A stretch of 64,000 nt of DNA from Parietichytrium sp. I65-24A (lineage: Eukaryota; Sar; Bigyra; Thraustochytrida; Thraustochytriidae), in contig BLSF01000108.1 of NCBI GenBank assembly GCA_012862575.1, positions 1-64,000 of the forward strand, given 5' to 3'. Below are positions 1-64,000 of this stretch, piece by piece; the stretch's first letter is position 1, and each line of letters opens with the position of its first letter. Below the pieces are notes generated by a model. The model was not told the DNA's origin and did no database searches. It worked only from the letters and a program-made list of their open reading frames with translations. The position numbers were made by a program, and so were the translations under genes.

Positions 1-293
1 GAAAGAAAGAAAGAAAGAAGAAAGAGAGTAACTAACTGTCAGTCGCAGCTGTTGTGTATGTGGAGGACAAGAGGACAAGAGGAAGGACGGATTGAGAACA
101 CAAGAGAGAGCGAATCTTTCGTACGAAAGTGTCCTCGCTCGGCGTTTTCAGCATATTCGGCACATTCGGCAACTTTGAAAGGAGATTCGCAGCATCGCCA
201 GAGGTCGGGAGCGAGAGTTCCAGGTGCACGCAAAGAGAGATTTAACGTGGGAAAGAGATAGATACATACATACATAGATACATACATTGATAG

Positions 294-3212
294 ATGGAGA
301 CGATGGACTACAGCTTGAGAAGAATCGTTTTGCGTGTGGCGTTGCTGCCCATGCGACTGCTGTCTCTAAACATCCGCGCACTTCTGTTCCTCAGCGGACT
401 CTCCAGCAAGAGCTTCGCATTCCCAGCGAGAAGCGCAGGGCGACATTGGCTGCCGGACTTGGTGTCGAGATGGGCCAAGTTTTTAGTAGCGCTCTTTCGA
501 ATCGTGTTCTACCCAGAGCTTCTCTGCCGCAATGTCCTCTTCGCCGTGGCGTTTCAAGCCGTGTACGAGCTGGGCGGCAGCTTGTGGCGCAAAGGCAGCC
601 AGCAGCTGGTGCTGTTCACTGCTCGAGGGAGGCGACTTGCAGAGCTCAAGGCGCAAATGGAGAACGCATTCACGTACAGGGAGTTTCGTGACGCGGAGAA
701 AGCGTTTCATGAGATTCACAGCGCCTCGCATGGCGAGCTGAATGCCGAAGAGCGCGGCATTTGCGAGCAGCTGGAGCGCCGGTACAACAGGTATCGCAAT
801 TTCGTGAGGAATAATGATGTTCGCAGGCTGCAGTTTGAGTTGCGCTCCGACTTGCTGCGGAAGCACTTTGGCCACGACCAGTTCCACCCCAAAGTGCGCG
901 AGTCCATACAAAAGTACGTGGGCATCGTGTGCTGCGCGTTCGGCCTTTTGGCCTCCGGAAATGTACCCACACCGCTGCACGATCTGGTGTACGAGGACGA
1001 CGACTCCATGCACCACGACGTGCATGAGTCCTTGGATCGCTTTGAAGACGGTCCGGCCAAGTTGCGCCACTCTGCTAGCCTCGTGGAGCTTCCCGATCTG
1101 GAGGAAGGGGACGAATACGAAGATGAGGACGAGGAGGCGGATTTTGGCGAAGAGAACTCGCCCCTCCAGGAGAACTACGGGAGGAAAGGCACCGCCGACA
1201 ACCTGGCGGCATTGGCACGGACGGACGAGCGCTCCATCCCTCCAAGCAGCAGGCCCAGCGTGGGCGAAGACGAAGAGGATGGGCTGCGCTTTTCGGCGAT
1301 GAAGAGTGCAGTCAGCAACTCCACAAACATGGAACACCTCGGATCCACGCTCGTCAGCAAGCTCTCGCTCGCAAGATCGAGGCTCGACTTTTTTGTGGAG
1401 ACGAGGCACTCCTTTGGGCGCTCTGCTCTCTTGCTTTCTGGAGGGGCAAGGATGGGGCTCTACCACGCTGGTGTCGTAAAAACACTTTTGGATCACAATC
1501 TGCTTCCTCGAGTCATCTCCGGGAGCTCTGCGGGGTCCATTATTGCCGCCGTGCTGGGATGCAGGACCGAACAGGAGATCAAAGACCAGCTCTTTGAGCC
1601 CTCCAAAATGAACCTGCGCTTCTTTGGGCGCTCCGACTCGATCGATTCCGGACTCCAAGCCCTTTTGCACGGAGAACCTCTCCCTGCCTTGGTGCGGGAC
1701 TCGTTGTTGACGGCGTTCACTGGCGAGCAGCAGGGGGAAGGTAACGGGCTTCTGGGTACCTTGTTGATGCTTCTCCCTCCCCCGTTTCCGTCGTACATCA
1801 TGTTTCTTCGCAAGTTGTTGCCTCGTTGGTACGAAAGTAAAGTGCTGCTAGACATCAACATTCTGAAAACCGCAATTCGTAACATTGTGGGGGACATGAC
1901 CTTTCAGGAGGCCTTCGACCGCACGGGCAGGATTATCAACATCACGGCTACCCCGCACGGAGGCGACCGTGACGTCCCAAATCTTCTCAACTACCTCTCA
2001 GCTCCATATGTCACTGTGTGGAGCGCTGCATGTGCTTCCTGCTGCATCCCCGGCGTTTTCGCGCCGGTGACCTTGATGGCCAAGACCATCGACGGCACAT
2101 TGGAGCAGTATAATCCGGCTGGCTTGCGGTGGATCGACGGTTCCTTGGAAGCCGACTTGCCCATGCAGCGACTTGGTGAGCTGTTCAACATCAACCACTT
2201 TATTGTATCACAAGTTAATCCGCACGCGCAAATTCTCGCGCCTCACGATCATACAGAGCTGGAATACATGCCTTACCTCGATCGGAAAATCTTGAGTTGG
2301 CTTGGCAGGGCTGTGCGATTCTGCAGAGATCAGAGTAGAAGCTATTTGAAGCACGTGACAGCTTTTGGGCTCAAGTCTTCCGTCTTGCGGCCTCTGGGCT
2401 CTGGCTTAGTACCTGTACTTACACAAAAGTATGGCGGCGACGTCACGCTATACCCCAAAATGAAGCCAAGCGACCTGGGCAAGCTCCTGCAAAACCCTTC
2501 TGACGAGGAGTATTTGGAATGTATTTTAGAAGGCGAACGCATGACCTGGCCAAAGCTACAGTCAATACGGCGAAGGTGTATGGTCGAATTCATGTTAGAC
2601 GATTGCGTGCATGCTATGCAAGCTCAAATCAGGTGCTTGGAGCGTCGTGTCAGAGCCGCTCAGTCCGACAGGCGCGGCGGAACTTCGTCGCCGCCTTCCA
2701 TCGCAAACACTGGTACCCCTGGCTTCAATCGAGTGTCGTCCTACACCGTATTTGGGCACACCCACACGGACGATGCGGCCAACGTAGCTCCGATGGAAAT
2801 TCCCCCGACTCGTGCGGGCAGCGACTTTACGTCTTATGGGGAGACCGTTATCGATGCTCAAAGTAGCCCGTCTGCGTCAGTCAAACATTTCCAGCCACAC
2901 CGTGTGCCTCGCACAAATGGTCATCGGGTCGGGCTTGCGGGGCAGCCACCGGAGCCGTACAACGACTCCTTCAACAACGCTGGCCGCGACAACCTCACCA
3001 TGAAGCTGATGGGTCGTATTCAGTCCGTTCAGACCCTACAAAATATGGCTGGCTCTGATGACGACGAAGAAGGACTCGGAGAAGAGGAGGGCTTCGAGCC
3101 GCGCCATCCTGGCGGAAAGCTCAAGGCCTTTCCACGGACCAAGGCAACGGACGTCCCCCGGGCCGACTTTTTGCAGGAAGAAGACGAAGCTGACGACGAT
3201 AGCGACACCTAA
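294..3212 (+). CDS. SDP1: Patatin-domain triacylglycerol lipase, SDP1/TGL3-4-5 family
   Basis: A 972-residue single-exon protein that should hydrolyse triacylglycerol on lipid droplets with a Ser-Asp dyad. Residues 10-95 hold hydrophobic segments; 115-210 match the DUF3336 region that precedes the patatin domain in plant SDP1 and yeast Tgl3/4/5. The patatin core begins near 375 with ALLLSGGARMG (oxyanion glycine loop); the nucleophile elbow is G410-S-S-A-G414 with Ser412, and the catalytic Asp is D615 in WIDGSLEADLP. The sequence FIVSQVNPH after the Asp is also typical of the family. An acidic insert (about residues 265-300) and an acidic C-terminal tail are low-complexity additions. The start is the first ATG after upstream stops. 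Family assignment is firm; substrate preference and droplet location are inferred from homologues. Confidence 0.93.
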   Translation: METMDYSLRRIVLRVALLPMRLLSLNIRALLFLSGLSSKSFAFPARSAGRHWLPDLVSRWAKFLVALFRIVFYPELLCRNVLFAVAFQAVYELGGSLWRKGSQQLVLFTARGRRLAELKAQMENAFTYREFRDAEKAFHEIHSASHGELNAEERGICEQLERRYNRYRNFVRNNDVRRLQFELRSDLLRKHFGHDQFHPKVRESIQKYVGIVCCAFGLLASGNVPTPLHDLVYEDDDSMHHDVHESLDRFEDGPAKLRHSASLVELPDLEEGDEYEDEDEEADFGEENSPLQENYGRKGTADNLAALARTDERSIPPSSRPSVGEDEEDGLRFSAMKSAVSNSTNMEHLGSTLVSKLSLARSRLDFFVETRHSFGRSALLLSGGARMGLYHAGVVKTLLDHNLLPRVISGSSAGSIIAAVLGCRTEQEIKDQLFEPSKMNLRFFGRSDSIDSGLQALLHGEPLPALVRDSLLTAFTGEQQGEGNGLLGTLLMLLPPPFPSYIMFLRKLLPRWYESKVLLDINILKTAIRNIVGDMTFQEAFDRTGRIINITATPHGGDRDVPNLLNYLSAPYVTVWSAACASCCIPGVFAPVTLMAKTIDGTLEQYNPAGLRWIDGSLEADLPMQRLGELFNINHFIVSQVNPHAQILAPHDHTELEYMPYLDRKILSWLGRAVRFCRDQSRSYLKHVTAFGLKSSVLRPLGSGLVPVLTQKYGGDVTLYPKMKPSDLGKLLQNPSDEEYLECILEGERMTWPKLQSIRRRCMVEFMLDDCVHAMQAQIRCLERRVRAAQSDRRGGTSSPPSIANTGTPGFNRVSSYTVFGHTHTDDAANVAPMEIPPTRAGSDFTSYGETVIDAQSSPSASVKHFQPHRVPRTNGHRVGLAGQPPEPYNDSFNNAGRDNLTMKLMGRIQSVQTLQNMAGSDDDEEGLGEEEGFEPRHPGGKLKAFPRTKATDVPRADFLQEEDEADDDSDT

Positions 3213-4131
3213 CGGAACGACTTTTTCATAAGCTTCCCTCTCCGTCCTCCCCAAGCAAGCAACACTCGTCCAGTCCAGCGCAAACCTTTCCCTGCGCGTC
3301 ATCTAATCATCTCGCTTGAAGCAGTTTCGTCGCTATGCATTCCAATCTGTTCTGTTCTATCTTATTCTATTTTACACACATGAATGAACCCAATACATTA
3401 TGCGTATATCATTCTCCAAAAAGTACCAAGTACTCACAGTCGGTACACGCACTCTCACAAGTCAGTATCAAAACTTCACATGACTGTGACTCGCACATGG
3501 GCAAGATAACAAGCTCTCCATCTCGATTCGATTCCATGTGAAGACAGTAAGTTATGTTATCATATAAAGTAGGCTGGTGTCTCTGCTACTGTGGGCGCTA
3601 GTGCCACTGTGCATGATCAGGGAATTGCTGGCCGTTAACGGACACACCGTGTATAATTGCTTGCTCTCAACACTCTCAACTTGAAATAATTTATTGTACA
3701 AATTTTGAAGAATCTGACTGTGAACGTTTTGTTTCACCAAAAGCACACCAAAACAAGCAGAACAAACCAAAGCAAAACCAAATAGAACAAAACGAAACCA
3801 AACCAAACCAAACCAAACCAAACAGGACACAACAAAGTAAAGCAAAGTGAAACCAGACTTTACACCCCAGCTCCACAGACCATCCGCTGTCCATGTGGAC
3901 GCAGTGCACAGACTGAGCCTGCACATGTTCATACTCATACACACACCCCTACCCGCCACCTCCATCTTCCCACATTCCCTTGCTCCCGCCTAGCGCTCCT
4001 CGGCCACAACCAAGCTCAACCTACATTCGCGAGCTCCTCCTCAATCTCCTCATCTCCTCATCTCTATGCTCACCTTTAAAGCCACAAGACGCGCGCAAGA
4101 GCTCCATTCGAAGCGGGATTAAAGCGTGCGG
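3213..4131. other. Intergenic, 3' flank of lipase and 5' flank of EF-hand gene
   Basis: No credible gene. It contains a long A/C-rich run built of CCAAA/CAAAA units at about 3736-3832, whose complement is T/G-rich, followed by a short C-rich stretch immediately before the next gene. Confidence 0.6.
3736..3832. repeat. Degenerate (CCAAA/CAAAA)n simple repeat
   Basis: Repeated ACCAAA, CAAAAC and finally a regular run of AAACC units; strand-asymmetric with almost no G on the plus strand. Confidence 0.8.
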
Positions 4132-7100
4132 ATGGCGCAGCGGCCCGCGTCAGCGCGGCCTTCGAGGCTGCAGCGCGACGGTGCGCCGGGCATCCGCGTG
4201 GTGATCCGTCGCGACTCGGAGGCAGCAGACGAGCGGCGGGCGGCGCTGCTTGGCACGGGCAATGGAGGCCTCGATGAGGACGGGCTCGTGAGGCTGGATG
4301 GGTCAGAACGCACGGCTGCAGACGTCCTGCGACAGCTGGATAAGGCGATGAGACGCGAGAAGAGAGCGGCACGGGACCTTGCGAAGCCAAGTCCAATTGC
4401 CAATGCCAATGCCAATACCAATGCCAATGCCAATGCCAACGTTGACGCCAATGTTGGGGCCATGGGCAAGGGCAGGTCCTCTGCAAACGGGAATGGAGAT
4501 GGCAATGGCAATGGAGATTGCAATGGAGATTGCAGCCCAGCTGCGAAGGCGAAGACGGTCCAAGTGGGCAGAGCAGGTAAGAATTCGGGCGGCAGAGTGA
4601 GGCCCAGGTCGGCCAAGCCCAAGGCCAAGCCCAGGCCAAGGGCCAGGCCGCAGTCGTCGAGGATGTACGCGGAGAACGTCCGGCAGAGGGAGGACCGGTT
4701 GAACGAGCTCAGGAAGGCGAGCATGTTTCGAGCGGTGGCCGGGACGCTGAGGCCAACCTCGGCGCGGCCTACAGGGGGAGGCCAGTACTTTGCCTGCTCA
4801 AAGTACACGGACCCAGACGAGGAGGAAAGATGTGAGGTCGTTCTTGGAGCCCACGAGAGCGAAAGGTGCGCAATCGTGACCCCGAACGGCGCAAAAAAGA
4901 TGTACAGGCCCGCGGTGCTCGCACAAGATGGCCTGAGTCTGGTTCCAGTACCAAATGGAACGGAGCAGCAGCAAGTGGTCAGCGCGCGAGGCCAGGAGTC
5001 GCAACAAAAGGTCGCCATGATGGACAGGCACTTGCGCAACTATAGACAAAACCTGGCTCTGCACTCGGCTGTCTTGGCGTACAAGCACCAAATCGAGCAT
5101 CCGGAGGCGGACGAGCAACACCGAATGTATCACGACCTCAAGCGCGAGCGCGTGGAAGCGCTTGAACGGGTCACAGTCGCTGAGCGGTCCAAGGTCGTGG
5201 CAGAGATCCTGGCTCAATCTGCCGATCCGGAGAGGGCTAGGGAGGTCCCGCGCGAAAAAGACTTGAACACGCTGGCCTTCGGCTGGGACGGCTTGCACTC
5301 CACAGCCGCGGCGTCCAGCAAAACCGTCTGGAGTGAGGTGAGCAAACACATGAACCTCTCTGGCCTGCTTGAGCGCATGGAAGGAGATACGAGCGAGGTT
5401 CCGAATTTGTCGTCTACCAACGCAGCTTTGCTCCTTCTGCAGAACGCAAGTTTGGCAGTTCCAGACGAACTGTTTCGTAGCTCGCTCCAGGTTGCTCACA
5501 CCGTCCTCCGTTCTGCGGTATTTGGAATGCACGCCGATGAGGATACACCGGCAACCGACTCCGGCCCAGAATGTGGCGAGGAAGACAGTGCAGAACGCCA
5601 CGGAAACAGCAGGGCGCCGTTCTGGGAAAGGGTGAAAGAGCTCGAGGAAGAAAATAAGGCGATGAAGAAACGTTTGGAGGAGCTGGAAGCCAGGCCCGCG
5701 AATTTTTGCACTGCTTGCGAGAACAATGCCTCGAAGAGGGACAAAGAAGACGAGCTCGAGCAAGATGCGTGGGCTGCAAGACTACTTCGGAGCGCAGATT
5801 GGGAGAAGGAGGTTTTGGAGCTGTGCAAATCTGATCGGCATCCTCCAATCTCAAGTGATTTCGTTATTGAAATCTTTAAAGAGTTTCGGCGATCGGAGAG
5901 CGAAGTAACCAAGCCGCTAACGCTCGAGTTTCTCTCGAAATTTCTTACAAAGTGCATCGACGAGAGGGACGCCGAGCTTGCGCTGGCGGCCCTGTTCCAG
6001 CGGGACGACGCCATTCAGGCCCTTCGATGGCTTATGGACACCAAGCCCCTGCTTGAAAAGGATCTTATCATTACGAGCAGACCCATGTCCAGCCAAATTT
6101 CGTTCTGGGAGGTACATTGGAGCACGTTGGCCGACATCATGTGGCTCTCGTCGGACCTCTTGTATAGAATCATCTCCAAGAGGGAAGACGTTATGGGAAA
6201 GGTCCTCCGCATCTATTCGGACTGGCTGGGCTTCGGGAACAAAGCGAGACGGCTCTCAGATGATCACATTCCCATCCTGGAGGTCCTGATGGATCAAATT
6301 ATCGAGAGGCATCCGCAAGCCCTCGAGAGCATCCTTCTCAAGAACAGGCAGACTCTGCGAGACGTCTTTGAGTCTGATCGGTGCGGTGAGGAGCTTATTC
6401 AGAGCCTTGCTTGCAGCAGTCCAATCACCGTGGGAACTATGATTGACTGCAGCAGGCCCCTCCTTGGGGATCTTCTCAAAGTGAGGGCAGGTTTGCTCTG
6501 CGACCTTTTCCGGTCCAACTCAAACCTCCTACACATTGTCATCAAGGAGGATATTCTCTCCTTCTCAAGGTCTCTGTCCGAGAACGAGGAGACGTTGCCT
6601 GCATTGTGCAAAAGTGTTCCGAGACTCCTTGACCAAGTTGTGGTTGGCTGTGCCGAAGAGCTGGGCCAGAGCGTATCGGCAAGTCCAGTTGCAATCAGCG
6701 CAGTTCTCGAGCACGCGAGGGAGGAGGTGCTGACATTTGGGGTCTTGAAGGCTCACCCGGGGCTACTTTTGGAGAACACGTCGCGACTTGAAGCTCTGGG
6801 CCTCCTGAATGTTTCCTATTACAGAGAGTCCTGTACGAGTACGCAGGTTCAAACTGACCCAATTCAGAATTCTGGCGTCGGCGGCGAGGTTGTCAGCAGG
6901 TCTCTTTGCGAGGTGGTTGGCAAGAAGAAACTCGGGAAAACTGGTGTCACGGGAGGCTGGAATATCGATACGTTGCATCACACAATCGCGCTCATTTATC
7001 AAAACAAGGTGAACGCTGACGCGATAGATGACAGAGCCGGACACCCTCGGGAGCCTTTGCCGGAAGTCGTTTATGACTACTTTGTGGACGAGTTCCCTGA

Positions 7101-8160
7101 CATTGCGACAGCCAAAAAAGCTCTCCTTGCGTTTGTTGGTGCTGTTCGAACTCTAGCGGACGAGACTCCCATGTTGCAGTGGTTTGCTGTGCTTTCTGGA
7201 GCCGTCAAGCCTGACGATTTCAACCCAAGCGGGGTAGACTTTTTCCTGAGTCTACTTTGCTCAATGATACCGGCTTCAAAGATCACAGAGTGCCTAATCG
7301 ACTCGAATGGAGACACTGTGGTTCCGTTGACAGAGGTACTGGACAAGCTCGCTTCAATCGTCACAATGTACTGGTACGATGAAGACAGTCGGCAGCACGT
7401 GCTCGAGCGAGTGAAAGAGCTTGACGTTGTTGAAGTGTCGAGTGACACACTCGTGGGGGACTTTAGCGAGAAGAAGACCTGGGCGAAGCTTGATATTGAC
7501 CAGAGATCCTTCTCTCTTGCCAGGGAAGATTCCGTTCGATCCAATTTGAGTCCTAGATCTGGCAAAGGTGCCAAGCTTAAGCGAGTAGTCAAGACAAAAG
7601 TTCTCAAGAAGGGAAGGCTGGCAAATGAGATCGAGAGCTTGCTGGAGAGCACGCTTGAGTCCAAGCTGAAATCTGTTGCCAGTTCCTCCTTCGAACTATC
7701 CTCATTTAAGCGCAAACTTCGAAGTGGTGGCGGCACCTCTAGCAATGTATCTTGTGTTGTGCTCCAGCACGTTTTGGATGTGGTGATGGAGGAGTGGTTT
7801 CTTTTTGAACAAAAGGAGATCCAGACGCTGGTGGAGCTTTTCATTCAAGGCGATTCTGACGGAAATGGAATCCTTGACGTTGGGGAATTCAGAAACATGG
7901 TCACCATTGTCGATCCTCACTGTGACAGCCGCACAGTGATGCGAATGTTCAAGCTCACCGGGGAAGAGACGGATGACGGCGAGCATGTCATTAGCCCTGC
8001 CGAGTTTGTCAAGGTGATGCGTTCACACAAATACACCGGGCCAGCACTTGCGCACTTGTTTAAGACTCCATCGCACCATGATGAGGCAAGCCAGGAGATG
8101 CCAGCAACTATCATTGAAGAAGGAGAAGATATTGCCGAGGCGGCCAAAGTACCTTTGTAG
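4132..8160 (+). CDS. Large EF-hand protein with central coiled coil, function unknown
   Basis: A 1343-residue single-exon protein. The open frame reaches back to a GTG at 4126, but the first ATG is 4132, so I start there. N-terminus: basic, Ser/Ala/Arg/Pro-rich with repeated SARP-type motifs and an Asn-Ala low-complexity run near residues 88-112. A heptad-rich Glu/Lys coiled coil lies near 495-525. The middle is mostly helical with no domain I recognise. Near the C-terminus is one canonical EF-hand loop, D1241-x-D1243-x-N1245-x-I-x-D1249-x-x-E1252, followed by a second, degenerate, expanded hand (TGEETDDGEHVISPAEF). So Ca2+ binding is well supported, catalysis is not. SARP-type N-termini are often seen in flagellar and cytoskeletal proteins of protists, but that is only a suggestion. 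It follows the lipase on the same strand, 0.9 kb away. Confidence 0.88.
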   Translation: MAQRPASARPSRLQRDGAPGIRVVIRRDSEAADERRAALLGTGNGGLDEDGLVRLDGSERTAADVLRQLDKAMRREKRAARDLAKPSPIANANANTNANANANVDANVGAMGKGRSSANGNGDGNGNGDCNGDCSPAAKAKTVQVGRAGKNSGGRVRPRSAKPKAKPRPRARPQSSRMYAENVRQREDRLNELRKASMFRAVAGTLRPTSARPTGGGQYFACSKYTDPDEEERCEVVLGAHESERCAIVTPNGAKKMYRPAVLAQDGLSLVPVPNGTEQQQVVSARGQESQQKVAMMDRHLRNYRQNLALHSAVLAYKHQIEHPEADEQHRMYHDLKRERVEALERVTVAERSKVVAEILAQSADPERAREVPREKDLNTLAFGWDGLHSTAAASSKTVWSEVSKHMNLSGLLERMEGDTSEVPNLSSTNAALLLLQNASLAVPDELFRSSLQVAHTVLRSAVFGMHADEDTPATDSGPECGEEDSAERHGNSRAPFWERVKELEEENKAMKKRLEELEARPANFCTACENNASKRDKEDELEQDAWAARLLRSADWEKEVLELCKSDRHPPISSDFVIEIFKEFRRSESEVTKPLTLEFLSKFLTKCIDERDAELALAALFQRDDAIQALRWLMDTKPLLEKDLIITSRPMSSQISFWEVHWSTLADIMWLSSDLLYRIISKREDVMGKVLRIYSDWLGFGNKARRLSDDHIPILEVLMDQIIERHPQALESILLKNRQTLRDVFESDRCGEELIQSLACSSPITVGTMIDCSRPLLGDLLKVRAGLLCDLFRSNSNLLHIVIKEDILSFSRSLSENEETLPALCKSVPRLLDQVVVGCAEELGQSVSASPVAISAVLEHAREEVLTFGVLKAHPGLLLENTSRLEALGLLNVSYYRESCTSTQVQTDPIQNSGVGGEVVSRSLCEVVGKKKLGKTGVTGGWNIDTLHHTIALIYQNKVNADAIDDRAGHPREPLPEVVYDYFVDEFPDIATAKKALLAFVGAVRTLADETPMLQWFAVLSGAVKPDDFNPSGVDFFLSLLCSMIPASKITECLIDSNGDTVVPLTEVLDKLASIVTMYWYDEDSRQHVLERVKELDVVEVSSDTLVGDFSEKKTWAKLDIDQRSFSLAREDSVRSNLSPRSGKGAKLKRVVKTKVLKKGRLANEIESLLESTLESKLKSVASSSFELSSFKRKLRSGGGTSSNVSCVVLQHVLDVVMEEWFLFEQKEIQTLVELFIQGDSDGNGILDVGEFRNMVTIVDPHCDSRTVMRMFKLTGEETDDGEHVISPAEFVKVMRSHKYTGPALAHLFKTPSHHDEASQEMPATIIEEGEDIAEAAKVPL
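4393..4446 (+). repeat. In-frame (AATGCC)n hexanucleotide repeat
   Basis: AATGCC/AATACC units inside the EF-hand gene encode alternating Asn-Ala; an impure GGCAATG/GGAGATT purine run follows at about 4490-4535. Likely length-variable between strains. Confidence 0.8.
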
Positions 8161-8564
8161 AATTTCTTTGTCCGACGGCAAGGCAAAATTGACATTTAAT
8201 TGTAAAAATGAAATGTGCAGAGTTTGACACGGGACAATAATGATGATGCACATGGCTGTGAGTTTGGTGCGAGAGTAAAGTGTGGTAGCGTTTGGTGAGC
8301 TGCTGCGAGACGCCATAACAGACAGACGTTTGCATGCGGAAAGCTTGGAAGACGAAAATTGTGCAAAATAAATAAGGTTGATGTACTCTATGTAGCTTTT
8401 AAGTGCTCAGAATGTGGCGGCCGAAGCGCCGACAAGCCTTCCATAGCGCGCGAGTTGCGGGAGTGAATACAACACGTGCTTTTGTGCTCGTCAATGGCGG
8501 TGCCGAGCCGTAATAGAGACAATAAATAAGCGGAATAAATAAGTATTTACATCCCGGCAGTTGC
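8161..8564. other. Convergent intergenic spacer
   Basis: Separates the 3' ends of the EF-hand gene (plus) and the lipin-like gene (minus). AATAAA-type hexamers occur at about 8366-8373 and 8522-8541 and could serve polyadenylation of the plus-strand gene. No gene seen. Confidence 0.6.
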
Positions 8565-9743
8565 CTAAGAGGTGCGCCAAAAGTTGAGCGAGTTGTACTG
8601 CATGGTCTGCGCAGAAGCTGGCGGAAAAGCAAAATCCACGATTTCTGAGACATCCATGCAAAAACTGAAATGAGACACAGACCTCGGCAGGGAGCCAAAT
8701 CGCGACATGGATTTTGCCGGGTTTGAGTCGGGCGCCACCGTGCTGGACTCTGGGGAGCCTACCTCCGAGAGAAGGAACCGCTTCCCATGCGGAACCCCAT
8801 TCTCTTTTAGACACGCAAGGTCATTGTGATCGGCTCCGAAACCGCTGTACAGAGGCGAACTCGATTTCGGAAAGAGCGCCTTTAAATCTCTCACCGACTG
8901 TTGAAAAAAAAGCGCTTGCTGAGTTCGGGAACAGTGGCGAATCTCTTTCCGTGGGCAAAGGAGAACAGGACCCGTCGGAAATTGGCGTTCCGTAAGTTCA
9001 GTACGCACGAACTCCACCTCTTCTAAAGTTCGCAGAACGGACAGGTAAACAATTTTGTACCCGTTGCGAGCGATTTTCTTCATCAAGGAGATGTGGCGCT
9101 CGCGGAGAGCATCCAAGTTGACAACTACGATTTTGGATTCCGCTCCCCATGAGTAGATGTTGGCTTTGGTGCACCCACTACTGCCCTCGAAAACGATGGA
9201 GTTGCGGCCAGAATTGAGCCCCAAAGCCCGAAGATGTTCCGCGCAGGCCCAGTTGGTCTTGCTGGGAAGGCATCCGCCGCCTTCAGAGAAGATCGATTCC
9301 ATTTCCTCTGAAATCAGCGAAGTTCCGGATAGAGTGGACGTCTCGCTTGCCATCGACGCGAAGGAGCGGAGGCTATTATCGCGGGTTCCCACACTGGAGA
9401 AGTCGCGATCGTCGTCGTCTTCCTCCTCAAACCAGAACTGGTACGAGTCGCTCGCGATTACTTCGTCGCAATTGAAGCTTGGTAAGATTTCTTCAAATTG
9501 CGCCATGCGCGAGGATTCGTCCATGTTGAGAAGAACACTGGTGTCAGCGCCATTCACCTGGCAAGCCACCTCGCCCTGTGAGCCGGGGAGCTGCACGTGG
9601 AAAGGCGAGCTTGTGATATTTCCATCAGGCCTTGTGATTACAATGATATCATTCGCGCAGTTGAAAGCAGTCCTGTCAGCTACAAAGAGTGACTTGAGGA
9701 GCCCAATCACCTTCCACGATTGGGGCGACTCTGCCTTGGTCAT
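8565..9743 (-). CDS. Short lipin-family protein with degenerate catalytic motif (probable pseudophosphatase)
   Basis: A 392-residue single-exon protein. Residues 9-70 match the lipin N-LIP domain (CANDIIVITRPDGNITSSPFHV). Residues about 170-330 match the C-LIP/LNS2 domain: LGLNSGRNSIVF, YSWGAESKIVVV, NGYKIVYLS, FPTGPVLLCP, DLKALFP, YSGFGADHND. Lipins are Mg2+-dependent phosphatidate phosphatases that use DxDGT; here the equivalent stretch is N209-L-D211-A-L, so the nucleophilic Asp and the Gly-Thr are gone, and the loop that follows the motif is missing. The linker (75-165) is acidic and Ser-rich. At 392 residues it is about half the usual lipin length. I infer a non-catalytic lipid-binding or regulatory protein, as in PITPNM-type LNS2 domains. 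It lies antisense and convergent to the EF-hand gene. Confidence 0.85.
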   Translation of the reverse strand: MTKAESPQSWKVIGLLKSLFVADRTAFNCANDIIVITRPDGNITSSPFHVQLPGSQGEVACQVNGADTSVLLNMDESSRMAQFEEILPSFNCDEVIASDSYQFWFEEEDDDDRDFSSVGTRDNSLRSFASMASETSTLSGTSLISEEMESIFSEGGGCLPSKTNWACAEHLRALGLNSGRNSIVFEGSSGCTKANIYSWGAESKIVVVNLDALRERHISLMKKIARNGYKIVYLSVLRTLEEVEFVRTELTERQFPTGPVLLCPRKEIRHCSRTQQALFFQQSVRDLKALFPKSSSPLYSGFGADHNDLACLKENGVPHGKRFLLSEVGSPESSTVAPDSNPAKSMSRFGSLPRSVSHFSFCMDVSEIVDFAFPPASAQTMQYNSLNFWRTS

Positions 9744-12380
9744 CGTTGGTGGGTGTGTCCTTCAAGGACAGAAGCGTCAACTTGGCGAATTGCTGAAGCA
9801 AGACTGTTCCGTGACTGCTTGTGGCCACAACCCGAAAGTCACAGGGACTGCCAACTTGTAGTGCTCTTCTCCGAGTTGCTTTGAACCTTATTCCACGGGT
9901 GCAGCGTCGTAAAGCTGTGCAGATCTCCTATCTCCTTCTTCTGTGTATGTTCGGCTCAATAGCCTTTGATTTCAGCACGAGAGCGAAGCGTGCGTTTTGC
10001 CGCGAATATGTTGTTGAGAGATGGAGCCGGGTTACGTCTTCCACACGACGGTAGATCTCGAATGGTTTCAAAACTGACTGACTGACAGGGTATTCCTGAG
10101 CTTTGGACCTCAGTCGCCCGACAGCCCCAGCCAAATTGCCGAACAGCGCGCTGCGGGGTCGAACACTGGTTGTCAATTCAGTTCTACGGTCACCATGCAG
10201 CGTCTCACCTCACGTCACCTCACCGACGAAAGCAAAGACGTCGGCCGTCGTCTGGAGACCACAAGGCAGGCTCGTGCTTTTCAATTGTCACCAGTGTACG
10301 TGTATGTACACAAGCTCACAAGGTTGATTTATTGTGCTGTTGTTGTTTTGTATACAAAAAGTTTGCAGAGGGCGAACAAGAATTCAAGACTGCACGACGG
10401 CTGACAAGTTGAACACCGTCACCTGACCTGTTTCGCCTTTCCCTACCCTCGCGCCCAGCAGCTGAGTTTGTTTACTGCGACTCGAAGCTCTTCAAGGCTC
10501 AATCTCTTGATTGACAGTGAGCTCCTTTCTTCTTCGCTGTCAAATTTGATTGATCAATTTCGCATACTGACAGATTCTGAACTCCAAAGTCTTCTCAATC
10601 CTTCAATCCTTCAATCCTTCAATTCTGTAATGCCGAAGCCGCTCCTCACAAGCCGAGCCGACGTGAGCTGCTTCTCCTACTTCGCTTCTTCCCTTTCTTC
10701 CAAGGGGTTGGTTGAGCTTGCGCAAAGAGAGAGAGAGAGAGAGAGATTGAATGAGAGTGCCTTCTTTGACTGTGAGTGCAACACGCAAGTCAGTCAGCTG
10801 GCCAGTGCTCAGTAACTTACCGTGACTCTAGCTATAGGCACACGTCTCGGAGCTGTTGATGCTGCGCGAGGGGGCTACGTCGTCGTGTGGCGCTCGCCTA
10901 AGCGCCAGCTAGCGGGGCGCCCGCACGAGCAACTTGTGTGGGTTGGCTCTACCTGCGCTGCTACTGCGCGGCGTATCCGGGTCCACTTGAACGAACTTTC
11001 TACCGTCAAAAGTTGACTCAAATTGCTACCAATTTTGCTCCACACTTTCGCAACTTTCGCACGAAGATGCAAAGCAAGCAAACGAAAGAAAGGAAGAAAG
11101 AAAGAAAGAAAGAAATAAAGAAAGGAGGAATGAATGAAACAATGAGACAACGAAAGCGTGTGGAGTTTGGAAATGGTTGGAAGGTGCGCAAAGGGAGAGA
11201 GAGACAAGAAAGGGAAGAAAGCACGAGAGAGAGGGTCGCAAGGAGAGAAGATGCGAGCTGTGAAGGTACTTGTCTAGCCAGAACGCAGTGGAGCTGGTTC
11301 AGTACTGTGAGTAAGTGAGTGAGCAAGTGCTTGACTGTAAGTGAGATAGGCAGCATGGCGAGTACGTTGGACCCGCTCCAAGCCTGAGCATTGAGCTCAC
11401 GCTCGCGTGAGACTGACTGTGACTGTGGCTGGCGGTCGTCCATTTCAGCGGCTCGCCCATGAATCATTACAATCTTTCATCCATCCATCATCGTCCGTCA
11501 TCCATTGCTCATTATTTTTTTTTGAAACTCGCCAGGGACTTGTGTGACGACCGCCACTTGCGTCGTGGTGCGAGGCAGGTTGAGTTGAGCCTATGGTCTT
11601 GGACAGAATCTTCCTTCTCGTCTCTTCGCTCGGTGATGCTCGATGTCTTGGCGGCCTCTGTTTTGTACGGACTTTTGTATTGTCCTTTTCGTGGAGAGGA
11701 GTCGAACAAGTTGCTCCTTTTTGGTTTCTTCCGCCCTGCTTTCCTTTCGGTGAGCTACTCGAGTACCAGCCAACCCCTCTCGGGTAGCTCGTCCAGTCCC
11801 GGTTTTCGCTGAGCGAGAGCGGTTTCAAGTCCCTTCAAGTTGGCGTTCAACATTGTCAGTCAGATTCACAGATGGAATCAAAGGTGGATTCTTGGACAGG
11901 TTGCTTTTGAAGACTGTTTCTTGCTATTGTGTACCAATTGTACAGTAAAAGCATTTTGTCGTGCAAGGAGCTTGATTCAATGTCAATGTCAATTGTTGTT
12001 GTTGTTTTTAAAATGAAATGAAATGTTGAATGGCTCAATTGTTCTCGGAATTCTCACTGACACAAGACAATCGCAATGTAAGTACTAGTACTCTTACTGC
12101 ACAAGTGTCTCCCTGAAACGCCTCCGGTAGCACTCACTTACCCGCCCATCTAACCAGGCCGTGTGCTCTCGGCCAATTCGTCGAAGGGAAGTTTCTTTGA
12201 ATCTTCTTCGTGCAGTCTGCATAGGCTTGCTGTACACGAGTCAAAGCTACAAGCAGTAGCCGGAAAAGAACTTTGACTTTCTTTTACTTGAAAACTTGCT
12301 TTTGGAGGCAGAATCGAATAAACTAATTATTCCATCATGATTTGACTGTCAACAATCGCTCACTGTCAATTTTCAATCAA

Positions 12381-13100
12381 AATGACATCAGCTAGTGGAA
12401 GCCTACGCCATCCAATCTTGCGCCATCATTCCACGCCACTCTATGGATGACGTCAGCCAATCCAAGCCTGCCGCGACATTTCTTTTGCGCCATAGTCTCT
12501 CTACCTATCTCCTACCAGGTCGTCTTACTCGACTCATAATATATGAGGTAATACCTAGGTGTGCACAGTGAAGAGGCGAGAAGGTACTAGTACTATTGAT
12601 AATGCTATTGCTATGGGTCAAAGCAGAGTAATAGGACTCCTATTTTCGAGTAGAAGTAGTGAAAGTCCAAGATGCGAAAGGGGGAAGTTGAATCTTGGCG
12701 AAATGGCAGTTGCGGCTTTGACAAAGACAAGAGATTCCATGACATCACAGCCATCGCAATGCCAGCTCCTCTGAAACGACCTCGATGATGATAGAAAGAC
12801 GAAAGATGAAAAGATGCAAAAGTGAAAAGGTCAAAAGGTCAAAAGCTTTGCTCGGCGAAAAGAAACGCACAAGTTAATACCGCGGCAGACGTCGAGTTGA
12901 ATTTGTTCCGACGTTGAACGGCGAAACGGCGAGGGAAATCCCGCGGCTAGGAGGTTCGGGACCTAGTGGCGGACGAAAAGCTTGATTGACACACGATCTC
13001 ACAGTATTGCACCGCAAAGTCGCCAGCAATGTGTGCGCCTTGCTGCAGCGGCGCTGGCCCTTTTTTGCAAAGTAATTGCGGCCTTCACTGTCTGACGTCA
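12381..13100. promoter_or_regulatory. Cluster of CRE-like palindromes with a CCAAT box
   Basis: Two perfect TGACGTCA palindromes (12448-12455, 13093-13100) and two TGACATCA variants (12383-12390, 12740-12747). The first palindrome is followed one base later by CCAAT (12457-12461). CRE sites bind bZIP factors and CCAAT binds NF-Y in other eukaryotes; whether this marks a promoter here is inference, since no gene is clear nearby. Confidence 0.3.
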
Positions 13101-14789
13101 GTCCGACATCGCGGACATGTGTGGACTCACAAATTGTCAAGTACAACAATCTCCAGAGCAGGTTGTCTCTTAGCGACGGAAAGCTGAAGTCACTCTCACT
13201 GCTTCTTTTTGTTGCTCCAGCTTGTGCTTTATTGGGGAGGGAAGCAACCTTGGCAGTGAATTGGATTTTATTGCGACTGTAATGGCACATAAACTTACCT
13301 CCAAAAGAGGCATTGCGGCGAGTAGAGATGCACGCCGCATAAGGCAAGTGCCTCTTTTGGCACGGGCTGATTGGGCTGATGCCTTTCTCTTTTCAAGATC
13401 GTTCTTTGGACTGTGACCCAAGTCATTTGTTTTAGTTAAAGGTGAACGTGCGGACTTTCAACTTTTGCCAAGCACTGCCCAGACGAAACAAAATCGATTG
13501 TTTCTCCTGTTGCCATGAAAAAGGATCTGACAAACCTACGCACGACTTGCGCGTCAATTTGTGCTGTGAGCTTGAAACAAACAAACAAACACTGACCGGA
13601 AGTCAACAAAGTTCAGATCGCAACAGGTCTGTGTCTTTCTCCTCTGCTCGACAAAATAAAAAATAAAAAATTGAATAAAATTGGCAGCTCAAAGAGACGC
13701 ACAGTCAAATGCTCAACACAGCGCGTGGTCCCAATGGTACTGTTTTAGCCAGTCCAATGTCGTTCGCCCCGTCTCGCTGTCGCCGTGACCGAAGCGATTT
13801 TCAACGGTCATATGGCAACTGGTCGGAAACGCTGAGAATGTGCTGCTGATGGTGTCTCGCTTATTTATCAGACAGAGAACATAACGCATACGTCTTCTGC
13901 CCAATGACTTTGGCGTCGGATCTAAGCATTTCCCCACCGTCGCACAACTTGCCGACAAGAAGGCCATGGTGACACCGGCGCAGTCTCTCCTTGCTCGCCA
14001 ACATGATGTTTCAACGAAGCGGTCAACCAAGTTTTTCATCATATCATGTTGTCCAACCCAAATTAGGCTCCAGCGAAAAGAAAAAGCGAAACCTTCAGTC
14101 ATCAACTTTTAAGTCAACCGAAACGCTTGGCCCTGAGGCAGGAAAAGCAAGGTCAGTCCTGAGAGCTAGCAAAAACGCTCATTAGAACACTGACGGCGGC
14201 AGCTGGCATCCGTTTTTGCAACTTGCTCGCTAGGAAGCCAGGTCATCTTCGCGGAGTCCAAATGCAAGCGGGTCGTGCAATGAACATCCTCATCGCTTTC
14301 GCTCCTTCACTCCTTGGTCCGCTCGTTCGTTTATTCTTTTCTCCGTAGCCGCAGGTGACCAGAGAGAGTCACGGAGTGCCACTAATAACAAGGACAAGGG
14401 AAAGCAAACGCTGCCAAGAACGAAGGTGCCGTGGCCGTCGAGCTTGATTGCCCACAATGGCCATGTCATGCATGCATGCACCATCCATCTCTCTGATGCT
14501 CACAACAGATCACAGATCACAGACCCCGGGTCCGCAAATGCCAAGGGCAAAGGGCAAACGATGATGCTCCGATTTCCGCATAAGCCAAGCTGAGTATTAA
14601 CAAACACACAGTCAAATTCTGAATGAGTGTTGTACAATCATCATTTATCTCATTTCATTTCAGTTCAATTCATGAATGTATGAATGAATGAATGGATGTT
14701 CTGAATGAATGAACCAGAGAACAACAGAGGAAAGGACAACAAAAGATGCGCACCATCACACATTGTAAACCATTCTTGCCTCTCTCCCC

Positions 14790-14842
14790 CCGTCAACTCC
14801 GTCAACTCCGTTAACTCCGTCAACTCCGTCAACTCCGTTAAC
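14790..14842. repeat. 9-bp tandem repeat (TCAACTCCG)n
   Basis: Six near-perfect units alternating TCAACTCCG and TTAACTCCG. On the minus strand it would read Leu-Thr-Glu repeats, but the frame has no other coding signal. Confidence 0.85.
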
Positions 14843-15062
14843 TGACAGTGAATGCCCAACACCTACTAGCCAGCCGGAGCAACAACACTAATTACTCCTC
14901 CTAATTCCTCTTACGCCTTCTTACCACCCCCTTTTGCTCTAACGAACGAAGCGGACACATTAAATGCCTCTTACCCTCCCGCCTACCACGCAGCCTAGCG
15001 TCCGGGTCAGGCGAGGGGAGGGGTAGACGCAGCCTACGCATAAAACGTAGAGGCCGCGAGGA

Positions 15063-15212
15063 GCACGTTGAGCGTTGAACACGTTGAACACGTTGAACAC
15101 GTTGAACACGTTGAAGACTGGGTCGCTAACTAACATTGACCAGTCGATGTTGCATATTGCTTATTGCACATTGCTTATTGCTTATTGCTTATTGCATATT
15201 GCATATTGCATG
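15063..15212. repeat. 9-bp (CACGTTGAA)n repeat and TTGC-rich repeat
   Basis: About five CACGTTGAA units at 15063-15116 (each with an ACGT core), then at about 15149-15210 a run of ATTGC-TTATTGC-CATATTGC units. Located 450-600 bp upstream of the exchanger start codon. Confidence 0.85.
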
Positions 15213-15667
15213 AGAGAGCAAGAGAGCAAGAGAGAGAGGTGAATGGGTTGAAAAGAAAGTAAGGAAGAAAGGAAGAAAGGAAGGAAGGAGGTTGCACAAG
15301 TCAGTAGGTCGCAGCGTGAGGCAGGGATTGTTTGCGCGGTGGCAAGTGACGGGAGGTGGTGCGGAGCAGTCATCTCTTTGGTGGAGTCTCTCGGTTGGTA
15401 TCGTTGGTTTCGTTGGGTCGGTCTGCCAGGCAGTCCTTTGCTCTTCGTCCTTTGCTCTTCGTCCTTCGCCTTCTGGTCCGTACATATACGTTCATTCACT
15501 CATTCACTCACTCGCAGTTCGGTGCATTCTGCCGAGCCATCTTTGGTTGCTCCGTGCGTCGACTCTCGGGTGCCGGCGTCGTGGACTGAGCGTCTGGTAT
15601 CGGGGCTTGCAAAGCTGGCGCTGAGGCTTGGCTGCACGACTGGTCCCCACGGAAGGTTAAAGAGGAG

Positions 15668-17782
15668 ATGGCGAAGCGTGGTGCTGCGGTAGACCCTTGC
15701 AGGGGAGATGACGCACCGCCGACGAAGAGAAAAGGCGGAACGGCGTGGATTGCGCGTCGCAAACAGAACCGCGTGCAAAATAGGAAGTTCAATCGCAAGA
15801 GCGCGCTGCGTTATCAGCTTTTGCTGTGCATAATGGCCGTCGCTGGGGTTGTATTCTTCGTGGAACTTAAAGAAGCATCCGGAGGGTCTGAGATGCTCGC
15901 ATATGATTCTGCACGCCCCGGGCGAATGCTGGAGAATAGTACCGGCTCGCAATTCCCAGAAAGTCCTTTCACAGACGAGCAGAGGCTCAAAGGAGGTCTG
16001 ATTCTCAACATTCTCGTGATGTTCTACATGTTCCTGGGCCTTGCTATTGTCTGCGACGAATATTTCGAGCCATCACTGGAGTATATCTGCAGAGACCTCA
16101 AGCTCAAAGAAGATGTCGCAGGGGCTACCTTCATGGCCGCTGGGGGCTCCGCGCCAGAGCTCTTTAGCTCGGTGATTGGTGTCTTCATTACTGAGGATGA
16201 CATCGGATTCGGAACCATTGTGGGGTCAGCGACGTTCAATGTGCTTTTCGTGATCGCAATGTGTTCTTTCATCACATTGAACTTGACACTCAGCTGGTGG
16301 CCGTTGACGAGGGACTCCGTGTTTTATTGCATGTCTATCGTTGTCCTTGTGGTGTGCATCTTTGACAACGAAGTTTCCGTCGGAGAGGCGCTGCTGCTCT
16401 TGTTCATGTACTGTGTCTACATCACTATCATGTACTACAACGAGAGGCTGGAGGTTTGGATGACCAAGCACGTTGAGGCGGCTCAGAGGCCACTCTCACC
16501 TTGGCGAGTAAAGTTGCAGAATTTTACGGAGCATCCTCTCTTTCAAGCGTTCATTTACTTGGTCATCTTTGGAAACTTGGCGACTGTGATTTTGGAGGCA
16601 ACAGGAACCACCGACGACTACGTCAACGACTTGAACACGTTTTTCTCAATCGTATTCATCGCTGAGATGCTCATAAAGTGGTTGGCGTTCTCATTCATGG
16701 GATACTGGCAAAACCCTCTGAACGCTTTCGATGGGACCTTGGCCATGCTCGTTCTGATGGAGTGGCTGTTGGAGCTTCTTGCATTCATCGAAGGATCGAC
16801 AAGCTCTTCGAGCAAGTTTTCTGGCGCATTTAGGGTGCTGCGTTTTCTTCGCATGGCCAGAGGTTTGCGCGTCTTCAAGCTGTACATGGCATCGTTCGCA
16901 GAAAAGGCAGATGCTTGCACTCAGACGGAAGATGGCGACTGGCAACTAGCTGATAACCCGGACGTTATCTCCCGGACCCCGAGCAAAAGGGCTTCTGATG
17001 CGTCAACGAGCTCAGGAAACAGAAAGTCAGCCACAGTCGCTCCTATGCCCGACAATATGGGTTCCGGCAAAGGGGAGGCGTTTGTGTCCGGGCCGGAGCC
17101 TGCAAGACGTGGCTCGAAGGGCTCTCAGCCCGATTCTTCGAGTGCCGTCGACGACGACGACGATGACGACGATGGTCCCGCAAATCCATTCGAAATTCCT
17201 GAGGGAGCCTTCGACAAGGTTATGTGGGCCATCGCTTTTCCGTTGAACATCTGCATGTACCTCACAATTCCAGACTGTCGACGCGAGATTTTTAAGCGTC
17301 TATACTTCGTCACATTCTTGTTTTGCATTTTATGGATTGCTGCACTCGCTTATGTGATGGTGTGGATGGCGACAATTTTTGGAAGCACCCTTCAAATTCC
17401 TGAAGCAATCCTTGGCCTAACTCTCATCGCAGCTGGAACGAGCATTCCGGATCTTCTTAGCAGTATGGCAGTTGCTCGTCGAGGGTTTGGGGACATGGCC
17501 GTTTCCAGTTCCATTGGAAGCAATATCTTTGATATTTTGATCGGACTGCCAATTCCATGGTTTATCAAGACGGCGATTTACGCCCCGGGAACCACCGTTC
17601 ACATCGAATCTTGCGGGCTCACCATAATTGTGCTGACTCTCTTCATCATGGTTGCAGCTGTCATCTCAATTATCCATTGGAGCAATTGGGTCATGTCGCG
17701 AAGACTTGGAATTGCAATGGTCGTTCTGTACTTTCTATTTGTTGTCGAATCCGTCGTCGTTGAGCTGGTCTACACGTGTTGA
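15668..17782 (+). CDS. K+-dependent Na+/Ca2+ exchanger (NCKX/SLC24 type) with embedded S1-S4 voltage-sensor domain
   Basis: A 704-residue single-exon membrane protein. Both exchanger signature repeats are present: alpha-1 at 152-168 (GATFMAAGGSAPELFSS, E164) and alpha-2 at about 583-625 (GLTLIAAGTSIPDLLSS with D595, then SSSIGSNIFDILIGLPIPW). The IPD aspartate matches the residue linked to K+ dependence in NCKX. In place of the usual cytosolic loop lies a four-helix voltage-sensor module: S1 near 288-310; S2 with FIAEMLIKW (E333, K337); S3 with NAFD (D355); S4 with five arginines every third residue, R389, R392, R395, R398 and R401. No S5-pore-S6 follows; instead comes a Ser-rich linker and a poly-Asp stretch (about 493-500), then the second exchanger half. 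N-terminal residues 1-60 are basic with one hydrophobic helix. Expected role: plasma-membrane Ca2+ extrusion, possibly gated or tuned by voltage (inference). Confidence 0.93.
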   Translation: MAKRGAAVDPCRGDDAPPTKRKGGTAWIARRKQNRVQNRKFNRKSALRYQLLLCIMAVAGVVFFVELKEASGGSEMLAYDSARPGRMLENSTGSQFPESPFTDEQRLKGGLILNILVMFYMFLGLAIVCDEYFEPSLEYICRDLKLKEDVAGATFMAAGGSAPELFSSVIGVFITEDDIGFGTIVGSATFNVLFVIAMCSFITLNLTLSWWPLTRDSVFYCMSIVVLVVCIFDNEVSVGEALLLLFMYCVYITIMYYNERLEVWMTKHVEAAQRPLSPWRVKLQNFTEHPLFQAFIYLVIFGNLATVILEATGTTDDYVNDLNTFFSIVFIAEMLIKWLAFSFMGYWQNPLNAFDGTLAMLVLMEWLLELLAFIEGSTSSSSKFSGAFRVLRFLRMARGLRVFKLYMASFAEKADACTQTEDGDWQLADNPDVISRTPSKRASDASTSSGNRKSATVAPMPDNMGSGKGEAFVSGPEPARRGSKGSQPDSSSAVDDDDDDDDGPANPFEIPEGAFDKVMWAIAFPLNICMYLTIPDCRREIFKRLYFVTFLFCILWIAALAYVMVWMATIFGSTLQIPEAILGLTLIAAGTSIPDLLSSMAVARRGFGDMAVSSSIGSNIFDILIGLPIPWFIKTAIYAPGTTVHIESCGLTIIVLTLFIMVAAVISIIHWSNWVMSRRLGIAMVVLYFLFVVESVVVELVYTC

Positions 17783-18691
17783 TTCAGACCTCTTTTGAGG
17801 TTTCCAACACCAGGTTCCTTCTCTTGCCGAGATGGACGAAGTATTGAAGAGCGAATTGCAACAGCCAAATTACGACTCCTTGTCTCAGTTGCAAAAAAAA
17901 AGTCCGTTCTTCCTCTGCAAGAGAGGTGAGCTTATGAGGTCTTATGTAGAACAAAGACTTACAGAGCTCAGAAACTGAGGTTTGCAATCAAGTCAAGAAA
18001 TACATATTAAAGCACACCTTGATTGCACTGAACGATGTCCAGCACCTGCAAGCTACTATGCACCGGTAAAGGCTCTTTCATAGGTAGATGCGTTGCTTCT
18101 CCAAAATTTGCGATGCGATAGGCAAGACTGCAAGTTGTTCGAAAGGAAGGCAGGCAACAAATTCTCAAATGCTTGTCTAGTCGCGGAACCTTTCTGAGAA
18201 GGCGACTGAAGTGAGATGTCTGAAGCAAGCCATGCGACGGTTTTAGAGGAGGCCGCGGCCATTTAAAATCGATTGAACCCTTTTGTGGTCGAGCTTGTTC
18301 ACTCGCAAGCTTTTGATGCGCCAAAGTGCACCAAATGGAGGGAAGACTTAAGAAATCATAACTGTAACAATGAACATTCTTCTGCAATACTTTACCCCAC
18401 TCAGGAATCACATCTTTTAAAGCAAGTGCCATCACGTTGGCGACGAACTGAGCCGAATTCGCAAGACCAGACTTTGGTACACTTTCCTAGCCAATAACAC
18501 CTGAAGGCGAGGAGTTTCGCCACTCAACTACAAGTCCGGAACAACGTGGTTCAATCGAGATTTGTTACCTTCGATGTGCGCTCCATTTTACGGACAATAA
18601 AAGGCCATGACGGTTATTGCCAAGAAGACCGATTCTAACACCAAACTGATTAAATATCGAGCACCCTGGATCGCAATCAACAGGCCGCCAG
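17783..18691. other. Intergenic between exchanger and BLOC1S2
   Basis: Holds the exchanger 3' flank and a possible small minus-strand gene listed separately (18007-18586). Nothing else seen. Confidence 0.4.
18007..18586 (-). CDS. Possible small two-exon gene, hypothetical
   Basis: A minus-strand frame of about 160 codons (18486 down to the stop at 18007) begins SVPKSGLANSAQFVANVMAL, which looks protein-like. It has a stop just upstream but could be joined to a short exon starting with ATG at 18586 (MERTSK) through an 82-nt intron, 18487-18568, with donor AAG/GTAACA and acceptor TAG. The donor is weak. A second intron is possible, since another frame (18056-18262) also looks protein-like. No family recognised. 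It sits just downstream of BLOC1S2 on the same strand. Confidence 0.2.
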
Positions 18692-19311
18692 CTACCCACT
18701 GTTGCACAGCTGGTTCTTCTTCGCCTCCAGCCTCTTAGAATATGCATCAATCTGGGTCGCCGCCCCTTCCAATGCACAAACGGCATCGTACAGCGCATCA
18801 ATCTCATCCATCAAGGGCTTGACTTGCTCAACTGCTCGCAAAATAACAAGAACGCACGAAGAATCCAGCAATCAAGAAGCGCCCTCGTCGTCGTCGTCAG
18901 CTTCTCCTCCAACTTCACGTGAACATACACCGCAGAAGCCCATCAACCATCCCTCTCTCGCAGAGCGATCTCCTTAAACATCGCTCAACCATCCCACATT
19001 CACTCCTCACCCTTCCACGCATCCCACTTACACTTGGCCTGCAAGTCCTTCCTAAAGTCAGCGAGGTCAGCCGCCGTTGCACTGAGCTGCTCCATCTTGG
19101 CCGTCGCCACTCTGTTCATCTTCCCGAGACATGCCAACTCTGCCGTTGCAGCGTCCACCTCCAGCCGCACGTACTCCTCCACATCCTGCGCCAAACGCTC
19201 GCTCGCGGACTCCAGCGCGCCATCGCCGCTCTCAACATCCGCAGAAGGGACACGGCCAAGACGCACAATCTTGCGCAAGAGACTGCCCACGCCGCTGTCC
19301 TCCATCTCCAA
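18692..19311 (-). CDS. BLOC1S2: BLOC-1/BORC subunit 2 (BLOC1S2), two exons
   Basis: Exon 1 is 19311-19032 (280 nt) and exon 2 is 18831-18692 (140 nt), separated by a 200-nt intron with donor AAGT/GTAAGT and acceptor GCAG. Splicing gives 139 residues, close to the 142 of human BLOC1S2. The C-terminal half aligns without gaps to the animal protein around the junction: FEQVKPLMDEIDALYDAV then ALEGAATQIDAYSKRLEAK, against the known LDQINVIEEQVAALEQAAYKLDAYSKKLEAK pattern. The whole protein is helical, as expected for a coiled-coil subunit shared by BLOC-1 (lysosome-related organelle biogenesis) and BORC (lysosome positioning). An acceptor three bases upstream (GAG) would add one residue; CAG is preferred. 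Neither exon alone is long enough to be noticed in a simple open-frame scan. Confidence 0.88.
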
Positions 19312-20674
19312 CTTGTGCTTGTTCTAAGTTATGCTTCTGCTTCTGCTTGTTCTACTTGTGCTTGTGTTTGTTTGGGTTGGCAACTGCTTGTTCAAGTTCT
19401 CACAGTCAAATCAATGAAGAGAACTGATTGTGTGAGTGATTATTGCGCGTTTCCAGTGTTAGTGTTAATCGCTCGCGGAGAGTCACTGGTCTTTTGCTCG
19501 TTGTTTTTGGTCCTCTCAGGCTGGGAACTTCAAGTTGAAGTTCAAGTTCAACTTCAAGTAAGTTTGTTTGCTTGTTTGTTTGTTGGATGCTTCCTTGGTT
19601 GTGCTCTTGCTTGTGCTCCTGCTTTGTTGTGCTTCGCTTGTGCTTCGCTTGAGGTTTTTGCAGCTTCTCGGATCTGCTGCGATCTATAGGAACGGCTGTA
19701 GGGCCACTTTCCTCAGCGTACGCGGTGTACAGGGGATGCACACAATTAGCAGAATGCTCTATGCGGCGCTAGATCCAAACGGAGCGATTATTCGAGGGGA
19801 TTGTTCGAAGACGCACAGTCAAGACTAGACTCTGGACTTTTCGGTACTTTTTCAAGAGTAATGTCCCTGGTCCGGTGTGAGCGTATGGCGAACAAGGAAT
19901 AGCTCACGGGGGGTGCGGATGCATGAAACACAGGGTGATCCTGGAACGTCCTCTGTCCGGAACAAGTTGGTACGCAAGTGTTAAGAGCTGTTACACCACC
20001 GCGTATGTCAGTGTCCTCGAGTACAGATTCATAGTGCACACGCTTGATTGCACACTAGAACGGAGCATGCTATAGAACAGAGTAACTGATGCGATAGAAC
20101 TTGTGTCGGCAAAAGTGTGCAGTTTGTTCGCTGTCTGTCTGGATTGTTTCAAGTTGAAAAACAAATTGACTTATTGCTTCAAGTGCTTGTACTACTCTTG
20201 CGATCTCTTGCGGAGGACGGGCAAGTAGAGAAGCAATTTGTGAGAGGGCTTTGCCATTGCCAAGAAGAACAACAATAACAACAACAACAACAACAACAAC
20301 AACAAAGTATACATAGCGCACAGAGTTGGCCTTGGCAATAGATCCTATAGTTTGATAGTTTGATAATTTGGAGAGTGCTGATTGCCTTTGGTTGCCTTTT
20401 GGCTTTGTGATTGTCTCGTGGAGTGGACTAGCTTGCATGCGCAGCAGAAGAAGCAAGCTGCTGGGACATATCGATTGGAACGTAGACAGCGGATCAGGCG
20501 TCTGTTCGCTGGAGCTTTGTGGGTTTGGTTCGCGAAGCCCGCATTGAGTTGAGAGAGTTTGCTGCTAGAGTTGCGTTTGTTGAATTTTGCAGACCTTGTC
20601 AAGATTCTTGGCACGAGGGTATTGGCCGTGGACGACAAATTTGGCGACGGGACGAGTGGATTGCACGGTATCAT
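19312..20674. other. Divergent intergenic region (BLOC1S2 / PLD promoters)
   Basis: Probable promoter area for two divergent genes. Contains T/G-rich low-complexity sequence at 19.33-19.65 kb and an (ACA)n microsatellite at about 20273-20306. An open frame continues upstream of the PLD start to 20519 with no ATG, so an additional upstream PLD exon cannot be excluded. Confidence 0.5.
20273..20306. repeat. (ACA)n microsatellite
   Basis: About eleven ACA triplets in the BLOC1S2-PLD intergenic region. Confidence 0.9.
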
Positions 20675-23593
20675 ATGGCAAAGACGCTCTCAGCTGGCGT
20701 ACGCACGAGTTGCGTGGCAGACGAAGATGGCGAGCTGGTCTTCCGGTGCTTTCGCTCTGCCCAGTCCACGGCTCCCCGCGTGCAAGAGGGCACAGGGAAC
20801 GTGAGAAGTGGGGAATTTGTGGACTGGACGGCTGAGAGTCTCCGCTGGACCATTCGCAAGAACTACAAAGATGTTCGTGCTCTCTTAGAAGTGTGCACGC
20901 CCCTAGTTGGCACCGGCGTTGTTGCGGAGGGAAAAGGGGTGGAGGGCAGCGCGGAATGGGCCGAAAGTGTGGTGAAAATGGCCGTGCGTTCGGTGGAAAG
21001 GCAGGCGGAAATTGCGCTGGAAAGCGGCGACGGTTCAGATCAAGAACTGGACAAGATAGTTGCAGAATTTCTGGAGCTGTCAGTCGCGTCGTCCAGGGCA
21101 GAGCTTGGGGTGGAGGGCAAGTTTATTGAAGGTTATTTGGACAAGTCTGCAGTGTATATCCGAGATGAGCAGATGATCACCAATACCATCTTGGGCTCTC
21201 AGGTTGCATGTATAATAATTGGTTCGATCACAAGTGCTTACATTGGTTCATTCATGGATGTTCTGTGGGGTGTCATTTGTGTCTATCTCCTCGCCGGCCT
21301 GGACCTGTATCTAACGCGCCCGAAGGAGCCGAACCGGGCGCTCTTACTGCCTTGTATTCTGATACCTGTGCTTGGGTTCGGGATCCTCGCGGCATATGTG
21401 GCGTACGATAGCTGTATTCGTAAGCGGAATCGGCGTTGGTTTGTTCTGCGGGAAAACTACATGGCCTACTATAAAAGTAATTATTCGGCGAAACCCTCTG
21501 GAGTCTTTCTGTTCGACCACCGAACGAGGATAAAGGACTCCTGGAAGCCTCACACCTTGTACGTATCAAACGTGGACCGTACCCTGTCCATTCACTTTCA
21601 TAGCCGCGAGGAGAAGAGGCGCTGGAGAGACGCGCTGGAGAGCATTTTGAGCAACCGGAAGCCTCTCACCGAAGAGCAGGAAGCGTTTTTCGTCCCAACT
21701 CGGAACGACGTGCCAGCACAATGGTACTCCTCTGCCAAGTTCTTTTACCGGGACTTGCAGGATCTCATTCGAGAGGCAAGACACGAGATTTACATCGCTG
21801 GGTGGATGATCTCTCCTGAGCTTTTACTTGTGCGCGATGAGGAGAACCAGTCTGTTTCTTTGGAAAAGCTGTTGGGCGAGGCCGTAGAGCGCGGAGTTTG
21901 TGTTCACGTGTTGTTATACCGAGATGTCGATTTTGCGCTGCCAAATAATTCGGCGCACGCGAAGAGGCGCTTGTCTGAAGTTGGTGTCCAAATCATTCGC
22001 CACGCAGCGCAGGATCGCGCAATCGCTGCGCATTCTCACCTGATAGGAATGCAAGCTGGAAGTACTTGGTGGTCGCATCACGAGAAGCTCGTCATCATAG
22101 ATCAGCGTAAGTTTGGTGTTTGTAAGACGTGCAATTGGTCCGGCGGCGTGCGAGTGGATTTTTTCGCCTTCTAACGTTTGGTCGTTTTTCTTTCTTGGGG
22201 CGCTTTAATGGGCAAATCAGGAATCGCTTTCGTTGGGGGAATCGATCTTGCATTTGGGAGATATGACGACATTAATTATTCGCTCACGGACGCCCGCGTG
22301 CCATACACCTGGCCCGGAAAAGACTATTACAACGTCCGTGTGAAAGAGTTTGAGGATTTGCAGGATCCGCATTCGGACTTGGTGGATCGGAAGAAAGTTG
22401 GCCGCATGCCCTGGCATGATATACACTGCTGTGTCGGAGGCGACGCGGCTCGCGACGTCGCCCTTCATTTTATCGCACGTTGGAATCGAGAGTTGCACCA
22501 GCTGGCGTCGTTTCAAACCAAAAAAGCTGAATACGACTATTTACTGCCTGCCAGGTATCCCGGGGGCTTCCAGGTAGAGGAGTACCTCCCTTACAATTGC
22601 TCCAAGATCCAAATTCTGCGATCTGTGGGTCCTTGGTCGTTGTCTGCGAAAACAGAAGACTCCATTCGGCGCAAGTATCTTGCTCTGATCAGAGAATCGA
22701 AAAGGTTCATCTACATTGAAAACCAGTTCTTCAATTCGATGATCATTGCCCGTGCCATTGCGGACAGACTAGAGCGCGCGATTGTCGACGGAGAAGTAGA
22801 TTTCCGCGTCATTGTGGTGTTACCTCAATGGCCAGCGTTTGAAGGGATGCCATTTGACAATGCTTCCACCAAGGTTGTACTGCATTCGCAGCATCGAACG
22901 ATGGATTTCATTTACGATCACTTATCAAAGCTCGGTATCGACGATGGTCGAAAAGGGCAAATGATACAATTTGCGTCGCTGAGGAAGGTGGATTTTCTCC
23001 ACGGGGAGATGATTTCAGAGCAAATTTATGTTCACAGTAAATTACTGATTGTAGACGACGAGCAGTGCATCATAGGGAGTGCGAACCTGAACGAGAGAAG
23101 CCTCAATGGGGACCGAGATTCAGAGGTTTGCGCATTCATTGCTGATCGCCGTTTTGCCAGTGACTTGCGTTGTAGTCTTTACATTGAGCACCTCGGCCTG
23201 CACGGAAGCAGCTCATGCTCAGGCTGCCGTCTGTGTTCGAGCACCAGGCGAACGAGGGAAGCCGTTCTACCAGATCCTGCTCTCCACGCCGTGGTGGACG
23301 TAACAAGCCCTCTCTTTGGCCAAATTGCAAGAGAGAACCGCGCTGTGCTAGAAGACCTCTTTCCAGGTTCGCAGCCATCCGACGGCGCTCGCTCCATTGC
23401 CGCGGCCAAGGCTCGTGTGGAAGAGGAGAAGATGAGAGAACTTCAGGTCAATCACAAGCTTTTGGCTGCAGTTAAAGCTCTCAGAGGCCATGTGGTGGAA
23501 ACCCCGAGAAAGTTTTTGCGAGAAGAGGCACAGATGTTGCCGACCCTTTCTCAACCGAGCATCTACATTCTTCCAACCGAGACCTTTGTTTGA
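20675..23593 (+). CDS. PLD: Phospholipase D with two membrane helices and a PH-like domain, two exons
   Basis: Exons 20675-22106 and 22221-23593, joined across a 114-nt intron (donor CAGC/GTAAGT, acceptor ATCAG), give 934 residues. The splice joins the first HKD motif: H469-x-K471-x4-D476, continuing IAFVGGIDLAFGRYD. The second motif is H749-x-K751-x4-D756 followed by GSANLNERSLNGDRDSE, so both catalytic halves are intact and phosphatidylcholine hydrolysis to phosphatidate is expected. N-terminal residues 1-165 are divergent (a PX domain would sit here but I cannot prove it). Two hydrophobic segments (about 169-212 and 222-244) precede a PH-like fold (about 249-325, RRWFVLRENYMAYYK ... RRWRDAL). 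This order resembles PXTM-PLD of oomycetes. The ATG at 20675 is the first in an open frame that begins earlier at a non-ATG codon. Confidence 0.9.
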
Positions 23594-24116
23594 CCCTCGA
23601 TGCTGTTGCTTCATTTCCTTTGTTTCTCTCCTGACTAATCCCAAAATCTCCAGCACTTTTGCGTCTTCATTGCTCTGAAGTAGCGGTAAAGCGACCGAAA
23701 TTATGATTTAATTGTGAAAAATAATTGTGAATCGAAGTTTCGAGTTGATGGAATCTGATTTGTAGGGAGTTAATCAAGGAAAAAGGCTGGTAGGTTTAGG
23801 GAAAGCATCCATAAAACAAGAAAAAGGAAAGAAACAGGAAGAGAGAATCAATTCTGATGAAAAAAACCTGCAACGTCGTTTGCCAGAAGAAGCAGCATTT
23901 GCATGCCTCAGCGCAAGTCTATTCTATCAGTTAATACAGCAAACGACTGTGTTTCATTCATTCATTCAATCATTCAATCATTCATTCATCAGAGGAATTA
24001 TCTGTATTCTAACAGCACAGCAAATGCCTTTTCGGAATAGAAATCGATTTGTACAAACAAGGGTTGAGATCATGAGAGGAGACTGCACCCCCAAAAGGAC
24101 TTGGCTCCTCTCCACC
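23594..24116. other. Convergent intergenic spacer (PLD / ALG11 3' ends)
   Basis: AT-rich, with repeated ATTCATTCA units at about 23955-23990. No gene seen. Confidence 0.6.
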
Positions 24117-25541
24117 CTACAACCCCAAAAGTTGGGAAAACTCTTCCTGTATGCGGTCGCAGAAGAGCTCTTGCGAAAACCTCTTAATGTGATCCATGGC
24201 ATTGTCGCGCATGGTTTGCAGCGCCTCGCTGGCGTCCCCGCCGTGCTGATCGTACTCCTGCAGGGCCTTGAACAAGCACTCTGCGTATTCCTCCGCAGAC
24301 GTCGCCAGGTACCCGGTGCGCCCGTGCTGTATGATGTCTAGCTTGGGCCCGCCAGAGTTGTGCGCAACGAGAATGATCCCTGCGGCCATCATTTCCACTG
24401 GCGCAATGCCAAAATGCTCGTTCCACATAGTATGAATCCCAAGTAGTGCCGAGCCCATCTCCTTGACGAGATCGGCGAAAGGCACGTTGACCTTGAACCC
24501 GACAAAGTCCGCGACGCCCAGCTTGTCCGCGTAAGCGCGCAGCTCGTCCACTCTAGCGGCGTCTTCCTCGTCGCGGCAGCTGCCGTACATGAGCAGGCGC
24601 GGCGTGGTGCCTTTGGGCAGCATGGCCTTGAGGCAGGCGAGGGCCTGTATCTGCAGCCTATGGTCCTTCTCCGGTCGAAACTGCCCCAGCGACACGATCA
24701 CGCGGCGCTTGGCCGTGGACTGCGCTATCTTGAACGTCTCAATGTCGCACGGCGGGTACACAACCTTGCTGCGCACGCCCCACAGCTTGTCAATGTGTCC
24801 TGCGGTCCAGCTCGAGTTCACGATAGGCAGCTCCGGGAACCTGCCCAGCAGCCCGTACACCGCGCAGAACGCCCTGTAGTACAGATACTTTACGCGGCTA
24901 TTCACCACGCTCCCGGACACCAGCTCATCATTGTTATACGCCGGCCGCCGCTCGTACACCCTCTGCAGCATGTCCGCGCTGATCGTTGGGTAGTGCGTGT
25001 AGCACGCCACTCTGCAGCCGAACGCCCAGGCCACGGGGTACGTGAACGCAAAGCCGGTCGTGTCCACGAACATCTGCGGCGTCTCCGCGCGCAGTCCGTC
25101 GAGCGCGACCAGCATGGACCCCACGCTCTGCAATGCCATCGTCATGCGCGGATACTGCGATGCTTGCAGCAGCTTGTGCCTCCGCAGTCTCACAAACCGC
25201 ACCGTCTTCAGCTCCACGCCGAACCGCCGTGCTGCATCGCGCACCATCTCCTGCTCATCCTGATTGTCATCGATCGCCGCGTACACGACCACGTCCACGT
25301 TCAGGGTCTGCAGTGTGCGCACGATGAGCCACAGCACTCTCTCGCCGCCGCCGCCGCCGCCGCAGTACGGGTGGAACAGCCCGACCGTTCCGGCAACGTT
25401 CCGCCGCCCTGTTCCGGCAACGTTCCCCGAGGACAGAGCCTTCTGCGACAGTTTCCTGCGCCGGTACGCGGCCAACGCCACCAGCGAGACCACTGCCACG
25501 ACTGCGGCGCACACCACAGTGAGGAACAGTGCGAGGATCAT
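24117..25541 (-). CDS. ALG11: ALG11, GDP-Man:Man3GlcNAc2-PP-dolichol alpha-1,2-mannosyltransferase
   Basis: Glycosyltransferase family 4 enzyme that adds the fourth and fifth mannoses to the lipid-linked N-glycan precursor on the cytosolic face of the ER. I start at the ATG at 25541, giving 474 residues with an N-terminal membrane anchor (residues 2-25) directly before the conserved core. An in-frame ATG further upstream (25718) would add 59 residues, but part of that extension is encoded by a (CAAA)n microsatellite, so it is less likely. Diagnostic motifs: FHPYCGGGGGGERVLW (about 56-71), RFGVELKTVRFVRL, YPPCDIETF, the donor-binding SLGQFRPEKDH, and MWNEHFGIAPVEMMAAG containing the EX7E pair E375/E383. 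No break is visible. Confidence 0.95.
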   Translation of the reverse strand: MILALFLTVVCAAVVAVVSLVALAAYRRRKLSQKALSSGNVAGTGRRNVAGTVGLFHPYCGGGGGGERVLWLIVRTLQTLNVDVVVYAAIDDNQDEQEMVRDAARRFGVELKTVRFVRLRRHKLLQASQYPRMTMALQSVGSMLVALDGLRAETPQMFVDTTGFAFTYPVAWAFGCRVACYTHYPTISADMLQRVYERRPAYNNDELVSGSVVNSRVKYLYYRAFCAVYGLLGRFPELPIVNSSWTAGHIDKLWGVRSKVVYPPCDIETFKIAQSTAKRRVIVSLGQFRPEKDHRLQIQALACLKAMLPKGTTPRLLMYGSCRDEEDAARVDELRAYADKLGVADFVGFKVNVPFADLVKEMGSALLGIHTMWNEHFGIAPVEMMAAGIILVAHNSGGPKLDIIQHGRTGYLATSAEEYAECLFKALQEYDQHGGDASEALQTMRDNAMDHIKRFSQELFCDRIQEEFSQLLGL

Positions 25542-26996
25542 GGCTCTCCGGAATGTATGGAATATGGTACGCGGCGAGGACACTTTGCCGCTTGTGAGGA
25601 CGCGTGGATTTTTTATGTGTGTGTATGGAGAGTCGGCAAATTGGAAGTTGCAAACAAACAAACAAACAAACAAACAAATAACAAACAAACTACAGAGAGT
25701 TGTTCTATGGTTTGCCACCGCGTACCCTCAACGTGGCTCTAACGTTTGGGTTGGTGTAATGTAAGGATACGCGAATGGGGTTCTTACGTGCGCGGACAGT
25801 GTGGCGTACGGAGAAGAATCATTTACGTACCGAATGTACTAAGTCGAAGTGATAGTGACGTGTGTGACGTGCGCTGTGAGCTGTGAGCTGTGAGCTGGCA
25901 CGGAGTACAGTACCTTTAAAACTAACTGTTCATGGTGAATGACGTTCATAATGTATCATACTAACGTGATGAACTTGATCAAAATGAAAAAGAGCAATAG
26001 GTCATACATTTGCGTTCTGTTTGTTTTGTTTTGTTCAAGTCTGTAATTCTGCAAATAATGAACCCAGTCAAGCGCGGAAGGGTTGTTGCTTTCTCGCACA
26101 TTCAATCGGATGCTTTGTTTCAGAATCAGGAGCAAGTGGACTGTGATCTATTTTTTATTATTATTAAACTTTTTTAGTTGTAAAGAGACAAACATGATCG
26201 AGACGGACGGATTGGAAGAAGGCGCTGCTGGACGAATGGAAACTTTAAACTTTTGGGTGTGGAACAAGCACTATTTATCAAGGGTGGTGAGACACCGAAG
26301 AGCTCACCCTTTTTCGATTTAGACAATAAAAGTAGAGAGCCCAGTCCCCTACGCTTGCGCCGACAACGTCTATCCCCCAGACTTGCATTTCCATGCGCCA
26401 TCAGAAATAAAAAAGCTCCCAGTTCCACATAACCCCCCTCCGCATCCTTTTCCGCCCGTCTCCTCTCTCCTTCCCCGCACCCTGCACAACTCGCTGCATG
26501 CCTGTTTTCCTTTCCGCCCTCATCTGCTTGAGAGCCGGGCAGAACGAAAAAGAGCGAACGAGCGAACACGCACAATAGGCAATCATCCACCCATCCACTC
26601 AGCCGCCCATTTCAGCTCCCAACCAACATCCGCATCCATCTATTCACTCGACTTCCCTTCTTTTTCCTTCCACTGACGCCAACGGCTGAGAGTACAATAC
26701 ACTACACCCCCAAATGGCGCCAAGCCACCACCCCGATCGACCGCCCGCGTTTTCGCGTGATTCCCGCAACGAGCAAAAGCTGTCTGTCAGTCAATCCTCA
26801 CAGATCACAGATCAAATTCCGCCGAGCAGCGTGACCGAGCTCATCAAACACCACTGAATGAATCGAACACGACCGGAAAGCAACCGCTCTCGAAGACAAA
26901 GCAAGCAAGCAAGCAACAGGCCAAAACGAACGAACGAACGAACGGAAAATGAACGAACGAACAAAGGAACAAGTGCGCTTGAGCGGAGCATCGCGT
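25542..26996. other. Intergenic, ALG11 5' flank to acidic-protein 3' flank
   Basis: Includes a (CAAA)n microsatellite at 25652-25690, short tandem GTGAGCT units near 25875-25895, and the start (26592) of a 1.3 kb segment repeated after the N at 27901. Minor open frames show no domain. Confidence 0.5.
25652..25690. repeat. (CAAA)n microsatellite
   Basis: About eight AAAC units immediately upstream of the likely ALG11 start codon. Confidence 0.9.
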
Positions 26997-27467
26997 CTAC
27001 TCATCGTCTTCCTCTTCTTCCTCCTCTTCTGCGGCATCATCATCTCCATCTTCCTCCTCATCGTCCTCTCCTTCTTCCTCCTCCTCCTCATCATCGTCGT
27101 CCTTCTGGCGCTTGTTGGGCCTCTCCTCGTCGTCGTCATCGTCGTCCTCCTCGTCGTCGTCGTCGTCATCGTTGGCGCGCTTCTTTCCGGTGCCATTGTC
27201 GTCGTCGTCGTAGTCATCGTCCTCTTCGTCGTCCTCATCGTCGAATTCCTTGTTCACCACGCTGGACAACCCTGGCTCGTCCTCGTCTTCTTCGTCCTCC
27301 TCTTCGTCGTCATCGTTGTCGTTATTCTCCTCCTCTTCCTCGTCCTCATTGTCGTTCTCATTCTCATTCTCATTGTCCTCGTCCTCCTCCTCCTCGTCGT
27401 TGTTGTTGTCGTCCTCCTCTTCTTCTTCTTCGCCCACCACCTGCTCCTCCTCCTCCTTGTCGCTCAT
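26997..27467 (-). CDS. Highly acidic (Asp/Glu-rich) protein with nuclear-localisation-like motifs, copy A
   Basis: A 156-residue protein that is mostly Asp, Glu and Asn, beginning MSDKEEEEQVVGEEEEE. Two basic islands, GTGKKRAN and RPNKRQK, sit in the acid runs and look like a split nuclear localisation signal; this layout resembles prothymosin-type or other acidic histone-chaperone-like proteins, though such low-complexity sequence cannot prove homology. Evidence that it is a real gene: compared with copy B (28310-28783), length differences inside the frame are multiples of three, while flanking sequence carries indels of other sizes. The complementary strand gives a hydrophobic Val/Leu/Ile open frame, which I regard as its shadow. 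Confidence 0.65.
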   Translation of the reverse strand: MSDKEEEEQVVGEEEEEEDDNNNDEEEEDEDNENENENDNEDEEEEENNDNDDDEEEDEEDEDEPGLSSVVNKEFDDEDDEEDDDYDDDDNGTGKKRANDDDDDDEEDDDDDDEERPNKRQKDDDDEEEEEEGEDDEEEDGDDDAAEEEEEEEDDE

Positions 27468-27639
27468 TCTTCCTGGAATTGGGAATTGGGATTTGGGATT
27501 TGGCTGTTTGGATAGTGCGGCTGTGGGGGTTGTTGGTTGGTGGGTTCTCCTCAGGTGAGGTGGGGAGTGGGGGCGTACGCGGGTGTGTATGTTGCGGGGT
27601 ACTCGCGATCCCTTCTCTTCCTGATCGGGTTCTGGTTCT

Positions 27640-27900
27640 GCAGACGGGATCTCTCTCTCTCTCTCTCTGTCTCTCTTGCTGTGTCTTTCTCTCTCTCTCT
27701 CTTTTGCGTCTTCTTGTTGTGTTGTTTCTATTGTTTCTATTGTTTCTATTGTTTCTCTATCTGTCTATCTATCTATCTAACTATCTATCTATCTGTTTGT
27801 CTCTTTGATTTGTTGTTTCGCTTATCTTTTTTTCTCTCTCTGTGATCTGTGAGGGATGTGAAGGATGTGAGGGATGTGAGGGATGTGAAGGATGTGAGAG
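27640..27900. repeat. Microsatellite block: (CT)n, (CTAT)n and 9-bp (GGATGTGAA)n
   Basis: CT runs at about 27649-27705, TTTCTATTG repeats then CTAT runs at about 27722-27795, and GGATGTGAA/GGG repeats from 27853 to the N. The same block recurs at about 28960-29205 in copy B with different unit numbers. Confidence 0.85.
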
Positions 27901-27901
27901 N
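27901..27901. other. Single N: assembly junction
   Basis: One ambiguous base flanked by near-identical direct repeats; best read as a gap placeholder between two contigs whose overlapping ends were not merged. Confidence 0.85.
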
Positions 27902-29150
27902 CATCCACTCAGCCGCCCATTTCAGCTCCCAACCAACATCCGCATCCATCTATTCACTCGACTTCCCTTCTTTTTCCTTCCACTGACGCCAACGGCTGAG
28001 AGTACAATACACTACACCCCCAAATGGCGCCAAGCCACCACCCCGATCGACCGCCCGCGTTTTCGCGTGATTCCCGCAACGAGCAAAAGCTGTCTGTCAG
28101 TCAATCCTCACAGATCACAGATCAAATTCCGCCGAGCAGCGTGACCGAGCTCATCAAAACCACTGAATGAATCCAACACGACCGGAAAGCAACCGCTCTC
28201 GAAGACAAAGCAAGCAAGCAAGCAAGCAACAGGCCAAAACGAACGAACGAACGAACGGAAAATGAACGAACGAACAAAGGAACAAGTGCGCTTGAGCGGA
28301 GCATCGCGTCTACTCATCGTCTTCCTCTTCTTCCTCCTCTTCTGCGGCATCATCATCTCCATCTTCCTCCTCATCGTCCTCTCCTTCTTCATCCTCCTCC
28401 TCCTCATCGTCGTCCTTCTGGCGCTTGTTGGGCCTCTCCTCGTCGTCGTCATCGTCGTCCTCCTCGTCGTCGTCGTCGTCATCGTTGGCGCGCTTCTTTC
28501 CGGTGCCATTGTCGTCGTCGTCGTAGTCATCGTCCTCTTCGTCGTCCTCATCGTCGAATTCCTTGTTCACCACGCTGGACAACCCTGGCTCGTCCTCGTC
28601 TTCTTCGTCCTCCTCTTCGTCGTCATCGTTGTCGTTGTTCTCCTCCTCTTCCTCGTCCTCATTGTCGTTCTCATTCTCATTCTCATTGTCCTCGTCCTCC
28701 TCCTCCTCCTCGTCGTTGTTGTTGTCGTCCTCCTCTTCTTCTTCTTCGCCCACCACCTGCTCCTCCTCCTCCTTGTCGCTCATTCTTCCTGGAATTGGGA
28801 TTTGGGATTTGGCTTTTGGATAGTGCGGCTGTGGGGGTTGTTGGTTGGTGGGTTCTCCTCAGGTGAGGTGGGGAGTGGGGGCGTACGCGGGTGTGTATGT
28901 TGCGGGGTACTCGCGATCCCTTCTCTTCCTGATCGGGTTCTGGTTCTGCAGACGGGATCTCTCTCTCTCTCTCTCTGTCTCTCTTGCTGTGTCTTTCTCT
29001 CTCTCTCTCTTTTGCGTCTTCTTGTTGTGTTGTTTCTATTGTTTCTCTATCTGTCTATCTAGCTATCTAACTATCTATTTATCTGTTTGTCTCTTTGATT
29101 TGTTGTTTCGCTTATCTTTTTTTCTCTCTCTGTGATCTGTGAGAGATGTG
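27902..29150. repeat. Direct duplicate, copy B (probable unmerged contig end)
   Basis: Same order of landmarks as copy A: CATCCACTCAG start, acidic frame, CT and CTAT microsatellites, GGATGTGAA repeats. Copy B alone continues into the following unique sequence. Confidence 0.9.
28310..28783 (-). CDS. Highly acidic protein, copy B (probably the same gene as copy A)
   Basis: 157 residues, near-identical to the frame at 26997-27467. Differences are in-frame: one extra Glu near residue 28 and a few Asp/Glu exchanges after the NKRQK motif. If the N-flanked duplication is an assembly artefact, the two represent alleles or two reads of one locus rather than paralogues. Confidence 0.6.
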   Translation of the reverse strand: MSDKEEEEQVVGEEEEEEDDNNNDEEEEEDEDNENENENDNEDEEEEENNDNDDDEEEDEEDEDEPGLSSVVNKEFDDEDDEEDDDYDDDDNGTGKKRANDDDDDDEEDDDDDDEERPNKRQKDDDEEEEDEEGEDDEEEDGDDDAAEEEEEEEDDE

Positions 29151-29249
29151 AAGGATGTGAAGGATGTGAAGGATGTGAAGGATGTGAGGGATGTGAGGGA
29201 GAGCGTTGCTTGCTCAAGGCAGCTCGACTGGCCGGGTGGTAGAGTATCC

Positions 29250-29640
29250 TCTACTCGCAGGGGTACCTCCGCTGAGAGGAGGAGGTTTTTTTCCCTGGAC
29301 GGTTACTGGTTTAGCGCAATCGGGTGCTACGTGCTGGAGGGTAAGCGGGTGTTACGGGAAAGGCTAGGCCTGGGAGGGGCCAGTGGGGGCACGTGGCTAG
29401 TGGAATGTGGTAGGGAGGGGTAGGCCAGCCGCAAGATCCGCTTTTGACCATGTGGATCATCACTGAGTCAATGGGGTCAGGCGGAGGAGAGAGAGAGAGA
29501 GTTTTCTACCAGTTATCCCTTGTCTCTGTATGGAGGGTCGTAGGAGTTGATAGAATTGGGGTAGAAGGACCATAAGGTTACCCCTCCCACCCGTGCGGGT
29601 GGGTGTTTCCGCTAAGTGGAGGCGTAGGGCAGCGGTAGGG
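29250..29640. other. Inverted repeats able to form hairpins
   Basis: Three perfect short stems: GTAGAG-TATC-CTCTAC near 29251-29266, ACCTCC...GGAGGT at about 29270-29291, and CCCACCCG-TG-CGGGTGGG at about 29587-29604. They lie in the ORF-free island. A structured RNA or a transposon remnant are both possible. Confidence 0.4.
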
Positions 29641-31622
29641 GAATAGGAAGGATTAGAGGGAAGTGTAAGGAAGGGGTACTAGTGCGGCGAGTGGGTGGCT
29701 ATCGTTTTCGGTGGTTACCTGGAGGACACTAGTGTTTGCGGTGGGTGGCTTAGCGCCCGCACTGATGGCGAGGTGAGCTCGGCATTCGGTTGGCAGAGGT
29801 ATCTGTAGGAGTCAGTAGGAGCGGTGAGGTGGTGTCGTAAGAAAGTATAGGGTAAGGGGAACTAAGGAAAGGAGGTAGCGGGAGAGGCAGTGGGAGGGAA
29901 ATATCTTTTTTCATGATTTACGCCTGATTTCCACTGAGTATTTTCTACGCATTTCTCGGGCATTTTCATTGAATGAAGTCAAGTCAATCAATCTTGATCA
30001 ATCGACAGTGAAAGATGAGATTTTCGTTCTTTGTGTCATGTCATTTCATTCAGAACATTTTTCGTCAAAGAAATGTTCATTTTGAATGAAATCGTCACCG
30101 CTCTGTTCACAACTGTGACGTTCACTGATTCATCGAAATTGATTGATTGATTGATTGACTCTGATGGATTGTTCTATCAATCAATCTATCTATTCAAGGC
30201 TCTTGCGCTTTTTACTATTGCAGGACTGTTCAAACTTACACGGTGAGACACAGATGACAAAGATGACAACTTGGCAACAGTCAGATTCGTTGCTTCTCAG
30301 TCTTCTCAGACTTTTTTTTAGCGCACCGTCCAGAGAAGTCCAGATCATATGTATCTATCTCATGATCCAGATTTTCGAACTCCCAGAAGCCAGGATCCGA
30401 GTCAAAGAGTGCGGCTTCAACTGCAGCAACAGACAGAAGCAAGTCAAGCTCGTTTTGATCCTCAAATTTTCAGTTTCGTCGTTAGTCTTCTCCGTCGCGC
30501 GTTGTACAACTCGGTACTACAATCAAATCAAAACTGCCGCGAGTGTTGTCGTTGGCAACGTTTGTAAATGTTTGCAATGCGATCATGCAATCATTCAATC
30601 ATTCAATCATGCAATCATGCAATCGTTGATAGCGTCGTCTCGAACTTAGAGCTTCGAGTTCACAGTCAGTACAATTTCTGGCTTTCTTTCGGCAAGCCAA
30701 GGTAGCCAAGGTTCGAAATGCGCTGGAAAAAACTCACGTTCGTTACGTTCGCTGTCGCTCAGTCAGCTCAGTCAGTCAGTCTCCGTCACTCTCAGACCTG
30801 GAGCTCCACCTTGTAATTCAGCGCCGCATTTCTTTCCTCTCGTCTCTCCCACATGAAACTCTTATTCTTTTATAAGGAGAAAAACGTCGAATGAGATATT
30901 CTACCTGGATTCCGAGATCCAGGCGCAAGGCTACCTTCGGAGTAGTAATGCCATCTACACGCCTAGCTGGAGTAACATAAGCTGTAGAGCTACAATTAGG
31001 AGCGAAAACGAACAATGTGAACATTCAATAGCACCGGCGTAGCGAATTGTACCGGTAAATGTACTACTATTCTCAATTGAAAAGTCATTGAAACGTGCAA
31101 ATGAAAGCGAAAATATGAAAAGCTCGCGAAAAGAACATGCAAAGAGACAACGCCCATAGCTGAATCGATGCTGCCAATGCTTTGAAAAGAAAGCAAGTGC
31201 ATGTCAACTTACAGTTAGCTATGATACCTCGATCATGAATGCACCTCGCCCAAGACCCAAGCTCAGCTGGATCAAATTGGAGGGCCCGAAACCCGCACGA
31301 TGACTTCGAATGAGGATCAACGCCAGACGAGAGATCATTTGGTGCGTTTATATTCCTCTCGCACTGCTTTGCAGGAACTGGGACTCAACTGGAACATCCT
31401 CCGTCGTCAAGTGCATTTGTAGATGGGAACCGGTTGTTTGAGCAGCATTCGAGATAGAACCGCGCGTGGCTTGAGAGATGAGATGCGAGCCAAAATCCGG
31501 AGGTCAGAACGGTTCGTGTGAGCGTGGCTCTAGTTGATAATCGTCATCGAGTAGGTTTCGTAGGAGAGAGAGCCAGAAAAGGAAAAAAATAAAATGAAAT
31601 GAAACATTATGATGAAAGATCG

Positions 31623-31628
31623 TTTATT
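31623..31628 (-). terminator. Possible polyadenylation signal for RNF10
   Basis: AATAAA on the minus strand, about 245 nt after the RNF10 stop codon. Confidence 0.35.
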
Positions 31629-31872
31629 TCTTCTCGATGAAACTCCCAAGACATTCGAACGAGGAACACCTCAGAATTGGTCCTTCTCGTCTTTGCAACA
31701 TGCTCTGAGCGCGTAAAGTATTTCAGACATAAAATGTGGAAGCATTCTTCAAGATACAATTTTCCGGTAATTTGCGAGAAACATGCGTGTCGAGAATGGA
31801 AGTGAAAGAGACAATATGGTGGTGACGAGAACAGAAGCAAGAAGGAGATCGATGGCAGAATCGAGCAGGATG

Positions 31873-33843
31873 CTAACCGTATTTCCGATGAGAAGATGTG
31901 CTCAGAAGCACCCCTTTTTTACTCTTTTTCGGTGCTTTGGCATCCTTAGCCCCCCCGAAGCTCAAGGTCTCCCAAGCACCTCCGGAAGCGGGCTGAGAAG
32001 CAGGCGGCGCACCCACAGGGACCTGCGAAAACGCTCCTTCTCCCACCGTAGCCTGCTGCCGCTGCTGCTCCCCCCATGCGGCTTTCGGTTTCGCGCTTTG
32101 ACCCCACACCACATCTCCTTTCGGGGGTGAACTTGACGAGGACCGAGCCGTACTGAGTTCTGGAAAGTGGCCATTTTGATTTACAATCGATGCGAACGAG
32201 CCAACAGAAGCCGGCTGCGAGCCCCATACACCGCGTTTGCTGGATTCCTCCAAGGCTGCGAGATACGCAGCTTCTTCTTCCTTGCTGATAATGCTGCCAT
32301 TAAGAGACGCATCAAAGGCGTGTGCAAGCTGACGAGCAGTCTCTTCGTCTTGAATCCGTTGCCGCTCTGCATACTCTCTGTAGTCGATGCCGTACCCCAT
32401 GTAGCCGTTTTCCGACAGAGCAGACTTGCGCAACTTGGCTATAGTCTGGCGCTCGTGGCGCTTGTCAGCCTTGGCTTTGGCTATGCGCTTCTTCTCGCGA
32501 GACAGCAGATCCTGCTTGAAGTGCTCCGCTGTTTCCGGGCTTATGTAGTTACGCAAGTCAACTTCCATCATAGTAATGCTTGCATGAATCGGCAGGTGCA
32601 TGAGAAACGGGTGTCTCTTGACAACTCGGGGAGTCAGGACCATTGGCTCTAGGCCAAGCACCTTAACGCTCGTAAGTATTGTTGGGAAATTTTCATGATC
32701 AGAGCCGTACTCGTGCTCCAAAATCCGCACGTCGAATGGATCAAGAAATCCGAGCCGTCCATCTTCCAGTTGGTAAAAGTAAACATCTTCGCCGGAAGCC
32801 TTTGCGTCCTTCGCAATCGCACGCCGCTTTCCCCCGCCTATGACACCTTCTGTTCCCACCAAACTCTGTTTCGTCGTTGCTTTGAGCGAGGAAGGCTCTG
32901 ACACGTGGCCCACTTGCTCCACCACACAGTCAACCCTTTTGTTCCATGTCGTCAACGTGTGTTGTATGTCTTGGGCCGCCTTACGAGCGAGGTTTACACC
33001 CTGGGCGTCTCGAAAGCTCGTACACTCATGGTACACCGACTCCAATTCCGACTTCTCGCGAGCGTACATATCGTGGACATGCTTGGCAGTCTCCAGAGCC
33101 ATCCTTGAGAATCGCGCGCGAGACTCGCCAAAGCTTGGCAGCAAGGCAGAGTCGTAATCGGAGCTACACGCCCCTACCTGCATTGGCACCGTGGAGGAGT
33201 CTTTCCGTTTCAAATGTAGCAAATTCACCGTATCGCTCGTTGATACGCGAGGCAACAGAGTAATCTCAGCGACGCGACGCAGACCGCTTTCGCGAATGAA
33301 AGCAAAGCAGAGTGGGCATCTTTCCCATACCTCGTTACAGTGCGCGAAAAGCCTGTAGGCGCACACCATGCAATAAATATGTCCGCAAGTGGTCATGCGG
33401 GGGACTCTGACGTGGTCCAGGCACAACGAGCACAGCACTTCTTCTTCTGACCGTACAATGACCGAACCGACATCATCCCACTCCATTTGATCAGCTCCCC
33501 GAAGTGCACCTGTTGGAGCGTCTGGTGACAGTATAAATTCAAAATTTGCCTTCACAAAGTTTTCTCGGCTAAAAGGAATGACGACCTCGCCACTATCGCC
33601 ACGATTTCGCCAAGGCCTATTGCTTCTCCGCTTGTTGCGGCTCCCATTGTTCCCGTTCCCGTTTCCGCTCCCGTTCTTATTACTATTACTTTGCTGCGCT
33701 GACGCGCCAGAGCTTTGGCGAGCACCACGGCCGCTAGTTGAGGAGTTATACTGCCGATGCTGTCTGCCGGTGGAATTCCGCCCGTGCTCTTCCACATCAT
33801 CATACGCCCATGACATGGCATTCTGCTCGGCCTTTCTGCTCAT
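31873..33843 (-). CDS. RNF10: RING-finger E3 ligase, RNF10 family
   Basis: A 656-residue single-exon protein. N-terminus (about 30-80) is Ser/Asn/Gly-rich and basic. A RING finger of C3HC4 type follows: C138, C141, C153, H155, C158, C161, C176, C179. Upstream FSRENFVKANFEFIL and downstream conservation (ITLLPRVSTSD, then YFYQLEDGRLGFLDPFDVRIL around the middle and HLPIHASITMMEVDL) match the RNF10 family (yeast Mag2), which ubiquitinates 40S ribosomal proteins during translational stress. The C-terminal third has a charged helical stretch (SREKKRIAKAKADKRHERQ) and a Ser/Pro-rich tail. Start is the only ATG before upstream stops. Role in ribosome quality control is inferred from homologues. Confidence 0.93.
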   Translation of the reverse strand: MSRKAEQNAMSWAYDDVEEHGRNSTGRQHRQYNSSTSGRGARQSSGASAQQSNSNKNGSGNGNGNNGSRNKRRSNRPWRNRGDSGEVVIPFSRENFVKANFEFILSPDAPTGALRGADQMEWDDVGSVIVRSEEEVLCSLCLDHVRVPRMTTCGHIYCMVCAYRLFAHCNEVWERCPLCFAFIRESGLRRVAEITLLPRVSTSDTVNLLHLKRKDSSTVPMQVGACSSDYDSALLPSFGESRARFSRMALETAKHVHDMYAREKSELESVYHECTSFRDAQGVNLARKAAQDIQHTLTTWNKRVDCVVEQVGHVSEPSSLKATTKQSLVGTEGVIGGGKRRAIAKDAKASGEDVYFYQLEDGRLGFLDPFDVRILEHEYGSDHENFPTILTSVKVLGLEPMVLTPRVVKRHPFLMHLPIHASITMMEVDLRNYISPETAEHFKQDLLSREKKRIAKAKADKRHERQTIAKLRKSALSENGYMGYGIDYREYAERQRIQDEETARQLAHAFDASLNGSIISKEEEAAYLAALEESSKRGVWGSQPASVGSFASIVNQNGHFPELSTARSSSSSPPKGDVVWGQSAKPKAAWGEQQRQQATVGEGAFSQVPVGAPPASQPASGGAWETLSFGGAKDAKAPKKSKKGVLLSTSSHRKYG

Positions 33844-35074
33844 CCTTCCCGGAAGCTCGACGGAACCGTCGGAACGCAGGCAGCTTTCAAAGATTCGCCG
33901 TCCAGCAGCAAGCCTTTACTCCCTCGAGTCTCGGACCACCGCAAACCAACTCTGGGTCTGCCACCAACTAGCATACATATCATAGGCAAGCAAGTCCAAT
34001 TTGCCCGCCCATGGAACGCCCTCGCTGTCTGCTCTGTCTTCTTTTGCGCAACTCAATACTCAATACACACAGCGCAACTCCCAGACCACAGACCAGAGTA
34101 CAAAACTACTGTCCAGTAGCAGGTTCTTCCGCGCTATACAAACCTGCGACAACTTTGTCGTTCCTCAATTCGTCAATTCGTCAATTTGTCAATTCGTCAA
34201 TTCCACCGCAGAGAGAGAACCCGATCAGCGGTCTCTCTGCGACCACGCACGGCACGCAGGCCAGGAAAGATTCCACAGATCCCGCGGGTTGGAACCGAGC
34301 GGAGAACCGGATTAGAACCGGTCTATCCCCACGCGCTCCGCTGTGCCTCTCTCTCTCTCTCTTTTCTTTTTTTCTTCTCTCTCTCTCTCTCTCTGCGCTT
34401 CGCTCGCTCTTGAGTGGCAAAGTGCGCGACAATGCCAAAGTGGAGAGGAATCATGCTGCCTCGCGCGTCGTGGTTTAACTTTGCTTACCGAGAGGTATAT
34501 TTGCGGCGTGGAGTTGAGTTCGAGAGGTTTAAACTGGGGGAGCTGGGTGGAAGGTTCGCGTTGGAATGGGGCTCATTTTGGTCCATTGTGAAACCTACGT
34601 GGAAGAATCGGTGTGTTATCTATGGTTTATATTAATTGAGTAGTATGGGCTGCTTTGGGAGTGCCCACCTGGGCAGGTGTGGCGTTGAAAAAAGGGGTCA
34701 GTTGAGCGAACAGAGTGAACAGAAATCTTTTGCCAGTGAATTCTTTTTGTTCCTTCCACAAAGCGTTCCGCAGCCGGATGTCTTACTCACAGGGCTAGAA
34801 ACTCCTATCTAGCGCCGTTGATTATGTCACGATCAGTACGTTACTGAGTGACAAGTGCGCGCGGACACAAGAGAGTGTCCTCGAGCGAAGGAGTTCAGAG
34901 CGAGAAGGTCAATCTTCTATGCCCGCAAGTCTTAGGCGGGGGACTGAGTGACGGTGCTAACCTCTATAGTTGATAGTTGATAGTTGACGTGTTGCACTTT
35001 TGAAGAGTTGCACTTTTGAAGAGTTGAAGAGAACAGAAAAACAAAGACAAAAGTACTAGTTGGAACGGGAGAAG
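33844..35074. other. Divergent intergenic region (RNF10 / ARF-like promoters)
   Basis: Contains a CT microsatellite at about 34349-34397, AATTCGTC repeats at about 34160-34200, an inverted repeat GCCCACCTGGGCAGGTGTGGC at about 34668-34688 and TTGATAGTTGATAG repeats at about 34969-34987. No gene seen. Confidence 0.5.
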
Positions 35075-35830
35075 ATGGGAGCGTCAAGGTCAAAGTATAG
35101 CGTCGCGTTGGTTGGGCTGGACGGAGCTGGGAAGTCAACGATTCTGTACAATCTTAAATTTGGAGGCGAGATGGAGGACAAATACGAGCCAACACTCGGT
35201 AAGTTTTCACGTATTCGCAAGTTTTGAGCTGTGGCGGTGATATTTCGAAGCAAGCCGCAGTGGGATCGACAGGCCTTTTTCTGACTATTGTCTTGTCTTG
35301 TCTTGTCTTCTTCGCAGGCTTCAATTATGAGACGATTGAAAAGGGCTACAGCAAGACGAGATTTTTGTTCTACTTTTTAGATCTGTCAGGGCAAAAGCAT
35401 GTGAGTTTAAAGCGTTGGGGTGATGGGGAAAATGGAATAAGAAATCGCCAACTAATTGCTCAATCGCCAACTAATTGCTCATCCGATGGCGTTTTTGACG
35501 TAGCTTCGCACGCTTTGGAGGCACTTTTTCAGAACGGCCAAACCGCACGTCGTTCTCTTCGTCGTCGACGCCAACAAAAGAGACCGGCTTGCAGAGGCGA
35601 AGGTGGAGCTCCACAAAGTGCTGCAAGATGACGACCTAAAAGACTCACTCATCATGATAATAGGGAATAGAAAGCCCCAACCTGACAACAAGAAGGATCA
35701 AATGCGCGAGAATGAACTCCGCGACAAACTGGACGTTCCTCGAAAGTACGAGGTTGTGATGGTGAGCGCAACTGACTCGCAAGAGCTCAAAAGCACTATG
35801 CACCATATTTGCCAGCAGCTTCTCAAATGA
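35075..35830 (+). CDS. ARF-like small GTPase with altered G4 motif, three exons
   Basis: Exons 35075-35198, 35318-35400 and 35504-35830, with GT-AG introns of 119 and 103 nt, give 177 residues, the usual ARF/ARL length. N-terminus MGASRS fits N-myristoylation (Gly2, Ser6), so membrane anchoring is likely. P-loop is GLDGAGKST (14-22); switch I is PTLGFNYE; the DxGGQ motif reads D63-L-S-G-Q67, with the catalytic Gln kept; LRTLWRHFF is the classic ARF switch II continuation. The guanine-specificity motif NKxD is replaced by N124-R-K-P127, losing the Asp that normally reads guanine. I could not assign it to a named ARL subfamily. Splice donors GTAAGT and GTGAGT are strong, and the first intron ends in a pyrimidine tract followed by GCAG. 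Confidence 0.9.
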
Positions 35831-35898
35831 GCGAGCTTCGGAACACCTGGTGCAGCAGAGAGGTCTTATTCTTTTTCTTCTCTTCATCAGTGTCCTCA

Positions 35899-35904
35899 AA
35901 TAAA
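35899..35904 (+). terminator. Possible polyadenylation signal for the ARF-like gene
   Basis: AATAAA 69 nt after the stop codon. Confidence 0.4.
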
Positions 35905-36244
35905 CAGAAGTGACGCTTTTTCACCATGAGCAACACTGAGGATTTTGGAAGGGTTTTCAACAATTTTCGCGAGCAATCAAAACTGTAAAATGGCGATGAT
36001 AAACTATGCTACGTTGTGTTTTTTTTCCTTATTTCAACAAAGAGCGAGCGAGAGAATAACTAAAACATATATCAACGTCTGTGGTCAAAGTCTACATTCC
36101 GAGTCACTAATTCTGAACCGCGGCAAGGCCAAATGGCGAAGAAGCGAATAGGTGCATGAGAAAGCATTTCAAAGTGCGCGGGCCTGGAGTCCAACCCAAA
36201 CGCTCTCCCACCGTCAGCCTCGCAGGCCTCAGCCACTCTACATT

Positions 36245-36463
36245 TTACTTGAAAGCCACCTTCTTTCCGGAGCTCTCCCCCCACTTCTTGAGCTTGGCGA
36301 GCATCTCCTCCTTGTCCACGCCATCGCTGTGGGTGACGCTGATGGTCTGCTTGTCCAAGTCAGCTTGCACCTGGCTCACGCCGTCGATCTTGTTGAGGAT
36401 CCTCGAGCAAGCGTTGCTGCAACCGCCGCACGACATCTCCACGCTGAAGACTGTGGTCACCAT
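36245..36463 (-). CDS. ATX1: Copper chaperone, ATX1/ATOX1 family
   Basis: A complete 72-residue HMA-fold protein. The Cu(I)-binding motif is M10-S-C12-G-G-C15, with the typical hydrophobic pattern after it (ILNKIDGVSQVQADLDKQTISV) and a Lys-rich C-terminal end (KLKKWGESSGKKVAFK) as in yeast Atx1. It should carry copper from uptake transporters to Cu-ATPases of the secretory pathway. An unusual extra Cys (C19) lies four residues after the motif. The gene converges with the ARF-like gene, 0.4 kb away. Confidence 0.95.
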   Translation of the reverse strand: MVTTVFSVEMSCGGCSNACSRILNKIDGVSQVQADLDKQTISVTHSDGVDKEEMLAKLKKWGESSGKKVAFK

Positions 36464-38049
36464 CCTGTCTCTTGTCTCTTGTCTCTGTCTCTTGTACGAG
36501 TACGCGAGGTTTACAAATACGCGAGTATGTGATACGCGGACTTGTCACTGTGGCTCGAGCTGTTGAAGGTCTGCTGTTCTGATTTCTGAATTCTGGTTTC
36601 TCGTTTCTCGTTTTCGTTCTATTTGTCACTCTCGATCAATCAATCAGTGTTCTCACATGTCAACAATATCAATGCATTTACTTTACTTTACGAATGCAGG
36701 TTATTAGCGAATGGGATAGATGAACGGCCTGATGAATCCTGAACCCATAGCAGAACAAGTGTCTCAGGTCTCGTAGCTCAAGAGATGCTGCTAGGTGAGC
36801 TCGGAACTTTACGTTAATGTGCACTTGATTAATATTAAACGCTGTGCTGACCATGATATTGAGGCTTTATACCTAGGCTCGGATTTTGGGTTTGGTATTA
36901 TTTACCTATTGGATATCAGCAGTTAACTCCATCTATAGGTTTGGATAGGCCGGATTATACATATTTAAGATGATTAGGGAATGTTCACACACGCCATTTG
37001 CATAAGCTCGTATTAGCGCGCTCCTATTGGCAAGTCTTATAATCTACCATATTCTAGGCTAAACATCACCAACAGTAGGCTTAGGCATAGATATTGCCTA
37101 GTGGTGTGCGCCATCCTTCCTATATATTCCCTACTGGCGATGGCTTTAGTAACCAACTATGCGATGGTAGGATCGGGTTTCATGCTGGCCTACAGAAATG
37201 AGCGTGCTATGCTTCTCACTAACGCTTGTACTACGTAGTATACTAACAATACTCTTAAGCACGAAAGGGAATGCGTGCAAAATTAGTTTACAGTCAAAAA
37301 TGGCAGAATTTGACTCGTGTCAAAAAGTTAGAACCGAATTCAGAATGCAGAACAGAAGGACAAAACGAATTGAAATAGTTAATTGTTTGTCTTCGCTTGC
37401 GCTGACTGTGGGTGCTTGTTTATGGCTTGCGTTGTTTGTTCGTGGACAAGTTTATTGGATCCGAAAGGTGGAGGCCTCTTTGCTTTGGCAACAGTTTTGG
37501 ATACTGACACTGGCAAAAGACAAAACACAAATAACAAATCGCAAGCGACGAAAAAGGGGATTGGCGAAGAGGATGTGGAGGTACAAAGAACGAAAGCTGA
37601 ACTATCCTGAAAAGGTCTCACGGATTAAAAGGATTCTGCGGTTGAGTGGATGGGCATTGCTGCACTCGAGTACGCGGAAAAGCGGCAGGTGATTTGGATC
37701 CAAAGTAAAAGGATAATGGCTCAAGTTCCGGAAGCTTGAAGAAACTTCGGAATGTGGGGAGTTGGAACCGGAGCAGTGCATTCCACCCCGTTCTTGCTTC
37801 CGGTCTTTTCTGTTCTTTGAAGTCGATTGGATCAAAGAGCACTTCTCGGCAGCGAAACTTTAAATTGCCCTTGCTGCTTACCTCACCCAATCGTCGGATG
37901 CCGACGGAGAATCTGAGCCCCAGCGATGCCCACTTCACAAACACAGGCGCGATCGAACGATGGACCGATCGAGTCTTTGACTTGCCCATTCAACTCCTCG
38001 GAGTGCCCAGCATTCAAACGACAATGAGTTCGCCAGCTAAGGGCTGCTC

Positions 38050-40640
38050 AACGCCAGATTCATGCTCGTCATCTCCTACACCTTGTTGAAAAGAGCGTCG
38101 CCAGGAGAACAACCAAGAATGACCTCTACTTTGCGGTATCGATATCGTTTGTGTCCCGTTCTCACGGGGCCTCTTCCAGCGTCAAAGATCCAGCGATCCG
38201 TAGCCCGGTTTTTTGTGTACTCTGGCATTATAAAAGCCGGTTCCGCCAGGGGCCAGCGTCCTCTTCCCACAGCATTCCCATGCCAATTGCAAGACCAAAG
38301 CAAGGATTCAAAGAGTTCTGAAGCAATTTGCAATGCCTGCATTACCCAGTTCGATCTCGCAACGGAGAGCGAGCTCCCACATGAGCACATGCAATAGCTC
38401 TTTCGAGACAGCAGAGCCCTGGTCTCCGCGACACCAACATCAGAATCAACAGTCTGTCTTTGCTTGTATATAGAGAGGAATTTCCCGCCCTTGGCTTCTC
38501 AAAGCAGAGTAGCCCACGGCCATTGCTGCACTTGCATCCTTGAAATGTTTGCTCGCGAACAAGAAGAAAGAGTTTTGGTTTTCCCGACTCGTGCCTTCTC
38601 AAAATACCTGACGGTGTTTTGCGTATTGCGTCACAGTCTCTAATTATTATTATTATTATTATTATTATTCGCACTTCATAAAACAATAGGCCTACGAGCT
38701 CTGTGAGCCCTAGTTAGAAACCGAATTGTGAGCTACGAGTTCAGAAGTCTTCGAGGTCGCGCATTTTTCACTTTTCGTCTCTACATCTTTTCAAGTTCCC
38801 GTTTGACGTAATTCAGACTCTCTATGACGTGATGAGAATTCGAAATTGTTCATGATCTCGCGATCATTCTCGAGCAGAGAAGCACTCGCTCTGGACTGCT
38901 CTTTAGGCTCCGTTGGGCTCACTGGATCGCGCGAGAGATGTTCAGAGGGTGCTTTGACTTTTAAGGACCTATTTAGACAACAAGCTGATGCAACGTACAG
39001 AATTCAGCAGCTTCGAGGACTTTTAGAGCCTCTGATGCTGCTCAGTTCTGTACCTCCAGTGTTGAGCGCGGTGGGCAGTGTCCTCTTTATGTACGACTCA
39101 ATCTTGCAACCCAACTCGCCGAGGAATATGTAGACGCTTCAAAGACGTCTCAGGAAAGGTGTGAAACTTTTTGAAACCAAGGTTTTCGAGATCTGGATTT
39201 GGAGTCTGGTGGAGTAAGCGGGTTCGAAAATATTTAGGCTCGATGCTATGGTCAGTTCTCGCATCGGTCGTAGAGGAAAACAATTCTCTATTCGGCTATC
39301 TCTTGCCGCGTCAGCAGAAGCATTGCTCCGGTAAATAAACCGTTCAGAGAGTTGGAGGCGACCCCTTACCTCCGTTTCAAGGAAAAGCCGGCGAGACAAA
39401 GCCAGACAAGACGTCACATGTGTCGCATGAAACGCCAGCAAATGAAGGAGTCTTCCCGCTGCTTTTATGACCAGCCACCCCGAACAGCTCGAGTACGTTG
39501 CCGATTTTGATGTTGGCCAGGACGCGTGCTTTAGTAGCGCAGAAGCGAACGGATGTTTTGTAAGGAACGAATTTGCACTAGGCTCGAGACCCATCCGATA
39601 CGGCACATAAAACTGAATCTTGCAATCGACAGTCGATCACCGCGAGGGGCCCGTGAAGTTGTCTTCGCCAAGAAGCAATGTTTGGAAGCAATGTTCGATC
39701 GAGAAAACACAGGATGAAGCGATTCATGCTGCAGATGTTCCGAAGTAATATCGTCCATATCTGAGGTGGCCCTTGAACATCACCTGGCGAGCATTTCTCA
39801 CGGCAATGTGCGAGCGTGCCACGTCCAAGGAATGAGCTCTGTGGTTCGTAAAAAAAACGCTATCCGTCACATGTCAGGAACCGGGGAACTTTGGACACCT
39901 GCATTGCGATCAGCTAGAGGATTTTGTTTAGACTTGACGAGCAGGAACTTTTGCTCGATATCGGTCACGAGCTCGCTCGCTCGCTCTCAGCAAACGAATA
40001 CGTGTCCTTTCAGGATCTGTGGCAAGCGCTGCTCGCTCACTTGCTCGTGCTACCTTTATTTTTACAGTTAGTCAGGAGCCAGCTTCTGGCGGACCTCTGA
40101 AATCATGAGTCTTGTTCTGATTGCTCTCTCACGACAGCTTGACGTCGGAACGGTTGACGAGAAGGTCAAACAGTCTCGCGAAGAAAAAGTCTGCAGAGCG
40201 AAGCTGGGGAGAAAGACGCCATGCGTGGCCGAAATGTAGATTGAACTTATCCAAAACTTGATATTCCCATCCTCCACTCTGGTGATAGCTCAGTCGCGAG
40301 ATTGTGCCGTTTGGAACTTGGCATTTCATTCTCATAGTCAGCATTGCACATTCGCGCCGTCTACCTCGACCGTGCTCGACGGGTTGCAACAGACGGTTCT
40401 ACTCTGAACCAAAGCAAAACTCTCACTGCCTTTTGAGGAGCGCACAGTGGCGCACAGTCTCAAGAGAACTGAGAGAAAGGTCCCGTGAGGGATGGGCGGG
40501 CTCTCGAGCACATTTTCAGGCGGAATTGCTGAACTTCCGGCTCGGAGGCAATCTTGTGTTCTGCGGTCGACAGAAGCCGAGCTCTGGTGTAGTAGCGGGC
40601 TGTGATGCCCCCACAGTAACACGGCACTCAAGATATGCAT
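38050..40640. mobile_element. Probable decayed Ty1/copia-type LTR-retroelement fragments
   Basis: Faint, separate resemblances to copia polyprotein parts: a protease-like patch on the minus strand near 38.1-38.3 kb, and on the plus strand a gag-pre-integrase-like patch near 39.5-39.85 kb and an RNase H-like patch near 40.49-40.62 kb. The pieces are in different orientations and far closer together than in a whole element, and each is heavily broken, so more than one insertion is likely and they would be old. I saw no terminal repeats. Evidence is by eye only. Confidence 0.22.
38642..38671. repeat. (ATT)n microsatellite
   Basis: About nine ATT triplets. Confidence 0.9.
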
Positions 40641-40777
40641 AGTTTTTTTTTCAAATCTCAATTTGGCCAAATTAGTTTTCGGGCTCCTCCGTCTCTGCCC
40701 TTCTCCCACTTACCGCTACTCACTCTCTCTCCGTGCCTGCTTCTTCCGTATTTTCGTTGCTCCGATTGCGGCCTTTG

Positions 40778-41051
40778 ATGGCTCTCAGGAGCCGCAGCGC
40801 TGACAAAGAATTTGGAGAAAAGGAGGAAAGCAGTCTGCAGAAACACACGTTCAACGAAAAGATGTTTTTCCGTAAGTCAAACAGAATCCAAGAGCGCAGA
40901 AAGAAGAAGAGTGGAGGTTCGGAATCCTCCGGATATGTATCTGCAATCTGGATCCCTCTGCTCTGCGTAAGTTCGATAAACTTGGGTGTTGTCTCTCAAC
41001 TTTCCTTCTCCTTGCTCTTTTCTTCTTCTTCAGTTCGACCTAAACGCTTGA
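40778..41051 (+). CDS. Possible small two-exon gene, hypothetical
   Basis: Frame from ATG 40778 reads MALRSRSADKEFGEKEESS, a Lys/Arg-rich middle and IWIPLLC up to a donor CTGC/GTAAGT at 40967. A 67-nt intron ends at 41033 in an excellent pyrimidine tract followed by CAG; exon 2 adds Phe-Asp-Leu-Asn-Ala and a stop at 41051, giving 68 residues. The intron signals are the best evidence; the protein matches nothing I know. It could instead be part of a non-coding transcript. Confidence 0.3.
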
Positions 41052-41667
41052 GTCTCTCCGACCGCAATGCTTCATTCCCTCTGTAAGGCCATTCGGTCAG
41101 CGACCATGAGTATCGAAGAGGGACATACCCGCCAGGTCGAATTGCTGCATTACATTCCGCAAGATCTGCTCCTTAGAAGAACAAAAAATCCTCGCCATTC
41201 ATCGCGAGACCCACTTGTGCACGCGCCGCGAGGATTCCTCGCGAGGACTGCGAGGACCCGAGCATCGGCCTCATCCCTCACGGAGCTCATTCACATGTCC
41301 ATTTCCACTTCTATATCCATTTTCATCTTCATTCGATTGTGAGAGCACTCCCACCACATCGAGGCACCAACGCACTGCTGCGCCGAGGCGGGGACTCGTA
41401 TCGGAGATGGGCTCTCTCCTATGGGCCTAGCAGCGAGGGAAAGAAGAAAGAAAGGAAGAAAGAAAGAAAGATTGGCGGGTGTGCAGGCCAGGTGTGCGAA
41501 AGACTTTGAAAGTTGCAACAGTGTAGAGCTTTGTTTTGTCTTGTTTTGTCTTGTCTTGTCTGATGGAGACAAAGTGCTGCGAATGAGTACGACCGAGAGC
41601 CTGAGGATCTTCGCGAGGGAAAGGAGTTTTTGCAGTAGCTCGAGCTTTGGGATAAATATAGAAATTT

Positions 41668-41668
41668 A

Positions 41669-41700
<32 letters not shown>

Positions 41701-41745
41701 GACTCCCATGGGGGCGATGAGGATCCATCCATCCATCCATCCGGA
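41668..41745. repeat. (GAAA)n and (CATC)n microsatellites
   Basis: GAAA run at about 41670-41701 and CATC run at about 41723-41743, 20 bp apart. Confidence 0.85.
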
Positions 41746-44700
41746 GTAGAATTCGCTCGCCAGGAAGTGTGAGGAATGACCCGCAGCGCCGCCGAGGCCA
41801 GGCACGCTCGAGTAATGAGAGGATCTTCAATGTGGGATGTGAATGTGGCCACCGTGGCGGCAGGCTTGAATGCGCTGTAACTCAGCAGCAGCGAGCTCCT
41901 CTGAGCACTTCAAAATTTATGGCTGTGAATGCAGGCAGCTGGTACACTGAGCAAAGTACCGGGGCGTCTCTCGAGCTCGCAGGGAAGAAGGATCGCAGGG
42001 CATGGGCCATGCCGCATCGCGGTCCCAGCGCGCGCGCCAGTGTGTGTGGGCTGGTGTGTGTGACTAACTGTGAGTCAATGGCTCTTCCCAACTGCGCCGT
42101 TTTGACTCACTGCCAATCAACTCAGTCAAACCATGACGTAGAACTAGTAGGCCTCCGCTCGACAGACATGTTCTGACTGTAAATTCTGGATTCTGATTCT
42201 GCTTTCCGCTGTTCACTTGCCATGGCCTTCCATCCATCAGAGCTAGTAAGCTTAGCTTACAGAGCTCTCTGGCTTTGGCCCATGCTGGTCGTTTTGCATC
42301 GCGAGTGGGAGCTTTGTGAAGCTTTCCAAAAGACTCGAAGCTTTCCAAAAGACTTGCCTTTCCAAAGCTGGACACATACGGCAGAATCCCTCGCAGCTAC
42401 ACAGTTGAAAGCTTAAGCTTAAAACGTTGCCTTTGCCAAGCTCGCCCGGCCCAGCTCTGCATCGGACAGGCTGAGGCATCCATGCCAAGAGACCAAGAGG
42501 TAAGAGATAAAAGGCAACACACAAGAGAGCAAGGATAGTACTCTGCAACTAAGCAGCGAGGCAAAGTACAACTTACAGCTTCCATCAAGATCAGAGCGTC
42601 TTCTCACGGACACATCACATCGGCACAGCACTAGAACCGAGCGACGTCTCTTTGTCTCTCTGTCACTCTCTCTCTTGCGCAGAAACTGCGATGGATTGAA
42701 TGGATTTACTTAAGTTACAGTTCATTCGAATTTCCTTTTTCCGTGTTTGATTGATCGACTAATTTATGAACATTGGATTGATTGATTATTGTTGAACTTG
42801 GTTGATTGACTGATTGACTGATTTGTGTGGTGGACAGCGAAGCGAACAGGGCTCTTATATATTTGAGCTGACTAATTCTAATTGCGTTTCGAGTCGTAGA
42901 TCTCGCTGGACTAGTACAGTACGGATGACTATACTGATAATGATTTGCTAAGGACTGGTACCCCTCTCTCCTTCTTCTTCCCTCCGACGCTAGCCCTCCT
43001 AATAATAAGAGCTAGAAGCTTATTCAGAGTGAGTGTGGGGTGTGCAGAGGGAGATGAGATGAGATGCTTTGATTTGATTTGATTTGTGTTGAATTTGTTT
43101 TCGTTGGAAGTTTGTTCTTTTGTTGTTTTTTTGTGATAAAAATAAATGTACATTGTAGATAATACAACAAACTGAATTGTTTTGTTTGTTTTGTTTTGTT
43201 GAGAGTTTTAGTTTGCGCTTGAGCAGGTGGGTGGCACCGAGTTGGAACGGCGCAGATGAGAGTTTGTTGGAAAAGCTGCAAAGTAGAAGCAACGGATGGC
43301 AGGCCGCAACGAGCTCCACAAAGAACACGAAGAACGGTTGGTCGATAGTTGCCATCGGAGAAAGCGGAACAAGTGGCGCAAGCGCGTGTAGAATCGATTA
43401 TTGCGTTTACAAGCCAGACGTTGATTGGATCTATCTGAACCTATAAATTCTTGGAGATTCTTGGAGGCTCGAATCGCAAAATGTAAGATAATGCTAGCGA
43501 GCCGCGAACAATTTTGCGAATCGGGTCGAGCGAACGCGGAATGCTGCTCAGCGCGGTGGAACATTCCAGGAAAGCCAAATAACGTGGACTTGAAGAGGTC
43601 ACTTCCGAGTTTCTGACCAGTCGTTTCGCTCACCTCGAGTTGACTGGAAATTTGGAGTGGTATGCTTGCCTCGCACACCTCCCATCGAAGAAAAAGAGAT
43701 GAGTTGAGGAGGATGGAGGGCGAAGACGGAAAGAAAACCCTACTGCGCGAAAGTGGAGCAAAGCTTATCAGGACTATCGGTCTGCCTCACCCTCTCGCTC
43801 TGCACAGCGGAGCATGGCTTGGACCACAGTGAAACTCACAGGCAGATCAAAAGACTGCTGGGTTCCCACATCAAGAAGTGCGCAGAAACCGGCGGCCTAT
43901 CGTGAATAACGCGAAGCTACGGGAAAGAGTTGTACCAAATCATATCTTGATCGAAACTGTAACTTTCAGTGCGAGTCGCCGCGCGTGCTATCTAACATTG
44001 CTGACTCTCGCTAACTTCTCAGTGAACTCTCTCCCTGGACTAAGGATTAGAGTCATTCCTCGAGGATCCTCGAAGTGCTTTTCGTTCTTGTTAGTTTTCG
44101 ATCAATTGAAATAATTTTGAGAGACAAGACAGACAAAGGTACTCCGATTTTGTAAAAGCTATGTAGCACCTCCGTTCGACTGACTGGGAGACGTTGCTTG
44201 TAAGAATGTTTCGCTGCATCGGTTTCCTTTTTATCAGGGAGGCTCACAGGATAATTTCTTGTATCACATGCTCAGTATTCGAGTACAGCTCTTCGCAGCC
44301 AGTTGCTCCGGAGATCGAAAAAGCTCCAAGCCAAAAGTCGAGATGTGCCCGGCTCATTTGCGAGAGCTGATTGTCCGAATATGGGATAGGAGTGAAAGAT
44401 AGAACGGATGGCTCCATACAGCACTCAATCGAAAAGCGAAAGTCGGAAGGAAATAAAGACAGAAAGGTCCAGAAGCTCTTGGACTCCCTCGAGTCGATAG
44501 AAAATCTGTTTCTCTGCCGTCTACATGAGCAGGTTTGCAAAAGATCTCGAATTTTCCAAATAAATTATTCATTAGTTTCGTGGGCGCTCCAAGCTAGGCT
44601 TTCTGCTGGGTCCTGGAAGCTTTAAAGTGTTAAACCGATCGCCTCTGAAATTTATTGTCCATAGGTTTGGTTCAATGAAGAAAAGTATCCATCACTCATC

Positions 44701-45731
44701 ACAAGCGACCATCGAACTACAGGGTAAAAAGCACTACGATTACCACGTGCTGCACAGTTGGTTGCGCGGCACGGCAACCATTGGTATCCGTGGCATTGGG
44801 GAATAGTTAGGAGACCTGAAAACGTGCTCCAGCTTCTCCAGCTCTCTTTCCCAAAAGTCACTTGTACTCGGTGTGCGATCAGAATTCAGAATTCTCAGTC
44901 AGTAAAGACACTTTTGCCAAACAACGCAACTTCGCTGAGACCGCTAGCTAGATACTAAACATAAGATATTTTTCCAAGCTTTCGACACCTTTCAAATCAA
45001 GACCAATCAACTCAATTCTCAAGTCTCGCGCTGCTCCTCACAACAGTTAGTTGGCGACAAAGCTAACTCTCAGGAAATTTGATTTCTCTGTAAATTTAAC
45101 GTGTAAAGTTTAGAAAAGAGACCACCATCGGCTCACATCGTTTTTGGAATTCAGAGGCAGAACAGAACAGAACTCAGCGCCCTTGTCGTCACGCTGTTCA
45201 TCTTTATCCCAGCCGGAACCAATCAAAACTCGCCCGCAAAGGAAAGGCGGCTTGCGGCATGCGGAATTCAGAATAATTAATTCAGACTACGGCTTGCCAG
45301 ACATCTACACCTCGAAGCGTGGCCGGTGTGTGACCGGATAGCATCCTTTCGATAAACTTTCATATGCAGCAACAGCAGCAACTAACGTTGAAAACTTGAC
45401 ACTTTGCGGTACTGAGTAGTATTGCGTACTGTATCGGGAGCGTTGCGGTGAGTACTGGCACCAGCACTAGGTCCTCGTCCCTCCGAGTACTCACAGTCAG
45501 CGACTGGTACTGTACTCCATAATCGCCACTGTCAGTATCTGTCAGTGCTGTACAGCAGAGGGGTGTACTTAACTGTACGGCGGCATGTAGCCCTCACCGC
45601 ATCGTGCTGACCAGCCACCACACATCCAGCCCTTTCGTCTCCATCTCCTTCGTCCTCAATCAGCGCCAAGCGACACGCGCGGAGCCAATACTGGTGGTCT
45701 TTGCTCACTTGTCCATGTTCACCGATTAATT

Positions 45732-45755
45732 GAAAGAAAGAAAGAAAGAAAGAAC
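45732..45755. repeat. (GAAA)n microsatellite
   Basis: About five GAAA units in an otherwise featureless stretch. Confidence 0.8.
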
Positions 45756-46589
45756 GGATGGAGGAAAGCAATTCTCACCTGAAAAGCAGCGAGACGGGAG
45801 AAACGGGAAGCGCTTGAGCGTAGGAAATGTCACAAACGTCAAGCTAGGTCGCGCACGAGTGGTCTCGTCTCTGTATATCGAGGTCGGCGGAGTCTTCCCA
45901 TCGGCGTGATGATTTCTGAGTTCTGAATCCCGTCTTCTAATCTGAATTGAATTCTGAAAACTCTGAATTGTGGGTCGTGACAGGAGTGGTCCCGAGTGCA
46001 CAGATCCGTGCGCATTCAGCGTACTAGCGCTACAGCAAGACGTTTTTCGTGCATTCCTTCGCGTCGCATCCGTCACTTCCATCCCTGCGTCCGCGTCATC
46101 AATGGGAAGAAAACTTGCGCTCTTGCCAACGGCGGGGAGACCCTGGAAGTGGACGCCCAAGTTCTCACAATTGCAACATATTGCAACCTCGCTAGCCTGA
46201 ACAAAACTCAAAATTCAGAATTCAGAAAGTGACAGAGTAGTTCGTAGTTGGTGAGTCCCTTCTTCCCCAACGTGGTTCGCGCTTCGTGGAAAGGTCAAAT
46301 TTAGAGACGTTTTCAACGCACTCTCTCTCACTCTTGCTTTCCAATTTTGATGAAACTTGTACAAGCTTACTTGGCGAAGTATATTTAAAATTATAAAATT
46401 CTCAACTCTCGTGAGAATAGTGAGAATGATGATATGATTGCTTTCTACCAATCTGGTGGATTTTAATAAAATCAGCTTAATCAATTCTGGTTGAGAGAGA
46501 CAAGTAACAATTAAACAAACAGGAGTCAATTCAGAACAACTAATTCACAGTCAATCTCAGAATAATTATTTCAGAGAATTGTCACTGAC

Positions 46590-47260
46590 GCTGAGCACCA
46601 CTACCCCACGTTCCTACTTAGCATTAACACCTCCGTTATTAATAAGCCTAACCCCACCGCATACCAGTAGCACCCCCTTACCACAACTGTAGACAGCCGT
46701 AGCGGACCTCTCTGAATCGCAGAGTGCTAGAGCACGATGCCAAGTGCTAGTGAGCTCGCTAAGAGAGTTACCGTGCGCTAACCGGTCCGGTAGGAGGGAT
46801 GAGAGAAAAGCTGTGCGCTGGGAAGAGGGAAAAAAGTAATGCCGAAAGAGAGGAAGGTCGGTGTTTTCAGCTGCCATACATTTATCAATACATTGTCTGA
46901 ATCGTTCACTTGTGCGAGCTAAAGCGGGAGGAATCTAGCGTAAAGTTTAGCAAGGCATAACAGTTTAGACACTGGAGCGACTGGAATCGTGGAGAGCATG
47001 AGAAATTCAGGAGTAGCTATCGCCGCTAAGAGGGAGGCCCTGAGGAGGAATCGGAAGAGAGGGAGAGACACTGGACTATCTAGCATCTATGCTTTTATAT
47101 AACCTTCCCGGGGAAATGTCTTTGGCACCACTACTCCACAATGGAAAACTCCTACAAATTACTAACATCAATACCTAACTAGCCAGTAGGAGGCAGAAAT
47201 AAAATGCTCCTGAGCGTTTCCACTTGGGAAAAAGAAGAACCCGTCCTAAGGCCGGTTAAC
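46590..47260. other. ORF-free island with CTA/TAG-rich composition
   Basis: Rich in CTAAC, TAGC and TAGG words and lacking open frames. The phrase GCACCACTAC(C/T)CCAC occurs near both ends (about 46595 and 47131), a direct repeat about 535 bp apart. Similar in style to 29.2-29.9 kb. A non-autonomous transposon remnant or an unrecognised RNA locus are possible. Confidence 0.3.
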
Positions 47261-47939
47261 ACATACCCAGATGAAGTGATAGCCTAGTGAGATGTAGGGA
47301 GGTGGGAGAAAGCAAGAGCGCTCGAGCGGGAAAGGAAGGAGTGGAGGAGAAGGAAGAATGGCGAGGAAAGAGAGCGGAGGAAGGAAGGAATGGATTGGAT
47401 TGGATTGATTTGGAAAGAGATAGGAGGAGGCAGAGTGGCATGCAGCGCGGGATCTTTGATGAGACGAAAGATGAGAGATGAGAGGACTCGCAAGATCATA
47501 AAATGCCTCGGTTTCGATCGTTGTCTGGCCGGCACGCTGAATGAAAGTGCAAAAGCCGCCACCCTGACGATGTCTGTTCGTCTGGTAGTTCGCCTGCTCG
47601 CAGTTCGCTGGTTCAGACAGCTGTATTCTCGGTTTGCACTAACTCTTCTATTGCGAGCTTCGCCTGCCAAGCGACGAACACCCAAGCAAAAGCTTCGCAA
47701 ACTCTTCAACTTGGCACCATCCCAACCCAGCTCCCAACATTTCTGCTAGCTGGGCGATTCTGTAGACCAATAAAATTAGGCTGAATCGCACTGTGACTTT
47801 CTTTATCATATCATGATGATAACCTGACTTGGTCAACCCACGAGATCAGACAAAACCCAAACTCGAGCAGACCCGAAAACGCAGCTTGACGAACAACAAG
47901 TGAAGGAACAAACACAGCCCTAACTTTCCTGTAACCAAG

Positions 47940-49271
47940 ATGGACAAAGTTCAGGCATCAGGCTCTGGCAGCGAGCCGCAGACGCAGACGCAGGACATGG
48001 AGGCTCTTCGCCGTGGACACGCTGAGCACGACGATGTCGCCCATGTCAAGGCTCTTAAATGGAAGATGACTGCACTTCTCCAAATCGGTGATATCGTCGG
48101 AACCGGTATTCTTGCGCTTGGTGCTGGTGTTGCTCTCGTGGGCTACATCCCAGCTGTCATCTTCATGTGCGTTTTCTTGCCGCTCAACATTTACACCGGT
48201 GTGATTCTTCAGGAGTGTTTCTTGGTGTTCCCTGGTGCAACCAACTTGCCAAAGATGGCGCTCTACGCTTCCGGAAGCAAGGCGTTCAGCATCGTCGTCA
48301 AAATCCTCTACTACAGTTTTATGATTGGCGTTCTCGGACAGTACGTCCAGGTTCTTTCCAGTTCTCTCCAGGCGATTCTGCTCGAGGTTGGAATTTGCAA
48401 CTGGGCATTCGTTCTCATTAGCATCGTCATCCTCCTTCCGTTTGTGCAGTTCCGTACACTCAATGAGTCCTCGGCGATCCAAGCAATCAACACCGTTTCA
48501 ATCACCCTCGTCGTCGTCATCAGTGTAATCTACATGCTTACCCACATGGACCAGAGAACCGGTGAAACCACTCTCTTCAACGAGGAAGCTGACTGGCAAG
48601 ACGTGTTTTCCGGGATCTCCAAGTTTGTGTTCGCCTTCAACGGCAACGTCGTCTTCTTGGAGTTTCTTGCAGAAATGGAGGAACCACAGACATTCTACAA
48701 GGCTTTCTACCTCTCCGGACCATACCAGCTTTTCATGTACTCCCTCGCAGCCTTCACTCAGTACTCTTACTACGGAAACTCCCAAAACAACGGCGCTCTG
48801 ATCTTCAAAGCCATCCCTGTTGAGAACCCTCTCTATGGAGTTTGCGCCTTCCTCCTCTTCCTCCACATGATCTGCGCGTATTTGATCAAGGGAACGATCG
48901 TTGCCCGCATGATCCATGTCAAGGTTCTGCGCAGCACCGTCAATGACTTCGGACCAAAGGGTGCTCTCCATTGGCTTGCAATCACTGCAGCTCTGGCCAT
49001 GTTCTCCTTCCTCATCAGTTCTGCAATCCCTAACTTTGGTGCTCTTATGGACCTTCTTGCGTCCTTCCAGGTCGCTCCTCTTGGATTCATCGTTCCACCA
49101 ATCCTGCTCCTGCTCTGCCGCAGGCACTCAGAGACCCCATCCCCACTCTGGGAGAAGATTGTCATCGCATTGGTTCTCATGTTCGGAACCACCATCACCG
49201 GCGTGGGCATTGTTCAGAGTGTTATGGGAATCCGCGATTCCTTCGACGACGAGCCACCATTCTACTGCTAA
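47940..49271 (+). CDS. Amino-acid permease, AAAP family (SLC32/36/38 type)
   Basis: A 443-residue protein with about 11 membrane helices. The hydrophilic N-terminus (1-40) leads into MTALLQIGDIVGTGILALGAGVALVGYIPAV, the unwound first-helix motif of this superfamily, and later helices keep the family pattern (FVFAFNGNVVFLEFLAEMEEPQTFYKAF). It should import or move neutral amino acids by H+ or Na+ coupling across plasma or vacuolar membrane; substrate cannot be told. Codons are strongly biased (TTC, TAC, AAC, AAG, ATC, CTC/CTT; almost no TTA or ATA), unlike its neighbour at 50250, which suggests high expression. The start context is AACCAAGATGG. A possible polyadenylation signal follows 57 nt after the stop. 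Confidence 0.87.
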   Translation: MDKVQASGSGSEPQTQTQDMEALRRGHAEHDDVAHVKALKWKMTALLQIGDIVGTGILALGAGVALVGYIPAVIFMCVFLPLNIYTGVILQECFLVFPGATNLPKMALYASGSKAFSIVVKILYYSFMIGVLGQYVQVLSSSLQAILLEVGICNWAFVLISIVILLPFVQFRTLNESSAIQAINTVSITLVVVISVIYMLTHMDQRTGETTLFNEEADWQDVFSGISKFVFAFNGNVVFLEFLAEMEEPQTFYKAFYLSGPYQLFMYSLAAFTQYSYYGNSQNNGALIFKAIPVENPLYGVCAFLLFLHMICAYLIKGTIVARMIHVKVLRSTVNDFGPKGALHWLAITAALAMFSFLISSAIPNFGALMDLLASFQVAPLGFIVPPILLLLCRRHSETPSPLWEKIVIALVLMFGTTITGVGIVQSVMGIRDSFDDEPPFYC

Positions 49272-50249
49272 ACAAAACCCCGCTGTCAAAACTTGTTTCT
49301 GTTGCAACAACATTCACACTCGCTATTAATAAAAAAAATTATATGAAATGATAGATATACTCATCTTGCTTGATTCATCGATCTTATTCGCTCTCAATCT
49401 CTACACTCCCTGCCAACCTTTGAACCTCCTCTTCCCAACACAGTACTGTCAGATAAGCTTTTCGTCAACATGTGAGTAGTACACACCAATAATAACTCTT
49501 ACAGAATCAGAGCCGTTGAATTGCAAGTTCTACCAGCTAAGCTAGCTAGGTACTAGTTCAAGTTTTGCTCCAATTGGAGCAAAGCCTTTATTGCAGGAGC
49601 ACAAAGGGCACTTGCGCAGTTGGCAAGTTGCCGTTTTCGTTCGTATTTCATGAGAACGATGCATCCAAACGTGTCAGTGCGACCGCTGGGAAAGTATTTT
49701 CTAAACACTTTCGAAAGTCGCTTCAGGTCTCCGAAAGCAGGGTTGAATTGATCATGGATTCAAAATTCGTGTGAAACACGCGGGTGTTATTATTGTGCAG
49801 GTACCTGTAGCGCTCAGGCTGTCACACAACAAGCCTTCCCGGCGATCTTGCCACACGGTCACTGAGAGGGTGCATATTTGGCTCGTCTCTTCCCTGAGCC
49901 TTGAAGAAGCTGGTGTGCAGTTTAGAAAATTTCATGAGGCTGGCGCCAGCGAGTGCCCGCCTCAGAATATTAAATATCCGGTAGGTAGAGTTGCGTTGAG
50001 GTGGCGCTGCAGCTAAACAAAAGCCCAGAGACTCCTTAGATTAAAATCCTGGCCATTGTTTGCGATCCACCTACCTCTGCTTCCGGAGGCAAAATACATA
50101 CGAATTACCCTTTACGAAAAGGACAGCGGACACCGCTGACCGGAACGCCACCTCCGGAAGAGGACAAGCGGGCAAGAGGGCACGGCCGCGCGCGGTTTGG
50201 AGACTCGATAATGCCTAAGTGAGGCCAAACCCAAAAGACGACGGCGAAG
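49272..50249. other. Intergenic between permease and membrane-protein gene
   Basis: Short frames without family resemblance, for example a plus-strand frame of about 80 codons ending at 50016. An upstream exon for the next gene is not evident. Confidence 0.5.
49328..49333 (+). terminator. Possible polyadenylation signal for the permease gene
   Basis: AATAAA within AT-rich sequence 57 nt after the stop codon. Confidence 0.45.
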
Positions 50250-52082
50250 ATGGGACGGGCAGTTGTTCATCCGGGTTCGATCAGCAAGACCGCCTCTGGC
50301 GCCTTGCACGCGCAGAAGCAAGCCGTCACGCTGGACACCTGCACGCCAGAGTCACGAAAGCTGATTCTTGACTTTTTCGACTCGATTCAATGCACTGCCG
50401 AAGATCTCAAAAACAAATCGCGGCTCGTCTATCCGATATACTTTAGCGACTGCGTCCTGGGAAGACAGACTGTTGCTTCAATCTTGCTCAGTAATCCAGC
50501 ACGCAGAGCACTGTACAAGCTTGTTCGCACGTGGTGGTGGCAAATGTTTGTTATTATTGCTTGGCTTTTTGGGCTTGCATTCTCCGTGGCGATATTTTAT
50601 TTGGAGCAGGAGTATCGACACAAGTATTATCTCCTCTCGCTTGGCACCATTCCAGGGCCCATCATCCAGTTGCTGCTTTCAAATTGGATAAAAATCAAGT
50701 TGATCGCAAAGCAATTCGAGGTGCTCTTTCTCATATTAAACATCGTGCTTGCAAGCTGGTCTCTATCGAAGCTAGTGCTGGACTTTGAACGGAGATTCGT
50801 TTGCTATTGTATTCTAGTCTCGTGGTTTGTTCCTATTGTCATGGACGCGTCCTATTCTGTAAATGACCGACTTCACCCTCTGCGAGCATATTTACTGGCT
50901 CCGTTTGGGTCGTGCTGCTTGGGTGCAATGGGGTTTGGAATTCTTTCAGGTTACATTGTTGTAGACACCGAGAGCACGATACTACACGTCTTTGACGCAC
51001 GTCACATGTTCTACTCCGCCATTCTCAACTCATTTGCTTTTAACGTGAGCATTATTTTCCACAAGAAAAATAAGCTCACTGTGCTCAAGTCTAAGGTAGA
51101 GTCAGACCTGATTTGTGAGTCCCTGGCCAACAGTCTTTGTGAGCATTCCGCATTCTTGCTTAGAACCGGTCAGAAAGGTGGAAGAAGGCATGCCGTAGCT
51201 TCAGACAAAACGGAGAAAATGGCCTGTGTCCTTATTCCGGAGATGCAGCCATTTACGGTGGACGCAAAGAAAACATTTGCCAGCACTCTTTTTGGTCCTG
51301 CGGTTTCCAACTTTATCTATAAGTTACTCGCATCTCGAATAACAGGGACCATGTTCCTTGGCGGGGGGTTTGCCTCTGGAACCTTCCTTTTTTCTTGGGC
51401 AATTGCCGGGCCGGAGCTGTCCAAGAACACACTGTCGCTGTATCTGCCAATCTCAATAATTTTGACCCTACCTGCGTCGCTGTCGGACCTCTTGATGGTC
51501 AACCTCAAACTCCTCAGATGGGTGATGAGACGATTCAAGAATTGGTATTTGTTGGCGAATTATATCGGACTTGCCTACTTTGGAAGCTTGCAACTCCGGG
51601 AGCCCTCAGCTCAAGCCGTAATCTCCTTATTCTGCTTATTCTGCTACTGGGGGATGGCTTGGAACGACATTCTTCCAAGCTCTCTGCGAGGTGGACTTGC
51701 CCTCCTTTTTCTGCCCATGCAGGCTGCTTTTTTGATTTTCGTCGCCTGTGGAGTTTTATTTCAGCTATTTCCTCTATTTGCAGTTGAACAGAACCTGGTC
51801 ATAGGACCTTATAAAATGCCTGCAGCAAAGCGGTTCGTTCCTTGCTGCTTGAATATCCTGAGCTTTTGTCTGGACCAATACGCCCAGAAACTGCGGACCC
51901 CAAAGCTTTACTCCAGCATCATGTCAGACTCCCAAACGGTGGTTATCAAAGCCTCTCACCTCGACGCCATGGTGCTGCTGAGCAATCCAAAGAGACTTGA
52001 GGCTGAATTTTTGAAATACCAAGCCATGAAACTGAGCCCCGTCTACACTCTCAAGGAGGAACGAGACAGCGTCCCAATTTAA
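50250..52082 (+). CDS. Polytopic membrane protein of unknown function
   Basis: A 610-residue single-exon protein with roughly 12 hydrophobic helices in two blocks: about residues 98-275 and 360-520, separated by a charged loop (about 275-355) and followed by a cytosolic-looking tail of about 90 residues (KRFVPCCLNILSF to the end). The N-terminal 90 residues are soluble. Aromatic and Cys-rich helices, no transporter signature, no glycosyl or protease motif that I recognise. It uses TTA, ATA and other rarer codons freely, in contrast to the permease upstream. Two-block layout hints at an internal duplication, but I see no clear sequence repeat. The start is the first ATG, GCGAAGATGGG. Confidence 0.82.
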   Translation: MGRAVVHPGSISKTASGALHAQKQAVTLDTCTPESRKLILDFFDSIQCTAEDLKNKSRLVYPIYFSDCVLGRQTVASILLSNPARRALYKLVRTWWWQMFVIIAWLFGLAFSVAIFYLEQEYRHKYYLLSLGTIPGPIIQLLLSNWIKIKLIAKQFEVLFLILNIVLASWSLSKLVLDFERRFVCYCILVSWFVPIVMDASYSVNDRLHPLRAYLLAPFGSCCLGAMGFGILSGYIVVDTESTILHVFDARHMFYSAILNSFAFNVSIIFHKKNKLTVLKSKVESDLICESLANSLCEHSAFLLRTGQKGGRRHAVASDKTEKMACVLIPEMQPFTVDAKKTFASTLFGPAVSNFIYKLLASRITGTMFLGGGFASGTFLFSWAIAGPELSKNTLSLYLPISIILTLPASLSDLLMVNLKLLRWVMRRFKNWYLLANYIGLAYFGSLQLREPSAQAVISLFCLFCYWGMAWNDILPSSLRGGLALLFLPMQAAFLIFVACGVLFQLFPLFAVEQNLVIGPYKMPAAKRFVPCCLNILSFCLDQYAQKLRTPKLYSSIMSDSQTVVIKASHLDAMVLLSNPKRLEAEFLKYQAMKLSPVYTLKEERDSVPI

Positions 52083-52383
52083 AACTATTGCTTGACCCTC
52101 TGCTTTATGAGCCAGTGGAGAACAATTTAAGTTATGCAGATATTTATTGGCTAAACAATAAGACTCTCATATGAAAACCCTGTTCCCGCTGCCAATTCCT
52201 CGCGTCTCTCAAGGAGCGGGGAAGACAGATACATTATATACTCTTTGCAGGCAATAATGTACATAAGATGGATGGATAAAAAAATGCTGCACGAATTTTT
52301 TTAACTTCAATAATTTCATCTTCTATGCAGCGCAAGTGGAGCGAAGAAGTGCAGAAACAAAACGGCTACCCATTTTGATACTT

Positions 52384-54852
52384 TTACGAGCGTGAAACCA
52401 ATCCGCGGGCGCTCGGGTAAAGTTCCTCGGCATCTTTGTACTCATGGTCATTTCTCCCAGACATTCCCATTGAAATAGACTCACCACCTTGAGAGCCCGA
52501 ACGGGATGAGCGACTCTTGTACCTGGAAGCTGTTCCCGGCCGCTTGCCGCTGCTACTGCCGGACTTTGAGGATGACTTTCTACGCGAGCTAGACTTTCCA
52601 GACGAGCGAGACTCGCTCTCCCTTCCACCGTCCTCGCCGTTGTAGCTAAGGTATGGATCAAAAGAGGGTAAGTTTTCTGGAGCTGCCCCAAACGAGACCT
52701 CAGGTTCTTCGCTTTCAAGGGCCGCAGACATAAGGGCTTGCACATGCTGTGACATCGCCGGTCCTTCATAGTCCTGTGTTGTTCGTTCGGGTGCCTCCAA
52801 CTCAAGGTTTACGACATCTTCGTTCTTATAGCGAGAGTTCTCGTCGTACTTTTTGCGATGGTTTGCATAATCTGTCTCCGGACGACGGGATCGGAGAGAG
52901 GACATTGGCCGCTTTGGACGAAGCTGATTTCCACTAAACTCCAACCGGCCGACCGTCCACTGATCGTTCTTCTCGTCCCACTTTGCACGTGCTTCAATCT
53001 TGCCAAGGTCATCTGGAGGAACAAAATAGTCTATCACAAGCTGTTTGAGCTTCATTTGCCTCGTGAGCTCGCGAATTGTAAAGAGCATATCTTCGCGCTC
53101 TTGTTGAAAGCTCTCGTGAAGATCCTTGATTTCCGTACGGGCGCTCTGATATTTCGCCCAAACCTTCTTAAGTTTTTTGGTCTTGACCTCGACCTCGTCT
53201 TGGAGAGAGGAGTATTGCTCTTCTTTTAAGAGCATTTCTTCTTCCTTTTCAACAACTTTTCGGGCGAGCATGCGTTCTTGCACCCTTCGTTCTTCAAGCT
53301 CCACTTCGGCTCGGCGCAGTTCTGCCTCTTGTTTGGCGGCTTTGTCCATAATCATCCCGCCAATTAAAAGCTTCTCTTCCATTGCCTTGAGCTTCTTCGA
53401 AAGGGCATCCTTGGCCTGCTTAGCCTTCAAGGACTGCTGGGCTTCCTTTTCTAGCTTTTCAAGCAAGTCCTCGCGCTCCTTCTTGCTCATATTATGCTCG
53501 GCCTCGATCTTTTGGATCTTCTCCTCCGCCTCACGCTGAATTCGACCACGCTCTTCTTCCGCTTGCTTCTGCATCTCTGCCTTCATCTCTTCGATCTGAC
53601 GCTTGTCGACAGTGGCTTTTCCGCTGCTCATCATTGCGTTCATTCCAAGCTCTCCGATTAAGGCCGGGTCAATCTGGCCTCCATTCGCCGCTTGCGCAAG
53701 CTGATTCTTCAAGCGAAGAATTTCCTCCTGAAATTCTCGGAGCATTGCGTCTTTCGGATCCTCATTAATTTTCGGCTTGTTCTTGATCTTCTTAGCGCGG
53801 TTTGCGTACCGGAGAGTTGAAAGCGTCTCATCGTAATTGTAGTCTGCAGGGCCGCAATTTGCAATCATGACAGTTTTCGTGTTTCCTCCGAGTGAGTCTT
53901 GCAGAAGACGGGTAAGCTTGGAATCTCTGTACGGAATATGCTGAGACTTCGATTCCACAAGGGCAGAGATGACATTTCCGAGCGCGGAAAGGGACAAGTT
54001 AATCTTTGTTGCTTCATCAAGGCGCTCTCCGGTGGCGCCAGTTTTGGACTGCCTCTCAGAACCTGCCAAATCGACAAGATTGAGCTTTCCTGCTCTGATC
54101 TTGGTCTCGCCAGTGGTTTCATCGGTCTCTGAAGTCTCCACAATGATGGAAAAGATGGAGTGCGATCGGGACGATGTCTGATTCATTTTTGTCGCGCCAA
54201 CTTTCCTCTTCCCGTTTCCTTCTTGCATGAGGCGATCAATCTCCGCAACAGACTTGACAATCTCAACGCGTTGATCCTTAACATACACTCCACTGTCAAC
54301 GCTCTCCTTCAACTCCAAACAGTTCTTTGGATTGTTGGCGAGCAAATCGCGGATATTCTCCATGTAGATCTCGAGATAGCTGGCGCGAACGAGGTAGCGT
54401 TTCTTGTCAGAACCTTCGGTGTTGATCTTGTCGAAAATATGCTTGAAGCTGTTCGGAATGATACCCTTGAGCTCTGGCGGATCGCGGCACCCCTCCATGG
54501 TATGTGTCTTTCCCGCACCAGTCTGCCCGTAGGCGAAAATCGTTCCATTGTATCCTTCGCAGACCGACTCAACGATGGCTGCGGCAGTCCTGTCGTAAAT
54601 CTGCTTTTGTACTGCGTTGGGGCCATAAACCTGATCAAACGTGAAGGTTTTCGGAGGCTCACTGTCTGGCGCGTTGGGATTTTTCAAGTTGATCGCGGCG
54701 CGCTCATCGTCAACGATGCACACTGCCTGGAAACCCTCTTGCTTCTCCCTGCTGTTCAGGGGACGCACGCGAACGACGACGCGCACGCATTCCCCGGCCT
54801 TGCTCCTTCCGAGCTCCTTGGCCATCTTCTCTGCGGACTTGCTCTCCGACAT
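52384..54852 (-). CDS. KIF3: Kinesin-2 motor subunit (KIF3/FLA10 type)
   Basis: An 822-residue N-terminal-motor kinesin, the anterograde intraflagellar transport motor. Open frame extends to a GTG at 54864; the first ATG is 54852. Motor: VRVVVRVRPLNSREK, P-loop G109-QTGAGKT-116, switch I SSRSHSIF, switch II LVDLAGSERQSKTGA. The neck RAKKIKNKPKINEDPKDAMLR is diagnostic of kinesin-2. A coiled coil rich in Glu/Lys runs from about 370 to 600, then a globular region with RPKRPMSSLRSRRPETDYA, as in KIF3A tails, and a Ser-rich basic end. Its presence argues for a flagellated stage. Partner subunits (second motor, KAP3) are not in the window. It converges with the membrane-protein gene. Confidence 0.96.
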   Translation of the reverse strand: MSESKSAEKMAKELGRSKAGECVRVVVRVRPLNSREKQEGFQAVCIVDDERAAINLKNPNAPDSEPPKTFTFDQVYGPNAVQKQIYDRTAAAIVESVCEGYNGTIFAYGQTGAGKTHTMEGCRDPPELKGIIPNSFKHIFDKINTEGSDKKRYLVRASYLEIYMENIRDLLANNPKNCLELKESVDSGVYVKDQRVEIVKSVAEIDRLMQEGNGKRKVGATKMNQTSSRSHSIFSIIVETSETDETTGETKIRAGKLNLVDLAGSERQSKTGATGERLDEATKINLSLSALGNVISALVESKSQHIPYRDSKLTRLLQDSLGGNTKTVMIANCGPADYNYDETLSTLRYANRAKKIKNKPKINEDPKDAMLREFQEEILRLKNQLAQAANGGQIDPALIGELGMNAMMSSGKATVDKRQIEEMKAEMQKQAEEERGRIQREAEEKIQKIEAEHNMSKKEREDLLEKLEKEAQQSLKAKQAKDALSKKLKAMEEKLLIGGMIMDKAAKQEAELRRAEVELEERRVQERMLARKVVEKEEEMLLKEEQYSSLQDEVEVKTKKLKKVWAKYQSARTEIKDLHESFQQEREDMLFTIRELTRQMKLKQLVIDYFVPPDDLGKIEARAKWDEKNDQWTVGRLEFSGNQLRPKRPMSSLRSRRPETDYANHRKKYDENSRYKNEDVVNLELEAPERTTQDYEGPAMSQHVQALMSAALESEEPEVSFGAAPENLPSFDPYLSYNGEDGGRESESRSSGKSSSRRKSSSKSGSSSGKRPGTASRYKSRSSRSGSQGGESISMGMSGRNDHEYKDAEELYPSARGLVSRS

Positions 54853-56405
54853 TTCCTTTTCCACCTAAATCTCCAACCGACTTGATCCACTGATTGATCT
54901 CACAAATGCCACCGCGCTGCACTGCGGCCCTTCGCCGACAACAACCCGGTGCTGTGCTCGCAGATTCAAACCTCGCGCCCGGCCTTCAAAGCGAGAGCTC
55001 GGATTGCAGTGGCTGGAAACGGGGAGCTAGAGCGCGAGGCAGCACACAAACCAAGGCCAACAACGTCTGCTGGCTGGGAATAGCGAACGTATTACTCCAC
55101 GCCTAAAGTCGGACTCCTCCACGACGTCTTGCACTTGTTCCACCAGTCGCCTGACGAGAGACGATATAGTATGGTATGGTGCGTTATGGAACGGGAGGAA
55201 GGATGGTGGGGTTTTGTTGATCGTGAGCGCCGCTGCTGATCAGGTGGGTTAGTTTGAACGCTGTTGCGGAAACACTAGTGAGTAAACAGTTGGGAGTCCA
55301 TCACCAGCTTCCTAACGTCTGAATTGTGAATTCTGAACATTCTGACATCAAATAACAACATCACCGTGTTTCTCAGCGTACCCATGTGAATTCATGCTTC
55401 CTGTGACATCTCTAACGCTCCGCTGGAATAGTCAGAAAGTCGCCCTGCGAAAATTTCGAGAGGCAAGCATTCAATCAACTGCTTCCATTCGCGCATTTCG
55501 CGCTCGACTTCGAGTACGCTTCTTTCTTCTTCCCACTCATCCCGAGCCCAAGCTAGTCTCGTTCATTTATCAAAGATATCTCGCGGAGGTTTACAATCCA
55601 TTCACTTCCTTACAATCAACAACACCTTCGGCTCCAAACGGAATCAGGTAAACTCCGTGATTTTAATTTAATTTTTGAACAAAAAGATCAAGAAGCATCT
55701 ACTGTCATGAACATGATCTTGGCTTCTGCATTTGTATTTCACAATTTTCACATCTCATTCATCGCAACAAAAATCATTGTTAAACTTCTGATTCTCCAAA
55801 AAATATGACCGTTCAACGGTAACCCGACTCGGACCGGGTGAGTGAGTGTCCCACGCTGTGCCGAGCGAACAACACCTGTTCTTTTCATTCGCGTTCACTT
55901 CTTTGATCGCGAGCATTCGCGAAGTCGCAGGTATCCGTTTTCGCACACCGCCACTCTTACCCTTTACACTATCCATCCCCTACCTCCCCTTACCGCACCT
56001 CTCACGTGCCTCCAAAGAGAGGTCCTCAAAACCGTCGCGTTTCGGCAAATAGGACAATTAAAATCGTGCGCGCGCACACTTGAGGGTAGCCCCGCGGCCA
56101 CCCAAAAGTCTAATAACGGGGACTCGCGCCTCTCTCCAGTCTCTCCACTCTCTGCGAGCTTGAGCTTTGTAACTTGAGTTTGAGCTTTTCTTCGCTCTTT
56201 TTCACGGCAGTTTTCTTTTTTTTATCCTTGGTTTTTTTCCGAGGACGCAAGGAGTGTGGCCGGCCCTCCCGGGAAAAAGGAAGGGGAATTTGCCGAGCGG
56301 GGACACCACCGATGCGCATCGTGGAAGCGGCGCACAAGAAGGACTTGTTTACCGCGAGGACGCGCGCTTGCGCGCCGCATATATTTCTCGCGAGCTGAGA
56401 GAATA

Positions 56406-56488
56406 CATATATTATATATATATATATATTCTCTCCGGTCGCAAGTCGAACATATATATTATATATATATATCTTCATCTCGGAAGGT

Positions 56489-56523
<35 letters not shown>
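56406..56523. repeat. (AT)n microsatellite runs
   Basis: Three runs, about 56406-56430, 56452-56472 and 56491-56523, separated by short CTCTCCGG- and TCATCTCGG-containing sequence, ending 55 nt before the start codon at 56579. Confidence 0.95.
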
Positions 56524-56525
<2 letters not shown>

Positions 56526-56547
56526 CAAAGCGCTCATCCATTGCGAT

Positions 56548-56556
56548 TATATAAAA
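56548..56556 (+). promoter_or_regulatory. TATA-like element very close to the start codon
   Basis: TATATAAAA lies 22 nt before ATG 56579. With usual spacing transcription would begin at or past that ATG, so either it is not a functional TATA box or translation starts at the next in-frame ATG (56600). Confidence 0.25.
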
Positions 56557-56578
56557 GTAAACAGAAAAGGCCACACAG

Positions 56579-59500
56579 ATGCCCTCGAACGCGGGCGAGA
56601 TGCTCGCCAGGCTCGTCGGCGATGCGGAGATACGTATTCCGGCGACAAAGCTGGTCGGCGCAAGCTGGTCGGGAAATGCACAGGGTAACTCGAGCGGGAG
56701 AGCAGCGCTTTTGTACTTGGAGTCGGGGCAAGTGGTGCGGTCAACTTCGCGTTCGAATGTCGCGGAGAGAGTCGTCGCCATCCAGCAGCCCGTGCCAGGG
56801 AACCCGGATTGGAGCGGAAGATGGTTTAGTACAATATCCGGAACCGGGCGCGCGAAAGCGGAATGCCAGGTGATATCGGTGGCGTGGGAGCAGGAAGATG
56901 GGCAGAATCTGGTGAGGACGGTGCTGCAAAAGGTGCGATGCAGGGCACGGAAGATTGTGGAGATGCTAGAAATAGAAACGGCCAAAGCTCGAGCCAAATT
57001 GGAAGAGGACGGGGGTAAAGTGGAGGAGATTGTGTGCGAGTTTTTCGTGGGCCAGGATGACGTGCCATGGTTGATGTGGATTCCAAAGTGCGAAGTGACG
57101 GAGGCCCCACAACAGAGGCGGAAACGAGGGGGCCGGCGCAAACTATTCGAAGACTTTGAGCAAACATCGCCTCGCGCTACGTCACCCACGGAGGCTATGG
57201 CCATGGGTGTACAGTTTAAACATGCTGCGAGCAAAATAAAAGACGAGGACGAGGCGGACGTTTCCTCGCCCAAAGACCCCAAAAAGGGAGGATTTCATTT
57301 GCAAAATCCCTTCGTGCAGAGTGATGATATTCTCCCCGCAGGCGTCTCACTAGGGGACACTGCCATGCTTAATACAAACCTGGGGCTCTCATCACCAAAC
57401 CCTCGGAGACATAGAAGAGATAGTTCGGGATCAAGGCCAAGCCACAAGAGCTGCCATGGTGACTTTTGCGATTTTGTCGTGCAAGAACCATCTCAGCTTA
57501 ACCTGAAAGCTGGGTCTCCCGGTGGAGACGAAAAAGCCAAAGTTGCAACTAATTCTTTGTTGACAGCCGAAGAGCTCACCAGGTATCGAATTCTTCATCC
57601 CAACCCAGTAGGAAGTGACAGCTCTTCCATCAACTCAGATGGCCTTCGCTCCCTTCCAATGAAATCTGTTGCACTCGCCCGCAAAGAGAAACGCGGGTAT
57701 ATGAAGAGTCTTGGAGCACTCGGTGACTTGGACCCCTCTCCCCCGGAAAAAGGATACCAAAGAAAGAAGGAGAGAGGCCTGGGCCCGGACGCAATAGAAG
57801 TTTTCAATGAGGAACACGGGGGCATTACTTTGGGAATGTATTACCAGCAGGTCCAAGTTTGCGAGACTTGCTTTCGGGTGTACACCACATTAGACCAAGC
57901 GCGAGATGCCGCTGAACTAGAAAAGTGTAAATTCTCTTCGAACCCAAACGGTATTCGGAACCCTCAGGCAGACGCGGCGCGCGACGAACTTATACAGCGT
58001 CTGTGCAATAAGCGTGGCCGTCCGCGGTCGAGGGACAACGAACAAAAACATTCAAATGAAGCTGGGAGATCGGCTACTGTGAGGACCCCGTCTCCAGTCC
58101 GATCGGCGAGAAAGTACATGGCGGAAATACCTTCGATTCTTCCCAGTGCATCCGTTCCGGACCTTCCAGTGGTAGACAAGGTGAATCAAGTTGAGGAAGA
58201 GAAAAACCAAAAGGAGAAGGCAAAGAGCCAAGCAGCGGCAATTGTGAAAGCTGCTGATGGGGCAACATGCACCAGAGAACAGACAAAGGCACTCAAAGCA
58301 AAGCACAAGGCCCTGCCAAACTTTGATGACCTTGACGGGTATTTGAGGGGAACGCGCAAGAAGAAGTTTACTTCCTTTGCTGAGAATGAAGAGGAAGAGC
58401 GCAGAAAAGAGCAGGAGCGGAAGAGGGAGAAGAACAGAGTTCGAATGGGCGAGAAAGAAGCTCGTTTTCTAAAATCCAAAGACGAATATCGCGGGCATAT
58501 TCTGCTCGTTGATGAGGACCCACAGGTGAGGGAGGCTGTGATTGACATGCTCGCCGAGGATGAGTATGTCGTGACTGACTTTGCAGAAGCGGCTCCGGCT
58601 CTGGATATCAGCCAGAACAACCATTTTGATTTATTAATTGTATCCACCGATCTAGAGACTCTTTCAGGGGTTGAAATGAGCAAAATGATCCGGAAACGAG
58701 AGAAAAAGCTGGATGCAAGTCTGCGTAGACTTCCTATTGTTGCCTTCACTGCTCAGACATCTCCTGCAGATTTACGATGCTACATGGAGGTGGGGATGGA
58801 CGGTTGCATCAGCAAACCAGTGGACAAACTCTCTTTGATCAATACTGTTCGAGCGGCGATTCCACATCACCGCCCTTCCCAGCGCGAGAAGCGCAATGAG
58901 AGCAATCAAGAAGGCAGTGGTGGGTCTGGATCAACGGCAGCGGTGGAAAATATGCGTCCGGGGACCACCGGATTGGTCACGTCCACAGACGTTGCGAAAC
59001 TGACTCTTCCAATGCCGTCAAAGCACGCTAGAGCTTCCAACGAGGAGCCTGTCTCCTCGGGAATCTTCCAATTCGATGCAGATACTTCCTTCCCATACAT
59101 GGTAATGGGCGAAAAGGTGAACGGCACGCGCTTGTTCAATATCGTCATGGTGAATGACTTTTTTGAAACCTACGAAAGCTCCCAGATCTTCTTCCGCCCG
59201 ATTGTCCAAAAGTACCCGGGACTACAAATTTTGCTGTTCAATCTCCCGGGCCAAGCTTTCACAGAGTGGCGTAAAGATGTCGTGTTAAACAACGAATACT
59301 ACGGAGAGTGCCTTGAGCAGCTCTTGAGACATACCGATTTCAATGGCACCAAGGAATTCGAAACTCGAGGTCCGTACGCGTCCCCATTCTTCTTGCTGGG
59401 GTTTGGCAACGGCGGAAACGTTGCGATGCACTTTGCGTTAAGATTCCGGCCGCCAAATTTGCGTGCCGTCGTTCCGCTGAATGGATTCACTCACGTTGAT

Positions 59501-62500
59501 CCTCATCTTGCGGGGGTGTTGCATGATTGCATGAATGTGTTTAGCTGCTGCCCGGCAACGCGGCCAGATCTACCAGTGTACTTTTACAGCCGCTTCCTCT
59601 TCAGCTCTGCATATCTCACAAAGGTGACTGCTCCTCTCGCGTTGAATTTGCTGACAGCCGTCCATAATCCGATTTCGTTGGCCGGGAGGATGCAAATCTG
59701 CAAGGGCTCGCTCGCCCACGCAGACTTGCGGCCATTCTTAGAAGACGCCTCCTACCCAATGCTGATCGTACACAGTTCGCAGGACGGGCTTGTGAAACCG
59801 GTGCACGTCGAACCTGTAGTAAAGCTGCGTGGCGGAGAGGTTCGGTCGATTCGCCAGTGCCTTAAAGAGAGGAATCGGCCGTGTGTTGTCTGGCTTCGCT
59901 CCGGACATGAGCTGTTTCAAGAGTGCCGGAGACCCTTGTCTGACCTACTTGAACAATTGGTGACGGGGTATCACGAAAACCACGATGTGGCATTCTTGCC
60001 AACAAGTGAACACATAGAAAAGGCGAAAAATGGGAAAGCAAAGCGAAGGCGAGAAAAGCGCAAGTCTGGGGAGTACTTTGAAGACCGCTTTATCGATAAT
60101 GTTCTCACGACGCTGAAGGATGCTCGTGCTCAGAATATGGTCAGCTCCAATCCGTTCCTTCCCGAGGGAGAAACAATGAGCAACGGTGTGATGGGAGGAC
60201 GTCCACTTAGTCGTGAAAGCACGAGCTCGGAGACTGACCGTCTGACAGAGTCTATGGATCCGTCCGAGAACCCTCGCGCCGAGCAGGATCGCTGGGATAG
60301 GTTCAAGGAAGACACGGAAACTCTAGTCAGTAAGGCAAAGATAGAGCCTGGAAGTGGGGGTGGTCCTGGTGGAAAGAGGGACGACAAGAAAGGCAGCAGC
60401 AAATTTGGAAAGCTCAAGCTCACGGACAAGAATGGCGCACCTCTTGTGAATATGACGCTCGACCCAACAAAGCGCAACTTTGACTGGGATCAACGTAAGC
60501 GTCGCGGCAACGATGACGAGGACGAAGCGTGGTCACCAGGCGGGAAACCAATTCGAAAGAAGAATGTCGTGCAAGCTGTCGAGGTACCAGAAGTTGCGGA
60601 GTACATGCAGTGGCGAATCAATCGAAATAAGAAACGACTGGGCAAGCTAATAGACGCTGCGACGGTCATTCAGAGAGGGTGGCGCGCATTTCTAGCCAGA
60701 ACACTTGTGCAAAAGCTGCGTGCCAAGCGCGCCGCTCTCTTTATTCAGACTCGCTGGCGTCAAAAGCTAGCCCGGGACAGAATGCTCACAAGGAAGAAGG
60801 AGGAGTGGGCTGTCAGGCTCGTACAGAGGTGCTGGCGCGGGAAGATGGGGCGCGACAACTTTTTGGAGAGACGTGCACAGGCAAACGCAGCTACCGCGAT
60901 GCAAAGAGTGTTTCGTGGACGGCAGGGTAAGCAGCGGGTTGACACCATCAAACGCCGCCGCATCCTCGCTGCGGTAAAGATTCAAAACATGGTTCGAGCA
61001 AGAATTGCAAGATCGATGACTTGGAAGATGAGAGAAAAGCGAAACGCGGCAATCGATATTCAGCGAACATTCCGCGGCCACAAAGGGCGCATTCGAGCGA
61101 ATCTGGAGAGAGACAAATACTTGTTTAGCAAAGCGCAGTCGCAAGGAATTGCCTTTGGCAGACAGATGCTACTGGAGCACAAGCTTCACGGTACACGCTT
61201 GCAAAGCGAGGTTTCCATCCTCACGAAAGAGAAGGTCGAGACCGAAGAGAAGGTAGAGTCCCTTCTGTCCGAAATTGCAGAATTTGATCGCAACATCAAA
61301 CAGCTGGAGAAGGAGATGATAGAGCTCACCGCTGTCGAAACCGAAGCAAAAGGCGTGTTGGACGAGAACGCTAAACTTGAACTTCGAGAGGCAAAGTTTC
61401 GGCTGGACAAAGAATTTGGAGTTTTGTTGTCTAAAATCGCCGACCGCAGAGACCGACTGAAGGGGCTTGAGGTTAAGCTGCAAACTATAGACCGCACGCG
61501 CCAAGAGAAGGAAGAGGAGCTTCGTGATTTAGAGCGCAAGCTTGTTGTGCTTTTGGAGGAGCAGCAGCAGGAGCTAGACCAAATCAAGAGGCGACAGGAG
61601 ACTCGAGGAGAGCTCATGCTGCCCCAGAATGTCGCCACCCTGGCGAACGGGAGGGGTGGTGTCGGAGGGGTCGGCGAGGGTGGAGGCTATGCTGGCCCAA
61701 CACCGCAGCAACAGGAGCAAGCAAATATGCTGATGCAGTCCACAGAGTCATTAATGAAATTTGGTTTCATGTCTATGTCTCTGACATATTTTAGCAGTCT
61801 GAACATGATAAAGGCAATGCGCAAAGTAGGCGCTCTGAACACGGTTCTCAACGGCACTGCTGGAGCAGCACCGCAAGGGGAGCTGCAACGGCTTCTCGGC
61901 GGCGGGGGTGCCCAAAATGGTTCAAAGGACCAACTTATGCTGGGTGATGCTTTGGAGTTCCGTCCTGGATTTAAGAAAGGTGAAATGCCAGAGCAGCAAG
62001 ACGTTAGGGTCGCGGCATGGACGGTAGATGACGTCGGAGAATGGCTCGGAACGCTCAAATTGAGTCAATACCGCAATGCCTTTTCTGACGCAGCAATCGA
62101 TGGGTCTTTCCTCTATGACCTGAACGATGATGATCTTCGCAACAGTCTCGGTATTGAACATAACCTTCATCGCAAGAAGATTCTTAGTAGCATCGGCCGT
62201 CTACGCGCCATGGAAGGAGGCAGAGAGATGGAAATGATGGCCAATAGCTCGAGCTTGTCGCAACCCAGCCTCGCGAGCGTGACCAGCACAAGAGCAGGCA
62301 TGCTCCTTCCAAATTCCGGTATGCAGAGCCCACTTGGTGTGACGCTCCAGAGCCCAGGTGGTCCTTCTGGGGATTCGGGCGGACAAAGCGCTGGTGCCGC
62401 TAATGTTGCGATGGACCACGAGAAGCTCGTAACGATTACCCGACATGGCAAGATCAAGGAGCTCAAGGCACTGTTGGACAACTTGCCTTCGCAAAAGTTT

Positions 62501-62836
62501 GATGTTGCCGATGAGGTCTCGAGAATAGAAGGGTTTGGCACCCAGTATCGCGACGAGCTTAACAGGCTCCAGTGGCACATCAATCGCACTGACGAGCACG
62601 GCAATACTTTGCTCACGATTGCCGCACAAAACGGCAAACTCAAGTGTGCCCAGTATTTGGTTGAGAAGGGCGCGAATCCCAATCATAGCAACAATCAGCT
62701 GCAGACAGTTCTGCATTATGCTTTGGCCTACAACTTTTTTGACTTTGCTTCGTGGCTTGCAGATCCTGACGGAGCCGGTGCCGACGACTCACTTGAGAAC
62801 GCATTTGGGCTTGCACCTTATGACGGCTTGAGTTGA
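56579..62836 (+). CDS. Giant multidomain scaffold: receiver-like, NDR-like hydrolase fold, IQ motifs, coiled coil, SAM, ankyrin
   Basis: A 2085-residue single-exon protein. Residues 1-630: low-complexity, Ser/Lys-rich, no known domain apart from a Cys pair CETCFRVY near 430. About 637-760: CheY-like receiver fold (HILLVDEDPQVREAV with acidic pair D645/D647, T724, K746 in SKPVDK), but the phospho-accepting Asp is Ser689. About 840-1135: alpha/beta-hydrolase fold of NDRG type; the nucleophile elbow reads G941-F-G-N-G945, without Ser, as in NDRG proteins. About 1355-1510: a series of five or six IQ motifs (first IQRGWR near 1364-1369), expected to bind calmodulin. About 1515-1680: coiled coil. 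About 1810-1877: SAM domain (W1814). About 1945-2085: ankyrin-type repeats. Likely a signalling scaffold; both enzyme-like domains appear non-catalytic. No transmembrane segment. Confidence 0.9.
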   Translation: MPSNAGEMLARLVGDAEIRIPATKLVGASWSGNAQGNSSGRAALLYLESGQVVRSTSRSNVAERVVAIQQPVPGNPDWSGRWFSTISGTGRAKAECQVISVAWEQEDGQNLVRTVLQKVRCRARKIVEMLEIETAKARAKLEEDGGKVEEIVCEFFVGQDDVPWLMWIPKCEVTEAPQQRRKRGGRRKLFEDFEQTSPRATSPTEAMAMGVQFKHAASKIKDEDEADVSSPKDPKKGGFHLQNPFVQSDDILPAGVSLGDTAMLNTNLGLSSPNPRRHRRDSSGSRPSHKSCHGDFCDFVVQEPSQLNLKAGSPGGDEKAKVATNSLLTAEELTRYRILHPNPVGSDSSSINSDGLRSLPMKSVALARKEKRGYMKSLGALGDLDPSPPEKGYQRKKERGLGPDAIEVFNEEHGGITLGMYYQQVQVCETCFRVYTTLDQARDAAELEKCKFSSNPNGIRNPQADAARDELIQRLCNKRGRPRSRDNEQKHSNEAGRSATVRTPSPVRSARKYMAEIPSILPSASVPDLPVVDKVNQVEEEKNQKEKAKSQAAAIVKAADGATCTREQTKALKAKHKALPNFDDLDGYLRGTRKKKFTSFAENEEEERRKEQERKREKNRVRMGEKEARFLKSKDEYRGHILLVDEDPQVREAVIDMLAEDEYVVTDFAEAAPALDISQNNHFDLLIVSTDLETLSGVEMSKMIRKREKKLDASLRRLPIVAFTAQTSPADLRCYMEVGMDGCISKPVDKLSLINTVRAAIPHHRPSQREKRNESNQEGSGGSGSTAAVENMRPGTTGLVTSTDVAKLTLPMPSKHARASNEEPVSSGIFQFDADTSFPYMVMGEKVNGTRLFNIVMVNDFFETYESSQIFFRPIVQKYPGLQILLFNLPGQAFTEWRKDVVLNNEYYGECLEQLLRHTDFNGTKEFETRGPYASPFFLLGFGNGGNVAMHFALRFRPPNLRAVVPLNGFTHVDPHLAGVLHDCMNVFSCCPATRPDLPVYFYSRFLFSSAYLTKVTAPLALNLLTAVHNPISLAGRMQICKGSLAHADLRPFLEDASYPMLIVHSSQDGLVKPVHVEPVVKLRGGEVRSIRQCLKERNRPCVVWLRSGHELFQECRRPLSDLLEQLVTGYHENHDVAFLPTSEHIEKAKNGKAKRRREKRKSGEYFEDRFIDNVLTTLKDARAQNMVSSNPFLPEGETMSNGVMGGRPLSRESTSSETDRLTESMDPSENPRAEQDRWDRFKEDTETLVSKAKIEPGSGGGPGGKRDDKKGSSKFGKLKLTDKNGAPLVNMTLDPTKRNFDWDQRKRRGNDDEDEAWSPGGKPIRKKNVVQAVEVPEVAEYMQWRINRNKKRLGKLIDAATVIQRGWRAFLARTLVQKLRAKRAALFIQTRWRQKLARDRMLTRKKEEWAVRLVQRCWRGKMGRDNFLERRAQANAATAMQRVFRGRQGKQRVDTIKRRRILAAVKIQNMVRARIARSMTWKMREKRNAAIDIQRTFRGHKGRIRANLERDKYLFSKAQSQGIAFGRQMLLEHKLHGTRLQSEVSILTKEKVETEEKVESLLSEIAEFDRNIKQLEKEMIELTAVETEAKGVLDENAKLELREAKFRLDKEFGVLLSKIADRRDRLKGLEVKLQTIDRTRQEKEEELRDLERKLVVLLEEQQQELDQIKRRQETRGELMLPQNVATLANGRGGVGGVGEGGGYAGPTPQQQEQANMLMQSTESLMKFGFMSMSLTYFSSLNMIKAMRKVGALNTVLNGTAGAAPQGELQRLLGGGGAQNGSKDQLMLGDALEFRPGFKKGEMPEQQDVRVAAWTVDDVGEWLGTLKLSQYRNAFSDAAIDGSFLYDLNDDDLRNSLGIEHNLHRKKILSSIGRLRAMEGGREMEMMANSSSLSQPSLASVTSTRAGMLLPNSGMQSPLGVTLQSPGGPSGDSGGQSAGAANVAMDHEKLVTITRHGKIKELKALLDNLPSQKFDVADEVSRIEGFGTQYRDELNRLQWHINRTDEHGNTLLTIAAQNGKLKCAQYLVEKGANPNHSNNQLQTVLHYALAYNFFDFASWLADPDGAGADDSLENAFGLAPYDGLS

Positions 62837-63016
62837 AGACCGACTTTCTTTCATTCCTTAATTCCATGAACTATTCAATGTATTGTGTGTTCTATTCTTT
62901 TGAATTCTGAATTCTGTATTTTTCTTTCGTCGCATGGCGCATCGGTTCTGTTTGCACGACGGAATCTCGAGTTGTCTGTGTAAAAGGTTTTTTTAATTTT
63001 TTTTGGGTTGCTATAA

Positions 63017-63022
63017 AATAAA
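63017..63022 (+). terminator. Possible polyadenylation signal for the multidomain gene
   Basis: AATAAA 181 nt after the stop, lying close to the 3' end of SEM1 on the other strand. Confidence 0.35.
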
Positions 63023-63181
63023 GTTCTAATCGCCTGGGCGAAAAAGAGGCAAAACGGGCGCTGTGCAGGGAATCTTCGCCGATACCGTTTTACCCAGCCA
63101 CAGCTCTCCAAATGCATCGGAAAATCCATCAGAAGAAATGTCACATACCGGCCATCTCGCATGGAAATTCACAAAGTCTGT

Positions 63182-63574
63182 TTACATCTTGAGCTCCTTG
63201 CGCAAGTGAGCAACAAAGTTCTCGTCGCTCAAGTCGTCATCCCAGTCGTTCTCCCACGACTTGTTCTCCATCTTGTCCTCCTCCTTCGGCGCCCAGTCTT
63301 CGCAGGCGTGCAACAAATTTCCATTTTTTCCAATTTTTCCAATCCATCACAAATTTCATTGCACCGAACGTCGCACACCAGACACAAGTCGCATCCCCAC
63401 ATTCACATCACGCGTCAGCAATGCCGCGCACATCCGCATCTTGAGTTTCCTTTGTTCTCATTTCTCACAAACCAAAAAAAACTTACCTTCCACTTCAAAC
63501 TCCAAAAACTCGTCGTCCTCTTCCAGCATTTCCACCACCTTCTTCTCCGGCGCCTTCTCCTTCTTGCTGTCCAT
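63182..63574 (-). CDS. SEM1: SEM1/DSS1, 26S proteasome lid and BRCA2-type partner, two exons
   Basis: Exon 1 is 63574-63487 (88 nt) and exon 2 is 63297-63182 (116 nt), with a 189-nt intron (donor GAAG/GTAAGT, acceptor CGAAG), giving 67 residues (human SEM1 has 70). The protein is acidic and disordered with both conserved blocks: LEEDDEFLEFEVE running across the junction into DWAPKEED, then WENDWDDDLSDENFVAHLRKEL. Human SEM1 has LEEDDEFEEFPAEDWA and [22 protein letters not shown]. It stabilises the proteasome lid and, in many eukaryotes, homologous-recombination and mRNA-export complexes. The gene converges with the multidomain gene. Exon 1 occurs again after the N at 63677. Confidence 0.93.
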
Positions 63575-63576
63575 CT

Positions 63577-63610
<34 letters not shown>

Positions 63611-63676
63611 TGTATGTGTTGTACAAACTTCCCCCAAGTCTTCGTATTGTGCACCGACAAAAGTCGTCCCCGCGCC
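63366..63676. repeat. Direct duplicate, copy A (probable unmerged contig end)
   Basis: Starts GAACGTCGCACACCAGACAC and contains SEM1 exon 1, a CT run and a TG run (63577-63613). It ends at a lone N; the same sequence restarts right after it. Confidence 0.9.
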
Positions 63677-63677
63677 N
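63677..63677. other. Single N: assembly junction
   Basis: Second lone N of the window, again flanked by a near-identical direct repeat. Confidence 0.85.
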
Positions 63678-63888
63678 GAACGTCGCACACCAGACACAAG
63701 TCGCATCCCCACATTCACATCACGCGTCAGCAATGCCGCGCACATCCGCATCTTGAGTTTCCTTTGTTCTCATTTCTCACAAACCAAAAAAAACTTACCT
63801 TCCACTTCAAACTCCAAAAACTCGTCGTCCTCTTCCAGCATTTCCACCACCTTCTTCTCCGGCGCCTTCTCCTTCTTGCTGTCCATCT

Positions 63889-63922
<34 letters not shown>

Positions 63923-63984
63923 TGTATGTGTTGTCAAATTCCCCCAAGTCTTCGTATTGTGCACCGCAAAAGTGTCCCCGCGCC
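63678..63984. repeat. Direct duplicate, copy B (probable unmerged contig end)
   Basis: Near-identical to 63366-63676, differing by small indels near its end. The sequence unique to this side starts about 63985, so the true SEM1 promoter probably lies beyond the window edge. Confidence 0.88.
63799..63886 (-). CDS. SEM1: SEM1 exon 1, second copy (probably the same exon)
   Basis: 88 nt encoding the same 29 residues from MDSKKEKAPEKK to EFEVE and ending at the same AAG/GTAAGT donor as 63487-63574. No second copy of exon 2 exists in the window, as expected if the contig overlap was left unmerged. Confidence 0.8.
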
Positions 63985-64000
63985 TTCTTTCCCTGAGGGA

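Follow-up and report, generated by a model that had tools for sequence, protein, structure and literature searches.

A Cav-type voltage-sensor domain in the central loop of an NCKX-type Na+/Ca2+ exchanger from Parietichytrium sp. I65-24A

A gene in a 64,000-nucleotide stretch of the Parietichytrium sp. I65-24A genome (hereafter, the window) was found to encode, on one chain, a predicted K+-dependent Na+/Ca2+ exchanger (SLC24/NCKX type) and a canonical Cav-type voltage-sensor domain (VSD) placed in the central inter-repeat loop of the exchanger. Sequence comparison confirmed this architecture: an S1–S4 module between the two exchanger halves, as put forward in the original prediction, was recovered by matching Na_Ca_ex to the whole protein and Ion_trans to the segment of residues 275–412. 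The gene is an uninterrupted frame of 704 residues without internal stop (15668–17782 of the window, forward strand, as are all features of this gene), and its NCKX–VSD–NCKX order was read from the ORF and from phmmer searches against PDB sequences. A signal-anchor-like hydrophobic segment with approximate ends at residues 48 and 68 (15809–15871; hydropathy peak at 51–67) lies at the N terminus.

The continuity of the gene was assessed at both junctions. Both boundaries of the insert are in frame and fall within the inter-repeat loop, and the codon usage of the insert is that of the exchanger (968 of 2,000 random splits were as low). The coding sequence (15668–17782) contains no GT[AG]AG donor, a pattern that does not exclude weaker GT sites; the neighboring gene has an apparent GTAAGT intron, so the genome does have introns and the exchanger–VSD gene is without sign of one. 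An assembly or gene-model artefact, in the form of a chimeric contig, two separate genes or an insert that is spliced out, could draw on weak GT dinucleotides at residues 263 and 269, between TM5 and the sensor; given the in-frame junctions and the missing donor, we regard it as hardly credible. The neighboring gene (20519–23593, forward strand) is phospholipase D-like by eye and is read as two same-frame ORFs, as an in-frame stop lies inside its apparent short intron, which starts with GTAAGT at about 22107. Many long uninterrupted frames were present in the genome.

The first exchanger half (residues 108–270; 15989–16477) contains the alpha-1 repeat and the second (residues 511–704; 17198–17779) the alpha-2 repeat. 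With Pfam, Na_Ca_ex matched the whole protein in two stretches totaling 189.7 bits, the second of which covers residues 546–693, and phmmer against PDB sequences aligned residues 111–254 and 545–699 to NCLX, with NCX1 and NCX_Mj also matched. TIGR00927, the NCBIfam model for K+-dependent exchangers, recognized both halves and was the best NCBIfam model, with a score of 393 bits (E 2.3e-117) that is below its curated cut-off of 710 bits; the same cut-off was missed by all six paralogues scanned, and the score of the exchanger–VSD protein was the highest among the seven own-genome proteins. The NCX1 model TIGR00845 gave 82 bits compared to 393 bits for TIGR00927, while the calcium/sodium antiporter model TIGR00367 scored above its cut-off (289 versus 180 bits). 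The alpha-1 motif GGSAPEL (residues 159–165; 16142–16162) places G160, S161 and E164 at G184, S185 and E188 of NCKX2, the alpha-2 motif GTSIPD (residues 590–595; 17435–17452) places T591, S592, P594 and D595 at T544, S545, P547 and D548, and D622 (17531–17533) corresponds to the cation-site residue D575, which is linked to K+ dependence in NCKX2. The 11 cation-site residues of human NCKX2 named in the available part of PMC12150658 are all identical in the window protein, at constant offsets of −24 in the first repeat and +47 in the second. Among the six NCKX-type paralogues of the genome, the G184 position is altered in every one and D575 also in two; among 31 aligned prokaryotic relatives, the corresponding counts are 31 and one. 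By these comparisons the subfamily closest to the exchanger–VSD protein is the K+-dependent one, in agreement with the NCKX assignment originally proposed, and transport of 4Na:1Ca+1K is predicted.

The loop between the halves holds a poreless VSD (residues 275–412; 16490–16903), delimited by PDB matches to T-type Cav channels, by Ion_trans and by an own-genome scan. The interval first given for it, 16500–16960, is close to the sensor proper and also takes in some of the linker that follows. Its four helices, all with approximate ends, were placed as S1 (residues 288–310; 16529–16597; holding N303) from hydropathy at 293–309 and the Cav-sensor alignment, S2 (residues 320–342; 16625–16693; F330, E333 and K337) and S3 (residues 351–374; 16718–16789; D355) from alignment and hydropathy, and S4 (residues 386–406; 16823–16885; R389, R392, R395, R398, R401 and K404) from PDB matches and alignment. 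E333, K337, D355 and the five arginines were all found where they had been predicted; beyond the arginines, K404 extends the S4 ladder to six steps, and F330 stands at E−3. A run of six K/R at i,i+3 spacing arose in 25 of 200,000 whole-protein shuffles, and homology is stronger evidence for a sensor than this ladder pattern.

When residues 275–411 alone were compared with PDB sequences, T-type Cav chains came out on top (best chain, E 6.8e-24), followed by Nav and L-type chains, NALCN and two-pore channels. The best single stretch in a T-type Cav (i-E 7.7e-9), taken for repeat III as judged by position, aligns its S4 arginines without gaps to R389–R401. A PDB chain named 'Chloroplast PsbY' (9hd7_U) was also returned at E 4e-11, with no single stretch passing alone. 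Ion_trans matched the segment with 61.1 bits (E 1.2e-16) over profile positions 1–117 of 241, the S1–S4 half, and an independent genome-wide scan with the same profile gave 59.6 bits at 16532–16882. No S5–P–S6 pore follows S4, in line with the end of the profile match at position 117, and the original statement that a pore is absent holds. The Pfam scan of the whole protein reported Na_Ca_ex only and Ion_trans emerged once the segment was scanned alone, suggesting that automatic annotation may overlook such fusions.

The sensor was further compared with nine own-genome sensors, namely repeats II–IV of three Cav-like proteins (on contigs C126, C1 and C4), a set that includes neither their first repeats nor the remaining Cav-like proteins of the genome. 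With hhalign, residues 276–364 (S1 to mid S3, with S4 unaligned) matched this set at a probability of 97.4 (E 1e-11), compared to 0.3 for the central loop of the closest paralogue, where the hydropathy profile showed no peak at the chosen threshold. The window VSD keeps eight of the nine columns that do not vary among the Cav sensors, at 19–27% identity, indicating that the charge-sensing positions were retained while the rest diverged. A VSD tree of 33 rows, comprising the window row and 32 of 45 profile matches (E < 1e-7, >60 profile positions; two of the rows carry the same sequence), placed the window sensor beside the fourth-repeat sensors of the Cav-like proteins on C1 and C4 with 85/85 support, not starred. 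For the origin of the sensor, the tree may point to these fourth repeats, and the best PDB match to a T-type channel. At 2.55 changes per column, the sensor sits on a long branch, which is compatible with relaxed constraint as well as with specialization. This branch, together with an architecture so far known from one genome, would also suit an ordinary NCKX whose insert has decayed to a remnant or does no more than anchor the protein in the membrane; we judge that improbable, as the charge-sensing positions are intact despite the low identity to own-genome Cav sensors, the frame is open and codon usage is uniform.

Another reading is that the S1–S4 module, joined to the exchanger, provides a proton or gating-pore conductance, as VSDs are able to conduct (PMC10651576, excerpt). 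Three small VSD-only proteins of the same genome (L028, L029 and L030, on contigs C50, C7 and C12) carry RxWRxxRxxH, given as the protist Hv1 motif in part of PMC10377628, and are probable proton channels. The window protein has a Glu, E310, near the outer end of S1, as read from the sequence itself, and Hv1 filters may be Asp or Glu according to the same excerpt. However, neither RxWRxxR nor its RxWRxxR/K form was matched in the exchanger–VSD protein, S1 contains no Asp and the charges of S4 are continuous, which makes a conductance very improbable.

The architecture was set against the rest of the genome (42.5 Mb, 172 contigs). When the sensor alone was used as a phmmer query, Cav-like frames were matched but none of the other exchanger frames retrieved from the genome. 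A genome search with it, at E values of 10 or less, gave 14 matches: the window locus and 13 in channel-like frames. The Ion_trans scan gave 98 matches, including several Cav-like proteins, and seven of the 98 ended before profile position 160. Besides the window VSD, these short matches were the three Hv1-like proteins, a cyclase frame on C27, a VSD-like frame without the Hv1 motif on C30 and part of a channel-like frame on C31 that is broken. The cyclase frame (L026; G000:C27:5500-10400, forward strand; 924 residues) shows an S4-like IVRIVRLIRLVRVVKLYK by eye, followed by Guanylate_cyc at residues 619–810 (29.7 bits); its VSD part scored 25.1 bits against the Ion_trans cut-off of 25 and E 0.54 with our own sensor profile, and Ion_trans was not reported by the whole-protein Pfam scan. 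It is a putative voltage-sensing nucleotide cyclase that resembles the Phytophthora PPTG_13136 family (PMC12223298, excerpt). No protein like SLC9C1, the sperm Na+/H+ exchanger (sNHE), was found; by coordinates, no frame holds both an Ion_trans match and one of the 14 Na_H_Exchanger matches.

Two other exchangers of this protist carry modules at the corresponding place. One Na_Ca_ex protein (L018, G000:C38) has Calx-beta domains in its inter-repeat loop (154 bits, two stretches); Calx-beta is a soluble Ca2+-binding module. The other, an 844-residue frame with a divergent Na_Ca_ex domain (L017, G000:C7), has there an EF-hand pair that scores below threshold. In its alpha-1 region, LGGCTVPLMF takes the place of a GSAPE-type motif, and this exchanger may be altered or non-transporting. 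Inter-repeat modules are therefore not unusual, while a membrane sensor at this place is. In the exchanger tree, L017 joined the window protein (97/92) on a branch of 6.44, and for that reason nothing was built on this grouping; by path length, L009 on C147 was the closest row, with 43% identity over 354 columns. Elsewhere in the genome, the PfaA model gave partial matches only (best 144 bits versus a cut-off of 1,010). A 5,583-residue open frame at G000:C66:8562-22499 has four matches to PfaA profile positions ~176–516, which we take to be the ketosynthase region, and is likely to encode a giant type I polyketide synthase. Light-harvesting proteins and a silicon transporter had no match in the genome.

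Outside this genome, one contig scan yielded 34 loci, 31 of which were aligned as prokaryotic relatives; L052 and L066 were left out because the frame stops before the match end, and L069 because it is truncated. The VSD insert is absent from all 31 aligned relatives, in which the VSD columns hold at most 24 loop residues. Viral contigs scanned with the whole protein, an alignment (A1) and the VSD alone gave no relatives. The best 20 of 94 plasmid matches each cover at most 39% of the query, and where features are annotated, they are calcium/sodium antiporters. At the contig end of L069 (CAJWAH010000042.1, filed as a Synechococcus MAG) lies the start of a truncated NCKX-like exchanger with 53% identity over query residues 82–134, possibly a eukaryotic contamination of the bin. 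Across the prokaryotic, viral and plasmid sequences covered, the NCKX–VSD architecture was not found a second time, and it is so far known from one genome.

We consider it probable that the window protein is an NCKX with an inserted Cav-type VSD whose S4 movement would change the exchange rate; for such a protein, a voltage-regulated calcium extruder is the most likely function, in agreement with the original suggestion that it could be one; both this function and its gating direction are inferred. In NCX/NCKX proteins the central loop faces the cytosol, so the start of S1 and the end of S4 would be cytosolic too, and the even number of inserted helices would keep the topology. S4 would move outward on depolarization in the usual way, and its movement could reach the exchange rate through the short TM5–S1 connection, through side-by-side packing or through the S4–linker–TM6 connection. 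TM5 and S1 are separated by ~33 residues (255–287), and S4 and TM6 by ~100 Asp/Ser-rich residues. This second linker (residues 413–510; 16904–17197) is, by composition, rich in Asp, Ser, Ala, Gly and Pro with a run of eight Asp, and looks disordered. Such a linker, without an obvious coupling helix, would also suit a working sensor that serves another role, with its S4 residues kept; it might position the protein beside channels or signal by its own movement, leaving exchange not directly voltage-gated. We find this unlikely, as the insert occupies the inter-repeat loop, like the Calx-beta and EF-hand-like modules of the two own-genome exchangers, and SLC9C1 provides an example of a VSD able to gate an exchanger (PMC6052114, available part).

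If the VSD does regulate exchange, depolarization-activated Ca2+ extrusion is slightly favored; hyperpolarization activation would be the main alternative direction by analogy with SLC9C1, for which it is described in the same part of PMC6052114. Under assumed marine concentrations (Na 460/30, K 10/200 and Ca 10 mM/100 nM), reversal at 100 nM cytosolic Ca2+ was calculated at about +61 mV for 4Na:1Ca+1K and about −84 mV for a 3:1 exchanger, and at 1 μM cytosolic Ca2+ at +119 and −26 mV, respectively. A 4Na:1Ca+1K exchanger would therefore extrude up to about +61 mV, and switching it on with Cav opening would clear the admitted Ca2+; according to PMC9820825, the stoichiometry of NCKX allows Ca2+ efflux to be maintained when the membrane potential is reduced. 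More tentatively, and at somewhat less than even chances, the protein may represent a second, independently evolved voltage-gated transporter, an NCKX switched by a Cav-derived sensor in an excitable unicell in which depolarization would drive both Ca2+ entry (through Cav) and exit (through the exchanger). If true, this would show that transporters acquired voltage gating on more than one occasion, would offer a way to learn which coupling geometry is required, and would suggest that some protists time Ca2+ removal electrically.

Compared to known systems, the exchanger resembles human NCKX2 in its TIGR00927 match and its shared cation site, and differs from NCKX exchangers in having a sensor, which is unmentioned in the portions of the NCKX literature covered; PMC9820825, a review of NCKX regulation, does not use the word 'voltage' in its main text. 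The sensor has an S1–S4 homologous to that of T-type Cav and own-genome Cav-like proteins, which differ in having S5–pore–S6 after it. NCX-type exchangers with Calx-beta, such as the own-genome paralogue on C38, also carry an extra inter-repeat module, although it is Calx-beta and not a membrane sensor. A poreless or repurposed VSD is likewise found in Hv1, voltage-sensing phosphatases and VSD-cyclases, whereas the partner here is a transporter, and the Hv1 S4 motif is missing.

The closest parallel is SLC9C1, described in part of PMC10620092 as the one transporter known to be under the control of voltage-sensing domains, and the parallel drawn in the original prediction stands. Both are secondary-active cation exchangers with an S1–S4 sensor per chain and a six-step basic S4 ladder, and the spacing is alike, with F330/E333, D355 and R389–K404 compared to Y743/E746 of S2, D767 of S3 and K800-R803-R806-R809-R812-K815 of S4 in the proven SLC9C1 sensor (PMC13095418, excerpt). 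SLC9C1 belongs to the SLC9 family and has a Na_H_Exchanger domain, whereas the window protein is of the SLC24 type and whole-protein Pfam found Na_Ca_ex only. The SLC9C1 sensor is C-terminal to the exchanger (PMC10651576, in part) and is accompanied by a cyclic-nucleotide-binding domain (PMC6052114, in part); the window sensor lies between the exchanger halves, and Pfam detected no such nucleotide-binding domain. The long S4 of SLC9C1 acts as a rigid S4-to-transporter lever (excerpt of PMC10620092), which is not evident in the window protein because of its ~100-residue, disordered-looking S4–TM6 linker. No NCX/NCKX–VSD fusion was found among the matches listed from the titles and abstract starts of the open full-text literature; the available parts of PMC4820453 and PMC11085791 mention none, and those of the reviews PMC13095418 and PMC10651576 name no further VSD-bearing transporter. 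An earlier listing of the NCKX–VSD architecture in subscription papers, on bioRxiv or in protein and domain-architecture databases is possible. With SLC9C1, a VSD-bearing transporter was already known; what would be new, judging from the domain order, is a VSD in another exchanger family and at another place in the chain.
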